Virus record (IMG/VR): IMGVR_UViG_3300046512_000152 | Location: 1-31,603 of that record | Source: a virus | DNA: 31,603 bases | Reading direction: 5' to 3' (one strand) | Shown: positions 1-31,603 of the stretch, one piece after another | Numbering within the stretch: position 1 is the first letter of the stretch | How the letters are laid out: each line of letters starts with the position of its first letter | Notes under the pieces: model-generated | The model's input: only the letters and a program-made list of their open reading frames with translations | Database searches by the model: none | What the model was told of the DNA's origin: nothing | Program-made: the position numbers and the translations under genes

Positions 1-203
1 CAAAACAAGTTCAGCTCCACTTTTTCATGGTCACCATTGCCAACGATCTTGGCGGCCATAACATCCTTTACGCTGGGCGCGCGCATCATCAGTTTGTCAG
101 TCACAACCCCGTTGAGGTTGGCCTTGTGCTTGAGCGTTACGGTAACGCCGTCGTCACTCAGGGCCAGCCAGGTAGGCAGCGGCGCAATAAGAGAGTCAGT
201 CAT
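1..203 (-). CDS. Phage tail assembly protein (partial, cut by window edge)
   Basis: The visible N-terminal 67 residues begin MTDSLIAPLPTWLALSDDG and continue with a threonine- and valine-rich beta-type stretch. Sequence style and position directly after the tail tube gene fit the Mu gp41 / P2 gpE group of tail assembly chaperones, which help load the tape-measure protein during tail tube growth. The ATG at 203 has an AAGGA motif about nine bases upstream. The gene continues past base 1, so its C terminus and any programmed frameshift (as in P2 E/E') cannot be seen. The function rests on position and family style, not on a diagnostic motif. Confidence 0.75.
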   Translation of the reverse strand, partial: MTDSLIAPLPTWLALSDDGVTVTLKHKANLNGVVTDKLMMRAPSVKDVMAAKIVGNGDHEKVELNLF

Positions 204-214
204 GTCATCAATCC

Positions 215-718
215 TTAGAGGCCCAGGGCCGAACGCTCAGCGGCCAGCTGATCAACACCGTTGATCACCTGCACCATGTTGGCAAAGTCGATTTCGTACA
301 TCACACGACCGTCAATTTCGAGCTTGTAGTAGGTGACGGCCACGGCGTGCTTGATTTCGGCCTTGTCGCCTGGCTTCCAGTCGCCCATATCCACTTCTTT
401 GAGCGAGCCGCGAAGCGTCAGGGTCACCGCCTTGACGGTGCCTTTCTGGCCCTTGAACGAACCACGGAAAACGAGGTTGCACGCGGTCTGATCCGCCAGG
501 CCGAAGAACTTCAGCGCCTCTTTACGCACGCCGTTGGTGGTGAATGCCGCCTCCAGCTTTTCCAAGCCGGTGGGCAGGTCAACCGGGCCGCTCATACCGC
601 CGCCCCGGTATTCTTCGGATTTGATCGACAGCTTGGGCAGCGTCATAGACGGCACGTCACCGGAAAAGCTCACGCCATCAACAAACATGACGCAGTTGGT
701 CAACATTTCAGGAATCAT
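215..718 (-). CDS. Phage major tail tube protein (P2 FII type)
   Basis: This 167-residue protein starts MIPEMLTNCVMFVDG and has the length and beta-rich character of the P2 FII family. These proteins stack as hexamers to form the inner tube through which DNA passes. The C-terminal part (YYKLEIDGRVMYEIDFAN) is typical of the family. It lies directly after the sheath gene, as in P2 and most contractile-tailed Pseudomonas prophages. An AAGGGGG ribosome site precedes the ATG at 718. The two genes are 12 bases apart and surely co-transcribed. Confidence 0.93.
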   Translation of the reverse strand: MIPEMLTNCVMFVDGVSFSGDVPSMTLPKLSIKSEEYRGGGMSGPVDLPTGLEKLEAAFTTNGVRKEALKFFGLADQTACNLVFRGSFKGQKGTVKAVTLTLRGSLKEVDMGDWKPGDKAEIKHAVAVTYYKLEIDGRVMYEIDFANMVQVINGVDQLAAERSALGL

Positions 719-730
719 TGTTCGGCCCCC

Positions 731-1897
731 TTAGGCTGCTTCAAGTACTTCGGTCAGCCACTCGTTGGTGACCTCGATCAGGAAATTCGGGTTCTCGGCC
801 GGCGGCACGTCAGTGAAGCGAATGCGCCAGTAGATTTTGCCCTGCTCGATTTGGCTGGCCGTGTTGCGCTCGGTGTCCGCGTAGACTTCGAAGTTGATCA
901 CCGCACCGGCGTTCTTTTGGTCACGCATGAAGGCCTGAAGCCCCTCGGTGACGTCGGACACATAGGTTTTCGTGATCGACCGGTCTACGGCCCACTTGTG
1001 GCCCGCCTGGATCGCATCCATGAGGATGTCGCAGGTGCGCACGCGGGTAACAAACGACCACTTGGCATCGGCCGAGCAGGTACGGTTGCCCCACAGGCGG
1101 TAACCGCCATCGCGAATGATCGTGGTGATTTTCGCGTTATTGAGCAGGTTGGCACGGCACGTCTCGTCGCCGTCCAAATACTCCACCGGCCGGGTGGTAC
1201 CGGTGATGCCAACAAACTCTTTGTTCGATGGCGACGCCCAATAGCCGTACTCGGCATCGGTCCAGGCAAACAAGCCCGCTACCCAGGCTGAGGCCGGGGC
1301 ATCCACGGTCGCGCTGTCTACGGTGCTCCAGAACTGCACGCCCGGATCCACCAGATAGATCCGCTTACTGCCGAAGTTCAGCGCGTAGGCCATGGCGGCC
1401 TCGTCCGTGGTATTCGGGCCATCTACAATGGCAATCGCACGCAGCTTGCCGGCCAGGGCGTCCATGGCGGTGGCCACCGCCTGGGTGGCCGAGTGCCCCG
1501 GGGCAATCAGCAACTTAGGCTGGGCGTTGTGTCGGCTCTTGCCGTCCAGCAGCGCCTGAAGGCCCGTGCGCTGCCCATCAGCGAGAACGCCACCGATGAT
1601 GGCGGACGTTTGCAGGGCGGCGTCAGCGAGCTTAGGGACGCCAATGGCGACTATTACAGCCTTAGCCCGCACATAGATAGCCTGGCAAGCCCGGGTGATT
1701 GCCGAGTCAGTGCCGAACGCGGCAATGGCTTCGCGCTCGGACGTGATCAGCCTCAGCTCGCCAGCCTTGGCACTACCGCCACCGAGTACGCCCGGGGTGA
1801 AGGTGTCACACAGACCGATGATCGAGGACGACGGGAGCGAGATAGTGCGCGCGCCGGTGTCGATCAACGAGGTAGTGATGCCGTGAAAGAAACTCAT
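731..1897 (-). CDS. Phage tail sheath protein (P2 FI type)
   Basis: This protein of about 388 residues begins MSFFHGITTSLIDTGARTIS and matches the P2 FI contractile sheath family in length and order. Conserved-looking blocks include LLIAPGHSATQAVATAMDAL and the C-terminal IYWRIRFTDVPPAENPNFLI, the region where sheath subunits contact their neighbours. I chose the ATG at 1897 because a GGAG lies ten bases upstream. An in-frame TTG at 1906 sits too close to that site. Two terminators (1918-1942 and 1971-1997) lie between it and the fibre module, so the sheath-tube unit may have its own promoter, as P2 FI does. Confidence 0.95.
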   Translation of the reverse strand: MSFFHGITTSLIDTGARTISLPSSSIIGLCDTFTPGVLGGGSAKAGELRLITSEREAIAAFGTDSAITRACQAIYVRAKAVIVAIGVPKLADAALQTSAIIGGVLADGQRTGLQALLDGKSRHNAQPKLLIAPGHSATQAVATAMDALAGKLRAIAIVDGPNTTDEAAMAYALNFGSKRIYLVDPGVQFWSTVDSATVDAPASAWVAGLFAWTDAEYGYWASPSNKEFVGITGTTRPVEYLDGDETCRANLLNNAKITTIIRDGGYRLWGNRTCSADAKWSFVTRVRTCDILMDAIQAGHKWAVDRSITKTYVSDVTEGLQAFMRDQKNAGAVINFEVYADTERNTASQIEQGKIYWRIRFTDVPPAENPNFLIEVTNEWLTEVLEAA

Positions 1898-1917
1898 AGG
1901 GCTCAATCTCCAGAAAC

Positions 1918-1942
1918 GAAAAAGCCCCGCGTAAGCGAGGCC
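1918..1942 (-). terminator. Intrinsic terminator upstream of the sheath gene
   Basis: Read on the minus strand, GCCTCGC, a four-base loop TTAC and GCGGGGC form a seven-pair stem with one G-T pair, followed by TTTTT. It is the second of two consecutive terminators closing the tail fibre transcription unit just before the sheath gene. Confidence 0.75.
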
Positions 1943-1970
1943 GTAGGTCTTTCTTGTTACGCCTAACGGA

Positions 1971-1997
1971 AAAGAAAACGCCCCGTCAGTGCGGGAC
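1971..1997 (-). terminator. Intrinsic terminator after the tail fibre module
   Basis: On the minus strand GTCCCG, loop CACTGA and CGGGGC make a six-pair stem followed by GTTTTCTTTT. It begins right after the stop codon of the tail assembly chaperone gene. With the hairpin 30 bases further on it forms a double terminator. Confidence 0.7.
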
Positions 1998-1998
1998 T

Positions 1999-2457
1999 TT
2001 ATTCGGTTTGGTCGGCGATCCAGGCCGGCGCGACGGGGCGATGCGTGCTATTAGGGAAGTCAGGCGACTGGGGCCAATCGCGCAGGGCCTGCATGTAAAC
2101 CAGCAGAGCCGCGAACTGCTCGGCGCTAAGCGCTGCTTGGGCCGACATTTCGACCTGATCACGGTGCCGCTCACGCAGCCACATCACCGAAGCCAACTCG
2201 GCGTCGCGCCAGGCGCGCTCAAGTGCATTTGAGTTGGGCGCTACGGACTGAACCATTGCTGCCAAAGCGGCCGGCACTTTCACAGGCTCAGGCGCCACAG
2301 GGCGCATCGCCTCGATTCGCTCCTCGATTTGCATAACCGAAAGGCTATCAGCCTCAGCTAACTCAGCGGGAATAAAGTGATTCAGGGTTACAGAACCCCA
2401 GTTAATGACCATCGTCCCCATTTCCGGGGAGATTGAAATAATTGAAAATTTACTCAA
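1999..2457 (-). CDS. Tail fibre / tail assembly chaperone
   Basis: This 152-residue protein ends with LRDWPQSPDFPNSTHRPVAP, like the short C-terminal signature (DW, LRD..., fP, WP-like) of the Phage_tail_APC assembly chaperones commonly placed downstream of Pseudomonas phage fibre genes. The central part is helical and charged. Such proteins help fold or trimerise the fibre or adhesin encoded just upstream. Its start overlaps the stop of the glycine-rich adhesin gene by four bases (ATGA), so the two are probably translated together. The N-terminal 60 residues show no motif I recognise. Confidence 0.75.
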   Translation of the reverse strand: MSKFSIISISPEMGTMVINWGSVTLNHFIPAELAEADSLSVMQIEERIEAMRPVAPEPVKVPAALAAMVQSVAPNSNALERAWRDAELASVMWLRERHRDQVEMSAQAALSAEQFAALLVYMQALRDWPQSPDFPNSTHRPVAPAWIADQTE

Positions 2458-3233
2458 GACACAGCCCCCTTAACACGAGCAGAAGAATTACCCTCTGTAA
2501 AAGTTAGGGCATTACCCCCTGTGATAATCGCGGCACCTGCCGCACCACCAACCCACGGCCCGGCAGTGCCGTAGTTACTGTTTGACCACCCCACATTGCC
2601 CGCCAAACCAGCGACGCCAGCAGCACCGCCGGCGCCGCCGGAACCGCCGGAACCGTCATCCGATATCGCCTGCCCCGGAGCCCCAGGCTTCGCCGCGCGA
2701 ACCCCCTCGCCAGCACCACCGGCGCCGCCGTTACCGGTTCTTACGGCCCCGTCCGATTTAAAACTACGGCGCTGCCCCAAGCCCCCACCACCGCCCCCGC
2801 CTTGTATATATCCGGCCGAGTTATCCAAGGTGGTTGGGAACTCAAGCAAGAGGCCGTGACTGCCTGGCTGCCCCTCGCCAACTGCTCCGCCTGCACCACC
2901 TGCGCCCTTGATATACCCCTGGTTAATCACTGACAGTGTCGAGCCAGCAGGAAAAACACCCGTGCGCAGTGCAGCAGCAGCCTCCCCCCGCAGCACCGCT
3001 TTATTGATAAATACGTACTCGCGGGCCTTTGTCGGCGCCCCCATGAGGGCAAAAATGCTGGTGTCTGCCAGGTCCACAAGATTCGTGTAGACGATGCGGC
3101 GGCGCCAGGCCCTTTTCCAACCCGTGTCAGTCTTTACCCACAGTATTTCACCCTCACGCCAGCCATCGACCAGCTTTGCGCTGGGCATGATCCCGGCCTT
3201 AAATCCCATCGCACCCTTGGTGTGAAAATTCAT
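2454..3233 (-). CDS. Glycine-rich tail tip adhesin / receptor-binding protein
   Basis: The protein has 259 residues. The N-terminal third carries a block YVFINKAVLRGEAAAALRTG followed by STLSVINQGYIKGAGG. From about residue 110 there are several glycine-only or glycine-alanine tracts (GGGGGGGLGQ, GNGGAGGAGEG, GSGGSGGAGGAAG) separated by variable loops. This layout resembles the polyglycine-II sandwich adhesins of the T2/S16 gp38 type and other glycine-rich phage tip proteins, in which the loops bind the host receptor. It lies between the long fibre gene and a chaperone gene and overlaps both by four bases. Assignment as the receptor-binding tip is inference from composition and context. Confidence 0.75.
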   Translation of the reverse strand: MNFHTKGAMGFKAGIMPSAKLVDGWREGEILWVKTDTGWKRAWRRRIVYTNLVDLADTSIFALMGAPTKAREYVFINKAVLRGEAAAALRTGVFPAGSTLSVINQGYIKGAGGAGGAVGEGQPGSHGLLLEFPTTLDNSAGYIQGGGGGGGLGQRRSFKSDGAVRTGNGGAGGAGEGVRAAKPGAPGQAISDDGSGGSGGAGGAAGVAGLAGNVGWSNSNYGTAGPWVGGAAGAAIITGGNALTFTEGNSSARVKGAVS

Positions 3234-4252
3234 TTTTCCACCTGCAGCCAGATAGTTCCTACCACCCCTTCATCCGCCTTTGGGGCATCAGTCGAAATAA
3301 TGATGCGATCAGCAGGAAAAGCGTCGGTGATGCCATGGCCTTCGAGTGTGGTCGGGTTGGTGCCGCCAGTCACACGACCGTACCTATCAACGGTGACGCT
3401 GGCATAAGAGCCAGCACTGACACCAGTGCGCCCCACGGCCATCTCAAAGGCCAGTGCGGTAGTGCCCAGGGCAATCGGTGCATCCGTCACCAGTTGCCAA
3501 ACGCTGTCACCGTTGACGGTGCCAGTTTCAACACTGACAAACAGCCCGGGCGTTACCTCGACGCTAGTGTCGGCGTCCTGGGTGCGCTTCCACACGCCGG
3601 TCGAAGAAACCACGTACAGGCCGTTTTCCTTGGCGGCCGTCTGATTTTTCACCAGCACGCGCGCATCGGCCGGCAACAGAACGCCGTCGATGGTCTGCAC
3701 ACCGCTCAAAGCGATGTTGGCCGTGGTGGCCACCAACACCGAATGCTTGAAGTCCATTTTTGCCATGGCTTCAATAATCTGAGTGTCAACGTATTCACGG
3801 GTCGCGAGGACAATCGCCGGGTCAATCTTCAGGACGATGCTCGCAGTATTGGCGACGATGAAGTTCATCCGAATGATTTGGGTCTTGCCGGTCCCCTGCA
3901 CAAGCAAAGGCTTGAAGCTCGGCGCACAGTTGGCCACCGCCACCAGGTCGCCATCGGCGTCATACAGGCCGATTTCCCGGATCCACTTACCGCCGACGTC
4001 AGCCGGTATCACCTGCTCGGTAATGATGATGTTCGGGTTGGCCGGATCGGTTCGCACCTGATTGACCGACGCGCGGCGCCATTCGTTGATCAGGCGCGTT
4101 TGCGCTCGGTTGGGGATAGGGTCGGTGCCGTTGGCATCACCCACGCCCATTTGGGCAAAGGTCCAGGGCTGGCCCAGGGCGGTAGCGTTTGCCTGTTTGG
4201 CCTCCCCAACTGCCGTGAGGATGGCGAAAAACTGACTGTTCTGATCAATCAT
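3230..4252 (-). CDS. Phage tail fibre protein (P2 H type)
   Basis: This 340-residue protein has the N-terminal baseplate-attachment domain typical of P2-like fibres (Phage_tail_fib / DUF3751). It begins MIDQNSQFFAILTAVGEAKQ and includes LINEWRRASVNQV and WIREIGLYDADGDLVAVANC. The second half (DFKHSVLVATTANIALSGVQ, LLPADARVLVKNQTAAKENG) is the repeated beta type found in fibre shafts. It is short for a fibre. The tip function is probably supplied by the separate glycine-rich protein that follows with a four-base overlap. It also overlaps the gpI-like gene upstream by four bases. Confidence 0.9.
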   Translation of the reverse strand: MIDQNSQFFAILTAVGEAKQANATALGQPWTFAQMGVGDANGTDPIPNRAQTRLINEWRRASVNQVRTDPANPNIIITEQVIPADVGGKWIREIGLYDADGDLVAVANCAPSFKPLLVQGTGKTQIIRMNFIVANTASIVLKIDPAIVLATREYVDTQIIEAMAKMDFKHSVLVATTANIALSGVQTIDGVLLPADARVLVKNQTAAKENGLYVVSSTGVWKRTQDADTSVEVTPGLFVSVETGTVNGDSVWQLVTDAPIALGTTALAFEMAVGRTGVSAGSYASVTVDRYGRVTGGTNPTTLEGHGITDAFPADRIIISTDAPKADEGVVGTIWLQVEK

Positions 4253-4854
4253 GGATACACGTCCAGGGTGTCAATTTCATCAATACACATGACCAGGCCA
4301 TAAGTGCCGGTCACCTCGATATCGCGGGGGGTTGGTGGGTAAACGTCGATCACTTCACCCTCGCTTACACAGGCGCCGATGCCAATGTAACCGGTGGTCT
4401 CCAGACTGATCGCCAGGCCGGTCATATGCCGACTGACAGGCTTGGCGTCATCAATGAGCCGGGTCAGCTCTTCGTACATTTCTTCTGTAATGCCGGTATC
4501 CAGAACACCGACCTTCAGGGCGAACGTTCCCGGCACGCCCTCGGGCACTGTCTGCCACCACTCCATAACCTCGATCAGGTAACCCAGCGGCTCGACCACG
4601 CGGCGCAATGCGCCAATCGTGCCTTTGTGCTTGTGGATGTAATACGAGGCCTTGATGGCGGCGCGCTTGGTCGCCTCGCTCCACCGGTAATCCCAGCGGT
4701 CGACCGACCAGGCCCAAGCCAGATGCAGCAGCAAATGGGCCGGACAGGTATCGGCGTTGTAGAGCGTGCGCAACGGAACAATGGTTTTTTCGTAGAGCGC
4801 AGCCTCAAGGGCCCGCTCCAGCTGCGTGCTATTGCTGGGAAGTAGGCTTTTCAT
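4249..4854 (-). CDS. Phage tail protein I (baseplate, P2 gpI)
   Basis: This 201-residue protein contains LLHLAWAWSVDRWDYRWSEA followed by KRAAIKASYYIHKHKGTIGA, the hallmark stretch of the P2 gpI family, which links baseplate wedges to the tail fibres. The C terminus has the variable repeats commonly seen there. A GAGG precedes the ATG at 4854. The start lies inside the end of the gpJ-like gene (26-base overlap) and the stop overlaps the fibre gene, so J, I and H form one translationally linked unit as in P2. Confidence 0.93.
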   Translation of the reverse strand: MKSLLPSNSTQLERALEAALYEKTIVPLRTLYNADTCPAHLLLHLAWAWSVDRWDYRWSEATKRAAIKASYYIHKHKGTIGALRRVVEPLGYLIEVMEWWQTVPEGVPGTFALKVGVLDTGITEEMYEELTRLIDDAKPVSRHMTGLAISLETTGYIGIGACVSEGEVIDVYPPTPRDIEVTGTYGLVMCIDEIDTLDVYP

Positions 4855-5731
4855 CCGCCAACCTCACGCTGTAACCCGTGCAGTACGCGGCCTGGGCTTT
4901 AGTCGGGGCCAGGTCGACCCACCCGGGCAGCTCAACACGCGAAACGCCAGCGACATGCACCTGGGCGTCCACACCAGACCGTGCCACCTCAACACCGAGG
5001 CGCTTACGGGGGTTGATCCACTTCGACAGACGGCTCAAGGCCTCGGCCAAGGCGGCGTCACCTTCTGGCCCGGCGCTATTCATGTGCAGGATCGCGTCAA
5101 TGCGGTAATTCAGAATGTCGGCGCCCTGGACGGCCACCCGGTCACCCAGCGGCCGCACGTCGTCGTCATTAAGGGCTTTGGCCACCGTGGCCAACAGCGC
5201 CGGCGTGGCCGTTCCATCCCCCTCGGTACTCAGCACCGTTACGGTAACGCGCGCAGGCGACGGGCTTTCCGCCGTGGCGTCCCGCACAAAGCCAGACGCA
5301 TTACGCGCGTGCAGGATGTAGCTGTTTCGCGGGCCCGCAGTGGTAAGCCCCTCATAGGCCAACTGAATACGCTCGCGGTACGAATCATCATCTTCAAGGA
5401 CTTCAGCTACCGGTGGAACCGCCAGTAGATCCTCGGGCTGAATCACCAGGCGCGGAAGGTCGACGTTTGCGCCCAGATGATCAAGGTCGCCCTTGATGGC
5501 ATGAGCCAAAAGCAGCGCCTTACATGCATCGTTAACCCGGGCTCGGTTACCAACCTTGTTATAAGCCCCCACCTCTAGCACTTTGGTAACAGGATCGCTT
5601 TCAAGCGCGGCGCTCCAGTTGTCGCCCATATAGGCGCGGAAGGCTGACAGCCCCTCGTCGTAGACTTCTTCAAAGTCCAGCGGCTCAAGCACGTCCGGCG
5701 CCGGCAGGGCCGACAAGTCCACGATGCTCAT
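4829..5731 (-). CDS. Baseplate assembly protein J
   Basis: This 300-residue protein begins MSIVDLSALPAPDVLEPLDF and shows the gpJ-family block YRERIQLAYEGLTTAGPRNS, followed by DATAESPSPARVTVTVLSTE. The P2 gpJ / Mu gp47 / T4 gp6 family forms the wedge ring of the baseplate. The start at 5731 overlaps the gpW-like stop by four bases and has a strong GGAGG. Length is normal for P2-like phages. Confidence 0.94.
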   Translation of the reverse strand: MSIVDLSALPAPDVLEPLDFEEVYDEGLSAFRAYMGDNWSAALESDPVTKVLEVGAYNKVGNRARVNDACKALLLAHAIKGDLDHLGANVDLPRLVIQPEDLLAVPPVAEVLEDDDSYRERIQLAYEGLTTAGPRNSYILHARNASGFVRDATAESPSPARVTVTVLSTEGDGTATPALLATVAKALNDDDVRPLGDRVAVQGADILNYRIDAILHMNSAGPEGDAALAEALSRLSKWINPRKRLGVEVARSGVDAQVHVAGVSRVELPGWVDLAPTKAQAAYCTGYSVRLADEKPTSQQ

Positions 5732-6054
5732 ACGCTTACCTCCAAGACAAAGCTGTCGCCCAGGTACTCGCCAGCAACGAGCATGTTTATTTTCCCATCC
5801 AACAGCGAAAGCGCCGTCACTCGCTCAAGCTTCAGGCGCGGTTCATTGCGGCCGAGGGCACGGGCCGCTTCGGCCTGAACCGCACTTTTCCAACCAGCAT
5901 TGATTGGCAAGTCAACGAACCCGCGCAGCTTGCTGCCGTACTCCGGCCGGTGCCGACGACTGCCCAGGGTCGTACTCAAAATGTCAGCGATGGACTGTCG
6001 CAAATGCTCGATGCCGGATATGGGCTGCCCGGTGTGGCGATCCATTCCGATCAT
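5728..6054 (-). CDS. Baseplate assembly protein W (GPW/gp25 family)
   Basis: This 108-residue protein contains SIADILSTTLGSRRHRPEYG followed by SKLRGFVDLPIN, the signature of the gpW/gp25 family. Its members sit at the junction of baseplate wedge and sheath and start sheath assembly, and carry a conserved Glu/Arg-rich R-x-P-x-Y-G segment. An AGGAGG lies about eleven bases before the ATG at 6054. An internal ATG three codons downstream (MDRHTG) is possible but less well placed. Confidence 0.94.
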   Translation of the reverse strand: MIGMDRHTGQPISGIEHLRQSIADILSTTLGSRRHRPEYGSKLRGFVDLPINAGWKSAVQAEAARALGRNEPRLKLERVTALSLLDGKINMLVAGEYLGDSFVLEVSV

Positions 6055-6059
6055 CTTGC

Positions 6060-6281
6060 TTAGCCCTCCTGGGCGGCGTATTCGCTATGAGCCTTCAGGA
6101 AGGCCACAGCCTCTTTGTCGGACTCCGGCACCACCACAAGGCCCTTGGCCACCGGGTAGGTACGATCGGTATCAGGCACAACCAGAGTGCGGGACGTGTA
6201 GACCAGATCGCGGAACGTCAGCGATGCTTGCGCGGCCGGGGCTTGAACTTCGGTTGCGGGCTTCTCGATGGGCTTGGCCAT
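6060..6281 (-). CDS. Small hypothetical protein between baseplate genes V and W
   Basis: This 73-residue protein starts MAKPIEKPATEVQAPAAQAS, with a lysine/alanine/proline-rich, probably disordered N terminus, and ends in a compact charged segment (VPESDKEAVAFLKAHSEYAA). I do not recognise a family. The ATG at 6281 is preferred because CGGAGAAATA precedes it. The ATG at 6296 lies in a terminator stem region and has no ribosome site. It lies between a terminator (6302-6321) and gpW, so it starts a transcription unit or is read through. P2 itself has no gene at this site. Confidence 0.72.
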   Translation of the reverse strand: MAKPIEKPATEVQAPAAQASLTFRDLVYTSRTLVVPDTDRTYPVAKGLVVVPESDKEAVAFLKAHSEYAAQEG

Positions 6282-6296
6282 TATTTCTCCGGGCAT

Positions 6297-6325
6297 GAAA
6301 AAGCCCGCACACGGCGGGCTTTAGG
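6297..6325 (-). terminator. Intrinsic terminator between the V gene and the small gene
   Basis: On the minus strand GCCCGC, loop CGTGT and GCGGGC form a perfect six-pair stem followed by TTTTT. It lies just after the gpV stop codon. The opposite strand has only a short T run, so it mainly works on the minus strand. Confidence 0.75.
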
Positions 6326-6335
6326 TGATTTTTGG

Positions 6336-6929
6336 TTAATGCTTGTGGTGGTTGTCGCTGTTGCCGGCCGCCATGATGTCGGCATCGCTGGTAATGCTTC
6401 CGACCGCGTGCAATGCACCTGCGACCTCGACTCCTTCCGTTACGCGTAACGAGCCTTTGATTTCCACCGCAGCAATCAACTTGATATTGGTGGTGGTCAC
6501 GGTGACATCGTTGTCGGTGGTGATAGATTCGGTCGATCCAACTTTGGTGACCACCCGGCCAGTCGGCAGCGTGATCATGTAGGACTTGGCCTTCCAGTCG
6601 TAGACCAGAGAACCGCCATCATCAAAACGCCAGACTTCGACATGATCGCGGTTATCCGGCGGGCCACCGGCATTGCCGTACAGCCCAGGAATAAACGTGC
6701 CCATGCCAGCCTGGCCGCTTGGGTTAAACAAAACCCCCTGCTCGCCCAGGCTTGGCGCCCGCCAGTGCCGCGCCTTACCGGCTGCCAGGCTGTGCCAGCG
6801 CACCCAGGCGCTAGTCCATTCGCCATTGCTGACACGCACCGCCGGGGCCGCCAGATCCACACCGACCACCACGCAGGGCATCAGCATGGCGGCAATAATC
6901 CGGTCGTGTTCGGCACTGGCGTAGCTCAT
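6336..6929 (-). CDS. Baseplate spike protein V
   Basis: This 197-residue protein has an N-terminal OB-type part (MLMPCVVVGVDLAAPAVRVS) with the family motif GEQGVLFNPSGQ. A beta-helical C-terminal region (SITTDNDVTVTTTNIKLIAA and following) ends in NSDNHHKH. In P2 gpV the trimeric spike tip holds an iron ion through an HxH motif, and the terminal H-K-H here fits that. It pierces the host outer membrane during tail contraction. Its start overlaps the preceding gene by four bases. A terminator follows it. Confidence 0.93.
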   Translation of the reverse strand: MSYASAEHDRIIAAMLMPCVVVGVDLAAPAVRVSNGEWTSAWVRWHSLAAGKARHWRAPSLGEQGVLFNPSGQAGMGTFIPGLYGNAGGPPDNRDHVEVWRFDDGGSLVYDWKAKSYMITLPTGRVVTKVGSTESITTDNDVTVTTTNIKLIAAVEIKGSLRVTEGVEVAGALHAVGSITSDADIMAAGNSDNHHKH

Positions 6930-7441
6930 ACTGGGTCCTCAGGATAAACCGGGCCCGTATCACTGGTGAACTCCCCTGCAGGGGCCACTAGGCCGCTTGG
7001 GGACTCATCAGGCCATGGCCACGTGAACTCACCCACTTCAAACGGCTGAATCCACTGCACAGACCACATGACGAATTGCTCAAGCTCCTGCGTCGGAGAT
7101 TCAGGCTGGGCGTGGACCTGTTGCGGCGGACCGGTGACAAAATCCACGTCCCACAACTGATCCTTAAGCACGGTCGTCATCTGAGCCGCCAAGATAGCGG
7201 CCTGTAGAGAAGCCTTAGGCCGTTCTGCATCCACCAGAATGCAGGACTGAAAACGGCCAATCAGCGCCGTTTTCCCTTCTCCCCGATCAGTACCCAGGGT
7301 CATGTCGGTAATGCCATACAGCAGGGCCGGCGTGTTCACCTGGGCGCCCAGCTCCGGGAACTGCTCTACGTGCAGCACCCGGGGCATACGCTTGCTGATA
7401 ATACGAGTGATCGCATCATGTAATGTCGTCAGTTCGCTCAT
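6926..7441 (-). CDS. Hypothetical tail completion/terminator-position protein
   Basis: This 171-residue protein begins MSELTTLHDAITRIISKRMP. It has an alpha/beta core (TPALLYGITDMTLGTDRGEG, then ALIGRFQSCILVDAERPKAS) and an acidic, proline-rich tail that looks disordered. The N-terminal helix followed by beta strands resembles small tail terminator proteins, and it occupies the slot between the FII-like joining protein and the spike, where lambda places Z/U and P2-like phages their tail completion genes. I do not recognise a defined family. The start overlaps the FII-like gene by 26 bases. Confidence 0.7.
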   Translation of the reverse strand: MSELTTLHDAITRIISKRMPRVLHVEQFPELGAQVNTPALLYGITDMTLGTDRGEGKTALIGRFQSCILVDAERPKASLQAAILAAQMTTVLKDQLWDVDFVTGPPQQVHAQPESPTQELEQFVMWSVQWIQPFEVGEFTWPWPDESPSGLVAPAGEFTSDTGPVYPEDPV

Positions 7442-7793
7442 TGGGTACGCTCAGCACCAGGTCAACCATGCCTGAGCCGTCAGGCTTCAGGCGCACGACC
7501 TTGTAGCGGCCACCACCCATCGCGGGAGGCAGCTCAATGGTAAGAAAGTCACCCTTTTTGACGCCTTGAACGTCGACCACTCGCGCAGTCAGGGTGGGCT
7601 CTAACACCTCATCGGCATTGATTGCCCCGCCAAGTCGCGCGACTCCCCCCTTGCCGCCACCGATCTCAGCGCCGACAAATGGAGAGGCAAAAGCACCGAA
7701 AACTCCACGCCCATCTGCAAGCGTCGCCGGATCGCCCAGGCGCGCTACCGCTAGGGCGTCCATACGATCAACCAAGACCCGAAAGCCGGCCAC
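7416..7793 (-). CDS. Head-tail joining protein, lambda gpFII-like
   Basis: The protein has 125 residues. The C-terminal half reads VVDVQGVKKGDFLTI, a beta segment, then VVRLKPDGSGMVDLVL. It parallels lambda gpFII (VRQLRRGDTLTI, then VDRVSPDDGGSCHLWL) in order and spacing, and the start VAGFRVLVDRMDALAVARL parallels the FII N-terminal helix. gpFII binds the portal/gpW complex and accepts the tail. The start codon is GTG at 7793, overlapping the stop of the decoration protein gene (TAGTG), which suggests translational coupling. No strong ribosome site is visible. Confidence 0.72.
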   Translation of the reverse strand: MAGFRVLVDRMDALAVARLGDPATLADGRGVFGAFASPFVGAEIGGGKGGVARLGGAINADEVLEPTLTARVVDVQGVKKGDFLTIELPPAMGGGRYKVVRLKPDGSGMVDLVLSVPNERTDDIT

Positions 7794-8107
7794 TAGGGAA
7801 TCAACAGCGCTTCGGCGAATCCACCTGACGCGTCACTGAGCAGCTTGCCAAATGGCACTGAGTCGGCAGTGCCATCAGCGACTAGTCCACCGTCTTTCAA
7901 ACTCACTTTGGCTCCCATTTTTAGTGCGCCGGTTACTGGCAGTTGCCATGACCCACCGATAGAACCAACACAAGGCTGGCCTTTAACGGTTGTGTCTTTA
8001 GGCACAACCACTAGGTTATTGATTGCAATAGGCACACCAGATGTAGTGCCGCCGGTTGGCGAAACAAAAGTGACGGTCTGCCCGGCACCTTGGTAATTTT
8101 TAGACAT
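7793..8107 (-). CDS. Capsid decoration/cement protein, DUF2190 family
   Basis: This 104-residue, glycine/valine-rich beta protein contains GVPIAINNLVVVPKDTTVKG and LPVTGALKMGAKVSLKDGGL, the pattern of DUF2190 (Phage_cement_2). These proteins trimerise on the capsid surface and stabilise the expanded shell, the role of lambda gpD. It sits directly after the capsid gene, as expected. GGAG lies about nine bases before the ATG at 8107. Confidence 0.88.
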   Translation of the reverse strand: MSKNYQGAGQTVTFVSPTGGTTSGVPIAINNLVVVPKDTTVKGQPCVGSIGGSWQLPVTGALKMGAKVSLKDGGLVADGTADSVPFGKLLSDASGGFAEALLIP

Positions 8108-8136
8108 CGTTCAATTCTCCTGGACGCAGAAATAGC

Positions 8137-8162
8137 AAACCCCGCACTGAGCGGGGCTTTTT
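8137..8162. terminator. Hairpin terminator between capsid and decoration genes
   Basis: CCCCGC, loop ACTGA and GCGGGG form a perfect six-pair stem. The plus strand continues with CTTTTT, the minus strand only with TTTGC. On the minus strand, the direction of the genes, it would terminate weakly and could lower expression of genes downstream of the capsid. Confidence 0.55.
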
Positions 8163-8176
8163 GGTTCTTCGTTTGC

Positions 8177-10264
8177 TTACTTGCCAGCGGCGCCGTACAG
8201 ACCACGGTAGTCAGAGGCCGCCACACCCGCATCGATTCGCACCTTGCTGGCTACACCATCGACGCTGAACCCGTTTTGCTGCTCGACGTAAGGGGTATCA
8301 ATACCGTTGAGGTAAGCTACTTCAATGGTGTCACTTCCCTGTTTGGCAGCCATATACCAAGTCGATGCAGACGCATCGTCAAGACGAGGCTCACCGATGA
8401 CTTGGGCAAAGCCACGGATCGGGTTGATGATTCCGGAATTTACATCAGCGCCCGGTACCGAAGCCGAATTGATCAACTGATTTGCCTTGTCCTCCAGGGC
8501 TACCGGCGTCAGCACGTAAGCTGGACGGATATTCAGCGTGCGCGCCTTACCACCCTCTGTCTGCGTTTTCTGAGAAGCCATTGCGGTTTTACCAGCAATC
8601 AAACTCGGGATCGACAGCTCAGACGTGGGGCCGGTAACCCAGTTTTTACGAGAAGCATCAAACAGCGACTTACCGTCGCGCATCTTCGGCGGACTGGTCA
8701 GCACCGCGTAAACCAAATCGCCGATGGTCGCGCGAGCGGCCTGGCCCATTTTGTAAGGCACATCACTCAACAAAGACAGGTCGTCGTTGATAATTGCCTG
8801 ACGGGTGATCGAAAACAATTCGCCGTAAGTGGCCAGCGTGATCGGCTCGCCGCGATCACTCAGGGTGATGTGCTTGTACTCGGCGCCCGGGCGCACTTCA
8901 CGCAAGCTCGGAAACTCGCCCAAGCCGACACGCGAAGACGTTTTGAAGTCGCTCAACTGGCCTTTTTTGGTCCAGAGCTGGAACGTTTCCGGCGCCTCCT
9001 CCCAGCCCTGCAGCACCGACTTACCGGAGATATCCAGCAGAATCTGCCCGAAGTCGCTGGAGCTGTGAGTGAAGGCAAGACCAACCATCTGCATCGGGTT
9101 GAGCGTGGCCACCAGAATGCCGCGCTCGGTTAGGGATGCCCGGGCCAGCTCGCGCATACTCATGTGGTTCAGGCCGTTGCTGGCCTCGATTGCGGTGATA
9201 CCTATCCGCGCTTCCAGGGACGCACGCACCGAGTCGCCAACCAGATTGCCGTTGGAAATATGACCGTGCAGGCCCGGGACATTGGACGGCGTGGTCTGCT
9301 CACCTAACTTAGCCAACAGCTGCGCCCGGGCACTTTCAACAGTGCAAGTCATGTCAGCTACGCAAGCCTGCAAAAGCTCAGGATGAGCAGTCGCAAAGCT
9401 GCCGAAAGCAGCAGTGATGCCGGTACGGCGTACGCCTTCCTCGGCAATTACCTGGGCGCGAATTTGGTCAGCCGACAAGGAATTTGCCGGAGCCGGTGCA
9501 GGCGCGGGTGCTGGAGCCGGGGCAGGCACTTGGTTACGCGGGTTCATCAGGCTGTGAAAAGCTTCTGGCGGCATGTGTTCAAACTCCTGCATGCGTTTCG
9601 ATTTGAGTTGTGCGGCAGCTACCAGCGGATCAATCAACTGATCAGCGAAGCCGGCTGCCACCGCCTCGCTGCCATCCATCCATGTTTCATCCTTCAACAG
9701 CGCGTGAACATCTTCCGCGCTCTTGCCGGTCTTGCTGACGTAGGCCTGCACCAACGTTCCTTCAACCTTGTCGAGCAGGTCGGCATAGCGGCGCATATCG
9801 TCCGCGTCACCGCCCTGAGCGCCCCAGGGTTTGTGGATCATCATCATGGCGTTAGTCGGCATGTACACCTTGTCGCCCGCCATCGCGATTACGCTGGCCA
9901 TTGAAGCCGCCAGACCGTCGATGTACACATCTAAACGGGCCGGGTGGGCCTTGAGCGTGTTGTAAATCGCCATGCCGGCAAACACATCGCCACCGGGCGA
10001 GTGAATGCGCAGATTGATTTGTGACACGTCACCACAGGCGGCCAGATCCTGGGCGAACTGCTTGGCGGTGATGCCCCACCCGCCGATCTCGTCATACAGC
10101 AGAATCTCGACACTGCCGCGCGCCATCGCGCGCATTGAGTACCAACTTTCCACAGGCTGGTTTGCCGCCGTGATCACGGACGAAACCGACGACTGAACCG
10201 ACGCCCTGGGCATCATCAGCGGCGGGGCTTCAGGCTTTCTCTTTTTCGTTTGATCGGTCTGCAT
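8177..10264 (-). CDS. Fused ClpP-like prohead protease and major capsid protein
   Basis: This 695-residue fusion starts with a ClpP/S14-type protease (about 40-225). It has the oxyanion-loop motif HSPGGDVFAG (88-97), the nucleophile S121 in DGLAASMASV, H144 in MMIHKPWG and acidic D192/E193 in KDETWMDG, so the active site looks intact. A Pro-Ala repeat (247-260) and a helical scaffold-like section (264-320) follow. The major capsid domain occupies roughly 340-695, with LQGWEEAPETFQLWTKKGQL and VYAVLTSPPKMRDGKSLFDA. The protease should cleave the scaffold and release capsid protein during prohead maturation. lambda encodes these roles in C/Nu3 and E. The ATG lies inside the portal gene end (35-base overlap). 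Confidence 0.93.
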   Translation of the reverse strand: MQTDQTKKRKPEAPPLMMPRASVQSSVSSVITAANQPVESWYSMRAMARGSVEILLYDEIGGWGITAKQFAQDLAACGDVSQINLRIHSPGGDVFAGMAIYNTLKAHPARLDVYIDGLAASMASVIAMAGDKVYMPTNAMMMIHKPWGAQGGDADDMRRYADLLDKVEGTLVQAYVSKTGKSAEDVHALLKDETWMDGSEAVAAGFADQLIDPLVAAAQLKSKRMQEFEHMPPEAFHSLMNPRNQVPAPAPAPAPAPAPANSLSADQIRAQVIAEEGVRRTGITAAFGSFATAHPELLQACVADMTCTVESARAQLLAKLGEQTTPSNVPGLHGHISNGNLVGDSVRASLEARIGITAIEASNGLNHMSMRELARASLTERGILVATLNPMQMVGLAFTHSSSDFGQILLDISGKSVLQGWEEAPETFQLWTKKGQLSDFKTSSRVGLGEFPSLREVRPGAEYKHITLSDRGEPITLATYGELFSITRQAIINDDLSLLSDVPYKMGQAARATIGDLVYAVLTSPPKMRDGKSLFDASRKNWVTGPTSELSIPSLIAGKTAMASQKTQTEGGKARTLNIRPAYVLTPVALEDKANQLINSASVPGADVNSGIINPIRGFAQVIGEPRLDDASASTWYMAAKQGSDTIEVAYLNGIDTPYVEQQNGFSVDGVASKVRIDAGVAASDYRGLYGAAGK

Positions 10265-11756
10265 TGAGAGTCACTTTCCCGTAGAACTTGTGATAGGCAT
10301 CTGAGCTGAACACCAGCCCTTTCGCCCGGTTGCTTTCGATTTCCGCCAGACGCGAACGCTTAAGCTCTTGCGGGTTGCGTCCACGCGCTCGCGCCACCTC
10401 GGCCTCATCGGCATAACCGCTCTGTACCAGCTGATCCCAGGCGTTCGCCTCATGCACCGGGTTAATCCATGGCATCACCGGCCCCTGATAAACCGCGCTG
10501 TACACCGAATCAATGTTTACGTCGCCAGGCGGCACAAGGACGCCGCTTACCAACGCCATTTCGACAAAGGCCCGGTAAACCTTGCGCGACCAGTAGTCGA
10601 TGAATTCGTGTTGCAGCAGGTCGTAACCCAGTTGTGACTCCACCAGTTCCTGACGCTGGGCCGAGTAAGTGCCTGTGTAACTGCGCGTCGCCGTGGAGTA
10701 GCCAATGCGCGTACCCGCCGCAACCGCGCGCAACTGACCGTTGCGGAAACTCTCCACAAACTGGCTGGGCCGGTTGCTTTCGATCATCCCCACGTCTTCG
10801 CCGGGCAGCAGCCCGTCAAACACCATTCCCGGGGCAATCGGAATACTTCGGGCACCGGTGGCCTGGCCGTCCTTGCCGGCAGTCGTAGGCGCGACCACGT
10901 AGTCGTCGGTAGAGCCCTTCTTGATGAACATCGCCAGGGCCGCGCTGATACGGGCAGCAACGCGCTCGCTTTCTTCGTAGTCCTTGATGTCCGCCAAGCG
11001 CGTCAACACGGCGTGCAACAGGGGCTGGCCCCTGTTCTGCCCAATTCGCTTGCGGTACGCGATGTGCAACATCCGATCAGCCGGCACGAACTTGGTATCC
11101 ACCGACATGCTGAAGCCCAAGGCGCTGCCCGGATGACGCTTCAGCAGGTTGAAACCGGTGACCCGACGCCAGGCGTCACGCGTGATGCCCTGGTAAATCC
11201 CTTTCGATTCGTCGTTGTAGTTCCAGGGCAGGTAATCCGGCTCCAGTAACTCCAGGGTGAAAGGCACTTTGTGTAGGTGCTTGAAGTTGGGCACCTTGCC
11301 CAACAGCTGCTGGGCTAACGATTCGCCGTCACGTAACCAGGTGCGGCAAACCAGGCGTTCCATTTGTGCCCGGGTCAACTCCCCTGACGTTTCCGGCCGC
11401 AAGGACCACTCGGCCCACAGGTCTTTGATTTGTGCCGCGAACTCCAGGTGAATATTGCCCGCGTGATCCAGGGGCAGCGGCTCCACCGCGATCCCGGCAC
11501 CACCCACTACTCGCTCTTCCAACCGGTCGAAAATACCCGTCACCAGGTCATGGTCTTCGTCCAACTTTCGTGCCTGGCCGCGCAACGATTCCGCGTCACG
11601 CTGCAATGAGCTGTCAGCGCTTCGCGTTTGTCGCTTCGCCTTGTGTGTGCGCGTCACCTCGGCAGCCTCAAAGGCTTGGATTCCGCTACGTGCCGCAAGG
11701 CGCCGCAACCCCGCACCCGGGCTAACCGCTGCAATGCAGCGATCGAGGAAGTTCAA
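10230..11756 (-). CDS. Phage portal protein, lambda B family
   Basis: This 508-residue protein matches the lambda gpB portal family (Phage_portal_2). Key blocks are ERVVGGAGIAVEPLPLDHAG, MLHIAYRKRIGQNRGQPLLH and a C-terminal section with EFIDYWSRKVYRAFVEMALV. The dodecameric portal forms the DNA entry channel and the docking site for terminase and head-tail connectors. The start is an unusual TTG at 11756 that overlaps the gpW-like stop (TTGA), and no ATG occurs nearby. The N-terminal sequence from this TTG (MNFLDRCIAAVSPGAGLRRL) fits the family start. Confidence 0.95.
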   Translation of the reverse strand: MNFLDRCIAAVSPGAGLRRLAARSGIQAFEAAEVTRTHKAKRQTRSADSSLQRDAESLRGQARKLDEDHDLVTGIFDRLEERVVGGAGIAVEPLPLDHAGNIHLEFAAQIKDLWAEWSLRPETSGELTRAQMERLVCRTWLRDGESLAQQLLGKVPNFKHLHKVPFTLELLEPDYLPWNYNDESKGIYQGITRDAWRRVTGFNLLKRHPGSALGFSMSVDTKFVPADRMLHIAYRKRIGQNRGQPLLHAVLTRLADIKDYEESERVAARISAALAMFIKKGSTDDYVVAPTTAGKDGQATGARSIPIAPGMVFDGLLPGEDVGMIESNRPSQFVESFRNGQLRAVAAGTRIGYSTATRSYTGTYSAQRQELVESQLGYDLLQHEFIDYWSRKVYRAFVEMALVSGVLVPPGDVNIDSVYSAVYQGPVMPWINPVHEANAWDQLVQSGYADEAEVARARGRNPQELKRSRLAEIESNRAKGLVFSSDAYHKFYGKVTLNADRSNEKEKA

Positions 11757-11965
11757 CGAAACTCAGCCAGGGCATAACCCGGACTGCCCTGCGCGGCGGC
11801 GCGCTGGGCGCTAACCCGGCGCTCCCATTCGCGTCGCCCTGCTTGGATTTGCGGCAGTTCGGCCATGGTGTGAGTGCGGCCATTAAAAATGGTCGTTTTA
11901 CCCAGCAGAATGGCGGCCTCTGCCTCCAGATACTTATCCAGCATCTCCTGCGCGTTTATAGCCAT
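11753..11965 (-). CDS. gpW-like head-tail joining protein
   Basis: This 70-residue protein begins MAINAQEMLDKYLEAEAAIL and has the lambda gpW layout. An N-terminal helix is followed by a short beta hairpin with a TIFNGRTHT segment, then a helix with WERR and an arginine-rich C terminus. gpW closes the portal before tail attachment. It lies between terminase and portal, the same place as lambda W, and overlaps both (ten bases with terminase, four with portal). Similarity is by layout and size rather than identity. Confidence 0.72.
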   Translation of the reverse strand: MAINAQEMLDKYLEAEAAILLGKTTIFNGRTHTMAELPQIQAGRREWERRVSAQRAAAQGSPGYALAEFR

Positions 11966-13993
11966 CCGTTACTTTCCACGTTATGCCAGTCGCCAGGGGC
12001 GTCGGCTTGAGTTGATGGGGGCTCAGGCCGCGCCGACTCAATCGGCGGCTCTGATTCTTCCGTTTCAGACACGGGCTCAACCGCGTCGGGAACCTCCCAC
12101 GTACCTGACTCGGGCACGTACTGGGCTTCCATTGCGAGCAGATCCAGATCCAAACCGAACTTTTCTTGACTGATCCGCAACGCCGCCAACGCATAAACAA
12201 AACAGTCGAGCGCCTCGTTGCGCTTCTTACTGGCGTCCCAGCGCAGCACACGCCGTCCCTTCGCCAAGATCCATTTCTTGGTTTCACTGGTCAGTTGCTT
12301 AAGTTCGTCGTCATCACAGATTGAATCGTCGGCCGGAAAATGAATCAGGCCGGGCACCGGACGATTGCCGTCAGGCTGCTGCTTGAGTCGGTTGTAAATG
12401 ACCTCTTTGGCGTTGTCGGTACCGACTTCGGTTAGATAGGTCTTGGACTTCCTCTCTTTCTTGCGCGGGAAGCTGGCAATGGATTTGCCGTAGGTGCTAG
12501 CCCCGAAAATCGGAATAACCCAATGCAGGCCATGCTTTCGGCTCTGAGCCTTGACGGTCTCCGAATGGTGACCACCAGAGTCCCAGCACCAGCGCATCAC
12601 GCCCATTTTCGTGCCGTCGGCGCGAGTAAACTGCCTGTGCAGCTCCAGCCCCACTTGGCGCAGCAGTTCGGCGCTGGCAGGATCGCCCGTCAGCACTCGA
12701 CGGTAGATCAACCAAGATTCCTCACCTGCACCAAAGCCCCATACCCGAAGCTCATAGCGGTTATCCTGGGTGTCGATCCCTCCCATCAGGGCGACGCAAC
12801 GAGCGGGCACCTGAGCCGCGTAGACCTCCCGCCGCTCCCGCAGCAGCTCCCAATCCACTTTCTCGGTTAGGTCTTCTTCCCAGGGCTCGCCAAGCGTGGT
12901 GTTTACAAAAGTCTTGAGCTTGCCCCGATCCTTACCAGCCTTCACACGCTCGTCGGCAATTTTCACCCACGTGGTGAAGGTCGAGTAAATGGTCCAGATA
13001 TGAAAAGTCAGACGCCGCGGCGTGCGAATCGGCGCGTCATCCGCGCCGAACCACGCCATGCTGTCGCGTGTCCACACGCCAGTCTTTTCGCAGATGTAGC
13101 GACCCGCAGGGCCCGCCTCGACCATTTCGTAATGTTCGAAGGTGCAGCCGTTACCGGACTCGCACAGATACCATGCCTTGTCGACCTCGCCCAACGCATC
13201 CTTGGACCACTTAAGCCCAAACGGATCATCCTTACCGCCCCACTTCAGCGTCTGCTCCGTGTGGCAATGCGGACAGCGGATATGGAACCGCAACAGGTAG
13301 GCCGATTCCTCGGCTGCCCGAGTAATCTGGCAGCTACCGGCCAGCTTTGGCGTCGAGCCGCGGATGGACTTAGGAAAGGTCGCGCCCTCTAGGCGCTTAT
13401 CCCCCCGGGAATGTCGGCGAGCCCTCGTTGTTAATGTCTGCATCGAAGCTCGATAGCTCATCGTAGCCAACTTCGTCCGGGCTTTTCTCCCGGTAATTGC
13501 CTGCTGCTTTGCCGCCCAACCACCACAGCACCTTGCGGTTTTCGAAGGTCTTTTGATCCTCGGTGCTGTCCTTGTGCTTCTTCCCAAACCAAGGCGCCAT
13601 AGCCTTGATCACCGGCACGTCACGAATCATCGGATCGACGTGTTTCTTCATGATGCCCTTGGCGTCGTCGTCCGTCGGGCTCCACATGCAAATACTGCGT
13701 TTCTTGTGCTTGAGCTTGTAGGCGATGTTCGCCATCAGCATCTTGGTATAACCGATGCGTGCCGACTTCGGCAGGTTCAGCTCATGTATCTGGTCGTTGC
13801 CCATGGCGTTCAGTAACGCCACTTGGAAAAACTCAGTTGTCCATTTGCCTTCGCCGTAGGACGATTCCGACGACATGTAGAAATATTCGTCGGCCCACTC
13901 CACAGCGGTCATGGGCGGATCAACTTCAAGGTTCTTTAACCCGCGCCGGACCGCCTCAACCAGACTCTTGATCCAGGGTGGCGAGGTACTCAT
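11956..13993 (-). pseudogene. Terminase large subunit (lambda gpA family), frameshifted
   Basis: From the ATG at 13993 (GGAG eight bases upstream) the protein runs in frame for 198 residues: Walker A-like KSARIGYTK (76-84), then the Walker B-type VGYDEL (175-180). It stops just after GSPTFPGG. The next frame continues at once with DKRLEGATFPKSIRGSTPKL, a CPHC zinc-like motif and the nuclease block MGGIDTQDNRYELRVWGFGA, through to 11956. The break is at a run of six C (13401-13406). With five C the two halves join as SPTFPGDKRLEG. The enzyme cuts concatemers at cos and drives packaging. A sequencing error, a real mutation or +1 slippage are all possible. If real, the prophage cannot package DNA. 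Confidence 0.9.
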
Positions 13994-14507
13994 CCAAAAG
14001 CTCCGGTATGCGATCAGCCAACCCGGCAGCCGCGTTACGCGTAATGGCAATCTCCGTTTCGACGGCCTCCAAGTGGCGCACGTTGATATCGGGGTGTTTG
14101 CGCTTCACGTTTTTATGAACGGTGTTAAGAGTTGAGGCCAACTGTGCGGACAGGCTGGCCAAGGCAAAAACCATGAATCCCACCGGAACCAATTCCTTAT
14201 CCCCGACCTTATTTTTCCGTGCCTGGGCGTCGGCCTGCTCGCGGGTCAACCTCAACCGCTCGCAATCGATCTTGTAACCAATGAGCGGATCAACTTCCTC
14301 GGTGCCCGGTTGTTGCTTCCCGGTCTGGTGTTGCAGGCGGTTATCCAGCACCGACCGGACGTCATAAAACGACTCGCGGCCTATCTTCGCGACTGCCGCG
14401 ACGTCCCATTTATCAAAGGCCTGCACCGAAATGCCAAGGCTGTCGGCGATGTTCTTCTTGTTCAGCCAGCCCGGCTGCCGCGTGATCGTGGTGATCTTCG
14501 AAGACAT
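13956..14507 (-). CDS. Terminase small subunit, lambda Nu1-like
   Basis: This protein of 183 residues begins MSSKITTITRQPGWLNKKNI. It has an N-terminal winged-helix segment (NIADSLGISVQAFDKWDV) like the cos-binding domain of lambda Nu1 and a C-terminal helical oligomerisation part (ASLSAQLASTLNTVHKNVKR). It recognises the packaging site and recruits the large subunit. The ATG at 14507 is chosen over an upstream TTG at 14519 that sits directly against the AGAGG. The gene overlaps the large subunit start by 38 bases. It precedes terminase A as in lambda, so cos is expected just upstream. Confidence 0.9.
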   Translation of the reverse strand: MSSKITTITRQPGWLNKKNIADSLGISVQAFDKWDVAAVAKIGRESFYDVRSVLDNRLQHQTGKQQPGTEEVDPLIGYKIDCERLRLTREQADAQARKNKVGDKELVPVGFMVFALASLSAQLASTLNTVHKNVKRKHPDINVRHLEAVETEIAITRNAAAGLADRIPELLDEYLATLDQESG

Positions 14508-14559
14508 AACAACAACCAACCTCTAGAAAAGGGTCATACGTAGCGAATGGGCGGGGCCC

Positions 14560-14600
14560 GAATTACCCCCTTAGGGGGTGGGGGTCCGGGAGTACCTTTC
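14560..14600. other. Candidate cos/packaging-site region
   Basis: Between the small-subunit gene and the next gene lies a G/C-run palindrome, ACCCCCTTAGGGGGT, followed by GGGGGTCCGGGAGTACC. The lambda-type terminase pair needs a cos site, and in lambda cosN lies right before Nu1, the same relative place. No other part of the 14520-14670 gap stands out. This is a positional inference. No nick site or overhang can be read from the sequence. Confidence 0.35.
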
Positions 14601-14670
14601 AGGAATCTGCCGGGGACCGTCTGTCAAGCGAAAACCGCACGAAAACGAGAAGTTTTCGACAATTCGCAAG

Positions 14671-14877
14671 TCACCCCTGCGCACCCAAGTCGCGGGGATT
14701 GAAACCATCGGGCGGCCCGTTCAATGGGTCGTAGCAAGCCAGGAGCTCACCGTCATCATTGAAGTAAAGGTTGATCAATCGCTCGGGGTTTGATGGAGTG
14801 CCGTCTCCGCGCATAGCACTGACCCATATCAGCGAGACACGCGCAGCATTCGGAGCTAGGTGACAATCAATGGCCAA
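14671..14877 (-). CDS. Small hypothetical protein with RGDGT segment
   Basis: This 68-residue protein contains LIWVSAMRGDGTPSNPERLI followed by NLYFNDDGELLACYDPLNGP. This pattern (V-x-V/A-x-RGDGT, then W/F-x-x-DGELLA-x-x-DP) recurs in small uncharacterised Pseudomonas phage proteins. The start is TTG at 14877 with a very strong GGGAGG five bases upstream. No ATG start of useful length exists. The start lies eight bases inside a gene on the opposite strand. Function unknown. Confidence 0.62.
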   Translation of the reverse strand: MAIDCHLAPNAARVSLIWVSAMRGDGTPSNPERLINLYFNDDGELLACYDPLNGPPDGFNPRDLGAQG

Positions 14878-15202
14878 GGAAACCTCCCAAAAGATTCGTG
14901 CAGCGCTGGAAAAACTCGATGGAGTTTTAAGCCGATATAATCAGCCTGGTTCAAATAGTTCAGCACTCTCCCAGGTCCGGCCTATCTGCATTGACCTAAA
15001 AGGTCATCACTCCTACATCACAGAGAAGGCTGGCCGCATTTCGCAGTTGGCTGGGATTTATTACAGCGAGCGCCAACACCTCAAATATCCCGGCGGCCAT
15101 GAGTCGTTGATGACAGAGATGAGCTATGGACTGCCAAGTGTTATTCGCAGCCAATTGGACCATCTGGAGCGGCTGGCATCCGATGATGAGGATGAGTACT
15201 GA
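14870..15202 (+). CDS. Hypothetical protein, plus-strand gene inside the late region
   Basis: This 110-residue protein (MAKETSQKIRAALEKLDGVL onward) is helical and hydrophilic, ending in an acidic ASDDEDEY. TAGGTGA lies seven bases before the ATG. Codon use is more AT-rich than in the flanking structural genes. It is the only plus-strand gene in the late cluster. Its stop (TGA) abuts the stop of the convergent gene (TCA) at 15202/15203, with no terminator between them. That fits a moron expressed in the lysogen. No family recognised. Confidence 0.65.
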   Translation: MAKETSQKIRAALEKLDGVLSRYNQPGSNSSALSQVRPICIDLKGHHSYITEKAGRISQLAGIYYSERQHLKYPGGHESLMTEMSYGLPSVIRSQLDHLERLASDDEDEY

Positions 15203-15940
15203 TCAGCGAGCCGAAGCCATCGCTTCAGCCCAGGCGGCCGCTGCGTCAGCCTGATAGTTCGCGTTGACGATGTTCTGCCCGATCTTGAAGAACGGGAAAA
15301 TGGTGCGATATCGCGGGGCTGAGTCAGCGAAGACGAACACCGACCGCACTGCATCGCCTATGCCCATAGACTTGCGCTCCCACACACCTTGCGTACCGTC
15401 GACCTCGCCAGAAAAGAAGCGATGGGCATTGCCCTTGCTCCGGCTTCGGGCGCTGCCAGTGGCATTAGCCTGATAGCCTCGCGCAGACTCAGCAGCACCC
15501 AGGCCCGACAGGATCTTCAGCATCGTGCCGCGTGACACGTTGCCGTACTGATTCATGAAAGCCGTGGTAGGCACGGCATATTGGCTACTGCGCATGATGT
15601 CGCGCGCAATAAGCGACTTTTCGAAACGCTTATGGGGCCGCACCCCACCGCCAACCGCCTGCTGTAGGTAAGTGTCGGCAGGCACCCCAGACGCCCATGA
15701 GTCTTTGAAATAGACCTCAGCGGCGCGCTTCTTGGTGGCCATCTTCACGAACAAGCTACTTAGCGTGGTCGGGGTTGGCCGATCCAGGCGCTTTTGCATC
15801 ACCGTAATGGTGCCTTTTTTGACGCGCTGGGCCAGGCGAGTCGCGGTCAGGGCCGCCACGAAAGGAAGGTGTTTTTTCTCCAGCTCCAGCATGCCCGCAG
15901 TGACCGGGGCAGAATCAAACCCTAAATCGATCTTGAACAT
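15203..15940 (-). CDS. Conserved phage structural-type protein of unknown function
   Basis: This 245-residue basic protein starts MFKIDLGFDSAPVTAGMLEL. The layout recurs in phage proteins: an N-terminal helix with LTATRLAQRVKKG, then RLDRPTPTTLSSLFVKMATK, an EVYFKDSWA strand, YLQQAVGGGVRPHKRFEKSL, MNQYGNVSRG, GVWERK, and a C terminus PRYRTIFPFFKIGQNIV plus AAAWAEAMASAR. I take it for a minor head or tail component (weakly like minor tail protein Z), but the role is not established. An AAGGTG lies before the ATG. It lies between lysis-type genes and terminase, an unusual place for a tail gene. Confidence 0.75.
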   Translation of the reverse strand: MFKIDLGFDSAPVTAGMLELEKKHLPFVAALTATRLAQRVKKGTITVMQKRLDRPTPTTLSSLFVKMATKKRAAEVYFKDSWASGVPADTYLQQAVGGGVRPHKRFEKSLIARDIMRSSQYAVPTTAFMNQYGNVSRGTMLKILSGLGAAESARGYQANATGSARSRSKGNAHRFFSGEVDGTQGVWERKSMGIGDAVRSVFVFADSAPRYRTIFPFFKIGQNIVNANYQADAAAAWAEAMASAR

Positions 15941-16080
15941 ACGGACACCTTCGAATGATTGAGCCGGTTATGCGTAACGGGCGGAACCTGGCAGGCTTCC
16001 GACACTCGACAATCCATATGCCCCGTGAAGGCGTAAGCCAGCAGGACCAAAAACAACCTCACCAGCGGCCGGCACTTCAC
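15922..16080 (-). CDS. Small membrane-type protein after the holin (52 aa)
   Basis: The frame starts with GTG at 16080, overlapping the holin stop (GTGA), with GGA seven bases upstream. The 52 residues have a positively charged start (MKCRPLVR), a hydrophobic stretch LFLVLLAYAFTG and then a polar part with several cysteines (MDCRVSEACQV). This looks like a signal peptide or membrane anchor. The position after the holin suggests a lysis accessory protein, perhaps an Rz1-type lipoprotein, but no clear lipobox is present. It overlaps the start of the next gene by 19 bases. It is too short for routine ORF calling. Confidence 0.5.
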   Translation of the reverse strand: MKCRPLVRLFLVLLAYAFTGHMDCRVSEACQVPPVTHNRLNHSKVSVCSRSI

Positions 16081-16403
16081 AGCGTTTCCGTTTTGCGCTC
16101 AGCCCAACGACGGCCGAACTGTCGAACCTGCTCAACACCGAGGACGCCGATCACACCGGCAAAGCCATATGACCAACCGCCGCCCAGGCCGGCTTTCTCA
16201 ACACCAATACCGACCAGAAACGTCAGAACGCCGCCCAAAGCGGCCTCCAACAACTGGCGATCCCATCGCGGCTCTTTGTCGTCGTAGAGGATCCGCATGT
16301 AGCTCAGACCGAAGGCCAACAGGCCGGCAAAACCGTGGTCTTTGAGAGCTGCAACAACGATGACCCAAAAAGCCGGGTCTTTTTCTGGGGGCATGTTCGG
16401 CAT
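16077..16403 (-). CDS. Phage holin (LydA-like, holin superfamily III type)
   Basis: This 108-residue protein starts MPNMPPEKDPAFWVIVVAAL. Three hydrophobic segments (about 20-40, 52-70 and 76-95) flank the family block RILYDDKEPRWDRQLLEAAL, and it ends in a charged tail (RWAERKTETL). This matches phage_holin_3_3 proteins, which form the inner-membrane lesion that times lysis. The ATG at 16403 has GGTGGA about eight bases upstream. An internal ATG three codons later would give a dual start as in some holins. No endolysin gene is visible in the window. It may lie beyond the left edge. Confidence 0.85.
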   Translation of the reverse strand: MPNMPPEKDPAFWVIVVAALKDHGFAGLLAFGLSYMRILYDDKEPRWDRQLLEAALGGVLTFLVGIGVEKAGLGGGWSYGFAGVIGVLGVEQVRQFGRRWAERKTETL

Positions 16404-16498
16404 CTCGGATTCCACCCTTTTCAGGGGAGTGAAAAAGTTCGACCCCTGCAGCACTCCCAGCTCGGAGCGATGGGTGTGGAGGAGCCGAAAACGGAAAA

Positions 16499-16519
16499 AG
16501 CCCCGCACAAAGGCGAGGC
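16499..16519 (-). terminator. Intrinsic terminator upstream of the holin
   Basis: Minus strand: GCCTCGC, loop CTTTGT, GCGGGGC with one G-T pair, then TTTTTCC. It follows the spike fibre gene and precedes a conserved segment (about 16430-16498) before the holin start. Confidence 0.7.
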
Positions 16520-16546
16520 TAAAATTGAAAATTGAACTCGAAAGAT

Positions 16547-17068
16547 CTAACGCAGCGTGTAATCAAACCCACAGGGTACGTAGGTGACTTGGCTTTCAGC
16601 TGTCAGCGGAAATCCCGACGCGTTATAACGAGAATCGGTGAAGGTAAATGCACCCGACGTGTCAAATGCTGGCGGTGTGCGGGTGAAAGCGTTAGTTGCA
16701 GCGCTAACCCATAGGTAATAAAAACCGGGACCCAAATCCACCGGTGCGCTCAAGCTCACGAAGCGGTGACCACCAACAAGCGGTGCGACGGTACCAGTAG
16801 GAATGGACACACTCGCAAGGCTTGAGAAGACCGCTTCATAAGTGCCCAGCGATACCGTCACGCTAGACTCGATACCATTCTGTCCGGAGTCAAATAAGGA
16901 AAGCGCCCTTATACGGATAGGTTTTGTGACTGTGATTTTATTACCTAGAGAATAACCACCAGTCGTGGTTGAGACTGCAATCTGGTTAACAGCTTTATGC
17001 CAATCTTCAGGAACAACAGAATTGTTGCAATTCGCACCTGACCAGACATCAACTCCAACGTCGATCAT
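16547..17068 (-). CDS. Putative head-spike fibre / DUF4082-like beta protein
   Basis: This 173-residue protein (MIDVGVDVWSGANCNNSVVP onward) is beta-rich and contains KPIRIRALSLFDSG, FVSLSAPVDLGPGFYYLWVS and a C terminus CGFDYTLR. The order of strands and the PVDLGPGFYYLWVS motif resemble DUF4082-type carbohydrate-binding sandwich domains. Its start overlaps the stop of the spike base gene, so they are translated together. In Rhodobacter capsulatus GTA a spike base (rcc01079) is paired with a spike fibre (rcc01080), and the pairing here suggests the same. The ATG at 17068 is preferred to a GTG three bases before it, because the GAGG is only one base from that GTG. Confidence 0.65.
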   Translation of the reverse strand: MIDVGVDVWSGANCNNSVVPEDWHKAVNQIAVSTTTGGYSLGNKITVTKPIRIRALSLFDSGQNGIESSVTVSLGTYEAVFSSLASVSIPTGTVAPLVGGHRFVSLSAPVDLGPGFYYLWVSAATNAFTRTPPAFDTSGAFTFTDSRYNASGFPLTAESQVTYVPCGFDYTLR

Positions 17069-17334
17069 CACACCTCACCAATAATGCTCGTTGCCGTGGT
17101 ACCAGTCGCCAGCACACGCGATGCCCGGATGGGAAGGCGCGAACCCGCAGGGACGTTGGCATAGGTCACTGTGCCTCCGTCTCTGGCAACCAAGCGGACA
17201 TTGCCAGCACCACCGATGTAAAGCGCTCGGGTGATTTCTTGAAGGTCGTTCGCATCATTAGGGGTAACCGCAAAAACAGCACTTATAGGGCTACTGAGCC
17301 CAGGCGAATACAACGAAAAACGATCTAAAGCCAT
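17068..17334 (-). CDS. Spike base protein, RCAP_Rcc01079 family
   Basis: This 88-residue protein contains FAVTPNDANDLQEITRALYI, GGAGNVRLVARDGGTVTYAN and VPAGSRLPIRASRVLATGTT. This is the full pattern of the RCAP_Rcc01079 family, whose founding member is the base of the head spike of the Rhodobacter gene transfer agent. The spike binds the host surface. GAGGTGATAT precedes the ATG. It is the first late gene after the Q-like gene and the 395-bp regulatory gap, and is coupled to a probable spike fibre gene by overlapping start and stop. Confidence 0.85.
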   Translation of the reverse strand: MALDRFSLYSPGLSSPISAVFAVTPNDANDLQEITRALYIGGAGNVRLVARDGGTVTYANVPAGSRLPIRASRVLATGTTATSIIGEV

Positions 17335-17445
17335 ATATCACCTCTAATTGCCGTCTTGGTTGCGTCCCCAGCAGTGGAAGCAGAAGGTTCGGCCCCATCA
17401 ACACCCCCGGCTTATCGCTACGGACGTGGTGGAGCCGAAAACAAA

Positions 17446-17473
17446 AAAGCCCCGGCAAACGCCGAGGCTTTAT
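17446..17473 (-). terminator. Terminator-type hairpin in the late control region
   Basis: Minus strand: GCCTCGGC, loop GTTT, GCCGGGGC (one G-T pair), then TTTTTT. It is the nearest of three hairpins to the late genes and likely acts before Q-type antitermination. Confidence 0.7.
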
Positions 17474-17482
17474 GAAACTGTA

Positions 17483-17508
17483 AAAAAACCCAGCCTTGAA
17501 AGCTGGGT
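17483..17508 (-). terminator. Terminator-type hairpin with T7 tail
   Basis: Minus strand: an eight-pair stem AACCCAGC/GCTGGGTT around loop TTTCAAG, running into TTTTTTT. It is the strongest of the three hairpins in this gap. Confidence 0.7.
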
Positions 17509-17628
17509 TAGTCCCGCGCTGCTTTGCAGTCCTAGCAAAATCGCGTCCGTGCCCGGCCATGTGCATAGCGGGACTGCATTCTGCGGGTGAATGCCGGCTC
17601 GGACAAGCGACTCAAGTCACATGCAGCA

Positions 17629-17656
17629 AAAAGCCCAGCGATCAGGCCGGGCTTTC
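17629..17656 (-). terminator. Terminator-type hairpin close to the Q-like gene
   Basis: Minus strand: AGCCCGGC, loop CTGATC, then GCTGGGCT, followed by TTTTT. It lies 75 bases downstream of the Q-like stop and may end early transcription. Confidence 0.6.
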
Positions 17657-17729
17657 TATGTGGTGTCGTGCTTGAAAAGCTGAACACGGTGCCATGAAAA
17701 CAGGTGTTTATCCGCGTGGAAACATATTT

Positions 17730-18119
17730 TTACGCAGCCTCGCGAAACGCTTCGATAGCGCAGTCAACCCATGCCACACCCGCCTTGATTAACTCGCGCG
17801 CCTTGGCCTCTCCCATGTCGTTATCCCTGGCAATGCGCAACGCTGGCCACTTGGCGCCGAAGTACAACCAGATGAAATTACCCATCTGTGCGTCCCGGTT
17901 GGCGAGCTTAGCGACAGCGCGATCCACCACCAGGGCCACGTCATCAGTGACACAGTAATTCTTGATGCCGCCCTCGGTGACGTTGTTGTCGCGGATCAGC
18001 GCATAGAGGGGTGACACATACCGGGGCACGCCCATCCCGTCCATCCGCCACCAGCCCCATTGCTCAAGCAGGTATTCCGTATCACCCAGAGGCTTGTTGG
18101 TATAGGTGCGTTTTTTCAT
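17730..18119 (-). CDS. Antiterminator Q-like protein
   Basis: This 129-residue protein contains LLEQWGWWRMDGMGVPRYVS, then a TDDVALVVDRAVAKL block and a C-terminal helix-turn-helix-like part ending GVAWVDCAIEAF. This is the pattern of the phage_antitermQ family (phage 82/21 type), which loads on RNA polymerase at the late promoter and lets it pass terminators. It is the last gene of the leftward early operon and is followed by a gap with three hairpins, then the late genes, exactly where Q is expected. GGGGA lies ahead of the ATG. Confidence 0.85.
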   Translation of the reverse strand: MKKRTYTNKPLGDTEYLLEQWGWWRMDGMGVPRYVSPLYALIRDNNVTEGGIKNYCVTDDVALVVDRAVAKLANRDAQMGNFIWLYFGAKWPALRIARDNDMGEAKARELIKAGVAWVDCAIEAFREAA

Positions 18120-18123
18120 GCTC

Positions 18124-18444
18124 TCAATCCCCTGTGTAATTTGTTCCGCCTGCTCCCAGACGGTTTGGTTGCTCGTATTGGCTCTGTGGCCCTATCGGTG
18201 TTGGAGCAGTCTTTAACGCCAAGACTTCGCGCTGTACCTGCTGCAATTTGAAACTCAATTGGGTGACCAACTCATCGACAGAAAGCACCAACTTGGTCCC
18301 CTTAACAACCCAACCTGAGCCGTTGCAATCCGTGCAAACCAGCTCATAAAACACCCCCGCAACTATCGCCTTACCCTTGCAGATCGAGCAGGGTTCAAGC
18401 TCGATCCGCTCCCGCTTAAAGCCAGGCCCCTGTCGTTTCTGCAC
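18124..18444 (-). CDS. Hypothetical zinc-ribbon protein (nin-region position)
   Basis: This 106-residue protein has two CxxC pairs, CSICKG (19-22) and CTDCNGSGW (37-40), resembling a DnaJ-type zinc-binding repeat, followed by a helical region (VDELVTQLSFKLQQVQREVL) that may form a coiled coil. The start is GTG at 18444 with GAGG upstream, and it overlaps the end of the recombinase gene by 29 bases. It sits between the recombinase and Q. No function known. Confidence 0.7.
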   Translation of the reverse strand: MQKRQGPGFKRERIELEPCSICKGKAIVAGVFYELVCTDCNGSGWVVKGTKLVLSVDELVTQLSFKLQQVQREVLALKTAPTPIGPQSQYEQPNRLGAGGTNYTGD

Positions 18445-19744
18445 GTTTTAAAACCTCGCCCTTAACAAATTGTGGTTCTGGCTCGCAGGCCCCGCCGTTC
18501 AAGGCGTCTACGAGGTTTTGCGAATCTTCATATCTAACGCCTGTCTGCGCGTGAATCGCCTTGAAGCCGCGCGCATCTAACCAGTCGTGCCACTTCACCA
18601 ACGCCAAGCGGCGCTGCTCTTTGGCCTGAGTGTTGATGTACGTCGAGGCGATCTTGCCGAGCGAGTGGTTGAGCAGCATCTCGCCGATGTGGCCGTCGAC
18701 GCCAAGGTCAGTCCAGGCAGTTCGGGCCACCTTGCGCAGGTCGTGACTGGTCCAGGCGCCCTGTCCTAGCCGGGTGAATACAGCGCTGGCTTGGTTGTCG
18801 CTCAGCGGCTTGCCACGGCGCGAAGGGAACAGAAAGGCCCCGTCGTAGCCCTGGGCAGCCTGGCGATCACGGTACCGGCACAGCAGCCCGACAACTTGGT
18901 CGGTCAAAGGCACCCGAAGCACGGTCTTGGTCTTGGTGTGTTCGGCAGGCAGGAACCACTCGCGCTCCGGCAGTGCAATGTCAGCCCACCGTGCTTGGCG
19001 GGTTTCGCCAATCCGGGTGCCGTGGCAAAGCATCATCAAGGCCAGCATGGCGTCACCCGGCTCGCTGTCGAAGCGCTCAGCCAGCAGTGCCACCAGTTCG
19101 GGTAACTGCACGTCGCGAAGGCGCGCAGGCTTGGGCAGAATGCGGGCCGTGGTGAAGTTACTGAACTTGAGCTCGGCCATCGGGTTGAAGGGGATCAGGT
19201 CGAGCTTGCGCGCCTGGCGGAAACCCATGGCGACGAGGCGGAACAATTGCTGAACGTAGGACAGCGACAGCTCTTCCTGCGCCGGCCACATTAGCTGCCT
19301 GTCCAGGGTTTGGGCGTTGAGTTCGCTCAGCAGCAAATCGTCCAGGCGCGGCTTGAGCTGGCAGCTGATTGCAGACTTGATAGCCGCCCGACGCTTGTCC
19401 GAGAGCGCTCGCGATTTAGCCATGCGATCGCCAAACCAGTCCAGCAGCTCGCCCACGGCCACCCAGCCCGAAACGCTCGCAGCGCCGTCAGCCGCCACAC
19501 GCAGCCGTACCGCTGGGAGCGCCGCGACCACCTGTTTGCTGCTGAGGTCGGGAAAATGCCCGATCAGGTGCCATTGGCGCTTGTGGAGCAAGTACCAGGA
19601 GCCGCGCGTTCGGTTCTTCAAGTACCGAAAGTGAAGCGCTGGATGGCTTGCATCCCGCAGGTCACGAACATGCTCAAGCTTGGCGTTGCGCGCGATCTCG
19701 GCATCCGACAATTTCACCGTCAGGGTTTTTATTTGGGTGTTCAC
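18416..19744 (-). CDS. Second tyrosine recombinase (nin-region integrase-type)
   Basis: This 442-residue tyrosine recombinase has all catalytic residues visible: R244 in HGTRIGETRQ, K271/K273 in EHTKTKT, H334-x-x-R337 in SHDLRKVART, H360 in LLNHSLG and Y369 in STYINTQ. Residues 1-90 look like an arm-binding domain (FRYLKNRTRGSWYLLHKRQW). It is co-transcribed with replication genes and lies between the helicase loader and Q, unlike the prophage integrase at 30487. It starts with GTG at 19744 (GGAGG seven bases upstream) and overlaps the preceding gene. The substrate is unknown. It might resolve multimers or be an invertase or domesticated integrase. Confidence 0.88.
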   Translation of the reverse strand: MNTQIKTLTVKLSDAEIARNAKLEHVRDLRDASHPALHFRYLKNRTRGSWYLLHKRQWHLIGHFPDLSSKQVVAALPAVRLRVAADGAASVSGWVAVGELLDWFGDRMAKSRALSDKRRAAIKSAISCQLKPRLDDLLLSELNAQTLDRQLMWPAQEELSLSYVQQLFRLVAMGFRQARKLDLIPFNPMAELKFSNFTTARILPKPARLRDVQLPELVALLAERFDSEPGDAMLALMMLCHGTRIGETRQARWADIALPEREWFLPAEHTKTKTVLRVPLTDQVVGLLCRYRDRQAAQGYDGAFLFPSRRGKPLSDNQASAVFTRLGQGAWTSHDLRKVARTAWTDLGVDGHIGEMLLNHSLGKIASTYINTQAKEQRRLALVKWHDWLDARGFKAIHAQTGVRYEDSQNLVDALNGGACEPEPQFVKGEVLKRAETTGAWL

Positions 19745-19950
19745 GAAGTGACCTCCTTGGGGGCTCGGAGATCAACGACCTCGAAAGTGTTGGGCCACAT
19801 CCAGGCGCCGTAGCGCCTGGCCATAGCCGCGTCGGCAAACAGCGCAAGCGCGTGGTCCGGAGGTGAGCTCAAGTCGACCTTGAACGAGCAGCAGAACACT
19901 GCCCAGCGGTAGGTCTCGATCTCAGGAAAAGCCAGGCGGCGATCAGTCAT
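19741..19950 (-). CDS. Hypothetical protein (69 aa)
   Basis: This 69-residue protein starts MTDRRLAFPEIETYRWAVFC and has a centre of FADAAMARRYGAWMWPNTFE. No family is recognised, and there is no membrane segment or metal motif. It overlaps the recombinase start by four bases (GTGA) and is preceded by a very small ORF whose stop overlaps its own start. It belongs to the leftward early operon. Confidence 0.6.
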   Translation of the reverse strand: MTDRRLAFPEIETYRWAVFCCSFKVDLSSPPDHALALFADAAMARRYGAWMWPNTFEVVDLRAPKEVTS

Positions 19951-20020
19951 GACGGGCAGCTCCCGATCGCTTGGCGCGGGAGGGCTTCGGGCTATATGGA
20001 CTCAAACTGATCTTGGCCAT
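19943..20020 (-). CDS. Very small basic ORF (25 aa)
   Basis: The frame reads MAKISLSPYSPKPSRAKRSG and ends ARHD. It starts at ATG 20020, overlapping the stop of the DnaC-like gene (TGATG), with AAGGA seven bases upstream. Its stop overlaps the next start (ATGACTGA). It may be a short basic protein or a leader that couples translation of the downstream gene. Existence as a protein is uncertain. Confidence 0.4.
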   Translation of the reverse strand: MAKISLSPYSPKPSRAKRSGAARHD

Positions 20021-20826
20021 CAGAATCCTTCCTTTCCACGTTGCGATTCCCATTCGAAAGGGATCACGATCACACCGCCCTCACGCAGACGATCAGCGCA
20101 ACGCTCACCCATGGCATGGGGCAGTGCCGTTGCGTCGAGGTTGGAGACGATCACCGTGGGGCGCTGCTCTTCGTACCGGCCGTTGATGATCGCGAACAGG
20201 GTGGTCAGCTCGAAATCGCTGGGTTTCTCCTTGCTCACGCCTATTTCATCCAGTACCAGCAGGGATGGACTGATCAGGCTCGACAGAATCTGGCTTTCGC
20301 TCTGCTCGCTGGTCCGGTCGTAGGTGGCGCGAATGGCCTGCAGCACAGAGCCAATCGTGCGGTACACGGCGGATGCGCTGGACTTCGCCATGATTTCGTT
20401 AGCGATGGCGACGGACAGGTGAGTCTTTCCGGTGCCAGGCTTACCCAGCAGCAAGAGGCAACGACCAGCCGCGGCGATTTGCTTGAACTCAGCGGCGTAC
20501 CGCATGCAGGTGTTCAGGGCCTTCCGCTGCTCCGGGGTTTTTGCGATGTATCCGTCGAAGGTCTTGCCGGCGAATCGCTTGGGGATCAGCGCAGAGCCCA
20601 GCTTCTGGGCCATACGCATGCGCAGCGCCTGGGCCTCCTGCGCCTCTGCACGGGAAGATTCCTCCTCGATTCGGATTCGACTGCACTCGGGGCAACCGGT
20701 CTTGAACTCCTTGCCAAAGATCACATTCACCTTCTGGGGGAACTGCCCGTGATCTTCGCAAACGCCGGTGGTCTGCTGCCGGGCCGGTGTGGCGCTTGGC
20801 ATCGAAACAACTTTGTCAGAACCCAT
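20020..20826 (-). CDS. DnaC-like helicase loader / replication ATPase
   Basis: This 268-residue protein has a cysteine cluster near the N terminus (CEDHGQF and GCPECSR) like DnaC/IstB-type loaders. Walker A is LLGKPGTGKTHLSVAIANEI (about 141-160), Walker B is LLVLDEIGV, and further down VIVSNL acts as sensor 1. It should load the replicative helicase at the phage origin, the job of lambda P. It overlaps the initiator-like gene by 11 bases. The central sequence TIGDLV-like parts are absent, so it is not DnaB. Confidence 0.92.
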   Translation of the reverse strand: MGSDKVVSMPSATPARQQTTGVCEDHGQFPQKVNVIFGKEFKTGCPECSRIRIEEESSRAEAQEAQALRMRMAQKLGSALIPKRFAGKTFDGYIAKTPEQRKALNTCMRYAAEFKQIAAAGRCLLLLGKPGTGKTHLSVAIANEIMAKSSASAVYRTIGSVLQAIRATYDRTSEQSESQILSSLISPSLLVLDEIGVSKEKPSDFELTTLFAIINGRYEEQRPTVIVSNLDATALPHAMGERCADRLREGGVIVIPFEWESQRGKEGF

Positions 20827-21619
20827 AGGAACCGTCCTCCCGCTCGATCAAACCGGCGGTGTAATCGCGATCAGAGAAACCGGTATGCCGGTTGGGCAAC
20901 TGGTGGACGTTGCTGGTGGTCTTGTCCGGGAAGATTCCCGTCCAACCGTTGGATATCGAGTTGACCAACACCTGGTCCGGGCTGGCGTGCCCCTCCAGCG
21001 CCCTGGCCTGCTGTTCGCAACTCTTTGCGGTCAACGGCTTGTGGATTTCACGGCGATGCTGGCACCAGTCAGCCCAAGTCTTTTCGGTGACGTTGCTGGG
21101 TTTTGCAGTCAGCGGATCGAACTTGGCGGATTTCGCCGTGGGCAAAGCCAATGGCTTTTGATCTTGTTGTTTCTTCTCTTCTCTACTCTTATCTTCTCTG
21201 TCGTGACTTTCCGTGACACAGCGTGACTTGTCGTGATCACCGCGATTTTGCTTCTCGGCCCTCTCCCGATCGCGCTGATCCTTTTTTCGCTGAGCCGCAG
21301 ATTTTGCACCGGTTTCAGGATTTCCAACGTCTTCACGCTTCGGCTGTCGCCCTTCCCAACCGGTAAGCTTGTCACCGTCCATGACACGCCCTTGCATGGC
21401 GATGAATACGCATTCCACCTGTTCATCTGTCACATCCAAAGCTGATGCAACATCCTCTTTCGTGACTGTCACGTGACCGCGCGTGACGTTCCGTGACGCA
21501 TCGACAAGAAGGTGCAAATACATGGCCTGCACCAGTGAAATGGGCTGACCGGAAATGCGTGCAATTGTCCGCCACTTTGGATCGTTGGGCATGTCATGCC
21601 AAAGCCTTAACCAATCCAC
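20816..21619 (-). CDS. DnaT-like phage replication protein (lambda O position)
   Basis: The protein has 267 residues. The N terminus (MDWLRLWHDMPNDPKWRTIA, VSLVQAMYLHLLVDAS-like) resembles a winged-helix replication initiator. A charged linker (about 125-165) is rich in Arg, Lys, Glu and Asp. The C terminus contains NGWTGIFPDK, the signature of DnaT-like replisome organisers. It is co-transcribed with the helicase loader. The coding sequence contains two iteron clusters (21201-21237 and 21461-21497), so the gene likely encodes and contains the phage origin, as lambda O does. The linker residues DHDKSRCVTESHDRED are encoded by the iteron DNA. Confidence 0.85.
   Translation of the reverse strand: MDWLRLWHDMPNDPKWRTIARISGQPISLVQAMYLHLLVDASRNVTRGHVTVTKEDVASALDVTDEQVECVFIAMQGRVMDGDKLTGWEGRQPKREDVGNPETGAKSAAQRKKDQRDRERAEKQNRGDHDKSRCVTESHDREDKSREEKKQQDQKPLALPTAKSAKFDPLTAKPSNVTEKTWADWCQHRREIHKPLTAKSCEQQARALEGHASPDQVLVNSISNGWTGIFPDKTTSNVHQLPNRHTGFSDRDYTAGLIEREDGSYGF
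21201..21237. repeat. Iteron cluster 1, candidate replication origin
   Basis: Four CGTGAC-type units (TCGTGAC, CCGTGAC, GCGTGAC, TCGTGAT) at exact 10-base intervals (21201, 21211, 21221, 21231). They lie inside the DnaT-like gene, beside a pyrimidine-rich tract (21166-21200). Ten-base phasing puts every unit on the same face of DNA, as expected for an initiator array. Confidence 0.7.
21461..21497. repeat. Iteron cluster 2, candidate replication origin
   Basis: Four CGTGAC units start at 21461, 21472, 21482 and 21492, with spacings of 11, 10 and 10 bases. The cluster lies about 260 bp from the first and in the same gene. It encodes the protein segment RNVTRGHVTVT. Confidence 0.7.
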
Positions 21620-21621
21620 GG

Positions 21622-21930
21622 CTATTCCTCCTGCAACTGATCAACGTTCTGGATCAGCTCCATGTACCGCTTTGCCTGATGCAAAAGGGTTTCAATGTCG
21701 CGCTTGTCGAAGCACTGCATGGCCATGGGCACTACCTTGAGCCCGAGCACCGCCAGGATCTGGCAGAACTGCTCAAACTTCTCGGGCTTCATGCGGCTAA
21801 TCGTCGCCTCGTCGCAACCGACTGCAAGCGCAACAGGCGCATTGCCGACTGATGCAAGGTGCTGCATGAGAACGGAGTAGTTCTTGCGGGCCCTTACGGT
21901 CTGCTCTTGGCTTAATGGACTCGTTGGCAT
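21622..21930 (-). CDS. CII-like phage regulatory protein
   Basis: This 102-residue protein begins MPTSPLSQEQTVRARKNYSV. It follows lambda CII closely in pattern: a leading helix, a helix-turn-helix (VALAVGCDEATISRMKPE) and then KFEQFCQILAVLGLKVVP, like CII KFSMLLAVLEWGVV. The remaining helix would form the tetramer. CII-type activators turn on the repressor and integrase promoters when establishing lysogeny. The ATG at 21930 is used rather than the overlapping TTG at 21936. It sits second in the leftward operon after the Cro-like gene, as in lambda. Confidence 0.82.
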   Translation of the reverse strand: MPTSPLSQEQTVRARKNYSVLMQHLASVGNAPVALAVGCDEATISRMKPEKFEQFCQILAVLGLKVVPMAMQCFDKRDIETLLHQAKRYMELIQNVDQLQEE

Positions 21931-21932
21931 GG

Positions 21933-22121
21933 TCAAGCCGCCGACTGAGACTGGCTTTTATTGCCGGGTTTCAGTTCTCCGTTGGTGAGCTTTTCCAATT
22001 GGTACTGCCGCAACTCGGGGACTTCATCCCGCCACTGCCGCACAGCCTCATAGGTGATATTGAGGGCGCGTGCGAGTTTGGGGATGGAGCCGTAATAATC
22101 AATCGCTGTTTGGCGTTTCAT
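21933..22121 (-). CDS. Cro-like repressor
   Basis: This 62-residue helix-turn-helix protein starts MKRQTAIDYYGSIPKLARAL and contains LNITYEAVRQWRDEVPELRQ, typical of Cro/YdaS-type proteins, with the end QLEKLTNGELK. GGAGG lies five bases before the ATG at 22121. It is divergent from the CI gene across 89 bases containing three operators. It should shut off the repressor promoter during lytic growth. A longer frame to 22157 would cut into the operators and lacks a ribosome site. Confidence 0.88.
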   Translation of the reverse strand: MKRQTAIDYYGSIPKLARALNITYEAVRQWRDEVPELRQYQLEKLTNGELKPGNKSQSQSAA

Positions 22122-22210
22122 AGGCACCTCCAATGCTGTTACGCCAAATTCAAGCATGCTTGCACTTAATAAGCAAGCATGCTTGCCAAGCTAACTTGTA
22201 GATTGCTTGC
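22122..22210. promoter_or_regulatory. Right operator region (OR) between cro and cI
   Basis: Three dyads share one pattern: CAAGCATGCTTG at 22151-22162 and again at 22174-22185 (23 bases apart) and the looser CAAGCTAACTTG at 22187-22198. On the minus strand TTGCTT and TTGAAT stand 17 bases apart across the first two operators, a plausible PR. On the plus strand TAGATT lies at 22199-22204, seven bases before the repressor ATG, so PRM would make a leaderless message. The same operators recur at 24332-24386. Confidence 0.8.
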
Positions 22211-23059
22211 ATGAAAATTACTGATCGGATTGCGAAACTTGTCCTGGCGCGAAAGCCTGAGATCGGGCCGCGAGGATTCAAAAGGGATATAGCGACCACC
22301 TGCGGGGTCAGCTACGAAGCTGTTCGTCAGTGGTTTGCAGGCGACACCGGCAACATCAAGAATGAAAACCTAGTCGCGATCGCTGAAGGCTATGACACGA
22401 CGGTCGATTGGCTACTATCTGGCAAGGGTGAGCCGCCGAGCCGGAAGGTCGTCAATGAGCTAAAAACCGGTCAGAAGTCATCTGCAGATCTGGTCAAGCA
22501 GATGCTCGCGAAGCATGGCCGGGGACTGTCGGAAGAAGCACGAGCGCGAATCGTCGAGGTGGTAGAAGAGGTGGCACTGGAGTCGAAGTCGACCAATGTA
22601 GTGAAAGTCGACTTCTCTCGCCCCGGCCAAGTCGGTGACGAGGTGTGGATTGCGCACTACGACGTGCGTGCAGCGATGGGTTGCGGGCAGATCCCACATG
22701 AATACCCGGAAATGCTCCAGGACATAAGGGTCAGCCCCAAGCATCTACGCGATCTAGGCGTCACGTTCAAAGAGCACTTCCACCTCAAGATGATCACCGG
22801 ATGGGGTCAGTCGATGGCACCGACGATCAAGGATCGCGACCCACTGCTCGTCGACATTACGGTCCGGGAGTTTACAGGCGACGGTATCTACCTCTTCTCC
22901 CACGACGACATGCTGTACGTGAAGCGCTTACAGAAGAAAGGCAAGGACCGCTTCAAGATGATCTCGGACAACAAGCACCACGACCCCGAGGACATCCGAG
23001 CGGATGACACACATATCCTAGCCAGGGTGCTTTACGTCTGGAACGGACAACCGGTATGA
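22211..23059 (+). CDS. CI-type repressor, S24 peptidase family
   Basis: This 282-residue repressor has an N-terminal helix-turn-helix (DIATTCGVSYEAVRQWFAGD, about 27-46) and a C-terminal S24 domain. S201 in GWGQSMAPTI and K238 in LYVKRLQK form the catalytic pair. AAMGCG at 154-159 is the likely self-cleavage segment, with a Cys-Gly bond as in P22 c2. RecA filaments would trigger cleavage and induction. No ribosome site precedes the ATG, so the message is probably leaderless, as from lambda PRM. It likely binds all six CAAGCATGCTTG-type operators. The linker (80-130) is longer than in lambda CI. Confidence 0.94.
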   Translation: MKITDRIAKLVLARKPEIGPRGFKRDIATTCGVSYEAVRQWFAGDTGNIKNENLVAIAEGYDTTVDWLLSGKGEPPSRKVVNELKTGQKSSADLVKQMLAKHGRGLSEEARARIVEVVEEVALESKSTNVVKVDFSRPGQVGDEVWIAHYDVRAAMGCGQIPHEYPEMLQDIRVSPKHLRDLGVTFKEHFHLKMITGWGQSMAPTIKDRDPLLVDITVREFTGDGIYLFSHDDMLYVKRLQKKGKDRFKMISDNKHHDPEDIRADDTHILARVLYVWNGQPV

Positions 23060-23063
23060 CGCT

Positions 23064-23300
23064 ATGTCCCTGACCAAGCCAAACCAAGACCTTAAGCGCG
23101 ACCTACAAGGCATCGCCTCCGACCTCAAGTGGTCAGCCGTAGAACTGATGAGGGTTGCGGAGCGACTTAGCCTTGCAGGGAATGAGTCGGACGCTCAGGC
23201 CGTGCTGAGGATGTGCATCGTATTTAATGCAGACGAGGATCGGCTGACGGAGTATGTGGACGAGGTGAAGGCAGGAAGGATTTTGCGGGGGGGAGCTTGA
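23064..23300 (+). CDS. Small hypothetical protein in the rex position
   Basis: This 78-residue helical protein (MSLTKPNQDLKRDLQGIASD onward) contains LKWSAVELMRVAERLSLAGN. No family recognised. It starts four bases after the repressor stop with only a weak ribosome site, so translation is probably coupled to cI and driven by the repressor promoter. It is expected to be made in lysogens. The gene is GC-typical for the window. Confidence 0.62.
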   Translation: MSLTKPNQDLKRDLQGIASDLKWSAVELMRVAERLSLAGNESDAQAVLRMCIVFNADEDRLTEYVDEVKAGRILRGGA

Positions 23301-23352
23301 ATAGAAGGCGAAACGGATCTGGGCACTCGATCATCACAAGGGAGCGATTCTG

Positions 23353-23871
23353 GTGGCAACCATCAAGTTCAGTTACAGGGATGCAAAGGGCGATTTGAGT
23401 CAGCGCGAGCTGATCCAGTGGTCAGAGAACTCGCTCTACATTCAGGGGAGGTCTGCTGCTGACTCATTCCCCAAAACATTCAGGAAAGACCGCATAGTTG
23501 AAGTTCACTTTGGTGCGGAGCTACTGCTGAATGACGCCGCACCACCAGCTCCAATGCTATTGCCAAAACCACGCCCATCGGCCATTGCTGGGTCGTCCGC
23601 TGCTTCCCACCATCCACAGCCAAAGACACCGCCCGGTGGGATAAACCAAATTCTTTTCACTGGCTTTGCGGCGGCGCACCGAGCCGAGCTTGAGCGAAAG
23701 GCAATGGACTCAGGGCTAAAAGTTATGAGTACTCCTGGCAAGTCGCTGACTTTTCTCTGCTATGGCGATAACGCCGGGCCTACCAAGGTTGCGAAAGCAC
23801 AGGAAGCCGGAGCCTTCATCATTGATGCTGAGCAGTTTCTGAGTTTGATAGCAACCGGCGAGATGCCTTAG
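23353..23871 (+). CDS. BRCT-domain protein in the rex position
   Basis: The protein has 172 residues. The N-terminal 55 (FSYRDAKGDLSQRELIQWSE, GRSAADSFPKTFRKDRIVEV) resemble a WYL-type beta domain. Residues 60-95 are a proline-rich linker. Residues 98-168 form a BRCT domain of the DNA-ligase type (ILFTGF, GLKVMSTPGKSLTFLCYGDN, AGPTKVAKAQEAGAFIIDAE). BRCT domains bind DNA ends or phosphoproteins. The start is GTG at 23353 with GGGAG upstream. It follows the repressor on the same strand, where lambda has rexAB, and ends in a bidirectional terminator. The biological role is unknown. Confidence 0.78.
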   Translation: MATIKFSYRDAKGDLSQRELIQWSENSLYIQGRSAADSFPKTFRKDRIVEVHFGAELLLNDAAPPAPMLLPKPRPSAIAGSSAASHHPQPKTPPGGINQILFTGFAAAHRAELERKAMDSGLKVMSTPGKSLTFLCYGDNAGPTKVAKAQEAGAFIIDAEQFLSLIATGEMP

Positions 23872-23916
23872 AGGGCATGGTGCGATAGGGGCCGTAGTCG
23901 GCGCCCCAGGTATCAC

Positions 23917-23955
23917 AAAAAGCCCGCGATCGAGCGCGCGATCGAGCGGGCTTTT
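23917..23955. terminator. Bidirectional terminator between convergent genes
   Basis: AAAAAGCCCGC and GCGGGCTTTTT form an eleven-pair stem around an inner loop with a repeated GCGATCGAGCG. T runs exist on both strands. It separates the repressor operon from the convergent DUF1654 gene. Confidence 0.9.
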
Positions 23956-23964
23956 TGTTGTCCA

Positions 23965-24282
23965 TCAGAAAGGCGCCAGCTCTTCTTCTGGCTCGAATTC
24001 GGCTTCTCCCCTTCCCGCCTTCTCCACCTCCTGCTGCTCCCACCTCACCGTCACGCTGCCGTCATCATTTAATGTCAACTCAAGTTCGTCCGTATCGGCG
24101 ATCACACCAAGTACCTCTTCCCATTCCCGATCCCCGTCCGTATCCAGGCGATGAATCGTTACCCAGCGCTGCGCCTGCGCCACCGGGTGATTGATCATCG
24201 ACGACACCCTCAGGCCCAATCTTTCCATGCTCGTCATTTCTGCCCGCATCGACTGCCCCGGGCTTCCCTTCTGCTTAGGCAT
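23965..24282 (-). CDS. DUF1654 family protein under LexA control
   Basis: This 105-residue protein has the DUF1654 pattern: SMERLGLRVSSMINHPVAQA, a WVTIHRLDTDGDREWEEVLG stretch and LELTLNDDGSVTVRW. The family is found mainly in Pseudomonadaceae and their phages. Its function is unknown. The ATG at 24282 (GGGGTGG upstream) is chosen. The ORF start at 24312 would overlap the LexA box. A perfect LexA box (24299-24318) lies just upstream, so the gene should be induced by DNA damage. It is convergent with the BRCT gene. Confidence 0.82.
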   Translation of the reverse strand: MPKQKGSPGQSMRAEMTSMERLGLRVSSMINHPVAQAQRWVTIHRLDTDGDREWEEVLGVIADTDELELTLNDDGSVTVRWEQQEVEKAGRGEAEFEPEEELAPF

Positions 24283-24298
24283 AACCACCCCCCTAGAA

Positions 24299-24318
24299 TA
24301 CTGTATACACATACAGTA
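24299..24318 (-). promoter_or_regulatory. LexA (SOS) box
   Basis: TACTGTATACACATACAGTA contains CTGT-N8-ACAG with the outer TA/TA as well, matching the gammaproteobacterial LexA consensus. It lies 17 bases upstream of the DUF1654 ATG and 14 bases from the left operators, so SOS and CI control meet here. Confidence 0.9.
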
Positions 24319-24331
24319 ATCAAAATATACA

Positions 24332-24386
24332 CAAGCGTGCTTGCATTAATATCACAAGCATGCTTTTATTAATGCAAGCCGACTTG
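24332..24386 (+). promoter_or_regulatory. Left operator/PL region
   Basis: Three copies of the repressor operator: CAAGCGTGCTTG (24332-24343), CAAGCATGCTTT (24355-24366) and CAAGCCGACTTG (24375-24386). The first two are 23 bases apart, just like the right operator pair. TTGCAT at 24341 and TTTTAT 17 bases further on form a candidate PL with its -35 and -10 in these operators. It drives the plus-strand operon towards integrase. Confidence 0.8.
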
Positions 24387-24414
24387 TGCTTCTGAACAAG
24401 CACAAGAAGCCCAC

Positions 24415-24496
24415 CGCTCTTTAACAGTCAGCGCAACAAATAACAGACCGCATTGCCTCTACCGGCGACCGGCGAGCAGACAGGCCCGAAAGCCTG
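24415..24496 (+). promoter_or_regulatory. boxA and boxB-like nut site
   Basis: CGCTCTTTAACA at 24415-24426 matches the rRNA/lambda boxA consensus for antitermination factor NusB/S10. A hairpin CAGGC-CCGAAA-GCCTG lies at 24481-24496, and smaller inverted repeats lie between. boxB is therefore possible but not clear. No N-like arginine-rich protein gene is seen in the operon. Confidence 0.55.
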
Positions 24497-24665
24497 CCAA
24501 CGACAGGAACAACCTGGACGGTTGCTCGATGGTGAAACGCCTTTACCGAGTGAATGACCCGGCAAGCAATGCGCCCCGCCCCTCCGGCGGCAATAGGACG
24601 GACAGCATCACTGAGCAGCCTTCTCGGGAGGGCTGCTTGGGATGACAACCGACAGGTAATCACCC

Positions 24666-24827
24666 ATGAAGCACGCAGCAGCAATATCCCAGCTCGAAAT
24701 CCACGCCTCCAACTGCGAGAACAACGCAGTGATCCAGGAGCGCGAAGGCCAGTTCGAAGACGCCGCGAACAACCGTACCAACGCTGCCGATTACCGACAG
24801 GCAATCGAAGCGCTCCAGGCTGAGTGA
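24666..24827 (+). CDS. Small hypothetical protein (53 aa)
   Basis: This helical protein begins MKHAAAISQLEIHASNCENN and ends ADYRQAIEALQAE. It is acidic to neutral, so not an N-type RNA-binding protein. Proteins of this style recur in early operons of Pseudomonas phages. AGG lies about ten bases upstream of the ATG at 24666. A strong hairpin (24615-24636) precedes it. First gene of the PL operon. Function unknown. Confidence 0.6.
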   Translation: MKHAAAISQLEIHASNCENNAVIQEREGQFEDAANNRTNAADYRQAIEALQAE

Positions 24828-25327
24828 ACAACCAGCGCCACGTCAGCCTGACGATAACTGCCCTAAACCGGTGATGGTTGAGGAAGTGGGTGGTCACTTC
24901 TAATCCGGTTAACCCACCCGAGCACCTGGTACTCCCCAGCACCAGGCCGCATCGGAGTGTGATTTGCATGAAAACGCTATGGCTGAGTGCACAAATAGCC
25001 AGTGTGGCACCGGTAGCCGCAAACAGAAGCCAGCAGTAGTCACAGATCACACCCCGATGCGGACGAATTCGGCACCGCGCAATGCGGCCCCCTGCATTAC
25101 CCATTCAATAGGTGGCCACTGCCTGCCCAGTGAGCGAGCGATAGGAGGATGACCATCATGAAATAGACCATAACCCGAAGATCGCTGCATCTGTGAAAGG
25201 CCCGAACGTCCACGGGCCTTTCTTTTTGCCTGCATTTATCCGTCAGCACTCCCCCCTGCGCCCAACGGCAACCAGCAGGCGGCCCGAGTGCTGACGAATA
25301 ACCGCAACCCACACCGAGGAATGCACC
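24828..25327 (+). other. 500-bp structured intergenic stretch in the PL operon
   Basis: No convincing gene. Inverted repeats include CGTCAG/CTGACG (24841), GTGGGT/ACCCAC (24888-24920) and CCTGGT/ACCAGG (24926-24951). Short frames exist (23 aa at 24968, 31 aa at 25058) but lack good support. The AGGAGG at 25143 leads only to tiny frames. The stretch contains the terminator at 25196. Its length suggests an RNA leader, perhaps for antitermination. Confidence 0.5.
25196..25227 (+). terminator. Intrinsic terminator inside the PL operon
   Basis: AAAGGCCCG and CGGGCCTTT form a nine-pair stem around AACGTCCA, followed by TTTCTTTTT. It would stop transcription before the integrase-side genes unless antitermination occurs. 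Confidence 0.85.
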
Positions 25328-25597
25328 ATGCATCCAATGATCCAACAGCGCCGGGACGTCCTCGGCGTGCTGATGATTCGCACCCAGGCAGCTCGTGGAG
25401 AGTTCGCCCGCCTCGCCGGCATGGCGATGCCCGAGAAGCAGGTGCGCTTCCAAGTGAAGACTGTCGGCAAGGCGTACCACATCGTGGACCTGGTCACCGG
25501 CAAGACAAAGGCCTTCCGCTGGACTTACCAAGCAGCGGTGGACATTGCGATCCAGTTCGAGAATCAGGCCAACCGCCTCCCCGGAGGTGCGCAGTGA
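25328..25597 (+). CDS. Hypothetical protein (89 aa)
   Basis: This 89-residue protein (MHPMIQQRRDVLGVLMIRTQ onward) contains GKAYHIVDLVTGKTKAFRWT. No family recognised. It looks like an alpha/beta small early protein. GAGGAATGCACC precedes the ATG. Its stop overlaps the GTG start of the next gene (GTGA), so the two are coupled. Confidence 0.65.
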   Translation: MHPMIQQRRDVLGVLMIRTQAARGEFARLAGMAMPEKQVRFQVKTVGKAYHIVDLVTGKTKAFRWTYQAAVDIAIQFENQANRLPGGAQ

Positions 25598-25899
25598 TCG
25601 GTGTGCCAATGCCCCACCCGCGAGACTCGATCATCGAGGACCTCAATCAAAAGCTCGAGCACTTCTTCGGCTCCGGCAAAACGGTGCAGGAAATCGCCAG
25701 CGGCGTCAGCGCTGAAGTGCCGATGTTCACCACCACGCACAGCAACAAGTTGCGCGCCGAGCGGGACAAGATCGCGCCCAGGCTGAAGGAACTGGCCGTG
25801 GCCGGCACACCACTCGCCAAGGCCGCCAAAGAGTGCGGGATGGAAGCCAAGCGCGCCCGGCTCATCGCCCGCGAGAACGGCTTCAAGTTCACATCGTGA
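25594..25899 (+). CDS. Helix-turn-helix-like hypothetical protein (101 aa)
   Basis: The protein runs from GTG at 25594 (GGAGG six bases upstream). The C-terminal part GTPLAKAAKECGMEAKRARL looks like a helix-turn-helix. The centre (LEHFFGSGKTVQEIASGVSA) has a second short helix pair. Residues PMFTTTHSNKLRAERDKIAP are polar. It may bind DNA, but no family is identified. It lies between two other small early genes. Confidence 0.65.
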   Translation: MIGVPMPHPRDSIIEDLNQKLEHFFGSGKTVQEIASGVSAEVPMFTTTHSNKLRAERDKIAPRLKELAVAGTPLAKAAKECGMEAKRARLIARENGFKFTS

Positions 25900-25980
25900 A
25901 GCGCCTAAACAACCAGGTGCGCCAGCGCCGACGACAGACATGGCTGGATATACCGGCCCACGGAATTGAAGAGACAGGCC

Positions 25981-26298
25981 ATGGCCAAGAGCAACGCGGA
26001 TATTCAGAGGGACAAGCGCGCCAAGGAGAAAGCCTTGCTCGACCGGATCGGCGCCGAGAAGCGCACGCTGATTGTGTCGAAGGCGTTGGCTGATGCACTT
26101 GATGTGCTGGGCAAGCGCCACGACTTCGAGGAATGGCAAGAGACGGTGTCGACGCTGCTGATTAACCTCTCCAAGGCAACGGCCTATGAATCAGGCAAGT
26201 TTGCCAACATGTCGCGACCTGAAATCGTAATCACTGAAAAGCAGTCGCGACAGCTCAAAGCTTTCGCTAAGCGCGAGGCCGGTCAACATGGCGAATAG
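25981..26298 (+). CDS. Ribbon-helix-helix-like hypothetical protein (105 aa)
   Basis: This 105-residue protein is lysine-rich at the N terminus (MAKSNADIQRDKRAKEKALL) and then has KRTLIVSKALADALDVLGKR, a strand-helix-helix pattern like RHH DNA-binding proteins, followed by WQETVSTLLINLSKATAYES. The C terminus is charged. The ATG at 25981 is used, since the upstream TTG at 25966 adds only five residues. The end overlaps the LexA-like gene by eleven bases. Confidence 0.65.
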   Translation: MAKSNADIQRDKRAKEKALLDRIGAEKRTLIVSKALADALDVLGKRHDFEEWQETVSTLLINLSKATAYESGKFANMSRPEIVITEKQSRQLKAFAKREAGQHGE

Positions 26299-26503
26299 CA
26301 AACCAATCACCACGATCGAAGCGGAGACACTGCGCTTGATCGGTACATTCATCGAAAAGAACGGCTACTCACCCACCATCGCCGAGCTGGCCGCCTCTGC
26401 CGGTGTTTACGGTAACGCGATGTGCGAACGAGTAGCGCGCCTGCATCACAAAGGCGCCATCACCAAAACGCCACGCATCGCTCGAAGCATTCGCCTGGCG
26501 TAA
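26288..26503 (+). CDS. LexA-type winged-helix DNA-binding domain without peptidase
   Basis: This 71-residue protein (MANSKPITTIEAETLRLIGT, NGYSPTIAELAASAGVYGNA) aligns over its length with the N-terminal DNA-binding domain of LexA, including the G-Y-x-P-T-I motif and the ending TKTPRIARSIRL like LexA ...PRKARSIRL. The S24 peptidase domain is absent, so it cannot self-cleave. It could bind LexA boxes or phage operators constitutively. GAGG lies ten bases before the ATG, within the end of the preceding gene. Confidence 0.8.
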   Translation: MANSKPITTIEAETLRLIGTFIEKNGYSPTIAELAASAGVYGNAMCERVARLHHKGAITKTPRIARSIRLA

Positions 26504-26560
26504 CCGTTACCCATTGTCGCATACGGTCACGGAGGGAGGCGCCTGACCTGCCATTATCTG

Positions 26561-27253
26561 TTAAGTACTCTCCGTCACCGCTTCATTTTTACTTGAGTTC
26601 GACTCAGCCTCTAATATTTTATGCATCTCTGACCGATAAAACTCTCGCATTTCATCTATTGAATTGAATTTCATCATAGACAAATCAATTGATAAGCACG
26701 CCAAGCTTTCCAAAGTTATTTTATGCCGTTTGTTTTTCTCGGAAAGCCTTACCATATGTTCCTCCTTGATTGGTCTGCCTTCGAAGGCCCAATTCGCCAT
26801 CGCCTGCACCCCCTGCGTTGCTCTACTAACCATGTTTTCATAAAGAACGCAGTGTCTGTCGACCATGCTTAGCAGGTGATCTAGAGCTCTTGAATGTTGG
26901 TCTTGCTTTGCGGTTTCTGCGGCCCATTTTATCTGATCCTGCTGGGAATTAAATGTTTCCCTTTGCAGAGCCTGCATCGAACTAAACTCTTCTCTCTGTG
27001 TAACCAGGAGTTCACGCTGAAGGTAAACGGTCTTCAAAACTGCAAGCAGTGTTACGAACGAAACCAAGGGACCAAATATCCCGCCTATATATCCTCCAAA
27101 ATTCGACCAGTCACCAGAGTTCGCAGACAAGCCACCACTGAACTTTAATCTGTATATAAATATCGCGAAAACAAAGGCTGTTAAAATAAACGTCGTAGAG
27201 AAAAACCAGAAGCTCATGATTGCTCTAAAAGCTTTATTAGCCAAACCGCCCAT
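26561..27253 (-). CDS. Membrane protein resembling putAbiC abortive-infection proteins
   Basis: This 230-residue protein has transmembrane segments at about 12-34 (FWFFSTTFILTAFVFAIFIY) and 55-76. The latter includes NFGGYIGGIFGPLVSFVTLL followed by AVLKTVYLQREL, a pattern like the putAbiC (putative phage abortive infection) family. A charged helical domain follows (residues 78-230) with coiled-coil character. The gene is clearly more AT-rich than its neighbours and faces the opposite way to the operon. AGGAGG lies ahead of the ATG. It is likely a moron defending the lysogen. The defence role is inferred. Confidence 0.68.
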   Translation of the reverse strand: MGGLANKAFRAIMSFWFFSTTFILTAFVFAIFIYRLKFSGGLSANSGDWSNFGGYIGGIFGPLVSFVTLLAVLKTVYLQRELLVTQREEFSSMQALQRETFNSQQDQIKWAAETAKQDQHSRALDHLLSMVDRHCVLYENMVSRATQGVQAMANWAFEGRPIKEEHMVRLSEKNKRHKITLESLACLSIDLSMMKFNSIDEMREFYRSEMHKILEAESNSSKNEAVTEST

Positions 27254-27313
27254 AACTTCAGCCCTCCTTTAATTTATCAAATGATCGCATGAAATAATAA
27301 TGCGAGGTATCCC

Positions 27314-27370
27314 ATGCCCATTACTTACGGAAGCGTGTGCTGCGGCATCAAAACCAACCCGTACGGCTGA
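27314..27370 (+). pseudogene. Possible remnant of a cytosine methyltransferase start
   Basis: The frame starts MPITYGSVCCGI, like the N terminus of phage C5-cytosine methyltransferases (ITYGSVCSGIEAA), but becomes unrelated after twelve residues and stops at 27370. No other methyltransferase motif is in the window. It may be a deletion scar left when the neighbouring genes were inserted. The match is short. Confidence 0.35.
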
Positions 27371-27431
27371 TCACGTTGATAAGGCGAATCACTGCAGCAA
27401 TCAGGTTCAGCCACTCGGTCAGCCGTTTCAT
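27348..27431 (-). CDS. Possible 27-aa amphipathic peptide
   Basis: The frame reads MKRLTEWLNLIAAVIRLINV and ends ISRTGWF. GGAG lies about nine bases before the ATG. The central 20 residues are hydrophobic with basic ends, so it could insert in the membrane. Such peptides occur as type I toxins or lysis accessory factors, but no antisense RNA was identified. Existence unproved. Confidence 0.35.
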   Translation of the reverse strand: MKRLTEWLNLIAAVIRLINVISRTGWF

Positions 27432-27545
27432 GCGGTTCGCTCCGGTTTGATTGGTAGCCAGAGCATGACCACAGAGACCAATTCTTCTTGCAGTGCTACT
27501 CATCCCCCTCCACCACTCCGGGCATGCCCCGGCATAGGACGCCCC

Positions 27546-28178
27546 ATGCCCACAGAAATCAAACCGGCCGAGCCGTTCCAGCGCGAAGACCGCTACATCG
27601 TTATCAAACGCAGCGATCTGGCAAAGCGGCATCCCAAAGAGCGGGAAATGCTCGGGCATGCCCTGACCGCAATTGGCCGATCGCCGCGCGAGTATGTGGT
27701 TGTCGAAAGCGACTGGCCCGAGTACCACCTGGTTTGGGCCATGCTTGAACACCGCATGGCCGGTAAGCCGGTGCCTAACTTCAACGACTGGCGTCGCACC
27801 GATGAGCTGCAACAGCGCCTGAACGCAGCGGATCAGCGGATTGATGAGTTGACTCAGGAGCGCGAAAGCCTGATCGGGTACGGTCGAAACAAAGGGCTCG
27901 ATGAGGCATCGACCTTGTGTAGTCGCTTGGCGTACGACACCTATTATCCGGCTGGCTCCCGCTTCAAACACTTCGTACCGAAGGCGCTTGAACAACAGGG
28001 CAACCTGCTCATCAAGGCAGCCAACGCAATCGCTGATCTTCCTGATGGCCCGTACGAACGGCACCGGGCTCGCCAGCAGAAGAAAGCGATAAAGTCAGCC
28101 ACTCCTGACAGGAGTACATCTGTACTCCACCCATTTTTCAGTAACTCCCTCCCCCCCCTTCAAAGTCAGCCGCTATAG
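27546..28178 (+). CDS. Hypothetical early protein (210 aa)
   Basis: The protein starts MPTEIKPAEPFQREDRYIVI with AGGA six bases upstream. It contains KRHPKEREMLGHALTAIGRS, a coiled-coil-like helix (RLNAADQRIDELTQERESLI) and a C-terminal helix FKHFVPKALEQQGNLLIKAA. The last 25 residues are unusual and run into a repeat element. Similar proteins occur in Pseudomonas phage early regions. Function unknown. Starts further upstream (27465) lack a ribosome site. Confidence 0.7.
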   Translation: MPTEIKPAEPFQREDRYIVIKRSDLAKRHPKEREMLGHALTAIGRSPREYVVVESDWPEYHLVWAMLEHRMAGKPVPNFNDWRRTDELQQRLNAADQRIDELTQERESLIGYGRNKGLDEASTLCSRLAYDTYYPAGSRFKHFVPKALEQQGNLLIKAANAIADLPDGPYERHRARQQKKAIKSATPDRSTSVLHPFFSNSLPPLQSQPL

Positions 28179-28182
28179 CGGC
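28158..28182. repeat. Direct repeat copy 1 (25 bp, with palindromic core)
   Basis: Identical to 28547-28571 over 25 bases, with the core GCCGCTATAGCGGC a perfect palindrome. A gene in the opposite direction lies between the two copies. The left copy is inside the end of the preceding coding sequence. Confidence 0.85.
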
Positions 28183-28201
28183 AGTACGCCGAATGAAAAG
28201 C

Positions 28202-28420
28202 TCAGAGCGCAGGCGGGGAATCAGCGGCCACGATTACGAGTGGGGCATTCATAAAAGCATCCCAACATTCATAGGCGTCGTGTTGCCTTTTGCTTGCAAC
28301 ATCCCATTCGGGACCCGAAACACATTTGGATGACACCAGCATCATCATTCCCATGGTAGCGGCGTCTAGCTCCAATAGGAGCTCATGAGATTTCATCCTG
28401 AAGTCGTCGATAGATGCCAT
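28202..28420 (-). CDS. Hypothetical protein in a repeat-flanked cassette
   Basis: This 72-residue protein starts MASIDDFRMKSHELLLELDA and continues MGMMMLVSSKCVSGPEWDVA. No family recognised. The ATG at 28420 has AGGA seven bases upstream and is preferred to the in-frame start at 28450. It lies on the minus strand of a plus-strand operon and is bounded by two identical 25-bp repeats. Probably a moron. Confidence 0.58.
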   Translation of the reverse strand: MASIDDFRMKSHELLLELDAATMGMMMLVSSKCVSGPEWDVASKRQHDAYECWDAFMNAPLVIVAADSPPAL

Positions 28421-28546
28421 GTCTATGTCCTGGGCGGAGCACACCGCCATCGAGTAACAGTTGTCGCTCGAGCGGTTGAGTGTGGCGTGAGGAAGTTAGT
28501 TCATACCCATTCGACCGTAGTTACGCCTACCACAACACCCCCTCCA

Positions 28547-28571
28547 TTCAAAGTCAGCCGCTATAGCGGCA
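28547..28571. repeat. Direct repeat copy 2 (25 bp, with palindromic core)
   Basis: Exact copy of 28158-28182. It lies just before the ribosome site of the next plus-strand gene, so the copies occur at gene borders. Confidence 0.85.
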
Positions 28572-28582
28572 AAGGTGTCGCC

Positions 28583-28777
28583 ATGAGCCAGCAACGTGAA
28601 CCGCTGCGGCGGTCAGAAACAGACGAAGACCGTATGAACCTTCCGGAAGGCAAGACCTGCGGTGACTGCGTGTATGCCCGGCGCTGCACGATGATGTTCG
28701 GTCACATTCCAGAAGATGAGGCTTGCGACTGGGCACCGTCCCGTTTCCGCGAGGCATCTCAGCAGGTGACGCCATGA
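28583..28777 (+). CDS. Small cysteine-rich hypothetical protein (64 aa)
   Basis: The protein contains LPEGKTCGDCVYARRCTMMF followed by ACDWAPSRF. The four cysteines suggest zinc binding. This style (KTCGDC, GHI, CDW-PSRF) is common in Pseudomonas phage early genes. AAAGGTG precedes the ATG at 28583, next to repeat copy 2. Function unknown. Confidence 0.7.
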   Translation: MSQQREPLRRSETDEDRMNLPEGKTCGDCVYARRCTMMFGHIPEDEACDWAPSRFREASQQVTP

Positions 28778-28827
28778 TCGCCCTCGCCTGGTTCGCCTAC
28801 GTGTACTGCTACAGGGGGCGGCGGTGA
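28774..28827 (+). CDS. Possible 17-aa hydrophobic peptide
   Basis: MIALAWFAYVYCYRGRR, starting at ATG 28774 and overlapping the previous stop (ATGA). Its stop overlaps the next start (TGATG). It may be a translational coupling link or a small membrane peptide. Weakly supported. Confidence 0.3.
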   Translation: MIALAWFAYVYCYRGRR

Positions 28828-29167
28828 TGATCCAGCCCCCGCTGATCAGCAGTCAGCGATACCTGAACTGCGATGTCATTGTCAGGAAGGCTGCAACGTT
28901 CAAGGTTTTCGTGGTCAGGACCTTGGCTATGGAGATTCGCGGTAAGCCCTACCGCATCTCTTGGATGGCCACCACAACCTGGCAGCCGCCCGCCTCGTCG
29001 GCACTGAGCCAAGTTGGAAAGGACCGGCTCCAAAGTTCGAGCGGATCATGAGGCGCATGCCGGCTGACAAGTTTGCCGCCTTCTTGATCAACAACCTGAC
29101 CGACAGCGACTGGTACTTCCACGACACCGGCGAAGTGGTTGCCGACCTTCTCGCACTTCAACTGTAA
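28827..29167 (+). pseudogene. ParB-like domain protein, frameshifted
   Basis: From ATG 28827 the frame reads IQPPLISSQRYLNCDVIVRK and reaches IRGKPYRIS, then loses sense. The neighbouring frame at 28961 continues with LDGHHNLAAARLVGTEPSWK, the ParB/sulfiredoxin-type DGHHRLAA motif, and runs to 29167 (LINNLTDSDWYFHDTGEVVA). One missing base near 28957-28961 explains the break. Intact it would be about 113 residues. Similar small ParB-like proteins occur in Pseudomonas phages. Confidence 0.78.
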
Positions 29168-29174
29168 ACCTTTT

Positions 29175-29207
29175 CCATCTACCAGCCTGCCGGTGAACGG
29201 CAGGGCG
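29175..29207. repeat. Hairpin element copy 1
   Basis: Contains CCTGCCG-GTGAA-CGGCAGG, a seven-pair hairpin. It is about 85% identical (28 of 33 bases) to 29853-29884. The two copies flank the two zinc-ribbon genes. Confidence 0.7.
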
Positions 29208-29221
29208 GCCAGCAATTCAAT

Positions 29222-29461
29222 TCAGTCCAGATCAATGAGCAAATCCTGATCTTCGAAGTTAAGCAATGGTTCTTCAGTGGTTTGCCGCCGGCGATAATTC
29301 AACACAAGGCGGGAGCGCTCGACATCAAAAACCTTCTCTCCAATGACAGCATCAAGAGTCGTTGAAATCCGGTAGACACCGCAATCTGGGCATGAATATC
29401 TCAAAGCAATCCCTAGTGGAAGTGCTGGCCTTGTTTCCGCCCCACAAACAGCGCACGTCAT
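29222..29461 (-). CDS. Zinc-ribbon protein, second of a tandem pair
   Basis: This 79-residue protein has paired CxxC knuckles CAVCG (3-6) and CPDCG, followed by VYRISTTLDAVIG and FDVERSRLVLNYRR and an acidic end LLIDLD. It closely parallels the next upstream gene in motif order (YRI-T, FDVE-R, LID), so the two are paralogues. GGAGAGGGCG precedes the ATG. Minus strand in a plus-strand operon. Function unknown. Confidence 0.72.
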   Translation of the reverse strand: MTCAVCGAETRPALPLGIALRYSCPDCGVYRISTTLDAVIGEKVFDVERSRLVLNYRRRQTTEEPLLNFEDQDLLIDLD

Positions 29462-29481
29462 CGCCCTCTCCTTTTCCGTAG

Positions 29482-29721
29482 TTAAACGTCAATCAGACGG
29501 GCTGCCAGGGTATGGTCGATTTTTGGGATCACTCCGGAGCCTTGTTGTTGCGCAAGCCACTTCCGAGTCAGCTCTACGTCGAAGCGCAAGTCGCGGGCTT
29601 TCATCAGCACAAGCGCCGTTTTAGTGATTCGATAGTGTCCACATTCCGCACACGATCTTTCCTCACAGTCCCCGTCCGAATCGATCTCCGCAGCCGGTTC
29701 TCCACAGATCAAGCATTTCAT
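29482..29721 (-). CDS. Zinc-ribbon protein, first of a tandem pair
   Basis: This 79-residue protein has CLICG (3-6) and CAECG knuckles, HYRITKTALVLMKARDLRFD and VELTRKWLAQQQ, ending ARLIDV. It shares length and order with the gene at 29222. GGAGGAG lies ahead of the ATG. The two form a small operon against the direction of the integrase operon, flanked by hairpin elements. Zinc-ribbon pairs may bind nucleic acid. Confidence 0.72.
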   Translation of the reverse strand: MKCLICGEPAAEIDSDGDCEERSCAECGHYRITKTALVLMKARDLRFDVELTRKWLAQQQGSGVIPKIDHTLAARLIDV

Positions 29722-29852
29722 GAACTACTCCTCCGGCTCACCCCGCCAGCCACCTCAGGAAGGGAGCTGTATAACGCAACTGGCGAGGTGAACCAATAAA
29801 CCGTAGCTCACCTGCTCAGCTCGCCTGACGCCCCTCATCTGATTTCCACAAT

Positions 29853-29884
29853 CCACCTACCGGCCTGCCGATGAACGGCGGGCG
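29853..29884. repeat. Hairpin element copy 2
   Basis: Similar to 29175-29207, with CCTGCCG-ATGAA-CGGCGGG as an imperfect hairpin. It lies directly before the ribosome site of the next plus-strand gene. Confidence 0.7.
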
Positions 29885-29894
29885 AGGATTCGTC

Positions 29895-30233
29895 ATGTCC
29901 GATTTTCAAACCGAAACCACGCCCACGGCCCGCAAGACACATACCTGTGGGGAATGCCATGGGCACATCGACCCCGGCCAGAAGTACCAACTGATCTCAG
30001 GAAGCTGGGATGGCGATATGAGCTCGTTCAAAACCTGCATGCCATGCCTTACCGCTCGCGAATGGGCGATCGCACAGCCTGAGTGGGGAAGCGACGGCGA
30101 ACACCTTTATTACTTCGGCCAACTGGAAGAGGACCTGACCTACCTGGCCCCCGAGAGCAGGGTGGGAGACGGCCGCCGTTTCAAGACATACCGACTTCAG
30201 AACGAAATTTGCCAGCGGCGCAAAGCAGCCTAA
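29895..30233 (+). CDS. Hypothetical cysteine-pair protein (112 aa)
   Basis: The protein starts MSDFQTETTPTARKTHTCGE. It contains CGEC and CMPC pairs separated by 32 residues with GQKYQLISGSWDGDMSSFKT, suggesting a zinc-bound treble-clef-like fold. The second half has acidic helices (LYYFGQLEEDLTYLAPES). The ATG at 29895 has AGGA six bases upstream. An earlier ATG (29871) lies inside the hairpin element. Function unknown. Confidence 0.72.
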   Translation: MSDFQTETTPTARKTHTCGECHGHIDPGQKYQLISGSWDGDMSSFKTCMPCLTAREWAIAQPEWGSDGEHLYYFGQLEEDLTYLAPESRVGDGRRFKTYRLQNEICQRRKAA

Positions 30234-30277
30234 CCCAATAACCACCTTCTTCCGCCACGCGCGGCATGGAGCACCCA

Positions 30278-30490
30278 ATGAAACGAGAGCTGATCAAGAT
30301 TAGTGAGTTCCAGCGCCGGCGCTGGGGCGAAAACGGAACACCGCAATGCCCCCAGGCGATCCGCAACCACATCCGGAATGGCGTGGTGCCCGGCGAGCAG
30401 ATCGGGAAACTCTGGTACGTTGACTGGACCGCATTCAACCGCTCGGCCGGCAACGACCTGGTGGCGATGGTATTGAAAGGAGCTGCATGA
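30278..30490 (+). CDS. Putative excisionase (Xis-like)
   Basis: This 70-residue protein (MKRELIKISEFQRRRWGENG onward) contains PQAIRNHIRNGVVPGEQIGK followed by LWYVDWTAFNRS. This winged-helix pattern fits MerR/Xis-type excisionases that bend DNA at attL/attR. GGAG lies six bases before the ATG. Its stop overlaps the integrase start (ATGA), as with lambda xis-int. The assignment rests on pattern and context. Confidence 0.78.
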   Translation: MKRELIKISEFQRRRWGENGTPQCPQAIRNHIRNGVVPGEQIGKLWYVDWTAFNRSAGNDLVAMVLKGAA

Positions 30491-31602
30491 TGGCACCACG
30501 GCCGCGCAATACTGCGAACAAAAGCCTTCCGCAGAACCTGTACTTCGATGCGCGGCGCTCGACCTATCGCTATCGCCGGCCAACCGACGGCAAGTGGTTT
30601 CAGTTCGGGACCGACCGCATCAAAGCAATTGACGCGGCGAAACAGTTGAACCTGGAGTTCATGCGCGGCGCCGACTTGGTGGGCGCTGTGCTGAATACAG
30701 CTTCCGATTCATTCTCCGGCTTTCTCGACACCTACGAGCGCGACGTACTACCTCCGCGTGAGCTGGCCAAGGGCACGCTCAGCCTGTACGCGGTGCACTT
30801 CCGGCGCTTCCGCAAGCAGTTCGAGGGCAAAGCCGTCGACCAAATATCGATACGCATGGTCGCGGAGATGCTGGACGCACTAACCCCGCGCACGGCTAAC
30901 CAGTGCCGCGCGCTGCTGACTGACATCTTCAACCACGCGGCGGCCAAGGGCCTATGCCCAGACAATCCGGCAGCGAGCACGATAAACCGCATCGAGAAGA
31001 AACTGCGCAAGCGTCACACGATCGAGGGGCTTAAGGCCATCCGAGAAAAGTCGCCTGCCTGGCTACAGAACGCAATCGACTTGGCCCTAATCACCGCCCA
31101 GCGCCGGACGGACATCCTGGACATGCGGTTCGATGGTGTTCGAGAAGGCCATCTGTACGTGGTGCAGAAGAAAACCGCCAAGGCCAGTGATGCTGCATGG
31201 ATTCGATTTCGCGTGACGCCCGAGTTGCAGGCTGTGATCAGCAAGTGCCGTGACGACGTCGTCTCGCCGTACCTGGTGCATAGGAAGCCGGATCGCCTGA
31301 AACAGAAGCAGGCGCAGACCAAGGACCACTGGACGAAGGTTGAAGAGAGGTATTTGACTCGAGCGTTCAAGGAAGCCCGGGAGGCGGCGGAATGCTACAA
31401 GGGATGGAAGGAAGAGGAGATGCCGGGCTTTCATGAAGTGCGGGCACTGTCGCTGCACCTGTACAAGAAAGCCGGAAAGGATGGGCAAAAAATTGCGGGG
31501 CACGCGAGCGAGGGCATGACCAAAAACTACCAGCGGGACCACGAGGAAATCGTCTGGTCCGAGGCGATTCCAGACCTGAATATCAGCGAAATCACCGGGT
31601 AG
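30487..31602 (+). CDS. int: Prophage integrase, tyrosine recombinase
   Basis: This 371-residue lambda Int-type recombinase has an N-terminal arm-binding domain (LYFDARRSTYRYRRPTDGKW), a core-binding domain (about 75-170) and the catalytic domain. The catalytic set is visible: R206 in TAQRRTDIL, K229 in QKKTAK, H316-x-x-R319 in FHEVRAL, H339 in AGHASEG and Y348 in MTKNYQRD. It directs insertion and excision at attP/attB. The gene is complete, with its stop at 31600-31602, one base from the window end. The attachment site should therefore lie just outside. It overlaps the excisionase gene. Confidence 0.96.
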   Translation: MMAPRPRNTANKSLPQNLYFDARRSTYRYRRPTDGKWFQFGTDRIKAIDAAKQLNLEFMRGADLVGAVLNTASDSFSGFLDTYERDVLPPRELAKGTLSLYAVHFRRFRKQFEGKAVDQISIRMVAEMLDALTPRTANQCRALLTDIFNHAAAKGLCPDNPAASTINRIEKKLRKRHTIEGLKAIREKSPAWLQNAIDLALITAQRRTDILDMRFDGVREGHLYVVQKKTAKASDAAWIRFRVTPELQAVISKCRDDVVSPYLVHRKPDRLKQKQAQTKDHWTKVEERYLTRAFKEAREAAECYKGWKEEEMPGFHEVRALSLHLYKKAGKDGQKIAGHASEGMTKNYQRDHEEIVWSEAIPDLNISEITG

Positions 31603-31603
31603 T

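Follow-up and report, generated by a model that had tools for sequence, protein, structure and literature searches.

The 31,603-nt viral record analysed here over its full length (the window) contains what we consider, with a probability of roughly 0.93, to be a lambdoid OR/OL operator set in the immunity region of a temperate Pseudomonas phage, controlling PR, PRM and PL. The kind of genetic switch is familiar, and it is well supported that this sequence is a further instance of it. Leftward from OR, cro is divergent from cI and is followed by a cII-like gene and then by O-like and DnaC-like replication genes. CI combines an N-terminal HTH with a C-terminal S24 domain. Furthermore, one operator is repeated between cro and cI and occurs again at the promoter beyond cI, and this arrangement is found in 79 distinct phages. 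The original prediction, in which CI and Cro act on OR between their two genes and on OL at a promoter beyond cI, is supported by the conservation of the sites and by their co-variation with the repressor domain, both of which, like the site positions, were observed directly.

The features of the region are collected in Table 1. In the S24 domain of CI, the Ser (GQSM) and Lys (LYVKR) motifs and a candidate Cys-Gly cleavage site (AMGCGQ) can be read from the sequence. Lambda-type CII sites, TTGC-N6-TTGC, gave four scattered matches, none of them at the position expected for PRE. The 31.6-kb record also contains two integrase-type tyrosine recombinase genes, 18416-19744 (-) and 30487-31602 (+), the first of which sits amid the replication-side genes.

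Table 1. Features of the immunity region, in window coordinates.
Feature	Position	Strand	Sequence or elements	Support and remarks
cII-like activator gene	21622..21936	-		PF05269; phrog_725 E 7e-30
cro, P22_Cro family	21933..22121	-	recognition helix ITYEAVRQW	PF14549 E 6e-22; PDB 1rzs P22 Cro E 9e-8
PR (predicted)	-10 22148..22153; -35 22171-22176	-	-10 TTGAAT, -35 TTGCTT	17-bp spacer; extended TG (TGC-TTGAAT); start near 22141
Operator OR1, cro-proximal, over PR -10	22151..22162		CAAGCATGCTTG	exact match; at least 95% conserved in 49 distinct OR sequences
Operator OR2, over PR -35	22174..22185		CAAGCATGCTTG	exact match; at least 95% conserved
Operator OR3, between PRM -10 and its -35 region	22187..22198		CAAGCTAACTTG	motif match
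PRM -10 (predicted)	22199..22204	+	TAGATT	+1 at A of cI ATG; no recognisable -35
cI repressor gene	22211..23059	+	HTH helix VSYEAVRQW	HTH PF01381; S24 PF00717
78-aa ORF downstream of cI	23064..23300	+		phrog_6388, unknown function
172-aa BRCT-domain protein, rexAB-like cargo position	23353..23871	+		PF00533 E 3e-6; phrog_2561
Bidirectional terminator hairpin, between convergent cI operon and DUF1654 gene	23918..23957			sequence and scan
DUF1654 gene	23965..24282	-		PF07867 E 2e-26; likely ATG at 24282
LexA box, before DUF1654 gene	24301..24316		CTGTATACACATACAG	exact match
OL operator on PL -35	24332..24343		CAAGCGTGCTTG	motif match; conserved in relatives
PL (predicted)	24341..24369	+	-35 TTGCAT 24341-24346; extended -10 TGC-TTTTAT 24364-24369	17-bp spacer; start near 24376
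OL operator on PL -10	24355..24366		CAAGCATGCTTT	right half altered by the -10
OL operator across PL start site	24375..24386		CAAGCCGACTTG	CAAG....CTTG at least 95% conserved
boxA in PL leader	24416..24426	+	GCTCTTTAACA	exact match
Structured leader RNA after boxA, ~137 nt	24441..24577	+		model match 151 bits; covariation

The original prediction described three matching dyads between cro and cI and three more beyond cI, with the first two of each cluster 23 bp apart in plus-strand order. All six dyads are present and the spacing is correct. However, the loose wording of the dyad alone would lack significance: the palindrome CAAGCATGCTTG with up to three mismatches occurs 19 times in the window against 19.0 expected, which is the level of chance. 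Because the loose dyad is not enriched, significance was recomputed with a refined motif, CAAGYNNRCTTG. This motif has five exact matches in the window, all within the two clusters, and the sixth site (24355) is one base off. In 300 simulations under a second-order Markov model of the window, CAAGYNNRCTTG occurred 0.27 times on average, at most twice, and never twice within 60 bp. Within a Pseudomonas genome of 6.9 Mb that harbours a related prophage, its 19 matches consist of five in the two clusters of the prophage and 14 scattered singles, and a pair of CAAGCATGCTTG at 23-bp spacing occurs exactly once. The refined motif was derived from the very sites on which it was tested, and independent evidence is therefore needed; conservation in relatives provides the stronger support.

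The relatives are 160 IMG/VR loci obtained from CI and Cro searches, with some contigs in both sets. A search for the dyad in these Pseudomonas phages, which the original prediction had proposed, found both clusters in 104 loci representing 79 distinct phages, and the internal spacing is fixed among them (23+13 at OR and 23+20 at OL). Only two pairs were prerequisites of the search, the one 23 bp apart at OR and the outer one 43 bp apart at OL; it placed no demand on OR3 or on the middle OL operator, yet both are present. Of 66 distinct relatives, 65 retain the CAAG..CTTG of OR3; at OL, the middle site reads CAAGCATGCTTT in 62 of 83 and CCAGCATGCTTT in 16. The OL pair was not detected in ten loci with OR, six of which end less than 3 kb downstream; no OL pair was detected in L082, L151, L084 and L104 despite 3.6-5.9 kb of downstream sequence. 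A literature search on operators in Pseudomonas phages found little. The level of loose matching in the window would agree with the far dyads being chance matches or unrelated inverted repeats. However, clusters of the exact motif are absent from the 300 simulations, and some 80 distinct phages have the sites at the same fixed spacing. This conservation already refutes a chance origin, and we give that explanation practically no credence.

Many relatives share the CI C-terminal domain and differ in the DNA-binding domain, by which eight groups could be told apart. A relative with another such domain carries another dyad, which in most groups is shared by the two clusters. An unsupervised search that scored both sides, near cI and far, recovered group-specific dyads near cI and at the distant cluster, the latter on a promoter of the same architecture. 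When the dyads were tabulated across groups, that of group A was found near cI in 35/35 members and far in 33/35, and the corresponding counts were 8/8 and 8/8 for E, 4/4 and 4/4 for F, and 6/6 and 5/6 for H; for these groups, the table is sharply diagonal. The dyad of group B was present at the far side in 5/6 with a loose match only at OR, that of group C was present near cI in 7/7 with a single good far site, and that of group G appeared at relaxed matching only and loosely at OR. No dyad was found for group D in this unsupervised search. The dyads were picked with both sides in view, and the control is the near-empty off-diagonal of the table, where the group A motif gave a few far matches in other groups.

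The relative SC_8_H2H8_2017 (L005) provides a mosaic. Its 86-90% alignment to the window, present to either side, breaks off exactly at window positions 24317-24410, between the LexA box and boxA, and before 22607 inside cI, where the two sequences are unrelated. Therefore, OL and the segment from OR to the CI DNA-binding domain are replaced together, with shared DNA between them. Moreover, the putative recognition helices of CI and Cro change together across groups. When pairings were permuted, with groups rather than sequences as the unit and the helix segments aligned by eye, 4 of 40320 permutations, one of them the true pairing, were as good by identity, and by BLOSUM score none but the true pairing did as well (1/40320). 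The two helices of the window itself are nearly identical. These observations bear on the suggestion that the far cluster is used by Cro alone or by another regulator and is not bound by CI. The degenerate middle OL dyad, CAAGCATGCTTT, would fit such a use, but the OL dyads change with the CI DNA-binding domain, both across groups and in the mosaic, and the near identity of the CI and Cro helices argues in the same direction. We consider this suggestion very improbable and retain the reading in which CI and Cro would share both clusters.

A strict sigma-70 consensus scan of the sequence listed none of PR, PL and PRM, and these promoters were therefore assigned by conservation; PR, for example, is predicted from consensus and from conservation. 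The flanking ATT and the TTG of PR are at least 95% conserved in relatives, as are TTGCA and TTTTAT of PL in 69 distinct OL regions, and TTGAC-type -35s stand at the PL position in other DNA-binding-domain groups. The TA.ATT beside OR3, which is the predicted -10 of PRM, is also conserved in relatives. The conserved hexamers overlap dyads at both clusters. In PR and PL alike, the three terminal bases of each dyad of the 23-bp pairs fall within a hexamer, and all 83 distinct sequences have GCTTT, part of the -10, at the end of the middle OL dyad. The expectation that PR and PL overlap the operators at the same relative places is supported for the 23-bp pairs but does not extend to the third operator of each cluster, because OR3 lies upstream of PR, over PRM, and the third OL site lies over the PL start.

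The predicted PRM -10 is placed to start transcription at the cI ATG, and the cI message is therefore likely to be leaderless. With respect to this predicted start, OR2 is centred near -31. In lambda, OR2 is centred near -42 of PRM. Because of this difference in geometry, the lambda mode of PRM activation by CI is not predicted here. In addition, the OR2-OR3 spacing of 13 bp is tight for two neighbouring dimers.

The 23-bp spacing shared by the two clusters had been put forward as a sign of looping. However, 23 bp is the sum of a 6-bp hexamer and a 17-bp spacer, that is, the distance from -35 to -10, and the same spacing at OR and OL results from promoter architecture and needs no looping. It is possible, although we would not favour it, that the two clusters act independently and that CI represses PR and PL locally, in which case dyads and spacings match because one repressor blocks two similar promoters. 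Besides accounting for the spacing, this explanation agrees with the OR-OL distance, which is 2.2 kb in the window and ranges from 920 to 4058 bp in the 79 distinct phages without helical phasing (Rayleigh p 0.59; over such lengths, no effect of phasing is expected anyway), and with the lambdoid 933W repressor, which lacks cooperativity between adjacent sites (PMC3317979). By contrast, the repressors of lambda, HK022 and phiKO2 each loop OL to OR in a looping assay, with OL-OR distances of about 700 bp in HK022 and about 630 bp in phiKO2 (PMC8053113), and nearly all relatives retain the full set of three operators in each cluster. Since all three lambdoid repressors in that one assay loop, we believe it somewhat probable that CI oligomers loop OL to OR in this phage as well. 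The variable OR-OL distance is compatible with looping and does not demand it.

Protein binding, promoter activity, autoregulation and looping are what we infer from these data, and according to the lambdoid reading, the switch would operate as follows. CI dimers would occupy the CAAGYNNRCTTG dyads. Through those covering the two PR hexamers, they would turn off cro, cII and replication, and OR3, lying over PRM, would determine how much cI is expressed. Through the three OL dyads, which cover the -35, the -10 and the start of PL, they would turn off the second early operon. Release would be expected to come from SOS cleavage of CI in its S24 domain, and after induction, Cro, with its near-identical recognition helix, would bind the same dyads.

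The interval between cI and OL (window 23060-23960) occupies the position of rexAB in lambda and is variable cargo in relatives. In this cargo, PADLOC matched only the 172-aa protein, by its BRCT domain alone, and gave no other defence match. By eye, a RelA/SpoT-like ORF was noticed at this position in L016 and an ATPase-like ORF in L028. The variable interval is a place to seek lysogen-expressed genes, including defence genes. A minus-strand DUF1654 gene is present in the cI-OL interval of 65 of 82 distinct relatives, with varied genes otherwise, and in 65 of 83 distinct OL regions CTG-N10-CAG precedes the first OL operator by exactly 31 bp. The longer DUF1654 ORF would start at 24312, inside the LexA box, which makes the ATG at 24282 the likelier start. 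Judging from the box, the DUF1654 gene is likely to be under SOS control within the immunity region.

The most novel neighbour of the switch is the leader RNA after PL. A boxA core follows OL in 68 of 78 relatives, against a background of about 0.02, and the copy at 24416 is the only exact boxA in the window. The leader RNA behind it has 25 pairs, with 98.1% of cells paired and 10 pairs changed on both sides, in a structure predicted from the same alignment in which the pairs were counted; its covariation score is 0.304, compared with 0.108 after shuffling and no more than 0.04 after sliding. This RNA is found in a subset of relatives, and others have different leader sequences after the same boxA. 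It is present in 23 of 149 sampled Pseudomonas genomes, boxA lies upstream in 24 of 25 copies checked, and genome matches found by the leader RNA alone have further operator-promoter cassettes just upstream. In two such loci, L251 and L252, the cassette immediately before boxA and the leader RNA has dyads that belong to none of the eight groups (of AAGGCATGCCT type and of ATACGCATGCGTAT type), and more immunity specificities therefore exist. Rfam gave no family above chance in the region, and the leader RNA has no Rfam match. The window contains one copy only, after PL; a second copy after PR was sought and not found, and weak matches at 30334 and 28623 were judged to be chance or fragments. 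A non-exhaustive search of the early products identified no N-like antiterminator. The arrangement differs from nut/N of lambda, which has boxA behind each of the two early promoters, a boxB hairpin and an N protein, in that an exact boxA and the leader RNA follow PL only and no N-like protein was found in that search. We regard boxA and the leader RNA as a candidate cis antitermination element, a function that is a guess, and the conserved PL leader as a testable candidate for RNA-based antitermination.

Taken further, these data can be combined in a broader proposal, which we offer tentatively and think rather unlikely. In this proposal, two separated cassettes, one comprising cro, OR and the CI DNA-binding domain and the other comprising OL and PL (roughly 100-160 bp, bounded by the LexA box or terminator and by boxA), would be swapped as a matched pair to give at least eight immunity specificities, and the PL leader RNA would antiterminate the early operon in cis without an N protein. 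Under the lambdoid reading itself, a large family of Pseudomonas phages shares the OR/OL switch of lambda. The family is a natural experiment: as the DNA-binding domain of the repressor changed, so did the Cro helix and both operator sets, and immunity specificity can therefore be read from about 100 bp.

Among known Pseudomonas systems, the P. aeruginosa phages D3 and YA3 have a lambda-like cI/cro order with predicted PR, PL and PRM; in the part of PMC7326022 drawn on here, repeated operators in two clusters are not described for their immunity regions. The P. putida prophage P1 is likewise lambdoid, and additional genes directly follow its cI; CI (PP_3896) is accompanied by RexABpp, and the cI promoter is positively autoregulated (PMC12894663); its operators are undescribed in that paper, in which the word is absent. 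The Cro of the window belongs to the P22-type Cro family (PF14549; PDB 1rzs), although the operator and recognition helix are expected to differ from those of P22. Like HK022 and phiKO2, the phage has a lambdoid repressor whose gene is flanked by OL and OR, but the OL-OR distance over which looping was demonstrated in those phages is 630-700 bp, compared with 2.2 kb here and 0.9-4.1 kb in relatives. In comparison with lambda, the operator sequence is unrelated, OR2 and OR3 are just 13 bp apart, a boxA and a long structured leader follow PL with no N-like antiterminator identified, and a LexA-boxed DUF1654 gene lies beside OL. Nevertheless, the plan is that of lambda: cro and cI are divergent, three operators lie between them and three more beyond cI at PL, the operators overlap the predicted early promoters, the cI message from PRM is likely leaderless, and OR and OL are 2.2 kb apart, close to the approximately 2.3 kb of lambda (PMC5880393, PMC8053113).

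Follow-up and report, generated by a model that had tools for sequence, protein, structure and literature searches.

A WYL-BRCT Gene in a Swappable Cargo Slot behind a Prophage Repressor Is a Candidate Exclusion Gene

The interval between the cI-type repressor gene and the DUF1654 gene in a virus genome (IMG/VR virus record IMGVR_UViG_3300046512_000152; the whole stretch analyzed, 31603 bases, is referred to below as the window) is a swappable cargo slot that holds defense-like genes in relatives. In the window, this slot carries a gene for a protein that combines a WYL-like barrel with a BRCT domain. We tentatively propose, with somewhat less than even confidence, that this WYL-BRCT gene is an exclusion gene expressed in the lysogen, the product of which would bind 5'-phosphorylated or single-stranded DNA structures in a phage genome that is entering the cell or replicating. 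The main rival to exclusion is a DNA-damage regulator of lysogeny.

Organization of the Immunity Region

The cI-type repressor gene (22211–23059, + strand) encodes an HTH_3 domain (Pfam E = 3.5e-5) and a Peptidase_S24 domain (Pfam E = 1.7e-19), and the cro-like and CII-like genes lie on the side of cI opposite to the two genes that follow it. The first of these, ORF A (23064–23300, + strand; 78 amino acids, phrog_6388 at E = 1e-32), starts 4 bp past the cI stop codon, and the second, the WYL-BRCT ORF (23353–23871, + strand; 172 amino acids, phrog_2561), has a GTG start; because both have relatives, we regard them as genuine genes. Scanning of the + strand from cI to the end of the BRCT gene revealed no terminator-like or promoter-like site, and the only site returned by the promoter scan was weak, on the − strand and not above chance. 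A hairpin with A/T runs on both sides was found at approximately 23915–23957; its 94-nt fold reached −49.3 kcal/mol with a z score of −5.2, and none of 200 shuffles folded equally well, a strength that argues for a real two-way intrinsic terminator. The original prediction that two genes follow cI on the same strand, with no terminator between and a bidirectional terminator at the end, was thus borne out by the scans and the hairpin fold, and the end coordinate that it gave for the BRCT gene, 23871, was exact. The convergent DUF1654 gene (23965–24312, − strand; Pfam PF07867, E = 2.3e-26) forms the right border of the cargo slot.

Operator-like repeats lie between the cro-like gene and cI at 22151–22184 (AAGCATGCTT at 22152 and 22175), and a second pair lies beyond DUF1654 at 24332–24365 (AAGCGTGCTT at 24333 and AAGCATGCTT at 24356); thus, the block stands between two operator-like regions, in a lambda-like layout. 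The window contains four such sites against a mean of 1.37 expected, and 7 of 100 shuffles reached four, so that the excess over chance has only modest statistical support. The 34-nt unit beyond DUF1654 also has matches in three relatives (L237, L241, and L243), where they likewise lie beyond DUF1654. The pair upstream of the divergent DUF1654 gene matches the pair upstream of cI, which suggests that the DUF1654 side is also under CI control.

From this arrangement, we infer that cI, ORF A, and the WYL-BRCT gene are co-transcribed in the lysogen from the repressor promoter. In the available part of an RNA-seq study of a Pseudomonas lysogen of phage Fc02, the gene e4, to which no function is assigned there, was covered by transcripts (PMC9936078), providing a precedent for transcription, in a Pseudomonas lysogen, of an accessory gene that lies downstream of the repressor. 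The lambda rexAB genes are similar in their position behind cI, on the same strand and ended by a terminator, with expression from the repressor promoter presumed; however, a single conserved gene is found here rather than an obligate pair.

Contents of the Slot between cI and DUF1654

The cargo is missing in three close relatives (L237, L241, and L246), which align with the window (blastn) up to 23055–23066 and again from 23947, with approximately 22–35 bp between; these contiguous flanks place the cargo insert at approximately 23060–23946 (+ strand). We examined 160 loci, the window included, and in 87 of them the cI C-terminus was followed by DUF1654, with 77 distinct interval sequences and with WYL-BRCT present in 8 loci (4 distinct); because the loci were chosen by likeness to the cI or ORF A of the window (at most 80 per scan), these frequencies are not population rates. 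The interval in the 87 loci ranged from 17 to 4304 bp (median 1883), and the ORFs, called with a simple longest-ORF script, fell into 135 protein clusters.

A set of 88 of the 135 clusters was searched with PADLOC models; ORFs shorter than 80 amino acids or on the minus strand had been removed, as had the clusters of ORF A and WYL-BRCT and a single HTH cluster. These 88 slot proteins (19078 amino acids) gave 121 model matches at E values up to 1e-5, a figure that is not a count of proteins since the models overlap, whereas a control of 66 proteins (11068 amino acids) from the other, early-gene side of cI gave 5. The PADLOC matches include BstA (1.1e-117), RmrA (two proteins), HEC-04, PDC-M53, and PDC-M63, and the Pfam matches include HipA_2, DUF3037, an AbiEii-like AAA_21, RelA_SpoT, Imm_superinfect, PIN (three members), and HATPase. 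Among 30 contigs tested, the BstA match was traced to one (L306), directly behind cI, and the HEC-04 match to one, at the contig and place of the L226 slot gene. The other slot cargo is not all defense. In L155–L313, the slot is hypervariable, with HipA-like plus DUF3037 genes, a RelA/SpoT domain, PIN proteins, and many unknown genes.

The original case for exclusion had been argued from the rexAB position, and it was strengthened by the finding that the interval is a cargo slot holding BstA and other defense-like genes in relatives. The idea of such a slot is already known, and it is the content described here that is new: the available part of the BstA paper recalls the region behind cI as a mosaic hotspot, occupied by rexAB in lambda, and reports that bstA lies downstream of cI, a position behind repressors that is seen in many cases, and that BstA localizes to phage DNA replication and suppresses it (PMC8585504). 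Like the WYL-BRCT gene, bstA of the Salmonella prophage BTP1, a proven abortive-infection gene, is a prophage gene directly behind a cI-type repressor, and BstA occurs in the same slot in L306; the proteins differ in that BstA has a KilA-N-like domain, and the BstA model gave no match to the window protein at E values up to 1.

Architecture of the WYL-BRCT Protein

The family phrog_2561 matches the window protein over residues 1–172 (E = 3.6e-38), and pairwise dN/dS values of the window copy against four relatives ranged from 0.04 to 0.23. AlphaFold2 predicted a beta barrel and a BRCT domain joined by a disordered linker (pLDDT 72 overall, 84.6 for the barrel alone). The N-terminal WYL/Sm-like barrel spans residues 4–53 (23362–23511, + strand), the disordered proline-rich linker residues 59–94 (23527–23634, + strand; pLDDT below 50), and the RFC1/LigA-type BRCT residues 98–172 (23644–23868, + strand). 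In five of six computed pairs, dN/dS was higher in the linker than in the barrel or the BRCT. Residue conservation was counted on an alignment of 33 WYL-BRCT relatives, every row of which retained Y8, R44, D46, and R47 in the N-domain and FTGF, LC.G.NA, K145, A149, and G153 in the BRCT.

The BRCT domain was recognized by Pfam PF00533 (residues 100–166, E = 2.9e-6, above the gathering cutoff), and its profile matched 31 of the 33 relatives at E values up to 0.1. In both sequence and structure searches it was nearest to RFC1 and LigA, with a Foldseek E value of 7.8e-5 for the RFC1 BRCT. Structural re-alignment with VIA gave Z = 10.9 and an rmsd of 2.1 over 75 aligned residues for RFC1 (2ebu), and Z = 12.1 and an rmsd of 2.0 over 76 for Rad4, a phosphopeptide-binding tandem BRCT; thus, the fold does not separate RFC1 from phosphopeptide-binding tandem BRCTs, and on fold alone a protein ligand would be possible. 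The 5'-phosphate site of yeast Rfc1 comprises Thr166, Gly167, Arg174, and Lys209, according to the available part of the source (PMC9359705), and these residues correspond to T103, G104, R110, and K145 of the window protein in an assignment derived by hand from the sequence alignment and the structural alignment ranges. T103, G104, and K145 are kept in all 33 relatives, and position 110 is arginine in 18 and lysine in 15. These conserved pocket residues support the earlier suggestion that the BRCT senses DNA ends or replication intermediates, and the domain would probably bind 5'-phosphorylated DNA in the manner of RFC1. The likeness to RFC1 and LigA lies in the fold and the four 5'-phosphate positions; unlike them, the window protein is without an AAA+ or ligase part and has a WYL partner instead.

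Profile searches of the window protein detected no adenylation, OB, or nuclease domain among possible catalytic parts. An identity as a DNA ligase was rejected because only the C-terminal BRCT positions of the LigA models matched, and, judging from these profile matches, the PHROGs label "DNA ligase" for phrog_2561 is misleading. The gene records NC_008201 and NC_049342 carry the same annotation as phrog_2561, and the BRCT is the only part in common with a ligase.

The assignment of the N-domain as a WYL/Sm-like barrel is supported by fold and residues. The Pfam WYL profile matched the window protein at E = 0.15, under the cutoff, and 4 of 33 relatives at E values up to 0.1 (best 0.021), and, of seven relatives or fragments scanned with PADLOC WYL models, four gave E values of 0.0035–0.027. 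In Foldseek searches, the whole protein matched PafBC (E = 1.5e-3) and DriD (E = 9.9e-3), and the top matches of the barrel alone were PafBC, BrxR, and DriD, all WYL proteins, at E values of 0.03–0.1, with none reaching 0.001; VIA alignment of the barrel gave Z scores of just 6–6.7, with DriD level with Hfq and unrelated small barrels. R44 and R47, present in 33 of 33 relatives, align with R201 and R204 of PafC, one of the two PafBC arginine pairs, at a constant offset of 157 between PafC 183–208 and positions 26–51. A PDB sequence search with the barrel only gave PafC at E = 0.23; OspA variants, which had the best E values in that search, were discarded as sums of weak repeats with no single stretch significant. 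In PafBC, as described in the available part of the source, the PafB arginine pair is essential for single-stranded DNA binding and the PafC pair is dispensable when mutated (PMC11804915); thus, the correspondence of R44/R47 marks the WYL ligand groove and is no proof of single-stranded DNA binding. By analogy, the barrel may bind single-stranded DNA or another nucleic acid. PafBC, DriD, and BrxR share with the window protein an Sm-like barrel with a conserved arginine pair, but as transcription factors they carry an N-terminal HTH, for which the window protein gave no match.

The three-part description in the original prediction, a WYL-like part, a proline-rich linker, and a BRCT, therefore held, the BRCT by Pfam, the WYL by fold and residues while below the Pfam cutoff, and the linker as predicted disorder. 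The same prediction had not recognized the domain combination. WYL with BRCT is in fact already on record, since Makarova et al. 2014 list BRCT among the domains combined with WYL (PMC4012209) and PHROGs holds a family; what stands is that the combination, in the available part of that list, appears in print without a function. A literature search on BRCT with prophage, WYL, or exclusion, the coverage of which left most subscription journals outside, returned no study of a WYL-BRCT protein. Sequence comparison shows the two domains together repeatedly, in most relatives in the WYL-BRCT order. In CP061233 the WYL and BRCT are encoded by neighboring split frames, the latter of which continues into a long C-terminal extension; phrog_36782 likewise extends further at the C-terminus. 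On the Enterobacter soli plasmid pENTAS02 (L139:4001–4867), the BRCT comes first, followed by a weak WYL match (PADLOC WYL E = 0.0059) and a further C-terminal part, and the gene stands next to one for a membrane protein, with a helix-turn-helix regulator gene on one side and the integrase on the other.

Distribution and Gene Neighborhoods

By tblastn, WYL-BRCT matched 18 of 50697 phage records, which come from phages infecting Pseudomonas, Escherichia, Vibrio, and Mannheimia, and 7 of the 18 matches span at least 80% of the query. It was present in 11 of 298 Pseudomonas-genus genomes (E up to 1e-12) and in 3 of 369 genomes of the class, the center genome counted (E up to 1e-13), and the E. 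coli version was present in 167 of 5426 complete genomes (megablast, at least 80% coverage). Among 20 upstream ORFs, which were picked by eye and in which L112 appears to repeat the gene of L031, a repressor-like gene of several kinds was found in 17: 14 S24, 2 of the Phage_CI type (L023 and L078), and 1 with HTH only (L036); of the others, 1 was Arc-like and 2 had no match. The gene directly follows the repressor in Vibrio PV94 and Mannheimia PHL101, the repressors of which are unrelated to that of the window.

The rule of a repressor operon is broken in the P2-like E. coli phages 500465-1 and Cartapus, where the gene lies at the prophage edge by ogr and not behind the repressor. Several Pseudomonas chromosomes also carry a copy for which the listed neighboring ORFs include no repressor. 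Five of these copies, near tRNA-Gly (L012, L014, L015, L106, and L107), gave pairwise dN/dS values of 0.16–0.30, which indicates purifying selection. No att repeats of at least 14 nt were found beside tRNA-Gly in these five loci, and we therefore do not claim them as prophage remnants; at some of them, the neighboring genes are, by eye, presumably HicA/HicB-like. Broken copies, truncated in L019 and frameshifted in L025, indicate that the gene can be lost.

Proposed Function and Alternative Explanations

The comparison of loci shows the WYL-BRCT gene to be accessory cargo of the immunity region, exchanged as a cassette in the interval from cI to DUF1654. In the mechanism that we propose, the lysogen would transcribe it together with cI, and its product would be a non-enzymatic protein that binds DNA structures. 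The BRCT would hold a 5'-phosphate on DNA at ends, nicks, or recessed ends, the WYL barrel would hold single-stranded DNA, and the flexible linker joining them would allow junctions of single- and double-stranded DNA to be recognized. Superinfecting phage DNA might then be interfered with at its linear ends, in its replication, or in its ligation, resulting in exclusion. Given the precedent of BstA, the most economical choice is that the protein interferes with the replication of phage DNA or with the ends of the genome.

Several observations weigh against this mechanism, among them the location of the gene by ogr in P2-like E. coli prophages, the dispensability of the PafC arginine pair, the weak fold matches of the barrel alone, and the slot cargo that is not defense. 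In addition, each of the two domains is also part of housekeeping proteins for repair and replication, and PADLOC gave no complete system for the window protein, the match being limited to the BRCT part of the candidate PDC-S48. PDC-S48 was rejected as a relative because the BRCT is all that the two have in common; its N-terminal part matches exonuclease-like proteins, which from their sequences we take to be of the DnaQ type, in 217 of 229 genomes, and the best 8 of these loci bear no resemblance to the WYL-BRCT protein. A more specific form of exclusion, to which we give a small chance, is a two-handed DNA-junction clamp that acts by binding without an enzyme. The BRCT would take the 5'-phosphate and the barrel the adjoining single strand at a cohesive end, gap, or nick, and host ligase or clamp loading would be kept away, so that the invading genome could neither circularize nor replicate.

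The strongest alternative, which we consider unlikely yet a real contender, is lysis-lysogeny control, in which the protein would sense single-stranded DNA or DNA ends after damage and modulate CI activity or induction. The apparent co-transcription with the S24 repressor and the sensing of single-stranded DNA by the WYL factors PafBC and DriD favor it, and the available part of a 2026 preprint describes BRCT-domain proteins with cI in exchangeable lysis-lysogeny modules termed damage-responsive, proposing a damage-linked role for BRCT proteins in these other phage modules (PMC13345283). However, the gene is missing in close relatives with 81–84% identical cI regions, it also follows the non-S24 repressors of L023, L078, and L036 and one Arc-like ORF, in E. 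coli prophages a long distance separates it from the repressor, and the Pseudomonas chromosomal copies have no repressor among the neighboring ORFs listed.

There seems little chance that the protein is instead a DNA repair or ligation helper, a ligase or clamp accessory serving the host or the prophage with no exclusion. Although the PHROGs label and the nearness of the BRCT to RFC1 and LigA by sequence would fit such a helper, the protein has no adenylation or nuclease domain that we could find, its gene is seen in lysogeny regions, at prophage edges, and at a few orphan loci, and WYL-BRCT is missing from 287 of 298 Pseudomonas genomes. A block of host DNA-end processing, Gam-like against RecBCD or dampening the SOS response, which would stabilize the prophage or protect phage ends, agrees with the predicted binding of 5'-phosphorylated ends and single-stranded DNA; it is nevertheless improbable, being purely inferred and placing among lysogenic rather than early lytic genes a function of this kind.

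Finally, a RexAB-like system needing the products of both ORF A and WYL-BRCT is very improbable: the genes are adjacent in the window and in several relatives, but ORF A has relatives in 151 of 298 Pseudomonas genomes against 11 for WYL-BRCT, WYL-BRCT is found near 1 of the 20 ORF A loci scanned, the gene order is reversed in L016 and L017, and of 50697 phage records ORF A matches 2, which do not include the Vibrio, Mannheimia, or E. coli ones. The original view of the two genes as a dedicated pair was thus not sustained, ORF A being far commoner, usually without the BRCT gene and found on either side of it. At 8 of the 20 ORF A loci, the preceding protein has an S24-like motif, and ORF A is, as far as these comparisons go, a common gene, often post-repressor, that is no dedicated partner of WYL-BRCT.

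Exclusion by the WYL-BRCT protein remains our preferred reading. If the junction clamp proves true, it would represent enzyme-free exclusion by end capture across siphoviral and P2-like phages of Gammaproteobacteria. The family phrog_2561 is widespread and mislabeled, and it comes with a biochemical prediction that is testable down to residues. The stretch that follows prophage repressors is already known as a hotspot, where BstA shows that strong defenses can hide, and the Pseudomonas prophage cargo slot mapped here may serve as a source of further exclusion gene candidates.
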